Assembly: GCA_029942185.1 (NCBI GenBank)
Contig: JAOZTK010000006.1
Span: forward strand, 1 to 35,087
From: Flavobacteriaceae bacterium
Lineage (GTDB): Bacteria > Bacteroidota > Bacteroidia > Flavobacteriales > Flavobacteriaceae
Direction: 5' to 3'
Length of the DNA: 35,087 bases
The notes below the pieces were generated by a model. That model was not told the DNA's origin, did no database searches, and was given only the letters and a program-made list of their open reading frames with translations. Positions 1-35,087 of this stretch are shown here, one piece after another (position 1 is the stretch's first letter; the number at the start of each line of letters is the position of its first letter). Made by a program: the position numbers and the translations under genes.

Positions 1-188
1 ACATAGATTATTATTTTTAGAACACTTCATGCTCTAGGCATCTTTGGTAGATGCCCTATAGATGCCTTATAGATGCCTTATACATACCTCATATAAATAC
101 TTCACGTAAAATAGTGTGTAGAAATATTATTTAGACACAGTTTTAGTCACTTTGTAAGTTTAGTTAAAGGAATTAAAAATTCTTGGGG

Positions 189-205
189 CGAACTCAGGTT
201 AATAG
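189..205. repeat. Solo partial copy of the MITE-like terminal repeat
   Basis: CGAACTCAGGTTAATAG is exactly the reverse complement of the outer 17 nt of the left end at 13109-13125. Confidence 0.6.
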
Positions 206-350
206 TCTTATTTTTTAGCTTAGACACAATAAAGAGATATTACCTCGTTTTAATGGATTTTATCAAATAAGTAAGCAAAGGATGGCAAATAAACTGTAAA
301 AATCAAAGGGATTTGTATGTTAGCTTTTTTAGAAATTCAACGTATAAATT

Positions 351-1088
351 TTAAAAAAACCAAAGTTTTATTGCCATTAAAAGAACTACAACAATCAAAA
401 ATATCCGTATAACCTTATCTCCCTTTTTTACAGACCAACGGCTGGCAAACCAAGCCCCGGTAGCGCCACCTAAAGCGAGATACAAGCCGTATTGCCAATT
501 CACTTTCCCATAATAAGCAAAAGTGATTAAAGCACTCAGCGTATAAATTAAAACAACAACAGTTTTTGTAGCGTTGCTTTTTAATAAACTAAATTTATGA
601 ATACTATTGAGTGCTAATAAAATAAGAAACCCTGTTCCTGCTTGAATAAATCCTCCGTAAATTCCAATAAAAAAGAATACAATATTACTTAACCAAAGAT
701 TTTTTTTATCGAGCTTTTCTGGAATTAAACCAACATCTTTAGGCCTTTTAATAATAAAAATAACGACAAAAAGCATTACAATTGCTAGTATTTTATTGAA
801 AAGATCTCCTTTAATATCAATCGCTAATTTTGCCCCAATTATGGCACCAAGCAATGCGGAAATACCAAAATAAATGCTAAATGGAAAGGTATTGTAACCT
901 TTACTTTTGTAGCCTGCACTTCCAAAAATATTTTGAATAAATATAGCTACTCTATTAGTGCCATTTGCAACATTTGGAGGGAGTCCTAAAAAAATCAATA
1001 AAGGTAGCGTTAAAAGTGATCCACCACCTGCTAATGTATTGATGATACCTGCAATAAAGCCAATAAGTATAAGATAAAATACTTCCAA
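351..1088 (-). CDS. TauE/SafE-family sulfite exporter-like membrane permease
   Basis: 245-aa hydrophobic multi-TM ORF; N-terminal GFIAGIINTLAGGGSLLTLPLLIFLGLPPNVANGTNR motif typical of TauE/SafE (DUF81). Confidence 0.9.
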   Translation of the reverse strand: MEVFYLILIGFIAGIINTLAGGGSLLTLPLLIFLGLPPNVANGTNRVAIFIQNIFGSAGYKSKGYNTFPFSIYFGISALLGAIIGAKLAIDIKGDLFNKILAIVMLFVVIFIIKRPKDVGLIPEKLDKKNLWLSNIVFFFIGIYGGFIQAGTGFLILLALNSIHKFSLLKSNATKTVVVLIYTLSALITFAYYGKVNWQYGLYLALGGATGAWFASRWSVKKGDKVIRIFLIVVVLLMAIKLWFF

Positions 1089-1232
1089 TTTAAAATATTT
1101 AGTTTACAAAGTTATACATTTAATACAGGAAACTCATTTTAATACTCCGATGGTTCTACCTCACAGTAGTTTATTGAGAAAAATAACTTAATTTAGCAAA
1201 CCACTTAAGACTCTTAAAACTAAAGTAATTTT

Positions 1233-2963
1233 ATGCGATTTGGATCTTATATACTAGCAATTGTCGCTTTATTTATACCTGTATTTTCATCGGCGCAGTC
1301 AGCTCCGATTTCTATAGATGGTGTTTATACGGATTGGCCCCCAAATTTGGCAACTTTTACGGATGTTCCCGAATCAATAACGGGTATTGATCTGCTAGAG
1401 ATGCAGGTTAGTAATGATGATGAATTCCTGTTTATTAGAATCATAATAGATACGGAGATTAATTTAACATCCGATTTAGTTTCACAACATTTAATGTTGT
1501 TTATAGATACCGATGACAATCCGAGTACCGGCTATAATGCGCAGACTGGGTATGGCTCTGAGCTAGGTGTCGTGTTTAGGGAACGTCTTGCCCATTATAA
1601 CGTGTCACCCTACTCACAGGTAAGTTTTTCAGACATACAAATGCGACCGGCTCCAACTGTCACATCTAACCAATTTGAAATAGCAATAGGTCGTGATCTG
1701 TTACCCGATGGAATCAATCCACTCTTCCCATCATCGACAATCAGAATTTTGTTTAAGGATTTGGATAGTGGAGATAGTATGCCTAACACCGGAGAAATTT
1801 TTTATTATACATTTGATGAAACACCGGTTACGCCTCTTGTCCCGACAGATTTGGAGAAACAAAATGAAAATTTTATCAGAATTGTAGCATACAACACTTT
1901 GTATAATGGCTTGATAGACCCCTCTAGAGTCGCCAATTTTGAAACTATTATTAAGCTGTTAAATCCTGATATTATCGGATTTTCAGAATGTAATGATACA
2001 AATCCGGATGATATAAAAATATTATTGGATAACTGGATTCCCCTAGGAAATTCTGACGGATGGTATGTTGTCAACGATTATGGAGGAGACTTAATTACAC
2101 TTTCCCGTTGGCCCATTCTACAACATTGGCAGTCTTTATATCGACAACTACCGGTATTTATTGATTTACCTGAAAATTATAACACCGATTTATTATTTAC
2201 GAATGCACATCTTAGATGTTGTAGCGCAAATTATGAAAGACAAGAACAAGTTGATCATTATGTAGCGTTTATGTTGGATGCGCAATCGCAAGGAGGTGAA
2301 ATTGATTTGCCCCAAGATACGCCATTTGTCTATGCCGGAGATTTGAATTTGGTGGGATTTGTCCAACAATTGACCACATTGCTAACGGGAGCTATTCAAA
2401 ATACGGCAACATACGGTCAAGGTGCTCAATACGATTGGGATAATACAGATTTGATAGATCAAATATGTCGCCAAACAGATAAAAGAATGGCCTATACATG
2501 GCGACATGATTCGAGTTCTTATCCACCGGGAAGGTTGGATTTTATGATCTATTCCGATGCTGTTATGGAAACTGAAAAAGCCTTTACGCTTCAAACTGAA
2601 GTGATGCCTGCAGATCGATTGCAAACCTATGGTCTTGGACAATACGAGACGAGTAATGCTTCCGATCATTTTCCTGTAGTTACTGATTTTTCAATTAATG
2701 TTGCAGCTAGTATTTCAGAAGTAATGGACGCACATACCTCAGTATATCCCAACCCAGCAAAGGAAAATATTAAGGTGCTTTTTGATAAAATGGGTTCTTT
2801 CGACATTTATCTTTATGATTCCTGTGGCGTTATTGTCTTTGCAAAAGAGAAAGTAACTAAAGAATTCGATATAGATTTAAGGTCTCTTTCTCCGGGTATG
2901 TATTTTTTATCTACTGTAGATTTTAACGGAAATGCAACATGGCATAAAGTTATAAAAGAGTAG
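1233..2963 (+). CDS. Secreted endonuclease/exonuclease/phosphatase-family protein with C-terminal T9SS sorting domain
   Basis: Signal peptide; EEP-like motifs (IRIVAYNTLYNG, DIIGFSECN, FVYAGDLNLVG, NASDHFPVVTDF); C-terminus VYPNPAKENIKV...LSPGMYFLSTVDFNGNATWHKVIKE matches T9SS type A sorting domain. Confidence 0.85.
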   Translation: MRFGSYILAIVALFIPVFSSAQSAPISIDGVYTDWPPNLATFTDVPESITGIDLLEMQVSNDDEFLFIRIIIDTEINLTSDLVSQHLMLFIDTDDNPSTGYNAQTGYGSELGVVFRERLAHYNVSPYSQVSFSDIQMRPAPTVTSNQFEIAIGRDLLPDGINPLFPSSTIRILFKDLDSGDSMPNTGEIFYYTFDETPVTPLVPTDLEKQNENFIRIVAYNTLYNGLIDPSRVANFETIIKLLNPDIIGFSECNDTNPDDIKILLDNWIPLGNSDGWYVVNDYGGDLITLSRWPILQHWQSLYRQLPVFIDLPENYNTDLLFTNAHLRCCSANYERQEQVDHYVAFMLDAQSQGGEIDLPQDTPFVYAGDLNLVGFVQQLTTLLTGAIQNTATYGQGAQYDWDNTDLIDQICRQTDKRMAYTWRHDSSSYPPGRLDFMIYSDAVMETEKAFTLQTEVMPADRLQTYGLGQYETSNASDHFPVVTDFSINVAASISEVMDAHTSVYPNPAKENIKVLFDKMGSFDIYLYDSCGVIVFAKEKVTKEFDIDLRSLSPGMYFLSTVDFNGNATWHKVIKE

Positions 2964-3042
2964 TATAATTTAATTCAATTCTAAAAATTCTGCTATCTTT
3001 ACGGAATCTAAGTGCTATAGATAAATAATTGCTATTTAATAA

Positions 3043-3939
3043 ATGAATTTTTTTAATACTATAGAACGCAAAGGAGTTGTGTTTTTATTAACATTGATAG
3101 TAGTCCTACAATTGTTATATTTTTTTGTTGATTTTTCACCAAAGCAAGAAATTAGTCTTGAATCGGTTGACTATCTCAGTTTTCAAAAAGAAATTGATTC
3201 TTTGAAACAAATTGAAATTGAAAAGAGAAAGCCAAAGATATATCCATTCAATCCAAGTTTTATAACCGATTATAAGGGGCATAAGTTGGGGATGAATACG
3301 GAGGAAATTGATAAGTTATTGGCACATCGAAAAGCTGGAAAATACATTAATTCAACAAAAGAATTTCAACAAATCACAGGAGTAAATGATAGTCTATTGG
3401 CTGTAATAAGTCCTTACTTTAAATTTCCGGATTGGGTTACAAGAAAACACCAAAAGCCTAATTATAATAAAAGGTCAAGCTATGTTAATTCAAGCAGGGA
3501 TAAAGCTTATGCCAATAAAAAATCCATATTTACCGGACCAAAAACAGACCTGAATATTGCTACAGCAGCGCAGTTACAAGAGGTAAGGGGAATTGGTGTT
3601 AGGCTGGCAGATCGTATTATTAAGTACAGAGGTGTGTTACAAGGTTATTCTTACGATGATCAACTCTATGAGGTTTGGTACTTAGACAAGGAAGTTGCTG
3701 ATAGGGTAATGCAACGCTTTACGGTGATTAAAAAGCCAAAAATTCAACAAATTAATGTAAATACCGCACGTTTTAAGCAAGTACTGCATCTGCCCTATAT
3801 CGATTATGAATTGACGAAGAAAATATTTGCTTACAGAGATGAAATGGCTGAAATTCAATCTTTGGATGAACTAAAAAAAATTGACAGCTTTCCAGTCGAT
3901 AAATTTGATAGAATTAGCTTATATTTGAAAGCTGAATAG
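3043..3939 (+). CDS. Helix-hairpin-helix (ComEA-like) domain protein
   Basis: N-terminal TM helix; repeated HhH motifs (TDLNIATAAQLQEVRGIGVRLADRIIKYR; INVNTARFKQVLHLPYIDYELTKKIFAYRDE). Confidence 0.8.
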   Translation: MNFFNTIERKGVVFLLTLIVVLQLLYFFVDFSPKQEISLESVDYLSFQKEIDSLKQIEIEKRKPKIYPFNPSFITDYKGHKLGMNTEEIDKLLAHRKAGKYINSTKEFQQITGVNDSLLAVISPYFKFPDWVTRKHQKPNYNKRSSYVNSSRDKAYANKKSIFTGPKTDLNIATAAQLQEVRGIGVRLADRIIKYRGVLQGYSYDDQLYEVWYLDKEVADRVMQRFTVIKKPKIQQINVNTARFKQVLHLPYIDYELTKKIFAYRDEMAEIQSLDELKKIDSFPVDKFDRISLYLKAE

Positions 3940-4024
3940 TACAGTGTGTAAGCGCATAGTTGGCAGTTAGTTTATACAGCACCAATCTGGAAGTCTATCC
4001 ACTGTTTACAGAATATTAAAAACA

Positions 4025-5167
4025 ATGAATTACGAGATTACCGAAACGCAGGAAATGATATCTGCAGCCATACGAGATTTTGCCGAAATACATATTAGAC
4101 CCTTTATGATGGATTGGGATGAAACTCAACATTTTCCCATAGCTCTATTTAAAAAATTAGGAGAAATGGGTCTTATGGGAATTTTAATACCCGAAAAATA
4201 CGGAGGATCAGGTCTAAATTACCACGATTACATACGAATAATTGAAGAGATTTCTAAAATAGATTCATCGATAGGCTTGTCTGTAGCCGCGCATAATTCA
4301 TTGTGTTGTAATCATATTCTAGAATTTGCAAACGAAACACAAAAACAAAAATATTTGCCAAAACTGGCTTCCGGTGAGTGGATAGGTTCATGGGGTTTAA
4401 CAGAGCATAATACGGGTTCAGATGCCGGTAATATGTCGACAACAGCTAAAAAAGACGGTGATTATTATGTGTTAAATGGAGCGAAAAACTTTATAACTCA
4501 CGCCATATCCGGACATGTTGCTGTTGTTTTAGCACGAACCGGTAAAAAAGGTGATAGAAGGAATGCCACGGCATTTATTATTGAAAAAGGAACAGAAGGT
4601 TTTACTTCCGGTAAAAAGGAAAATAAACTAGGGATGCGAGCTTCTGAAACCGCAGAATTAGTTTTTAATAACTGTCGCGTACACAAAGATCAAGTAATAG
4701 GTGAGATTGGTGAAGGTTTTGTGCAAGCCCTAAAAATTTTAGACGGTGGCCGTATTTCAATAGGTTCATTAGCCTTGGGAATTGCTAAAGGTTCGCTGGA
4801 AGCTTCTATTAAATATGCAAAAGAACGAGAGCAATTTGGAAAACCTATAGTGAAATTTCAAGCGATATCCTTTAAATTGGCGGATATGGCTACAGAAATT
4901 GAAGCTTCAGAATTACTGTTGCACAAAGCGGCTTCTCTTAAAAATCAGGGTAAACGTATGACGAAAATTGGAGCAATGGCAAAAATGTACGCTTCTGAAA
5001 TGGGTGTAAGAGCAGCTACCGAAGCCATACAAATACATGGAGGTTACGGTTATACAAAAGATTTTCCGGTTGAAAAATTTTATCGTGATGCGAAATTGAA
5101 TACGATTGGTGAAGGAACCACAGAAATTCAAAAATTGGTAATTGCACGAGAAATTCTTAAAGATTAA
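4025..5167 (+). CDS. Acyl-CoA dehydrogenase
   Basis: 380 aa; GSWGLTEHNTGSDAGNM, REQFGKPIVKFQAISFKLADMATEIEAS, QIHGGYGYTKDFPVEKFYRDAK, IGEGTTEIQKLVIAREIL. Confidence 0.95.
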   Translation: MNYEITETQEMISAAIRDFAEIHIRPFMMDWDETQHFPIALFKKLGEMGLMGILIPEKYGGSGLNYHDYIRIIEEISKIDSSIGLSVAAHNSLCCNHILEFANETQKQKYLPKLASGEWIGSWGLTEHNTGSDAGNMSTTAKKDGDYYVLNGAKNFITHAISGHVAVVLARTGKKGDRRNATAFIIEKGTEGFTSGKKENKLGMRASETAELVFNNCRVHKDQVIGEIGEGFVQALKILDGGRISIGSLALGIAKGSLEASIKYAKEREQFGKPIVKFQAISFKLADMATEIEASELLLHKAASLKNQGKRMTKIGAMAKMYASEMGVRAATEAIQIHGGYGYTKDFPVEKFYRDAKLNTIGEGTTEIQKLVIAREILKD

Positions 5168-5184
5168 CATAAAACAAACACAAG

Positions 5185-6327
5185 ATGGATTTTAGTTTAA
5201 CAGAAGAACATATAATGATACGTGATGCAGCTCGTGATTTTGCTCAAACAGAGTTGCTACCCGGAGTTATTGAACGTGATGAAAATGAGGAGTTTCCCGC
5301 TGAACAGATAAAAAAAATGGGTGAATTAGGGTTTTTGAGCATGATGGTAGATCCGAAATATGGAGGAGGAGGAATGGATGCAATATCATATGTTTTGGCT
5401 ATGACAGAAATTTCAAAAGTAGATGCTTCTGCAGCTGTTGTAATGTCTGTCAACAATTCGCTTGTATGTTGGGGTTTGGAAACTTATGGAACCGAAGAAC
5501 AAAAACAAAAATATTTAACAAGATTGGCTAAGGGAGAAATGATAGGATCTTTTGCCTTAAGTGAGCCCGAAGCGGGCAGTGATGCTACAAAACAGCGAAC
5601 TAGAGCTGAGGATAAAGGAGATTATTACCTTATAAATGGAACGAAAAATTGGATTACAAATGGGAGAACAGCTGCTATTCACCTGGTTATTGCACATACG
5701 CATCCTGAAAAAGGACATCATGGTATTAATGCTTTTATTGTAGAAAAAGACACAGAAGGTTTTGTAGTGGGAACCAAAGAGCGTAAATTAGGAATTCGTG
5801 GATCCGATACACATTCTTTGCTTTTTACGGATGTAAAAGTGCCTAAAGAGAATAGAATTGGAGAAGATGGATTTGGATTTAAATTTGCGATGAAAACCTT
5901 GGCAGGAGGTAGGATTGGAATTGCTGCACAAGCCTTGGGCATTGCCTCCGGTGCTTATGAAAGAGCTTTACAATATTCCAAAGAACGCAAAGCTTTTGGA
6001 AAAGAGATTAGTAAACACCAAGCCATAGCCTTTAAGTTAGCTGATATGAAAACAAAAATTGAAGCAGCCGGACACTTAATTATGAAAGCAGCTTGGGATA
6101 AAGATCAACACAATAACTATGATTTATCAAGTGCTCTGGCAAAATATTATGCTGCTGAGATGGCTATGTGGGTTACAACTGAGGCTGTACAAATACACGG
6201 TGGCTACGGATATGTAAAAGAGTACCATGTGGAACGTATGATGCGTGATGCAAAAATTACACAAATCTATGAAGGAACTTCTGAAATTCAACAAATTGTA
6301 ATTTCCAGATCAATTTTAAGAGATTAA
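5185..6327 (+). CDS. Acyl-CoA dehydrogenase (second, tandem paralogue)
   Basis: 380 aa; GSFALSEPEAGSDATKQRT, RKAFGKEISKHQAIAFKLADM, QIHGGYGYVKEYHVERMMRDAKITQIYEGTSEIQ. Confidence 0.95.
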   Translation: MDFSLTEEHIMIRDAARDFAQTELLPGVIERDENEEFPAEQIKKMGELGFLSMMVDPKYGGGGMDAISYVLAMTEISKVDASAAVVMSVNNSLVCWGLETYGTEEQKQKYLTRLAKGEMIGSFALSEPEAGSDATKQRTRAEDKGDYYLINGTKNWITNGRTAAIHLVIAHTHPEKGHHGINAFIVEKDTEGFVVGTKERKLGIRGSDTHSLLFTDVKVPKENRIGEDGFGFKFAMKTLAGGRIGIAAQALGIASGAYERALQYSKERKAFGKEISKHQAIAFKLADMKTKIEAAGHLIMKAAWDKDQHNNYDLSSALAKYYAAEMAMWVTTEAVQIHGGYGYVKEYHVERMMRDAKITQIYEGTSEIQQIVISRSILRD

Positions 6328-6343
6328 ACCAATTTCAAAAAAT

Positions 6344-6384
6344 AAAAAAGGCTGAAAATCTTTAAGATTTTCAGCCTTTTTTTT
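6344..6384. terminator. Bidirectional intrinsic terminator between convergent genes
   Basis: AAAAAAGGCTGAAAATC-TTTAA-GATTTTCAGCCTTTTTTTT: 11-bp core stem flanked by A and T tracts. Confidence 0.9.
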
Positions 6385-6398
6385 GTCTTATTTGTAAT

Positions 6399-8450
6399 CT
6401 ATTCCGAATCACATTTATCGCTGTATTGTGCGAGTGAATTCTTATTCCAATTTTTATAAACCCCAACTCCTAATTTGGCAATATCCGGTTTATCAACAAG
6501 AATGCATTGTAAAAAATTATTCTTTTCAGCATCAAAAGTATGAATTGCTTTATTGTTCCCATTACCCATGTTTATCGTCACTAAAAAGTTGTTGTAACAT
6601 TTTACATTTTCTAAATTTTTATTCAAACTTAAATCTAGATTTTTTAGCTTGTTATCCGGACAGTACAACTGCTTTAGATGTTTTAGTTTATCGACTTTTA
6701 AATCAGTTAATTCATTACTGGCACAATAGAGGTCTTGTATCGCAAATTCTTTTGTAAATTTCAACGTCTTAAAGTGGTTGTTGTTGCAATTAAAGTAGGA
6801 TAATGAAGTGTTGTTGAGAAGATTCAATTCGCTAAACATATTGTAAGCTATTGATAATTTATTCAAATCAGTAAGATTGTCCAAAGCTAAGTTGCTTAAC
6901 TGATTATGTTCACAATCTAAAACAGTTAGCATCATCACACTATCTGTGTCTAAAGATTGCAGTTGATTATTTGCACAGTTTAGATCCTGTAACATCGGAT
7001 TGTTTAATGTAAGACTCTTTAATTGATTTGAACTACAATCTAAGGAAGTTAATTTTTTATTATGACTTATGTCAAGACTTGTTAATGCATTTTTTAAACA
7101 TTTTAATTCCAATAAATTGCCATGTAGTGTAAGCTGCAATTCTTTTATAAAATTTCTATTGCAATTAAGTAGTTTAATCTTTTCTGTTTTTGATAAATCT
7201 AAGTTGTTAAGCTTATTATCAGCAGATCGTAAGATTTCTAAATTTGGATTATGATTGAGGTCTAATTCTGGTAATTTGTTATTTGAAATATTTAACTCTT
7301 GTAGCTTAACATTAGTAGATAAGTCAATATTTGTCAACTGATTCTTATTGCAACTGAGTTTTTCAAGTTCAGTAAGTTCCTTCAAGTTTAATGAAATAAG
7401 ATTGTTATTCTGGCAGCGTATTTCTTTTAATCGAATATTAGCACTTAAATCTAAATCTGTTAATTGATTTGAATAACAGTATAAAACCTTGAGAGTTTTA
7501 AAACCTTCTATTCCTTTTAAATCTGTAATCCCCTTTTTGGACACATCCAAAAACTTGATATTTTCAATGGAAGAAGTTAATATTTCTTGATCCGGCTCTC
7601 CGGAATCATAGCCTAACTGTATCAATAATTTCTCGAAAATTTCATCGGGGATATACGTGCTACAATTAGATGAATAGCTTGCAAATGAACTCTTAAACCA
7701 ACCGCTTGCAATATCGCTTTTGGAATCGTCAATTTCAATACAGTTCAATCTTGAATTATGCGTAGCATTTACAACACTTAGGTTTTTATTATTGCCATTC
7801 TTAATACTTAAATCGAATAGTTGATTATCGTTACAGATTAATTTTGTCAATGCTTTATTCTTGCTCAAGTCTAATCTCTCTAGTTTATTACTACTACACA
7901 AAAGTTTTTCTAAATTACTTGCATTTGAAAAATCTAACTCAGCCAAATTATTATTGTTGCAGTTTAGGTAGACCAGCGATTTATTATTTACTTTCAGGCA
8001 TTCTAGTTGGTTATCTGCACAACAAACTTTTACAACAGATAGCGCGCTTGTCAAATTTAATTTTGATAATCTGTTAATACTACATCCAATAACAAGCAAT
8101 TGTTCATTCTTACTTAAATCAAGGTCGGTAATTTCATTTTGATTGCAAATAAACTCCTCTAAGTGGATTAAACTACTGATATTGACACGGGTTAATTTGT
8201 TTTTGGAACAATTGAAGTAAGTTAAAGATGTAAAATCTTCAATCCCTGTCAAATCATAAATGCCTTTGCCTGATACATTAAGGCGGGTAACCTTTAGAAC
8301 ATCTGAAGTTTTTAAAAACCCGTTGACAACTTTGTCTGTATCTATCCCTAAATCAATCAGTGCTCTTTCAAATCGAAAATCGGGAACAGCTGTTGTTTGT
8401 GCAAAAACACTTACGCTAATAAATATGAGTATTGTAATTAAAGTTTTCAT
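6399..8450 (-). CDS. Secreted leucine-rich-repeat protein (two-lobed)
   Basis: Signal peptide MKTLITILIFISVSVFAQ; many ~21-aa repeats of the form L(x)xLxCxxNxLxxLDLSxN; duplicated N-cap (PDFRFERALIDLGID / PDEIFEKLLIQLGYD). Confidence 0.85.
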   Translation of the reverse strand: MKTLITILIFISVSVFAQTTAVPDFRFERALIDLGIDTDKVVNGFLKTSDVLKVTRLNVSGKGIYDLTGIEDFTSLTYFNCSKNKLTRVNISSLIHLEEFICNQNEITDLDLSKNEQLLVIGCSINRLSKLNLTSALSVVKVCCADNQLECLKVNNKSLVYLNCNNNNLAELDFSNASNLEKLLCSSNKLERLDLSKNKALTKLICNDNQLFDLSIKNGNNKNLSVVNATHNSRLNCIEIDDSKSDIASGWFKSSFASYSSNCSTYIPDEIFEKLLIQLGYDSGEPDQEILTSSIENIKFLDVSKKGITDLKGIEGFKTLKVLYCYSNQLTDLDLSANIRLKEIRCQNNNLISLNLKELTELEKLSCNKNQLTNIDLSTNVKLQELNISNNKLPELDLNHNPNLEILRSADNKLNNLDLSKTEKIKLLNCNRNFIKELQLTLHGNLLELKCLKNALTSLDISHNKKLTSLDCSSNQLKSLTLNNPMLQDLNCANNQLQSLDTDSVMMLTVLDCEHNQLSNLALDNLTDLNKLSIAYNMFSELNLLNNTSLSYFNCNNNHFKTLKFTKEFAIQDLYCASNELTDLKVDKLKHLKQLYCPDNKLKNLDLSLNKNLENVKCYNNFLVTINMGNGNNKAIHTFDAEKNNFLQCILVDKPDIAKLGVGVYKNWNKNSLAQYSDKCDSE

Positions 8451-8523
8451 AGATTTTGTTTAAATAATTACCAATTAAGAAACAAATTATCATTTCCAGA
8501 ATCCTTTTTAATCGAAATCAAAT

Positions 8524-9378
8524 TTAGTCATTTTCTAGCTCACTGCGAAAATATTTTAAATTATTCTTTTCTTCTTGCGTTAATGTTGGGTATTGAAAAT
8601 TATATTTAGACAGATTCTCCATTAGAATTTCAGCTACTTTTAAACGAGCAGTATCCTTGTGGTCTGCAGGGATTATATGCCATGGGGCATACACTGTAGA
8701 TGTGCGGGAGAGCATATCTTCATAGGCTTCCTTGTATTTGGACCAAAGTTTGCGCTCTTTGAGATCTCCTGCTGAAAATTTCCAGTTTTTTTCTGTTTTA
8801 TCGATTCGGCGTATGAGTCTGTTTTTTTGTTCTTTTTTTGAAAGGTGTAAGAAAAACTTGAATACGATGGTCCCATTTTCGACTAAATGCTTTTCAAAAG
8901 CATTAATTTGTTGCATTCTTTGATAAAAAAAGTGATTATCTATATCGGTGATATCATTAATATTTGGAATATTTTCACCGAGTATATATTTTGGGTGAAC
9001 ACGAGTTACCAAAACATTTTCGTAGTGGGTCCGGTTAAAAATACCAAATTTCCCTCTTTCAGGTAAAGCGATATAGTGACGCCACAAATAATCGTGTTCA
9101 AGTTCTTTTGAAGTAGGTGACTTAAAACTGTGTACATCAACTCCATTTGCATTTACATTTTTAAAAACTTCACGAACTAAGCTATCTTTTCCACTTGTAT
9201 CCATTCCTTGTAAACAAATCAATACACTGTATTTGTTTTCTGCATACATGACATCTTGAAGTGTTGCCAGTTGTTTTCGGATAATTTTTAATTGTTTTGC
9301 TGCTCTCGTATTTATTTCAAGACTTTCATAATTGTCTAAAGAAACTTTTTTGCTTGCTTGGTAATTTTTTAAATCCAT
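8524..9378 (-). CDS. Polyphosphate kinase 2 family protein (polyphosphate:nucleotide phosphotransferase)
   Basis: Walker A-like LICLQGMDTSGKDSLVREVF; FGIFNRTHYENVLVTRVHP; AYEDMLSRTSTVYAPWHIIPADHKDTARLKVAEIL, all PPK2 hallmarks. Confidence 0.92.
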   Translation of the reverse strand: MDLKNYQASKKVSLDNYESLEINTRAAKQLKIIRKQLATLQDVMYAENKYSVLICLQGMDTSGKDSLVREVFKNVNANGVDVHSFKSPTSKELEHDYLWRHYIALPERGKFGIFNRTHYENVLVTRVHPKYILGENIPNINDITDIDNHFFYQRMQQINAFEKHLVENGTIVFKFFLHLSKKEQKNRLIRRIDKTEKNWKFSAGDLKERKLWSKYKEAYEDMLSRTSTVYAPWHIIPADHKDTARLKVAEILMENLSKYNFQYPTLTQEEKNNLKYFRSELEND

Positions 9379-9390
9379 TTTGCTTCTTTT

Positions 9391-10554
9391 TTATTTGCTA
9401 GTGAACATTTTTACATCTTGTTCTGAAACTTTTTCTTCTCCAAGAATGATTAATCGTTCTACCACATTTCTGAGCTCGCGAATATTTCCGGTCCAGTTGT
9501 ATTCCTGTAAAAGCTTAATCGCTTTGGCTTTAAAAACTTTAGTACTCGTGCCTTGCTCTTTTGCAATTTTCATCGCAAAGTATTCAATGAGTATCGGAAT
9601 ATCATCTCGTCTGTCGTTTAAAGAAGGAACAGCTATCAAAATAACAGCTAATCTATGGTATAAGTCCTCTCTGAATTTCTTGTCTTTGATTTCCTTTTGT
9701 AGATCTTTATTCGTTGCAGCGATGACTCTTACATTTACCTCAATATCTTTGGCATCACCTACACGTTGAATCTTACCTTCTTGTAAAGCACGTAAGACTT
9801 TTGCTTGCGCAGAAAGACTCATATCGCCAATTTCATCAAGAAATAAAGTGCCTCCATTTGCCGCTTCAAATTTTCCGGTTCGATCTTTAATGGCTCCGGT
9901 AAAAGAACCTTTTTTATGTCCAAAAAGTTCGCTCTCAATTAATTCTGATGGAATAGCTGCACAATTTACTTCAATCAAAGGAGCTTTATTACGCTTGCTT
10001 TTTTCGTGCAACCAATGAGCGACCAATTCTTTACCCGTACCGTTTGCCCCGGTAATTAAAACACGTGCTTCAGTAGGTGCCACTTTCTCAATCATTTCTT
10101 TAATCTGAGTGATTGCTCGGCTATTACCAATCATTTCATAGTCTTTGCTAATTTTCTTTTTTAAGCGTTTGTTTTCAACAATCAATTCTTTATTGTCAAG
10201 TGCATTTCTAATCGCATTGAGTAATCGGTTTAAATCGGGTGGCTTAGAAATATAGTCAAAGGCTCCTAACCGCATTGTGTTGACAGCTGTATCCAAATCA
10301 CCGTGACCGGAAATCATTAAAAACTGTAATTCGGGTTTTATTTTTTTACTGTATTGCAATACTTCAACACCATCCATTTTGGGCATTTTTATGTCGCATA
10401 AGACCAAATCGTAGTCGTTTTCTTTAATGAGTTCGATGCCTTCCACACCATCTACAGCTTCAAAAACTTTATAGCTGTTATTTTCCTCAGAAATTATTTT
10501 TTTTAGTACACGACGTATTGCCACTTCGTCTTCTATTATTAATATTTTACTCAT
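9391..10554 (-). CDS. Sigma-54-interacting response regulator (receiver + AAA+), no C-terminal Fis-type HTH visible
   Basis: Receiver domain (ILIIEDE, LVLCDIKMPKMDG, KPPDL); AAA+ with GSFTGA loop, GGTLFLDEIGDM, WTGNIRELRNVVERLIIL; ORF stops ~15 aa after the AAA+ domain. Confidence 0.9.
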   Translation of the reverse strand: MSKILIIEDEVAIRRVLKKIISEENNSYKVFEAVDGVEGIELIKENDYDLVLCDIKMPKMDGVEVLQYSKKIKPELQFLMISGHGDLDTAVNTMRLGAFDYISKPPDLNRLLNAIRNALDNKELIVENKRLKKKISKDYEMIGNSRAITQIKEMIEKVAPTEARVLITGANGTGKELVAHWLHEKSKRNKAPLIEVNCAAIPSELIESELFGHKKGSFTGAIKDRTGKFEAANGGTLFLDEIGDMSLSAQAKVLRALQEGKIQRVGDAKDIEVNVRVIAATNKDLQKEIKDKKFREDLYHRLAVILIAVPSLNDRRDDIPILIEYFAMKIAKEQGTSTKVFKAKAIKLLQEYNWTGNIRELRNVVERLIILGEEKVSEQDVKMFTSK

Positions 10555-10588
10555 CTTGTAATCTTTGTTTTAGGCTAAAGCCTATTCG

Positions 10589-11896
10589 CTAATATTTAAG
10601 CCATTTCCACAATTCTTTGTAACTGGGTTTTTTCCCATACATTAGTATTCCTACTCGATATATCTTAGCTGCCAGCCATATCATTGCTATAAAAGTTAAC
10701 AATAACAATATCAAAGATACTACTATTTGCCATAAGGGTGCTCCCAGTGGAATCCGCATCATCATGACAATGGGAGATGTAAAGGGAATCATGGAAAATG
10801 TGGTTGCCAAAGTACCATGTGGATCGTTGATTACCACAGCAAACCCGATGTAGATTCCTAACATTAACGGCATAATAACGGGTAACATAAATTGTTGCGT
10901 GTCAGTTTCATTGTCAACCGCAGCACCAATAGCAGCGTAAAGGGAACTATACAATAAAAAGCCACCGATAAAAAACAACAAAAAAGAAATCATAATCGTC
11001 GCGATGGGCAATTGCCATAATTCCTGAATTAAGAGCTCAATTTTTGAATTTGCAGCGACTTCTTTTACCATTTCAAGTTGTTCTTGACTAATTTGTGAAT
11101 TTGTGTTGATGCCAAGAATGGGTAATAGAAATATATACAGAATACCGAGGACGATTCCCCAAATAATAAATTGTAGAATACCGGCTCCGGCTGTACCTAT
11201 AACTTTCCCCAACATAAGTTGAAAAGGCTTTACCGAAGACACAATTATTTCTATAATACGACTGGTCTTCTCTTCAATGACACTTCGCATTACCATGGCA
11301 CCATAGATCATTATAAAAAGCATGATAAAATAACCGGCTATTGTCCCAATTCCCAATTTTATTTCATTGATAAACTTAGAAGTTTCTTTACCTTCAAAAT
11401 TTTGTAATTGTATTTCGGATCTTATTTTCGCTTTCTTTACCTTTTCGATGTCAATATTGAGTTCTTTCATCTTTAGGAACCCCAATCGTTTATCTAATCT
11501 TCTTTCAATCCTTTCAGTAAAAATTACACTTGGCGATTCGTTGGAAAAAAACTGTATCTTTTTTATAATTCCGTCAATACTACTACTGTTTGGGATATAC
11601 AATAAGCCATATTGGTCTGTTTCTTTAACTGTTTGCTTGGCTGCCTCAATATCCAAATGTGAGAGATCTATAAATTTTAGACTCTCCGTACTTTGAAAAT
11701 CATCCGAAGTGAAATAATGAGATTTATTCACATAAGATACAGTTCTTGTTTTGTCGATACTTGATTTCGTGACAAAAGCCATCAAAGCCACCATCCCAAT
11801 CATTAAAATCGGACCTAAAACGGTCATGATTATAAAGGTCTTATTGCGAACTTTAGCTAAAAATTCTCTAACTATTATTAGTTTTAGTTTATCCAT
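10589..11896 (-). CDS. ABC-2 type transporter permease (NatB-like)
   Basis: MDKLKLIIVREFLAKVRNKTFIIMTVLGPILM start; GAMVMRSVIEEKTSRIIEIIVSSVKPFQLMLGKVIG motif; multi-TM C-terminal half. Confidence 0.88.
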   Translation of the reverse strand: MDKLKLIIVREFLAKVRNKTFIIMTVLGPILMIGMVALMAFVTKSSIDKTRTVSYVNKSHYFTSDDFQSTESLKFIDLSHLDIEAAKQTVKETDQYGLLYIPNSSSIDGIIKKIQFFSNESPSVIFTERIERRLDKRLGFLKMKELNIDIEKVKKAKIRSEIQLQNFEGKETSKFINEIKLGIGTIAGYFIMLFIMIYGAMVMRSVIEEKTSRIIEIIVSSVKPFQLMLGKVIGTAGAGILQFIIWGIVLGILYIFLLPILGINTNSQISQEQLEMVKEVAANSKIELLIQELWQLPIATIMISFLLFFIGGFLLYSSLYAAIGAAVDNETDTQQFMLPVIMPLMLGIYIGFAVVINDPHGTLATTFSMIPFTSPIVMMMRIPLGAPLWQIVVSLILLLLTFIAMIWLAAKIYRVGILMYGKKPSYKELWKWLKY

Positions 11897-12024
11897 TCTC
11901 AGTGTATTAAATTTTGAATGTTGTGTGTGCTATTAAGCGATTTGTAAGTGCCATTTAGAAGTCTATTTTTTTAATTATTTATTTTGAGTATGTCCGAAGC
12001 ACTTATTTCTTTATTCGTGAGACT

Positions 12025-12049
12025 CTAAAAAATTATTCCAATTTTTTAG
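12025..12049. repeat. AT-rich perfect hairpin between natB-like and natA-like genes
   Basis: CTAAAAAATT-ATTCC-AATTTTTTAG, 10-bp perfect arms. Confidence 0.6.
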
Positions 12050-12132
12050 TTAGTCGAATTGAAAATCAAGCTGCAAGCATGACTAATCCCGCTTTTTCAG
12101 CGGGTTATTGGTTAATACCTTGACCTTCTAAG

Positions 12133-13068
12133 TCAATTTCTTTTATTCGTTTCAACAGCTTTAATAAAGATCTCACTAACACTTGGGATGACTTCAACAA
12201 AATGATTTATTGCTGTTTTTTCAGAAAGATATTTAATTAAATCTCTTGCAGAATCTTTAGGATCAATTTTTATATTCAATTTTAAATCTTCCTCCAGTGA
12301 TTTAAAGTTTGCAGTACTGATCTTAAATTTTGAAGCTATTTCTTTCCGGAGTTTATCAGGATCAGGACTGTGTAGACCTACTTCAAAAGTATTGGTTTTA
12401 TACTGCCTTTTTATTTCTTGTAAATTTCCATCTAAAATTTTATTCGCTTTATCGATTAAAGTAATGTCATCACATAATTCTTCGACAGATTCCATGCGAT
12501 GTGTTGAGAAAATTATGGTAGCGCCTTTATTTCTCAATTCCAAAATTTCATCTTTTATCAGGTTGGCATTTATCGGATCAAAACCACTAAAAGGTTCATC
12601 GAAGATTAACAGTTTTGGCTGATGTAAAACGGTTACGATAAATTGTACTTTTTGAGCCATTCCTTTAGACAGTTCTTGGACTTTTTTATTCCACCAATCA
12701 CCAATTTCAAATTTTTCAAACCAATACTTTAAGCGTTTTTTAGCTTCTGCTTTGGAGAGCCCTTTTAGTTGTGCTAAATATAAAGCTTGTTCACCGACTT
12801 TCATGCTTTTGTACAAGCCCCTTTCTTCAGGTAAATAGCCAATATAATGTACGTCATTCAGTTGCAGTGGCCTTCCGTCAAAAAATACCTGACCGGAATC
12901 TGGAAGTGTAATTTGATTTATAATTCGAATCAGGGTTGTTTTCCCGGCGCCATTAGGACCTAATAAGCCAAAGATACTCTTTTCGGGGACCTGAATCGAC
13001 ACCTTGTTTAACGCAGTGAAATCACCATATGTTTTTACTATATTTTTAGTTTCTAAAAGATAATTCAT
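12133..13068 (-). CDS. ABC transporter ATP-binding protein (NatA-like)
   Basis: Walker A GLLGPNGAGKTTLIR; signature-like LSKGMAQKVQFIVT; Walker B LLIFDEPFSGFDP; STHRMESVEELCD. Confidence 0.92.
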   Translation of the reverse strand: MNYLLETKNIVKTYGDFTALNKVSIQVPEKSIFGLLGPNGAGKTTLIRIINQITLPDSGQVFFDGRPLQLNDVHYIGYLPEERGLYKSMKVGEQALYLAQLKGLSKAEAKKRLKYWFEKFEIGDWWNKKVQELSKGMAQKVQFIVTVLHQPKLLIFDEPFSGFDPINANLIKDEILELRNKGATIIFSTHRMESVEELCDDITLIDKANKILDGNLQEIKRQYKTNTFEVGLHSPDPDKLRKEIASKFKISTANFKSLEEDLKLNIKIDPKDSARDLIKYLSEKTAINHFVEVIPSVSEIFIKAVETNKRN

Positions 13069-13091
13069 AAATTTTTGAGTATTTGAAAAGC

Positions 13092-13099
13092 CAAAAGTA
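13092..13099 (-). promoter_or_regulatory. Putative Bacteroidetes -7 element (TACTTTTG) for the natA-like gene
   Basis: CAAAAGTA on + = TACTTTTG on -, matches TAnnTTTG, 24 bp upstream of the ATG. Confidence 0.5.
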
Positions 13100-13108
13100 C
13101 TGATTTGT

Positions 13109-13384
13109 CTATTAACCTGAGTTCGATCTAAGATTTATCTCACAGAAAGTCAAGAGTACAGTAGGTTTTTGCTGAAAAACAAGTAGTTATAACTAGTTAT
13201 TGCAAATGGTTTTTAGTGAAAAGATGCTGTGCTATTGGCTTTTCTATTAATAGATTTCGATAATTAGCCCATATACTGCCCCAAATTCACTCAAATTATC
13301 CAGATAGTTCTCATAAATTTGGATTGCCTATGGGCTAATTATCTGAAACTGTGAGCAAAGCTTAGATCGAACTCAGGTTATTAG
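13109..13384. mobile_element. MITE-like element, ~276 bp, with 24-bp terminal inverted repeats and no transposase ORF
   Basis: Left end CTATTAACCTGAGTTCGATCTAAG (13109-13132), right end CTTAGATCGAACTCAGGTTATTAG (13361-13384): 23/24 complementary. Internal perfect 15-bp inverted repeat GATAATTAGCCCATA (13259-13273) / TATGGGCTAATTATC (13329-13343). Confidence 0.75.
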
Positions 13385-13430
13385 TATACAGTATTGTTAC
13401 GTGTTAAAGCCAATTAATAAATATTTTTAT

Positions 13431-13458
13431 AAAAATACTATGCGCGCATAGTATTTTT
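13431..13458. promoter_or_regulatory. Perfect 28-bp palindrome; putative MarR operator
   Basis: AAAAATACTATGCG|CGCATAGTATTTTT directly upstream of the marR -7 element. Confidence 0.75.
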
Positions 13459-13462
13459 TTTG

Positions 13463-13470
13463 TACCTTTG
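13463..13470 (+). promoter_or_regulatory. Putative Bacteroidetes -7 element TACCTTTG for marR operon
   Basis: TAnnTTTG consensus ending 4 nt before the marR ATG at 13475. Confidence 0.65.
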
Positions 13471-13474
13471 AAGA

Positions 13475-13918
13475 ATGCATAAAGAAGAATCCATAGATCA
13501 TCACCTCAGAGCCACTTGGCAAGCTGTTTCAAAAATGTATAACGAGCAAGCTTCAAAGCAAAATGCAACCATGGCAACCGGTTTTGTACTGCTCAATATC
13601 GATTGCGAAACCGGCACATCCTCTACTTCTTTAGGCCCTAAAATGGGAATGGAAGCAACAAGCCTGTCTCGAATATTAAAGAACATGCAAGATAAAGGGG
13701 TTATTTATCGTGAAAAAAATCCAAAAGACGGCAGAGGAGTTATCATAAAATTAACAGAATTCGGAAAAGAAAAAAGAGCTTTAGCCAGAACATTTGTCTT
13801 ACGCTTTAATAGCGTTGTCAAAGAGAATGTTACCGAGGAACAACTTATCAACTTTTTCCAAGTGATACGTGTAATTAATTCATTGATAAAGGATAAAGTT
13901 TTTTTTGTTAAAGGATAA
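13475..13918 (+). CDS. MarR-family winged-helix transcriptional regulator
   Basis: 147 aa; LGPKMGMEATSLSRILKNMQDKGVIYREKNPKDGRGVIIKLTEFGKE is a classic MarR wHTH and wing. Confidence 0.9.
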   Translation: MHKEESIDHHLRATWQAVSKMYNEQASKQNATMATGFVLLNIDCETGTSSTSLGPKMGMEATSLSRILKNMQDKGVIYREKNPKDGRGVIIKLTEFGKEKRALARTFVLRFNSVVKENVTEEQLINFFQVIRVINSLIKDKVFFVKG

Positions 13919-13950
13919 TAAAAACATTAACATTATAAATTAGAACAAAT

Positions 13951-16350
13951 ATGAAAAGATCCATTAAAAAAGTAGCTATCATCGGTTCCGGAATAATGGG
14001 ATCAGGAATAGCTTGTCATTTTGCAAACATCGGTGTGCAAGTTCGATTATTTGACATTGTGCCGCGTGAACTAAATGACAAAGAAAAAGCCAAAGGCCTG
14101 ACTTTAGAAAATAAAGTTGTGCGTAACAGATTGGTAAATGAAAGTTTACAAAATACTTTGAAATCTAAACCATCACCAATTTATCACAAAGATTTTGCAA
14201 AACGAATCAGCACAGGAAATCTTGAAGATGATTTGCATCTTATAGCCGATTGTGACTGGGTGATAGAGGTTGTGGTGGAACGTTTGGATATTAAACAAAA
14301 AGTATTTGAACAAATAGAAAAATTCCGTAAACCGGGTTCATTGATTACATCTAATACTTCAGGTATTCCAATTCAATACATGAATAAAGGACGTAGTGAA
14401 GATTTTAGAAAGCATTTTGCAGTTACACATTTTTTTAATCCTCCACGTTACCTAAAACTATTTGAAGTAGTTCCGGGTCCCGATTGCGAACAAGAAGTAA
14501 CAGATTTCCTAATGGGCTTCGGAGAGAAGTTTTTGGGAAAAACGTCTGTTTTGGCCAAAGATACACCGGCGTTTATTGGAAATCGTGTTGGTATATTCGG
14601 AATTATGAGTTTATTCCATGTGGTAAAAGAGATGGGATTAACGGTTGGGGAAGTTGATAAATTGACAGGACCTGTTATTGGTCGTCCAAAATCAGCAACT
14701 TTTAGAACCGTCGATTTAGTAGGTCTTGATACACTTGTGCATACAGCAAATGGTGTGGCAGACAATGCTAAAAATGATGAAATGCACGATAGTTTTGCTA
14801 TTCCGGATTTTATCCAAAAAATGATGGATAAAAAGTGGTTGGGCAGTAAGACCCAACAAGGTTTTTATAAAAAGGAAGTAGTGGATGGTAAAAAATCTAT
14901 ACTGGCTCTTGATTTAGAAACTTTGGAATATAAGCCGCAAGAAAGAGTTAATTTTCCAACTTTAGGAATGACGAAAACTATCGATAATGTTATTGATAGA
15001 TTTAAAGTTCTCGTTAAAGGTAAAGATAAGGCAGGAACGTTTTATCGCAAAACATTTGCTCCAATGTTTCAGTATGTGTCAAATAGAATCCCTGAAATTT
15101 CGGATGAACTTTACAGGATTGATGATGCGATGAAAGCAGGATTTGGATGGGAACATGGCCCTTTCCAAATTTGGGATGCTATAGGTGTTGAAAAAGGGGT
15201 TAAAATGATGGAAGCAGAAGGCTATAAACCCAATAAATGGGTAACTGAAATGCTTCTAAGTGGCCGAAAATCTTTTTACGATGTAAAAGATGGAGCAAAA
15301 TATTATTACGATATTCCAAAAAAAGAATTGGTAAAAATACCAGGACAAGACTCCTTTATTATTTTAGATACGATTCGAGAGGCCAAAACAATTTGGAGTA
15401 ATGCAGACGCGAGTATCCTACATCTGGGAGATGGTGTTTTAAATGTAGAATTCCGTTCAAAAATGAATACCTTAGGAGGAGGTGTTTTACAAGCTATCAA
15501 TAAGGGAATTGATTTGGCAGAAACAAAATATGAAGCAGTCATTTTGGGAAATCAAGCTGCAAATTTCTCAGTAGGAGCTAATTTAGCAATGGCTTTTATG
15601 ATGGCTATTGAGCAGGATTATGACGAATTGGTGATGGCAGTTAAATTGTTCCAAGATACGGTAATGCGTCTACGATACTCTTCTATACCGACAATTGTTG
15701 CGCCCCACGGTTTAACTTTAGGAGGTGCTTGTGAAATGAGTATGCATGCCGATAAAGTTGTAGCTGCAGCTGAAACATACATAGGATTGGTGGAGTTTGG
15801 AGTAGGTATTATCCCTGCAGGAGGTGGAACCAAAGAAGTTGCACGGCGTGTTTCTGAATTGTGGATCAAAGACGATGTAAAGTTAAATCGTTTACGTGAA
15901 ACATTTATAAATGTAGCGATGGCTAAAGTGGCTACCTCTGCTTATGAGGCTTTTGACTTAGGTTATTTCCAAGAAGGTAAAGATATTGTTGTGGTCAATA
16001 AAGAACGTCAGATTGCTACGGCTAAACGACATGCTATTCAAATGCTGGAAGATGGTTATACACAACCTGCACCGAAAGAAGTATATGTCCTAGGTCGTCA
16101 AGCCTTAGGAATGTTCTTGGTAGGAACAGATAGTTTAAAAGCAGGGCGTTTCGCATCTGAACACGACCAATTGGTAGCCAATAAATTGGGATATATCATG
16201 GCAGGTGGTGATTTGTCTGAACCACAGTTTGTGTCGGAACAGTATTTATTGGATTTAGAACGTGAAGCCATTATGAGTTTGTTTACTGAAAGGAAAACCT
16301 TAGAGCGTATTGAACATACATTAAAAACGGGAAAACCTTTAAGAAACTAA
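13951..16350 (+). CDS. 3-hydroxyacyl-CoA dehydrogenase / enoyl-CoA hydratase fusion (FadB-like)
   Basis: Rossmann VAIIGSGIMGSGIACHFANIGVQVRLFD; THFFNPPRYLKLFEVV; FIGNRVGIFG; C-terminal crotonase part APHGLTLGGACEMSMHADKVVAAAETYIGLVEFGVGIIPAGGGT. Confidence 0.95.
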   Translation: MKRSIKKVAIIGSGIMGSGIACHFANIGVQVRLFDIVPRELNDKEKAKGLTLENKVVRNRLVNESLQNTLKSKPSPIYHKDFAKRISTGNLEDDLHLIADCDWVIEVVVERLDIKQKVFEQIEKFRKPGSLITSNTSGIPIQYMNKGRSEDFRKHFAVTHFFNPPRYLKLFEVVPGPDCEQEVTDFLMGFGEKFLGKTSVLAKDTPAFIGNRVGIFGIMSLFHVVKEMGLTVGEVDKLTGPVIGRPKSATFRTVDLVGLDTLVHTANGVADNAKNDEMHDSFAIPDFIQKMMDKKWLGSKTQQGFYKKEVVDGKKSILALDLETLEYKPQERVNFPTLGMTKTIDNVIDRFKVLVKGKDKAGTFYRKTFAPMFQYVSNRIPEISDELYRIDDAMKAGFGWEHGPFQIWDAIGVEKGVKMMEAEGYKPNKWVTEMLLSGRKSFYDVKDGAKYYYDIPKKELVKIPGQDSFIILDTIREAKTIWSNADASILHLGDGVLNVEFRSKMNTLGGGVLQAINKGIDLAETKYEAVILGNQAANFSVGANLAMAFMMAIEQDYDELVMAVKLFQDTVMRLRYSSIPTIVAPHGLTLGGACEMSMHADKVVAAAETYIGLVEFGVGIIPAGGGTKEVARRVSELWIKDDVKLNRLRETFINVAMAKVATSAYEAFDLGYFQEGKDIVVVNKERQIATAKRHAIQMLEDGYTQPAPKEVYVLGRQALGMFLVGTDSLKAGRFASEHDQLVANKLGYIMAGGDLSEPQFVSEQYLLDLEREAIMSLFTERKTLERIEHTLKTGKPLRN

Positions 16351-16352
16351 GA

Positions 16353-16841
16353 AAGATGTTAGACTTTAAGATTATAGACTCTAGACCGATTTGTTTAACA
16401 GTTTAAAATTTATTGTCTAGTATTTAAATATATAAAAGATGGTAAAGCATAATTTTAGAAAACTGAAAATTTGGAAAAAAAGTTTAGAGTTAGTTTTTGA
16501 AACATATAGAATCACTAAAACTTTTTCAACTGATGAAAGGTATGGTTTAACGAGTCAACTAATTAGGTGTTCAGTTTCTATTCCATCGAATATAGCAGAA
16601 GGAACCAGTAAAAATTCTGATAAACATTTTAAAACTTTTCTTGAAACGAGTTTAGGATCAGCTTTTGAATGGGAAACTCAGAATATAATTGCCAGAGGGC
16701 TAGGTTATATTACAAATGAAAAATTTAACGAATTATAAAAAACCATAGACGAAATACAGAAAATGATAGTTGGATTTATGGATAAATTATCAATATAAGA
16801 AGTATTTGTCTATTGTCTAACATCTAACAATCTAATATCTT
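16353..16841. mobile_element. Four-helix-bundle cassette 1 bounded by 34-nt imperfect inverted repeats (IVS-like)
   Basis: Left arm 16353-16386 AAGATGTTAGACTTTAAGATTATAGACTCTAGAC and right arm 16808-16841 GTCTATTGTCTAACATCTAACAATCTAATATCTT pair at 26/34 positions without gaps; together they fill the fadB-fadA gap. Confidence 0.65.
16439..16798 (+). pseudogene. Four-helix-bundle protein (23S rRNA intervening-sequence protein family) with in-frame TAA at 16736-16738
   Basis: LKIWKKSLELVFETYRITKTFSTDERYGLTSQLIRCSVSIPSNIAEGTSKNSDKHFKTFLETSLGSAFEWETQ is diagnostic; after the TAA the same frame continues KTIDEIQKMIVGFMDKLSI*, the expected C-terminal helix. Confidence 0.8.
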
Positions 16842-16845
16842 AATT

Positions 16846-18030
16846 ATGAAAACAGCATATATAGTAAAAGGATACAGAACAGCAGTAGGAAAAGCACCAA
16901 GGGGTGTATTCCGATTTAAAAGACCCGATGAAATGGCGGCTGAAACCATTGAATACTTGTTGAAGAAAATACCGCAATTAGATAAAAAACGTATTGACGA
17001 TGTCATTGTCGGAAATGCCATGCCCGAAGCAGAGCAGGGTCTTAATATCGGAAGATTAGTCTCTCTTATGGGCTTAAAAATTGATGATGTAGCGGGTATG
17101 ACTGTCAACCGTTATTGTGCATCAGGGCTCGAAACTATCAGTATAGCAATAGCAAAGATTCAATCTGGAATGGCCGATTGTATCATTGCCGGTGGAGTCG
17201 AAAGCATGAGTTATATTCCGATGGGTGGCTACCGTGCCGTTCCGGATTATAAAACAACCAAAGAAGGTCATGAAGATTATTATTGGGGAATGGGTTTGAC
17301 TGCAGAAGCAGTAGCACAACAGTTTAAAGTGTCGCGAGAAGATCAAGATGAATTTGCATTTAAATCACATCAAAAAGCCTTAAAAGCTATAGACAATGGT
17401 ACGTTTAAAGATGATATTGCACCTATGAATATTGAAGAAATTTATATGGATGCAAATGGGAAGAAACAAACCAAATCATACGTAGTAGATACAGATGAAG
17501 GGCCACGAAGAGGGACTTCAATTGAAGCTTTGGCTAAATTAAGACCTGTTTTTGCGGCAGGTGGAAGTGTCACAGCCGGTAATTCTTCTCAAATGAGTGA
17601 TGGCGCTTCATTTTTTATGATTATGAGTGAGGAAATGATAAAAGAACTCAATATTGAGCCTATTGCTAGATTAGTATCTTATGCTGCAGTGGGTGTTGAC
17701 CCTCGCATTATGGGAATGGGACCCGTTGCAGCCGTTCCAAAAGCACTAAAACGAGCCGGCATGCAAATAAAAGACATGGAACTTTTAGAACTAAATGAGG
17801 CTTTTGCATCCCAATCAGTAGCCGTAATGAGAGAGTTGGATTTAAATCCGGATATCGTCAATGTAAATGGTGGAGCCATTGCATTAGGACATCCATTGGG
17901 CTGTACAGGTGCTAAACTATCGGTGCAATTATTAAACGAAATGCGCCGACGTAAAAATAAATTTGGTATGGTAACCATGTGTGTGGGTGCCGGGCAAGGA
18001 GCAGCAGGTGTCTTTGAGTTGCTCAAGTAG
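16846..18030 (+). CDS. Acetyl-CoA C-acyltransferase (thiolase, FadA-like)
   Basis: VNRYCASGLETISIA, GGVESMSYIPMGG, LNEAFASQSVAV, NGGAIALGHPLGCTGAK, CVGAGQGAAGVFE. Confidence 0.95.
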   Translation: MKTAYIVKGYRTAVGKAPRGVFRFKRPDEMAAETIEYLLKKIPQLDKKRIDDVIVGNAMPEAEQGLNIGRLVSLMGLKIDDVAGMTVNRYCASGLETISIAIAKIQSGMADCIIAGGVESMSYIPMGGYRAVPDYKTTKEGHEDYYWGMGLTAEAVAQQFKVSREDQDEFAFKSHQKALKAIDNGTFKDDIAPMNIEEIYMDANGKKQTKSYVVDTDEGPRRGTSIEALAKLRPVFAAGGSVTAGNSSQMSDGASFFMIMSEEMIKELNIEPIARLVSYAAVGVDPRIMGMGPVAAVPKALKRAGMQIKDMELLELNEAFASQSVAVMRELDLNPDIVNVNGGAIALGHPLGCTGAKLSVQLLNEMRRRKNKFGMVTMCVGAGQGAAGVFELLK

Positions 18031-18038
18031 TGTAAATC

Positions 18039-18452
18039 AAGAGTAAAGAAAAGAGAAAGAAGATAAAAGACGTAAATGGGTAAAGAACTTAGACATAATT
18101 ATACGAATTTAAAAATTTGGAAGTTAGGATTAGAATTTCCAAAACATAAAAGATATAACTTGAGTTCCCAAATGAGTAGGTGTTCAATTTCAATTCCTAG
18201 TAATATTTCAGAAGGATCGGCAAGAACAGATAAATCATTTTCTCATTTTCTTGACATTTCATTAGGTTTATCTTTTGAATTAGGGACACAATTATTAATA
18301 GCAAACCATAAGAAATATATTAACAAAACAGTTTTAACAAATCTTGAAGAAAAATTAGCGGAGTTTCAAAGAATGACTATGAGTTTTCAAAATGGTTTAA
18401 GTTGAATAGAAAATGATTCAATTTTTTTTCTTTTCTCTCTTTTCTTTTTTCT
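18039..18452. mobile_element. Four-helix-bundle cassette 2 bounded by purine/pyrimidine imperfect inverted repeats (IVS-like)
   Basis: Left arm 18039-18070 AAGAGTAAAGAAAAGAGAAAGAAGATAAAAGA, right arm 18422-18452 TTTTTTTTCTTTTCTCTCTTTTCTTTTTTCT, including an 11-bp perfect core (18045-18055 / 18437-18447). Low-complexity arms reduce certainty. Confidence 0.5.
18076..18405 (+). CDS. Four-helix-bundle protein with an apparent 11-aa deletion in helix 1
   Basis: NLKIWKLGLE|FPKHKRYNLSSQMSRCSISIPSNISEGSARTDKSFSHFLDISLGLSFELGTQLLIANHKKYI; cassette 1 has 16 residues between the LE and RY landmarks, this copy has 5. Confidence 0.8.
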   Translation: MGKELRHNYTNLKIWKLGLEFPKHKRYNLSSQMSRCSISIPSNISEGSARTDKSFSHFLDISLGLSFELGTQLLIANHKKYINKTVLTNLEEKLAEFQRMTMSFQNGLS

Positions 18453-18469
18453 AACAAAAAATTACAATT

Positions 18470-20275
18470 ATGAGTACAGACAAATCAGCAATTAAAGGAG
18501 GAGAATTCCTAATCAAAGAAGTAAAAAGTGAAGATATTTTTATCACTGAAGAATTTACGGAAGAACAGCAAATGATGCGTGATGCCGTCAAAGAATTTGG
18601 AGAACGCGAAATTATTCCCTATCGCGAAAGATTCGAGAAAAAAGATTATGCATTAACCGAAGAAACCATGCATAAATTAGGTGATATGGGGTTTTTGGGA
18701 ATTTCTATTCCGGATCAATATGGAGGTATGGGTATGGGATTTGTTTCAACGATGTTAGTGACAGATTTTATATCAGGAACTTCCGGATCTATTGCTACAG
18801 CTTATGGAGCGCATACAGGTATTGGAACCATGCCTATTTATTTGTATGGAACTGAAGAACAAAAGCAAAAATATTTGCCGGATTTAACAGCAGGAAATAA
18901 ATTTGGTGCCTATTGTTTAACGGAACCTGAGGCCGGAAGTGATGCCAATTCAGGTAAAACAACAGCAACACTGACTGACGACGGGAAACATTATAATATC
19001 AGTGGTCAAAAAATATGGATTTCTAACGCTGCTTTTGCCAAAATACAAATTGTGTTTGCTCGAATTGAAGATGATAAAAATATTACAGCTTTTATTATCG
19101 AATATGATAAGGATAACCCAAACGGAATTACTTTTGGAGAAGAAGAACACAAGCTAGGAATACGAGCTTCCTCTACACGCCAAGTTTTTTACTCGGACAC
19201 AAAAATACCGGTCGAAAATATGCTTTCAGAAAGAGGTAAAGGATTTAAAATTGCATTAAATTCATTGAATGTCGGACGAATTAAACTAGCAGCGGCTTGT
19301 AATGATTCACAGAGACGTATTATTAATGAATCTGTAAAATATGCCAATGAACGTATTCAATTTAAAACACCTATTGCTCAATTTGGTGCTATTAAAAAGA
19401 AATTAGCCGATATGAGTACAAAGGCTTTTGTTAGTGATGCCGGTGTTTATCGTGCAGCGATGGATATTGAAAATAAAATTAATGAGTTGATTGCCGGCGG
19501 TAAAAGTATGAACAAAGCCAAATTGAAAGCTTATGAAGAGTTTGCAATTGAAGCGGCGATTCTTAAAGTTTATGTGTCAGAAGCAATCCAAGAAGTAAGT
19601 GATGAAGGAATACAGATTTTTGGAGGAATGGGCTTTTCAGAAGACACCCCTATGGAATCTGCCTGGCGTGATGCGAGAATTACAAGAATTTACGAAGGAA
19701 CGAACGAAATAAATCGTTTGTTATCCGTTTCTATGCTGCTTAAAAAAGCGATGAAAGGGGAATTAGATATATTAGGACCTGCTACAGCTGTGGGTAAAAG
19801 CCTGATGGCGATACCTTCCTTTGATGTTCCTGATTACAGTGTATTATTCTCCGAAGAAAAAGAGATGATCGATAAACTAAAAAAAGCTTTTTTAATGGTA
19901 GCCGGAAGTGCTGTCCAAAAATATGCCATGGATTTACAAAATCACCAACAGCTAATATTGTCAGTTGCTGAATTAATGATTGAGATTTATATGGCAGAAT
20001 CAGCGATATTGAAAGCAGAAAAATTAGCAAAAAGGGATTCTGAAGAAAAAGTTTCCGGACAAATAGCGATGGCAAAACTTAATTTGTTTAATGCGGTAGA
20101 AAGCATTACTAGAAATGCAAAAGAAGCGATATTGTATTTTTCGGAAGGTGATGAACAACGCATGATATTAATGGGTTTAAAACGATTTACAAAATATACA
20201 AATCAACCGAATCCTCTTGCATTACGTAAACAAATTGCAAAAGAATTGACTGAGGCGAATGAGTATTGTTTTTAA
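18470..20275 (+). CDS. Acyl-CoA dehydrogenase, long form (FadE-like)
   Basis: 601 aa; GAYCLTEPEAGSDANSGKT, ISGQKIWISNAAFA, RIQFKTPIAQFGAIKKKLADMS, QIFGGMGFSEDTPMESAWRDARITRIYEGTNEINR plus C-terminal extension. Confidence 0.95.
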   Translation: MSTDKSAIKGGEFLIKEVKSEDIFITEEFTEEQQMMRDAVKEFGEREIIPYRERFEKKDYALTEETMHKLGDMGFLGISIPDQYGGMGMGFVSTMLVTDFISGTSGSIATAYGAHTGIGTMPIYLYGTEEQKQKYLPDLTAGNKFGAYCLTEPEAGSDANSGKTTATLTDDGKHYNISGQKIWISNAAFAKIQIVFARIEDDKNITAFIIEYDKDNPNGITFGEEEHKLGIRASSTRQVFYSDTKIPVENMLSERGKGFKIALNSLNVGRIKLAAACNDSQRRIINESVKYANERIQFKTPIAQFGAIKKKLADMSTKAFVSDAGVYRAAMDIENKINELIAGGKSMNKAKLKAYEEFAIEAAILKVYVSEAIQEVSDEGIQIFGGMGFSEDTPMESAWRDARITRIYEGTNEINRLLSVSMLLKKAMKGELDILGPATAVGKSLMAIPSFDVPDYSVLFSEEKEMIDKLKKAFLMVAGSAVQKYAMDLQNHQQLILSVAELMIEIYMAESAILKAEKLAKRDSEEKVSGQIAMAKLNLFNAVESITRNAKEAILYFSEGDEQRMILMGLKRFTKYTNQPNPLALRKQIAKELTEANEYCF

Positions 20276-20290
20276 ATATAGATAAGATAA

Positions 20291-20361
20291 ATAGAAATAA
20301 GAATCAAGAAACAAGACTTCTAACAACTAGATTTGTCTTGTTTTTTGTATTATATTTGTTA
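20291..20361. repeat. Imperfect inverted repeat after fadE-like gene; probable terminator or empty cassette-like site
   Basis: Left ATAGAAATAAGAATCAAGAAACAAGAC (20291-20317), right GTCTTGTTTTTTGTATTATATTTGTTA (20335-20361), 19/27 paired; perfect inner arms AAACAAGAC/GTCTTGTTT followed by a T tract. Confidence 0.65.
20351..20358 (+). promoter_or_regulatory. Putative Bacteroidetes -7 element TATATTTG
   Basis: TAnnTTTG consensus upstream of the ORF at 20418. Confidence 0.45.
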
Positions 20362-20417
20362 GAGTTTAAACAAAAAATAAAGATAAATAGAACTTTAAAT
20401 CTTTATTAAAGTATGTC

Positions 20418-20996
20418 ATGAGAAAAAATTTAGTTTTTGTCTTGTTTTTATTTTCAATTCTATGTAGCGGACAAAATAGAATTGATGGCTATGCGATCAG
20501 CTCTAAATTGGGTGTTTTATATAGTTCAGGGATAAATGATGGTTTAGCAGGTGGCATAGAAGTGAGTTTATTAAAAAAATCTAGGATATATTCTCTAGTT
20601 TTTAGCGGAGGAGGAGAATTTATTACATTTGCGTTACCTCGTGAAGAAATGAATTTTTTAGATGTTTTATATGGAGGGTTTAAAGACTTTAACAATCACC
20701 TTTTCAGAATTCAATATCAAGGAGGAATAGGTGCTGTTTGGGGTGTAAAACGGGGGCAATACTTGTATAGTACTGGTGGAACAGGAGGATGGTTCAATCT
20801 CTTTTCAACAAGCCATCACGAACGATTGTCATATTTTAATATAGGTCTTCCAATAAAGATAGGTTTCAAGATTATTCCGCTACGGCAATTGAGTATTGGT
20901 ATCGATATACTTGCTAATATCAACACAGAAAGCCCCTCTTTTATGCCAATGATAAGTTTAGAATTTGGAAAACTAAAAGCTAAAAAGTTAAAATAG
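20418..20996 (+). CDS. Hypothetical secreted or outer-membrane protein
   Basis: Signal peptide MRKNLVFVLFLFSILCSGQ; beta-strand-rich sequence with alternating aromatics. Confidence 0.7.
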   Translation: MRKNLVFVLFLFSILCSGQNRIDGYAISSKLGVLYSSGINDGLAGGIEVSLLKKSRIYSLVFSGGGEFITFALPREEMNFLDVLYGGFKDFNNHLFRIQYQGGIGAVWGVKRGQYLYSTGGTGGWFNLFSTSHHERLSYFNIGLPIKIGFKIIPLRQLSIGIDILANINTESPSFMPMISLEFGKLKAKKLK

Positions 20997-21045
20997 AATA
21001 AAATAACTTTACCAAAGTTTTTTAAACCTTTATAGATTCGTAATT

Positions 21046-21675
21046 ATGAAGAGATTTAATATAAATAGATGGAATAGAAAAGAACAATACAATTTTTTTA
21101 AAGATTATGAAGATCCGTTTTTTAGTATTAGTCTTAATGTAGACATTACGAATCTATACTCTTTTTGTAAAAAAAATGATTTGTCATTTATGCTTTCTCT
21201 GTACTACTATATGATGGAAGTGGCAAATAGTATACTCGAATTTCGATTGCGAATAGTCAATGGGGAAATTTATGATGTAGAAAATATGCTAATGGGTTCT
21301 ACGGTATTAAATAAAGACAATACTTTTTTCTTTTGTTACTTTCCATCTAATGAGTCGGTGGAAGTATACAATAGAGTAGGAAAAGAATTGATAGATAAGA
21401 TTAAAAAAAACAATTCAGGTTTTGAGGATAAAGAAGAGGATTTGGCAGTTATTCACGGTAGCGTATTGCCTTGGCTCTCATTTACGAGTATCAAACATGC
21501 AAGAAAGGGAGATGAGAAAGACAAAGGAATTCCTAAATTTGTATTCGGAAAGTATTTTGATCAAGCTGATAATAAACTGATGCCATTAACAATTGATGTA
21601 CACCATGCCTTGATGGACGGTTATCATGTAGCCTTATTTTTGGATCGTTTCCAAAAAAGAATCAATAAACTATAA
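21046..21675 (+). CDS. Chloramphenicol acetyltransferase-like (CatA fold) protein
   Basis: 209 aa; WNRKEQYNFFKDYEDPFFSIS start and TIDVHHALMDGYHVALFLDRFQ catalytic His motif (HHxxxDG). Confidence 0.88.
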   Translation: MKRFNINRWNRKEQYNFFKDYEDPFFSISLNVDITNLYSFCKKNDLSFMLSLYYYMMEVANSILEFRLRIVNGEIYDVENMLMGSTVLNKDNTFFFCYFPSNESVEVYNRVGKELIDKIKKNNSGFEDKEEDLAVIHGSVLPWLSFTSIKHARKGDEKDKGIPKFVFGKYFDQADNKLMPLTIDVHHALMDGYHVALFLDRFQKRINKL

Positions 21676-21687
21676 ATTTTGAAATAG

Positions 21688-22437
21688 ATGAAAATCTTAT
21701 TATCACCGGCCAAAACGCTTGATTATAAAAGTGTTTTTCCTACAATAAAAACAAGTAAACCCATATTTGAGAAACAAGCGAATGCATTGAACACGGTACT
21801 TCAGTTAAAATCACCAAAACAACTAACTGAATTGATGTATGTTTCTGATAAGTTAGCCGAATTAAATTGGAAGCGGAATCAAGATTGGGAAAAGACAAAG
21901 GAAGTAAGACCGGCAGTTTATGCTTTTCAAGGAGCCGCTTATGTAGGTTTGGATGCTTATTCTATAAAGGAAAAAGACCTGGATTATTTAGAACGTACAC
22001 TTCGTATTTTATCGGGACAATACGGTATTTTAAGACCTTTTGATTTGATAAAACCCTATCGATTGGAAATGGGAAGTAAATTGCAAGTTGATAACTATAA
22101 AAGTCTATACGAATTCTGGGATGCTAAGGTGATCGACACAATAAACGATGAGCTAATAAGTGACGAAGTCGTTGTGAATTTGGCTAGCAATGAATATTTT
22201 AAAGTGATAAAACCAAAGCTTCTCAAAGCTAAAATAATTACACCAATTTTTAAAGATTACAAAAGTGGTCAATACAAAGTAATCAGTTTTTATGCTAAAA
22301 AAGCCCGTGGTAAAATGACTCGCTTTGCGGTTGATAACCAAATAGAAAACGTAGAGAAATTAAAAACATTTGCCGTGGATGGTTATGGATTTGATGAAAA
22401 ATTATCTACAAATACAGAGTGGGTTTTTACAAGATAA
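21688..22437 (+). CDS. yaaA: Peroxide stress protein YaaA (DUF328)
   Basis: MKILLSPAKTLDYKS; PAVYAFQGAAYVGLDAYSI; LRILSGQYGILRPFDLIKPYRLEMG; VVNLASNEYFK. Confidence 0.92.
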   Translation: MKILLSPAKTLDYKSVFPTIKTSKPIFEKQANALNTVLQLKSPKQLTELMYVSDKLAELNWKRNQDWEKTKEVRPAVYAFQGAAYVGLDAYSIKEKDLDYLERTLRILSGQYGILRPFDLIKPYRLEMGSKLQVDNYKSLYEFWDAKVIDTINDELISDEVVVNLASNEYFKVIKPKLLKAKIITPIFKDYKSGQYKVISFYAKKARGKMTRFAVDNQIENVEKLKTFAVDGYGFDEKLSTNTEWVFTR

Positions 22438-22439
22438 TC

Positions 22440-22538
22440 TATTTTTTTCCTTTGTGTTTGAGCACTTTTACTTCCAAATAGGATATTTCCGGCAATATTG
22501 GTTACGTGCTCACGAACTCGTTCTAATTTTTTAAAGGT
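22440..22538 (-). pseudogene. Possible vestigial PhoU-like C-terminal fragment
   Basis: - strand reading FKKLERVREHVTNIAGNILFGSKSAQTQRKKID resembles the PhoU LERIGDHATNIAE helix; no intact ORF. Confidence 0.3.
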
Positions 22539-22683
22539 AAAAAACAAAAAGTAAAGTCCTAACTATATTACGATCCCTTTTTAAATCACTACTAATTGCC
22601 CGTAAAGAACTTTAAGTTTTATAGTAGTTTTCTAGTTTTAGATTTAACTTAGACCTGTACTTCTCCCTTCTCACTTCAGTTCC

Positions 22684-22724
22684 TGACACTATGTCACCAA
22701 TTTTGTCATGGCATAATCATTGAC
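22684..22724 (+). promoter_or_regulatory. Sigma-54-like promoter and TGACA/TGTCA inverted repeats upstream of dnaK
   Basis: TGACActaTGTCA at 22684-22696; TGGCATAATCATTGAC at 22709-22724 resembles TGGCAC-N5-TTGC with correct GG-N10 spacing but GA in place of the -12 GC. Confidence 0.45.
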
Positions 22725-22769
22725 ATTAGACAAATTGTAAATATGTAAATAACTTAAAACAACTATAAA

Positions 22770-24671
22770 ATGAGCAAAATAATTGGAATCGATTTGGGAA
22801 CTACGAACTCTTGTGTATCCGTAATGGAAGGAAATGAGCCGGTAGTTATCCCAAATTCAGAAGGAAAACGAACTACACCATCTGTAGTTGCCTTTGTAGA
22901 AGGAGGCGAACGTAAAGTAGGAGATTCAGCTAAACGACAAGCTGTAACCAATCCAACAAAAACTATTTCATCTATTAAAAGATTTATAGGTAACAAATAT
23001 TCTGAATCAAAAATGGAAGCAGAACGCGTACCTTTTAAAGTCGTAAAGGGAGATAATGATACTCCGAGAGTGGATATTGATGGTCGTTTGTATACACCAC
23101 AAGAAATCTCTGCGATGGTCTTGCAAAAGATGAAAAAAACAGCGGAAGACTATTTAGGAACAACGGTCAGTGAAGCCGTAATTACTGTTCCGGCTTACTT
23201 TAATGATTCACAACGACAAGCTACAAAAGAAGCAGGTGAAATTGCAGGTTTAAAAGTAGCTCGTATCATTAATGAGCCAACTGCAGCAGCATTAGCTTAT
23301 GGGATGGATAAAAAAGATAAAGATCAAGTAATTGCCGTTTATGATTTAGGCGGGGGAACATTTGATATTTCTATTTTAGAATTAGGGGATGGTGTTTTTG
23401 AAGTGCTATCAACTAATGGAGATACACATTTAGGAGGTGATGACTTTGATCAAGTACTTATCGATTGGTTAGCTGAAGAGTTTAAATCAGAAGAAAATTT
23501 GGACTTACGTAAAGATCCAATGGCTTTACAACGTTTAAAAGAAGCAGCCGAAAAAGCGAAAATTGAATTATCAGCCAGCACACAAACAGAAATTAATTTG
23601 CCTTACATTACGGCAACTGATTCCGGGCCTAAACACTTAGTACGTAAATTAACACGTGCAAAATTTGAAAATTTAGCGGATACTTTATTCAAGCGTTCAA
23701 TGGAGCCGGTTAAAAAAGCATTGAAAGATGCTAAATTATCAACAGGTGATATCGATGAAATTATCTTAGTAGGAGGTTCTACACGTATTCCTAAAGTACA
23801 AGAAATGGTAGAACAATTCTTTGGAAAAAAACCAAACAAAGGAGTAAATCCTGATGAAGTTGTAGCGGTAGGAGCTGCTATTCAAGGAGGTGTTTTAACA
23901 GGTGACGTAAAAGATGTATTGTTACTAGATGTAACACCACTTTCTTTAGGAATTGAAACAATGGGGAATGTATTCACGAAATTAATTGACGCCAATACAA
24001 CGATTCCTACCAAAAAATCTCAAGTATTTTCTACAGCAGTTGATAACCAACCTTCTGTTGAAATACATGTGTTGCAGGGTGAACGTGCCATGTCAAAAGA
24101 CAATAAAACAATTGGAAGATTTCATTTAGATGGCATAGCACCGGCATCGAGAGGAATTCCACAGATTGAAGTAACTTTTGATATTGATGCAAATGGAATA
24201 ATTCATGTAAAGGCTTTAGATAAACAAACTAATAAGTCGCAAGATATTCGTATTGAAGCTTCATCCGGTTTATCGGACAAAGAAATTCAGAAAATGAAAG
24301 CAGACGCTGAAGCAAATGCTGAAGCGGATAAAAAAGCAAGAGAAGAAGCGGATAAAGTTAATTCCGCTGATGGGATGATCTTCCAAACAGAAAAGCAATT
24401 AAAAGATAATGGTGATAAATTATCGGATGCAGTCAAAAAACCTATCGAAGATGCTTTAGCTGATTTGAAAAAAGCTCATGAAGCAAAAGACTTGGCGGGA
24501 ATTGATACAGCGTTGGAAACGATCAATAAAGCTTGGGAAGCAGCTGCTCCCGAAATGCAAAAAGCAGCGCAAGAACAACAAGCAGAAGGACAAGAACCAC
24601 AAGCTGATGCTAAATCAGGAGAAGGTGATAATGTTGAAGATGTTGATTTTGAAGAAGTGAAAGAAGATTAG
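22770..24671 (+). CDS. dnaK: Molecular chaperone DnaK (Hsp70)
   Basis: [71 protein letters not shown]-terminal [12 protein letters not shown]. Confidence 0.98.
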
Positions 24672-24756
24672 TTGTAGATTACAAATGCTAATCCTAATTT
24701 ATTTTCATTACACTAGGTTTTTGTGTAACCCTATTTCAGGACGAGACAAGTCGAAC

Positions 24757-24795
24757 AAAAAAATCCTAAGAAACTACTTCTTAGGATTTTTTTTT
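24757..24795. terminator. Bidirectional intrinsic terminator
   Basis: AAAAAAATCCTAAGAA-actac-TTCTTAGGATTTTTTTTT between convergent dnaK and KAS III-like gene. Confidence 0.9.
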
Positions 24796-24812
24796 GCTCT
24801 TATTTTAGAATT

Positions 24813-25883
24813 TTACATTTTATAAACAATTGCATTGATATTCATCCCTGCACCGACAGATGCAAACATAATAATATCATTTTTTGATACTGATTGGAAC
24901 TCAATTTGCTTTTTTAATACTTGATCAAATAATGTAGGAACTGTAGCTACAGAGCTATTACCCAATAGGTTTATACTCATGGGCATTACCTTATCAGGTG
25001 TAGGAACTTTATATTGTCTAAAGAAGCGTTTAATAATAGCTTCATCCATTTTTTCATTAGCTTGATGTATAAAAACTTTTTTAAGATTATGTATATCAAC
25101 TGTTGTTTTATCTAGAGCCGCTTTCATGGCAATTGGGACATTATTTAAGGCATATTCATATATTTTACGACCGTGCATTTTGATATACCTTACATCCGCA
25201 TCTTCTGTCTTGTCAAAAGAATTTCCAAAATATAAATAATAGGCCTCCTCATAAGTATCTGTTCGACTTGCAGTACTGAGCACACCCCTTTTTATTTTTT
25301 CATCTTTTGCTTCAATAATTGTTGCACCGGCACCATCTGAATAAATCATCGCATCTCTATCATGTACATCTACCACTCTCGATAGTGTTTCAGAACCAAT
25401 AACTAATACTTTTTTTGCCATGCCCGATCTGATAAATGCATGTGCTTGTACGACGCCTTCGATCCAACCCGGACAACCAAATAAAATATCATAAGCGACA
25501 CAGTTTGGGTTTTTTATTCTTAATTTGTGTTTTACACGAGATGCTAAACTTGGTAAAACATCAGTTTGAATAGCAGCACTTTTTACATCTCCAAAGTTAT
25601 GTGACAAGATGATATAGTCAATTTTTTCTTTGTCAACTCCGGCATCCTCTATTGCTTTTTCGGCTGCAAAATATGCTAAATCAGATGAGTTGAAGTTTTT
25701 ACAGGCATAACGTCTTTCTTCAATACCTGTTATGGCTTTAAATTTTTCAATAACTGTCTCGTTGTCATATTCGAATGGAGTTCCGTCTTCTTGGAGGAAT
25801 TCATTCTTCAAAAAATCAGAATTCTTTTTTATAATACTAGGTATGTAGCTACCTGTTCCTGTAATTACTGTATTAATAGGCAT
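24813..25883 (-). CDS. 3-oxoacyl-ACP synthase III family protein (KAS III-like)
   Basis: 356 aa; AYDILFGCPGWIEGVVQAHAFI (Cys), KVFIHQANEKMDEAI (His), NLLGNSSVATVPTL (Asn), GAGMNINAIVYKM end. Confidence 0.9.
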   Translation of the reverse strand: MPINTVITGTGSYIPSIIKKNSDFLKNEFLQEDGTPFEYDNETVIEKFKAITGIEERRYACKNFNSSDLAYFAAEKAIEDAGVDKEKIDYIILSHNFGDVKSAAIQTDVLPSLASRVKHKLRIKNPNCVAYDILFGCPGWIEGVVQAHAFIRSGMAKKVLVIGSETLSRVVDVHDRDAMIYSDGAGATIIEAKDEKIKRGVLSTASRTDTYEEAYYLYFGNSFDKTEDADVRYIKMHGRKIYEYALNNVPIAMKAALDKTTVDIHNLKKVFIHQANEKMDEAIIKRFFRQYKVPTPDKVMPMSINLLGNSSVATVPTLFDQVLKKQIEFQSVSKNDIIMFASVGAGMNINAIVYKM

Positions 25884-25903
25884 GATTTAGATATTTAAAG
25901 TTG

Positions 25904-25911
25904 CGAAAGTA
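25904..25911 (-). promoter_or_regulatory. Putative -7 element (TACTTTCG) for the KAS III-like gene
   Basis: CGAAAGTA on +; one mismatch to TAnnTTTG, about 20 nt upstream of the ATG. Confidence 0.35.
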
Positions 25912-26028
25912 CATTTTTTTAAATATCAAGCAAGAGAATTATCAAAAATACCCAAATCAATTGATAAAAGTAGCTTTGGATTTTGTTTGCTTTACGCAAA
26001 AAAATAGGATAAATAGTTGCAAATTGAG

Positions 26029-26511
26029 TTATAAAAAAGATTGATCAAATGAAAAGGGTAACAAATCTTTTAGTGAATTTGCTTTAATAACCTTTCCAAT
26101 TTCTCCCATAAAGAATACCTCAATGGGCTCTTTTTGCTTTACTTCGTATTCTAAGAGACTTTGTCGACAAGCGCCACATGGGGCAACAGGCTGATCAATT
26201 TCTTGATTTTTTGATTTAACTGCGATGGCAATTTTTTTAATTACAACATCCGGATATCTTGAGGCGGCACTCCAAACGGCCACTCGCTCAGCACACATTC
26301 CGGAAGGGTAAGCAGCATTTTCTTGATTGTTTCCTATTACTATTTTTCCGTTGGCTAAAAGGATAGCCGCTCCTACTTGAAAATGTGAATAGGGAGCATA
26401 AGCACTGTTGATAGCGTTTTTTGCTTCTTGCATTAAAGCACGAATGTCAATTGTTAATTCAGACAAAGACTCAAAAATTGTAAAGGATGTTTGTTTCTTA
26501 AACTCTTTCAA
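26029..26511 (-). CDS. cdd: Cytidine deaminase
   Basis: AYAPYSHFQVGAAILLANGKIVIGNNQENAAYPSGMCAERVA and PVAPCGACRQSLLEY zinc motifs. Confidence 0.95.
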   Translation of the reverse strand: MKEFKKQTSFTIFESLSELTIDIRALMQEAKNAINSAYAPYSHFQVGAAILLANGKIVIGNNQENAAYPSGMCAERVAVWSAASRYPDVVIKKIAIAVKSKNQEIDQPVAPCGACRQSLLEYEVKQKEPIEVFFMGEIGKVIKANSLKDLLPFSFDQSFL

Positions 26512-26528
26512 TGCGTCCGGTTAATTAA

Positions 26529-27692
26529 TTAAAAATAGTCAAAGGATTCTCCTAAATTGAAACCTAGAGAAAAGCGTAATGTATTTTCTAAAGGATTATT
26601 AATATCTGATGCATTAAACAAATAAGAAAAGTCAATGCTAGCAGATCTAAATTTAAAGCCAGCTCCTACGGTAAAAAATTTACGCGCTCCTTTTATTTCA
26701 CTTTCATGGAAAAATCCCGTTCTTAAAGCAAACGCGTCATTGTATACATACTCAGCACCTACAGCCCAAGTAAATTCTTTAATTTCTTCACTAAAACCAT
26801 CCGGTGCATCACCAAAAGAACTAATCATTCCCTCAAAAAAACCTATATCATTATCCCAATCATTAGGGGGTGTTGGAACTAGTAGTTTTGTGGATTCTAG
26901 CGTAAGTGCTACTTTGTTATAATCATCGAGGATAAAATCAAAACCTGCACCTAATTTCATATTTGTCGGGATAAAATTTTCTCTACCACCAGGGACATAA
27001 GATACTTTAGGACCGATATTTGAAATGTTAAAACCACCGCGGAAAATTCCATTAAAATTTCCATAATTTGATTCGGGTGATTCAAAATAACCTGAAATAT
27101 CTACACTAAATGCATTTACAGTTTGTATATCGGAGTTTTGAACTCTAAGTGTAAAATCAGAACGAATATATCGTAAAGTTACCCCTAAACTAAAAGACTC
27201 GCTTAATTTTAAAGCGTAAGTGCCATCAACTGCTAATTCATTTGGTTTTTCTTTAGTAAGTGGTTCTCCACTTTCATCGGTAAGTTGTATTTCACCCAAT
27301 GTAAAATATTTAAAACTTGCAGCCCAAGCGCTTCGTTCATTTAATTTGTTCGTAACAGAGATGCCCCCTAAGTATACGTCATTGACTAATTGATTCATCC
27401 AAGGAGTAAAATTAACTCCTATAGATAATTCCATATCATTAAAGGCTGCTTTGGAAGGATTATGGTGTTGTGAATTAAAATCAGAAGTAGTAGCGACACC
27501 AATATCACCCATTCCACCGGATCTTCCATCAGGTGTAATTAATAAAAATGGGGCGGCTGTTGTGATAGCATTGACCTCTTGTGCCATTATATTCTTGGGA
27601 GAAATTAATAAGAGTAATGTTAGTAGGAATAGAATTCTATATCGCATGATTTCTAATTTAGTTTTTGATTTTTTAGGTTTTTCAATTCTCAT
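26529..27692 (-). CDS. porV: Type IX secretion system outer membrane protein PorV
   Basis: NAITTAAPFLLITPDGRSGGMGDIGVATTSDFNSQHHNPSKAAF hallmark; beta-barrel; adjacent to porU. Confidence 0.92.
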   Translation of the reverse strand: MRIEKPKKSKTKLEIMRYRILFLLTLLLLISPKNIMAQEVNAITTAAPFLLITPDGRSGGMGDIGVATTSDFNSQHHNPSKAAFNDMELSIGVNFTPWMNQLVNDVYLGGISVTNKLNERSAWAASFKYFTLGEIQLTDESGEPLTKEKPNELAVDGTYALKLSESFSLGVTLRYIRSDFTLRVQNSDIQTVNAFSVDISGYFESPESNYGNFNGIFRGGFNISNIGPKVSYVPGGRENFIPTNMKLGAGFDFILDDYNKVALTLESTKLLVPTPPNDWDNDIGFFEGMISSFGDAPDGFSEEIKEFTWAVGAEYVYNDAFALRTGFFHESEIKGARKFFTVGAGFKFRSASIDFSYLFNASDINNPLENTLRFSLGFNLGESFDYF

Positions 27693-27725
27693 TATGAGTA
27701 GTCATAACGGCAAATATCAATAAAA

Positions 27726-30700
27726 TTATTGAAGTATGACTAATTTTTCATATTTTTCTGCTTTTAACTCGGATTGTGTGGCATTGATACTTAATTTGTA
27801 AACATAAACGCCTTTTCCTATTTTTTTGCCAAAATCATCCAAACCATCCCATTGAATCTCTCTAGAATGACTTCCAGGACTTTGAATTAATCGGTTTATC
27901 GTTTTTACTAATTTACCGGACACTGTATAAATTTGCACCTGTACTTCCAGGGGTTCATTAGGTTTGTTGTGACTAAACCAAAATTCCGTATAATTAACAA
28001 AAGGATTTGGGTAGTTTAACACGTGTTCAATTACCAATTCACTATCGTCCAACACTACAAATTGCAACTCTGCTTCAGCCGGATTATTATAGGTGTCATA
28101 CGCTTTTAAATGTATTTTGTGTGTTCCGATTTCCAAATTCCTGAGTCGATATTCCAAATTGCCCTTTTTATAATTATTTAACTCAGTAGTATAATAATCG
28201 TTTAACAATATAGGATTTTGCTGGTCGTCATCTAAAATGGCAACAATATCATGATCTACTGAAGATAACGAAGTATTGATTCCATTCTCATCCTCAAAAA
28301 AGGCTAAAAAGAGTGGTGATTGATTGGTGCTTCCTCCATCGATAAACGATTTGTCATTCATATAAAGTTGAATAGTAGGCCCTTGATTGTCCTCAGGGGC
28401 GTTTTCATCAATTCCACCTACCGTAACGTCAAGGTTATAACCAGCTTTGTCACTACTGTCATTGTCTGCATAAAAACTTAATTTTCCTTTTCCATAGGCA
28501 ATTCGAATGTCTTTAGGGACGACAAAATCAAAGCTAAACACTCCGTTTGATACCGTGGCACTACCTCTAAAAATTTTACTTTCTTGTGTGTCAAATACCA
28601 TGATACCTGCAACTCCGTCATTGTTTAAAGTTTCTTTATCAATGGGTTTATCATAGATAGTAGCAGAGAGTACCCCATTAAAACTCGAGTCAAGATTTCC
28701 TGTATTATCGGTTATAATCCCTTTAAAAGACACATGTGATAGTGCTTTAATAGTATCCAATTCTTGCGTTATGGGTTTGTTGTTCATATGGGTAATTTGA
28801 ATATCCGGTTTGGGAACAGCTAATTTCATAGCAGCATCGCCAAATGAAAAAACAAAATAGCGCTGTCTGCTGCTAGTGTCATTATTTTTTGAAATTCTTA
28901 AGTTTTCAGAGATGCTATTACTGATATCGGGGTTATATTCCAACAACCTAGGGATTAAACCATTGTTTAAATCGCCACCTACATTAATATATATAGCTCT
29001 AGCGGTAGCTATATGATGAACTCCTCCACCGTTAGGGTTTCGAATCACCAATTCACCTGCTGTATTCGGTCTTGATGGATTGTCAAAACGGGCAAATTCA
29101 CAAGAAATAATCATAATAAGCGGGAGTGTATTATAATTGTTCCAAGCCTCGATGTTTTGTGTGGTTAAAAGCTTTTCCGCAGCAAGTCCATCTTCACCTC
29201 CATGTCCAAAATAATTTGCCACTAAAACTCCTTTCTCAATACTATTGACAATGGCTTTGTTGGCTTCGGGGTATTCGGCTCCACCGGAGGATATTACTTG
29301 AGGATAGGCATCTGCGTAAATCTTTTTAATATTAAAAATGGGCTTGTTTATTTTTATTTTATCTGCTAGAATTTCCTGACTTATTTGTAGCGTAATGTCT
29401 GAAATTTTATCTGCGTCATCAGCTATAATCGCTATTTGGTTTCTCCAATCTCCAAGAGCGGACTCTTTGTAGTAACTGAGCATTTTATCAATTACATTTT
29501 TTGCCTCAGTAGTTGTTCTTACCGGCATTCTACTAATGGCCACATCTTGTGTTTGTATAGAACCAAAGTCTAAATCACCTTCATCATCATCACTTACAAT
29601 GGCAAAAAAATCATCGGTTACAAATGCGTTGGTAACACTATAACTAATATATGATTGAAATGCAGGAACAATATTTTCTTCTTTTTCATAGATTTCTTTA
29701 AAATCATAAGAAGCATCACCGAACATCAGTACGTATTGTAGACGAGGTGTGGAATTATCATATAAAAATTTGATAAAATCACGAATCGCTGTTATATCAT
29801 TTGCTCCAGATCCAAATTCATTATAAATTTGATAAAGAGGAACTACTTCAACATTCAGACCGCTATTTTCTCTGTGATATTGAGCTAAAGATTCCGCTTC
29901 ATTTATCAAAAACTCTTTCGTTAATATTAGGTAATCCACATCTTGTAAAGCGTGTAAATTTTGATTGTTAATCCTGGGATTGTCAATAGAATTCGGCGTG
30001 TAATAATTTTCCGTGCTTAGGACAACGTATTCGTTTAAACGACCACCTTGAACCGTGAATGTAAACTCATTTCCGCTACTTTGATTACTAATTCTTTTGG
30101 GAGTAATAGGGTCGGTTACATCCCATAAATTGTAGATTTTAGAAGCGTTTTGTAATTTAAAAGAGATGGGTATATTATTGTTGATCATTTCAAAATTGCG
30201 AAATGAAAATTGTTTATCCGTTGCGTTTAGTTTCTTTTTCCCAATAATCTCAATATAATCGAGATAAGCTTTGGCTGCAGCATCACCATTATTAGTATAG
30301 CTTAATTTTATATCAAATTGGTCACTGCTAGCATCGTAATTTTCGCTTTCTTTTCTTTCTCGAGCCCATATATATTGGCTGGTTGCTCCAAAACCAAGGC
30401 TGTAAATACTTTGACTGCCAATACTAACATCCATAGATGTAGGATGAACAGAAGAAGCAACTGCTCTGGTGGTTATGCTGACAGGATAAGCGGTGTCGAT
30501 GTTGTCAAAACGTATAGATATCGTTTTTTGGCTTGTAATATCAAAAGACTCACCCAACCATTGCTGTCCCATTTGAAATAAGTTTTTTCTATCGATTTCA
30601 TGTACGACATAATCGTCATAATTAGTCAGGAATAATTGCGGTGGCGAATTGTTGCTTTCGAGATCTGTGATGCGTTTAGCCACTTGATTTTTTATATGTA

Positions 30701-31532
30701 TGAAATAATAAGCTTTATCAGAATAGATGTTTTTTACATGTTCTATGGATTCAATAGTTCCATCATGTTTCCAACTTTCAGGGCCTCGTGCGTAAAAAAG
30801 AATATAATCATTTGAGTCAAAGCTTCCGTCTTCTTCTCCATTGACATATATGGCATTTTCTTGTAGGTCGTCGTATCTAAAATCACCAATTCGATAAGGC
30901 AATAGGTGTCCGCCGTTTCCGTAAATACTTAGATGACTCGGGTTTATACTGTTGATATTTACGCCAATATTTTTAAGAAAGGAATAATCAATTTTAAAGA
31001 CTCCGGTAGTGTCAACACTGAATTTAAACCAGTCGCCCGAAGCCAATACAGAGTTGGAAGCATAGGTGTTTTTATCATTTGAGGCAAGTGTTTTTAATTG
31101 ATAATGAACTTCAAATGATAGAACTTTTTGAATTCGATTGTCTTGTTTAATCAAGGGTGTTATCCTGATATATGCATGCGAAATATCTCTGGTAGAAATT
31201 ATTTCAAAACTAGGCTGAATAGTGGAAGGGATATTTACAAGTGCTACATCGTACAATTCTTGTTTAGGAACATCTTTATATACAATGTTTTTAATTTTGA
31301 ACTCAGATACCTTTGAATAATTTGGAACTTGCCATTTCTTGACAAAATCCGGCATTTTAGTTGCTACATTAATTGAATTGTTTTTAACAATTGGAATTTG
31401 CCATGTTTTATTTTTGTCAATTTGAAATGTTTGTTTTGGCATCCATTCCAATTCGATATTTTTTATCAAAAAATCTTGGGAAGTCATATATAGGGAGCAA
31501 AAAACGGCTATAAGAAAATATATATATTTCAT
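27726..31532 (-). CDS. porU: Type IX secretion system sortase PorU
   Basis: 1268 aa; gingipain-like catalytic region (VLVANYFGHGGEDGLAAEKLLT, LPLIMIISCEFARFDNP); C-terminal NYPNPFVNYTEFWFSHN...GKGVYVYKL. Confidence 0.93.
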   Translation of the reverse strand: MKYIYFLIAVFCSLYMTSQDFLIKNIELEWMPKQTFQIDKNKTWQIPIVKNNSINVATKMPDFVKKWQVPNYSKVSEFKIKNIVYKDVPKQELYDVALVNIPSTIQPSFEIISTRDISHAYIRITPLIKQDNRIQKVLSFEVHYQLKTLASNDKNTYASNSVLASGDWFKFSVDTTGVFKIDYSFLKNIGVNINSINPSHLSIYGNGGHLLPYRIGDFRYDDLQENAIYVNGEEDGSFDSNDYILFYARGPESWKHDGTIESIEHVKNIYSDKAYYFIHIKNQVAKRITDLESNNSPPQLFLTNYDDYVVHEIDRKNLFQMGQQWLGESFDITSQKTISIRFDNIDTAYPVSITTRAVASSVHPTSMDVSIGSQSIYSLGFGATSQYIWARERKESENYDASSDQFDIKLSYTNNGDAAAKAYLDYIEIIGKKKLNATDKQFSFRNFEMINNNIPISFKLQNASKIYNLWDVTDPITPKRISNQSSGNEFTFTVQGGRLNEYVVLSTENYYTPNSIDNPRINNQNLHALQDVDYLILTKEFLINEAESLAQYHRENSGLNVEVVPLYQIYNEFGSGANDITAIRDFIKFLYDNSTPRLQYVLMFGDASYDFKEIYEKEENIVPAFQSYISYSVTNAFVTDDFFAIVSDDDEGDLDFGSIQTQDVAISRMPVRTTTEAKNVIDKMLSYYKESALGDWRNQIAIIADDADKISDITLQISQEILADKIKINKPIFNIKKIYADAYPQVISSGGAEYPEANKAIVNSIEKGVLVANYFGHGGEDGLAAEKLLTTQNIEAWNNYNTLPLIMIISCEFARFDNPSRPNTAGELVIRNPNGGGVHHIATARAIYINVGGDLNNGLIPRLLEYNPDISNSISENLRISKNNDTSSRQRYFVFSFGDAAMKLAVPKPDIQITHMNNKPITQELDTIKALSHVSFKGIITDNTGNLDSSFNGVLSATIYDKPIDKETLNNDGVAGIMVFDTQESKIFRGSATVSNGVFSFDFVVPKDIRIAYGKGKLSFYADNDSSDKAGYNLDVTVGGIDENAPEDNQGPTIQLYMNDKSFIDGGSTNQSPLFLAFFEDENGINTSLSSVDHDIVAILDDDQQNPILLNDYYTTELNNYKKGNLEYRLRNLEIGTHKIHLKAYDTYNNPAEAELQFVVLDDSELVIEHVLNYPNPFVNYTEFWFSHNKPNEPLEVQVQIYTVSGKLVKTINRLIQSPGSHSREIQWDGLDDFGKKIGKGVYVYKLSINATQSELKAEKYEKLVILQ

Positions 31533-31559
31533 ATGTTTAAAATCTATTTTTAAGCAGTT

Positions 31560-31579
31560 ATCCCGATAACTATCGGGAT
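31560..31579. repeat. Perfect hairpin ATCCCGATA-AC-TATCGGGAT in the porU leader
   Basis: 9-bp perfect arms with a 2-nt loop; 28 nt upstream of the porU ATG. Confidence 0.7.
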
Positions 31580-31694
31580 TGTTCGCTATTAAACATTAGC
31601 TTGTGTGTCAAGTTTTGATGTGCTCGGTTCATATATGGGTTCAGTTTACTTATGATGAAATGTATATAAATCCTTAAGTGAATAAGGACAACTG

Positions 31695-31702
31695 CAAAGA
31701 TA
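31695..31702 (-). promoter_or_regulatory. Putative -7 element (TATCTTTG) for porU
   Basis: CAAAGATA on + = TATCTTTG on -, full TAnnTTTG match; implies a ~150-nt leader. Confidence 0.5.
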
Positions 31703-31955
31703 AAAAATCACAATACTTATCAGAGCAGATTAGTCGTAGATTTAAACTTTACTCACATCCAATAACGTTTGATTCTTATAGATAGTATATTGTTATCGGA
31801 AAGTGTTTTTAAATGCTTTTATTTTAAAATATAATAAAATATTGTTTTAAGCGTTATTCAATCTGAATAATAGAACCGCTAAAAGTTTAGAATTTTCTTG
31901 TATAAAAAGATAATTATTGTAAATTGCGCGGTTCAAAACACCTAATATAATTATC

Positions 31956-33632
31956 ATGAAATTATTAAAATTGACTGTTTTTACAGTGGCCCTCATCAGT
32001 TTAATAAGCTGTGGTAAATCAGGAAGTACTTCACTCACCGGATGGACAGAAAAGGATAAGACATTAGGAGGCTTTTCAACTCCTAAGAAATTTAAGGATC
32101 AAAGAACACCACCGGGAATGGTTCTTGTGGAAGGTGGTACATTTACAATGGGACATGTCCAAGATGACGTGATGTTTGATTGGAATACCACTCCCAAAAA
32201 ACAACAAGTTCGATCTTTTTACATGGATGAAGCAGAGGTCACGAACCAAGAGTATATTTTTTATTTAGAATGGACAGAAAGAGTTTTTCCACCACATAAC
32301 GAAAATTATAAACATATTTATCATGCTACCTTGCCGGACACTTTAGTATGGAGAGATCGTTTGGGCTTTAACGAGTCCTTGACGGAAACCTATCTACGAC
32401 ATCCCGCTTATTCGAATTATCCTGTAGTAGGAGTAAGTTGGGTACAAGCAACCGAATATTGTAAATGGCGAGGTGATAGAGTTAATGAAAAAATATTGAT
32501 GGATAAAGGGATTTTAAAAAATCTCTTTGTATTGGATTCTTTAAGAATTGAGGGTAGAGATCATTTTGTAACAGATACGTATTTGTTGAATCCACGTTAT
32601 ATGTTCGATGGTGATTCCAGTATTTATAAAAAAGGTCTTCCATCCAAAAAAGTCCGAAAAAGAGGGGAATCAAGACCTAGAAGAGGACAATTTAGTGGTA
32701 GGCATGTTAAAACATCAGATGGAATATTTTTGCCCAAGTTTAGATTGCCAACTGAAAGTGAATGGGAATTTGCTGCAAAAGCGCTCTCGGAGAACAGATC
32801 TTATAACGAAATAAGGGGACGTAAAAAATTCCCATGGAATGGTCGTTATACACGTAATAAAGATAGAAAATATCGCGGTGATCAATTGGCTAACTTCAAG
32901 TTAGGAAAGGGAGATTATAGTGGTGTAGCAGGATGGAGTAATGATGGAGCAGATATTACCATAGCTGTTAAATCATATCCTCCAAATGCACATGGTCTAT
33001 ACGATATGGCCGGTAATGTTGCAGAGTGGGTTGCCGATGTATATCGTCCAATCATCGATACTGAAGCAAATGATTTTAACTATTATCGTGGAAATGTGTT
33101 TTCCAAACCAAAAATTAATCGTGAGGGAAGGGTAGTTATTGCCGATTACACAACAATAGATTATGACACACTGGATAACGGAAGAATTATACCTGCAGAC
33201 AGACCCGGAAATATTATTTTTGTTCCAATCACTAAGCGAGATGCTTTTATGCGTAATAATTATGAAAAATCATATAATGTAGATTTTAGAGATGGCGATA
33301 TGGCATCGACTCGACATTTTGAAAGAGAAGATGAAGATTTTGAAGTAAGCCCTAGAATGTACAATCACCCTGTTATCCCAAAGATTTTAGGTGAAGGAGG
33401 AATGCGAAGACAAATATATGACGGTAAAATGCGTAGAACCTTGGTAAGTAATAAGACAAGAGTCTATAAAGGAGGATCATGGAAAGATAGAGAATATTGG
33501 TTAGATCCTGCGCAAAGACGTTACCTTCCACAATACTCTGCAACAAGTTTTATTGGTTTTAGGTGTGCAATGGATCGACTAGGACCCATGACTTCCAGTA
33601 AAAGAAATGCATTTCCAAAAAATAAAAAATAA
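31956..33632 (+). CDS. gldJ: Gliding motility lipoprotein GldJ-like (FGE/SUMF1-type fold)
   Basis: Lipobox LISLISCGKSG; PPGMVLVEGGTFTMGHVQDD, YMDEAEVTNQEY, FRLPTESEWEFAAKA, GLYDMAGNVAEWVADVY, FIGFRCAMD; opposite porU-porV and upstream of murF. Confidence 0.9.
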   Translation: MKLLKLTVFTVALISLISCGKSGSTSLTGWTEKDKTLGGFSTPKKFKDQRTPPGMVLVEGGTFTMGHVQDDVMFDWNTTPKKQQVRSFYMDEAEVTNQEYIFYLEWTERVFPPHNENYKHIYHATLPDTLVWRDRLGFNESLTETYLRHPAYSNYPVVGVSWVQATEYCKWRGDRVNEKILMDKGILKNLFVLDSLRIEGRDHFVTDTYLLNPRYMFDGDSSIYKKGLPSKKVRKRGESRPRRGQFSGRHVKTSDGIFLPKFRLPTESEWEFAAKALSENRSYNEIRGRKKFPWNGRYTRNKDRKYRGDQLANFKLGKGDYSGVAGWSNDGADITIAVKSYPPNAHGLYDMAGNVAEWVADVYRPIIDTEANDFNYYRGNVFSKPKINREGRVVIADYTTIDYDTLDNGRIIPADRPGNIIFVPITKRDAFMRNNYEKSYNVDFRDGDMASTRHFEREDEDFEVSPRMYNHPVIPKILGEGGMRRQIYDGKMRRTLVSNKTRVYKGGSWKDREYWLDPAQRRYLPQYSATSFIGFRCAMDRLGPMTSSKRNAFPKNKK

Positions 33633-33656
33633 GAGAATATTTTTTTAATAAATTCA

Positions 33657-33689
33657 AACCTCATATTCAAAAGAAAATGAGGTTTTTTT
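33657..33689 (+). terminator. Intrinsic terminator after gldJ-like gene
   Basis: AACCTCAT...ATGAGGTT followed by a T tract. Confidence 0.75.
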
Positions 33690-33702
33690 GTATCTTTCAT
33701 TC

Positions 33703-34965
33703 GTGAAAATTAAAGACATATATCAAAAATACACACAGACTTACAAAGTCTCTACCGATACACGTGCTTCTGAAGAAGGGAGTGTTTTTTTTGCATTAAA
33801 AGGTGAGAATTTTAATGCCAATGAATTTGCTGAAAAAGCATTAGAAAATGGCGTGGGTTTTGTAGTTGTTGACGAGAAACGCTTTTATAAAAATGAGGAT
33901 AGGTATATTCTTGTCAATGATGTTTTACAAACGCTTCAAGATCTCGCTCAATATCACAGACGTGAATTGGGGATTCCAATTATTGCTTTGACAGGGAGCA
34001 ACGGAAAGACCACTACCAAAGAATTGATAAAGGAAGTTTTAGTAACAAAATATTCCACAATCGCCACAAAGGGGAATCTCAATAACCATATAGGTGTTCC
34101 ATTGACACTTTTATCCATGACTCCCGAAACAGAAATAGGGATTGTAGAGATGGGAGCCAATCACTTTGGAGAAATAGCCTTGTTATGTGAAATAGCGCAA
34201 CCTAATTACGGATATATAACAAATTTTGGAAAAGCACATTTGGAGGGTTTTGGTTCTTTAGAAGGTGTTATCAAAGCAAAATCAGAATTATACCATTATT
34301 TAAAAGAAAATGAAGGACTTGCATTTGTCAACGGTCAAGACAGTATACAACTGAAAAAAACGGTACATCAAAAAAGACATGTTATCGCTACTAATATTCA
34401 AAGAATTGACGCAGATGAGTTTGTTCATGTACAAATTGACAATACAAAGATTTATAGCAAATTCTTGGGTGCGTATAATTTTTTTAATATTGCAACTGCG
34501 ATAGGTATTGGACAATATTTTGACATTTCGATAAAAACAATTAAATCTGCGATTGAAAAATATGTGCCTGATAATAAACGTTCCCAACTTATTAATAAAA
34601 AGGATACTATCATTATATTGGATGCTTATAACGCAAACCCAACAAGTATGCTAGTGGCAATAACGAGTTTTATAAGTAATCCTGCAGAAAAGAAAATTGT
34701 GATACTTGGCGATATGTTTGAATTGGGCAAAAATGCGGATCAAGAACATCAATATATAGCAGATTTAGCCATTGATTCCGGTTTCGATAGCGTTGTTTTA
34801 GTCGGTTTTAATTTTTTTAAGACAAAGAATCTTGCCGCAGTAAAGTACAAAGATTTTGATGCGTTTAGCACGTCCTTTGATAGATCAGATTATAAAGATG
34901 CGACACTACTAATCAAAGGATCCCGCGGAATGGCTCTAGAACGGATTGTAGATTTGTTTGATTGA
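33703..34965 (+). CDS. murF: UDP-N-acetylmuramoyl-tripeptide--D-alanyl-D-alanine ligase
   Basis: STDTRASEEGSVFFALKGENFNANEF; IALTGSNGKTTTKELIKEVL; EIGIVEMGANHFGEIALL; LDAYNANPTSM; ILGDMFELG. GTG at 33703 (VKIKDIYQK) preferred over the TTG at 33688 in the ORF track, which lies in the terminator T tract. Confidence 0.93.
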   Translation: MKIKDIYQKYTQTYKVSTDTRASEEGSVFFALKGENFNANEFAEKALENGVGFVVVDEKRFYKNEDRYILVNDVLQTLQDLAQYHRRELGIPIIALTGSNGKTTTKELIKEVLVTKYSTIATKGNLNNHIGVPLTLLSMTPETEIGIVEMGANHFGEIALLCEIAQPNYGYITNFGKAHLEGFGSLEGVIKAKSELYHYLKENEGLAFVNGQDSIQLKKTVHQKRHVIATNIQRIDADEFVHVQIDNTKIYSKFLGAYNFFNIATAIGIGQYFDISIKTIKSAIEKYVPDNKRSQLINKKDTIIILDAYNANPTSMLVAITSFISNPAEKKIVILGDMFELGKNADQEHQYIADLAIDSGFDSVVLVGFNFFKTKNLAAVKYKDFDAFSTSFDRSDYKDATLLIKGSRGMALERIVDLFD

Positions 34966-35013
34966 CAGGTATCTCAGATTCAAGAGGTACATGAATCAAA
35001 GAATGTTTTATCC

Positions 35014-35087
35014 TTAGATTCGTTTCATCTGATCTTTTAGTTGCTTAATTTGTTCAGCAAGCATATTGTGTTTATCTAATTTTTTTG
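35014..35087 (-). CDS. C-terminal fragment of a minus-strand gene running off the window
   Basis: - strand ...KKLDKHNMLAEQIKQLKDQMKRI*; open to the window edge and convergent with murF. Confidence 0.4.
   Translation of the reverse strand, partial: KKLDKHNMLAEQIKQLKDQMKRI

Follow-up and report, generated by a model that had tools for sequence, protein, structure and literature searches.

The window analyzed here (the whole stretch of 35,087 nt) comes from the 2.2 Mb, 204-contig assembly of a Flavobacteriaceae bacterium and carries a forward-strand operon in the order fadB, cassette 1, fadA, cassette 2, fadE. The upstream host gene encodes a fadB-like 3-hydroxyacyl-CoA dehydrogenase/enoyl-CoA hydratase (13951-16350; Pfam 3HCDH_N/3HCDH/ECH_1, NCBIfam FadB). 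Cassette 1 begins with a left arm in which TTAGACNT-type units are imperfectly repeated in tandem (16353-16386), starting 2 nt past the fadB stop codon (16348-16350). It continues with a PF05635 gene (23S rRNA-IVP, four helix bundle) whose translation has 99 aa (16439-16738) and closes with a right arm (16808-16841) that pairs with the left one and stops 4 nt short of the fadA start codon (ATG at 16846). The fadA-like thiolase gene (16846-18030; Pfam Thiolase_N/C) is thus flanked by cassettes on both sides. Cassette 2 occupies the whole fadA-fadE gap (18031-18469), with a left arm of purine-rich AAGAGAAA-type units (18040-18068), a PF05635 gene of 109 aa (18076-18405; hmmscan E-value 2.4e-24) and a pyrimidine-rich right arm (18424-18452). 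Its arms pair with each other and are unrelated in sequence to those of cassette 1. The downstream host gene encodes a fadE-like acyl-CoA dehydrogenase (18470-20275; Pfam, NCBIfam). These coordinates agree with the original prediction that the arms of cassette 1 hug the fadB stop and the fadA ATG. An Rfam scan of the window matched no family. A T9SS sorting domain assigns the genome to the Bacteroidota.

The prediction that the arms enclose a gene of the 23S rRNA intervening-sequence protein family was confirmed by profile searches. The two window genes reach PF05635 bit scores of 115.1 and 86.1 (curated cut-off 33.8) and TIGR02436 bit scores of 104.6 and 82.2 (curated cut-off 24), and the E-values for the cassette 1 ORF are 2.2e-33 and 3e-30, respectively. 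The nearest solved structure to the cassette 1 protein is PDB 2gsc (XCC0516; E-value 3e-20), and the cassette 2 protein has a weak additional match to bAvd (PF22296; E-value 2.5e-4). The PF05635 family is homologous to Avd, the pentameric four-helix bundle of diversity-generating retroelements (PMC10053308). The putative role of the PF05635 protein is most likely to bind the arms or the nucleic acid of the element.

The cassette in the fadB-fadA gap is a decaying member of the family. Codon 100 of its ORF is an in-frame stop, TAA (16736-16738), whereas the family frame continues to a stop ending at 16798, so that the nonsense codon removes about 20 residues. The remaining frame is intact and the protein is 85% identical in amino acids to L002, a dispersed copy of the same genome, with a dN/dS of ~0.07; the stop is therefore either recent or tolerated. 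Cassette 2 is about 90% identical to its orthologue in the relative G001. Their alignment places a 33-nt in-frame deletion in the window copy, and the G001 orthologue has an 8-nt frameshift duplication. Across same-locus and dispersed pairs most dN/dS values fall within 0.06-0.3, the most diverged pairs being affected by saturation. Judged from these ratios, the PF05635 protein of the cassettes is under strong purifying selection and is therefore translated and matters, although individual copies decay.

We assessed arm pairing in the two window cassettes. The predicted ungapped pairing of 26 of the 34 arm positions in cassette 1 was reproduced, and none of 400 dinucleotide shuffles reached 26. 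The duplex energy of these arms, -27.1 kcal/mol against a shuffle mean of -13.5 kcal/mol, was matched by 0 of 1000 dinucleotide shuffles. Their alignment score of 18 was likewise never equaled in 1000 shuffles, and the score of 19 for the cassette 2 arms was equaled once in 1000. In the transcript fold that the prediction had called for, the 521-nt stretch as a whole did slightly better than shuffled sequence (z -1.66), which is weak evidence. An exact-seed repeat search of the window did not report the cassette 1 arms, since their exact matches are too short to serve as seeds. Because 14 of 2000 random window pairs with the same spacing had an equal or better duplex energy, cassette 1 alone is weak evidence, and the strength of the pairing case comes from a family-wide flank test and not from a single copy.

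PF05635 genes are dispersed in these genomes. The window's genome has 8 matches, and 40 out of 58 relatives are positive, with up to 16 matches per genome; none of the 14 control genomes searched had one. For the flank test we sampled 110 cassette copies from 100 regions of relatives and scored each by aligning its left flank (100 nt) locally to the reverse complement of its right flank. Pairs of a copy's own flanks scored 17.1 on average, compared to 9.4 for cross-copy pairs, with a maximum of 10.5 in 2000 permutations (n=110). For 39 copies the own right flank ranked best of all 110. As controls we used 671 ordinary genes from the window's genome and one relative (about 835 kb), whose mean flank score was 9.2. 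Scores of at least 17 were obtained for 57 of the 110 cassettes and for 6 of the 671 control genes (Fisher 1.7e-48). The top-scoring control is a transposase-like gene with strong terminal inverted repeats (L201:4239-5226, on contig C15 of G000). When the flanks were restricted to true gaps, 80 out of 110 copies had a rank p<0.05 and 30 did not. At least two of the sub-threshold copies checked have the right arm within the ORF (L058 and L045) and were rescored at 27.5 and 26. In both, the ORF runs on through the heptamer repeats of that arm, which encode an extended C-terminus. The result was replicated phylum-wide with one copy from each of 30 genomes (15.2 against 8.8; permutation maximum 11.1) and on 26 cyanobacterial copies (20.2 against 9.0; permutation maximum 14.3). 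The original prediction had proposed such a comparison for intergenic copies; the flanks are complementary beyond shuffles and cross-pairs, and genes lacking complementary flanks, which it had named as contrary evidence, are not the rule.

The cassettes are also strongly biased in orientation. They are co-directional with both neighbors in 99 out of 108 cases, against 348 of the 671 control genes (Fisher 8e-17), and antisense to both in none of the 108, against 63 of the 671. This orientation bias suggests that the cassettes may be relevant at the level of the transcript. The arms begin at the upstream stop (median -2 nt) and end at the downstream start (median +4 nt; n=29), a geometry that would arise equally well if the element had inserted where the genes were separated by just a few nt. 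Some gaps are occupied recurrently, namely fadB-fadA, fadA-fadE, sufC-sufD, atpA-atpG and ffh-folD (names read from the sequences), and the gene pairs around occupied gaps vary widely in function. A thiolase with 40-43% identity to FadA also adjoins PF05635 cassettes in five genomes from another family of the phylum (L365, L366, L367, L370, L371); at least four of the five loci have a cassette on either side of it.

Comparison with relatives showed turnover in the two fad gaps. Among 40 genomes, 15 carry cassettes in these gaps, 19 in all. The search for empty sites suggested by the original prediction found them: unoccupied fad gaps measure 3-63 nt, mostly a few to tens of nt, or contain hairpins with no gene. 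For instance, the same gap is 438 nt long in G034 and 6 nt in G035. At least three protein lineages occur in the fadA-fadE gap and at least four in fadB-fadA, and cassette 1 groups with the dispersed copy L002. G001, whose FadA is 95% identical, has another protein type in cassette 1's gap while retaining the outer right arm. In seven genomes with a cassette in one fad gap, the second fad gap holds a hairpin without a gene, and in 5 of the 7 its arm motif matches that of the genome's own cassette. Locus L040 of G001 holds a PF05635 gene between two near-duplicate TACGC/GCGTA heptad hairpins, and the orthologous gap of G000 (L188:12306-12488) contains only a TACGC/GCGTA heptad hairpin. The fad gaps of G004 and G025 (L141, L156) contain a different, GC-rich nested palindromic repeat of the AGCCCCTCCCGACCTCCCCAAAGGGGAGG type. 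The more alike two proteins are, the more similar are their arms (Mantel r 0.18, p<=0.001). Of 22 pairs of dispersed copies with at least 70% identity, 12 have arms in common, and copies at 50-70% protein identity have similar arms only at the same locus; from this pattern, the arms can travel with the gene yet are renewed or site-bound in the long term. No target-site duplication was seen in occupied/empty pairs, which are too diverged to exclude one.

The arms are imperfect tandem arrays of a locus-specific unit (GGTCAGT, TTAATGG, AATTCAG, the TTAGACNT type and others) of 7 nt, sometimes 8 nt, and no conserved repeat is common to all copies. Their autocorrelation exceeds that of control gaps at lag 7 (0.44 vs 0.32) and at lag 14 (0.40 vs 0.31). 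Lag 7 dominates in 48 of 71 left arms and 47 of 71 right arms, followed by lag 8, and the two arms of a copy have the same lag in 61 of the 71. Near-perfect inverted arrays flank cyanobacterial PF05635 genes (for instance GTCCATA, TGACAGT and GTCATTA; L281, L372-L401). TAACTGA arrays of cyanobacteria and Beggiatoa, considered as general arms of PF05635 cassettes, were rejected, with a PF05635 gene at only 1 of 80 loci; the converse relation, heptamer arms beside cyanobacterial PF05635 genes, held. Heptamer arrays at large are not tied to PF05635 (1/80) and seldom form inverted pairs (a partner in inverted orientation lies within 700 nt for 12 of 102), so the inversion is a trait of the cassettes. 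Arm mismatches include 102 G-U and 118 A-C, with no wobble excess, so RNA-level selection on pairing is unsupported. Nor were the two arms seen to evolve in concert: at orthologous loci, homologous arms of different species are more alike than the two arms of one copy.

The closest known counterpart is the intervening sequence (IVS) of rRNA, which has complementary ends, a sense ORF and established RNase III excision within the stem (PMC4990558). Like the IVSs of Coxiella, Leptospira and Brucella, the cassettes have an S23p/PF05635 ORF in sense orientation to the host transcript, within complementary, stem-forming ends. Further likenesses are the stem itself (~28 bp in Coxiella), decaying ORFs, heptamers in the 5' arm and short versions lacking the gene (PMC4990558). 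The tandem GACAGAT heptamers in the 5' region of the Coxiella IVS are the only described counterpart of the arms that we found (PMC4990558). The IVSs differ in being located in rRNA helices 9/25/45, whereas the cassettes lie in mRNA gene gaps, number up to 16 per genome and have locus-specific arm motifs; excision is known for IVSs only. Cassette 1 lies between fadB and fadA and not in an rRNA gene, and ten 23S copies from three carrier genomes (2756-2828 nt) have no insert, so the cassette is IVS-like but is no rRNA IVS. In the assembly from which the window comes, no LSU match was obtained.

Other known systems share single features with the cassettes. The protein resembles Avd (bAvd, PF22296), a homologous pentameric four-helix bundle (PMC10053308), but neither a reverse transcriptase nor a template repeat was found among the genes examined, including the window proteins. 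REPIN-RAYT systems also have a hairpin of two inverted repeats, and their gene-less copies are miniature non-autonomous mobile DNA (PMC3116915). The cassettes themselves contain no transposase and share no conserved repeat, their hairpin encloses a gene and their sense orientation in operons is strict. By the features compared, insertion sequences and other DNA transposons do not fit, as the cassettes contain no transposase and have copy-specific arms. Heptamer arrays (STRR/SSR) are known, without explanation, in cyanobacteria, Beggiatoaceae, Bacteroidetes and Xanthomonas, including GGGAATC inverted pairs reported in Xanthomonas (PMC4679880, PMC4692102). They share the 7-nt units, and the same kind of array occurs in cyanobacterial cassettes, but the majority of TAACTGA arrays lack both an inverted partner and a PF05635 gene nearby.

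We therefore consider the inserts in the fad operon to be members of a dispersed, likely mobile, IVS-like hairpin cassette embedded in transcripts. For this reading as a whole, with co-transcription and roles for stem and protein, we estimate a probability of about 0.6. A small PF05635 gene makes up the loop, and the long, imperfect stem around it consists of two arms in which a 7-8-nt unit is arrayed in inverted orientation. The element inserts in sense orientation where tightly packed operons leave a few bases from one stop codon to the next start codon. The architecture, sense bias, dispersal, presence or absence among relatives and purifying selection on the protein are all shown by the comparisons above. 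The cassette would be co-transcribed with its host genes and the arms would pair in the mRNA. By analogy with rRNA IVSs, the stem may render the insert harmless, either by compaction or by RNase III excision. The pentameric protein may act on the hairpin or on its DNA or RNA and so serve maintenance or spread, and the gene-less hairpins would be derivatives or targets of the element. The original prediction that an IVS-like architecture had been placed between ORFs of polycistronic mRNAs is supported: the arrangement is systematic, orientation-biased, and present or absent among relatives.

Several other explanations were weighed. Chance complementarity of AT-rich, low-complexity flanks is extremely improbable; the arms are indeed AT-rich and the random window pairs noted above (14/2000) match the duplex energy of cassette 1, but the cross-copy and control-gene comparisons in three independent sets refute it for the family. 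The arms could also be pre-existing or local heptamer microsatellite hairpins that serve as landing pads for PF05635 genes, so that arms and genes have separate histories. At equal protein divergence, arms are indeed alike within a locus and not between loci, gene-less heptad hairpins occur at orthologous gaps, and most cyanobacterial TAACTGA arrays lack a PF05635 gene. We nevertheless regard this as possible, if somewhat unlikely, given that close dispersed copies share arms, that inverted pairing is uncommon among heptamer arrays and usual beside PF05635 genes, and that neighboring gene-less hairpins copy the motif of the cassette.

A third explanation places the element at the DNA level, with the arms as terminal inverted repeats or cruciform/hairpin ends in a REPIN/RAYT-like single-stranded DNA transposition, and RNA pairing as incidental. 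The dispersed copies, the gene-less hairpins that carry the arm motif of a nearby cassette and the symmetric mismatch spectrum without wobble bias fit such an element. We consider it unlikely because the cassettes contain no transposase, the arms are copy-specific instead of a conserved terminal sequence, and a DNA transposon that enters short neutral gaps would not be expected to keep strictly to the sense orientation in operons. Finally, the stem could benefit the host as an operon device that couples stop and start codons (translation coupling, re-initiation) or sets fadB/fadA/fadE expression by processing, as the original prediction had suggested. The position of the arm ends at stop and start codons, the repeated occupation of identical gaps (fad, suf, atp, ffh-folD) and the purifying selection on the protein would agree with this idea. 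It is quite improbable, however, as most relatives have no insert in the fad gaps, one gap hosts various protein lineages and arm motifs, cassettes decay (the nonsense codon of cassette 1, the frameshift in G001), and the occupied gene pairs have diverse functions. With no G-U excess, many relatives lacking the insert and a nonsense-truncated cassette 1, the suggested processing or translation-coupling device is unsupported, and a translation-coupling role for the host has no support beyond geometry.

The transcript-embedded cassette also invites a broader and more speculative proposal, which we consider doubtful. The cassettes may represent a class of transposase-less mobile elements in bacterial mRNA operons, with arms of ~5 heptamers (about 35 nt) that the pentamer would read, or newly make, site by site, one unit per subunit. 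The rRNA IVSs, the gene-less heptad hairpins and some of the cyanobacterial and Xanthomonas arrays would then belong to the same system.

We found no description of intergenic PF05635 genes with complementary arms in the open-licence literature, which is not proof of absence. To our knowledge, rRNA IVSs have been known for more than 30 years, with no origin or function assigned to either the element or its protein. PF05635 genes with a stem, present by the hundred in mRNA operons, provide natural replicates for studying mobility, RNA processing and protein binding outside the ribosome. The family is also tied to heptamer repeats that so far had no explanation, with a link that is partial in cyanobacteria, and "four helix bundle protein" turns from a filler annotation into the cargo of a recognizable element.
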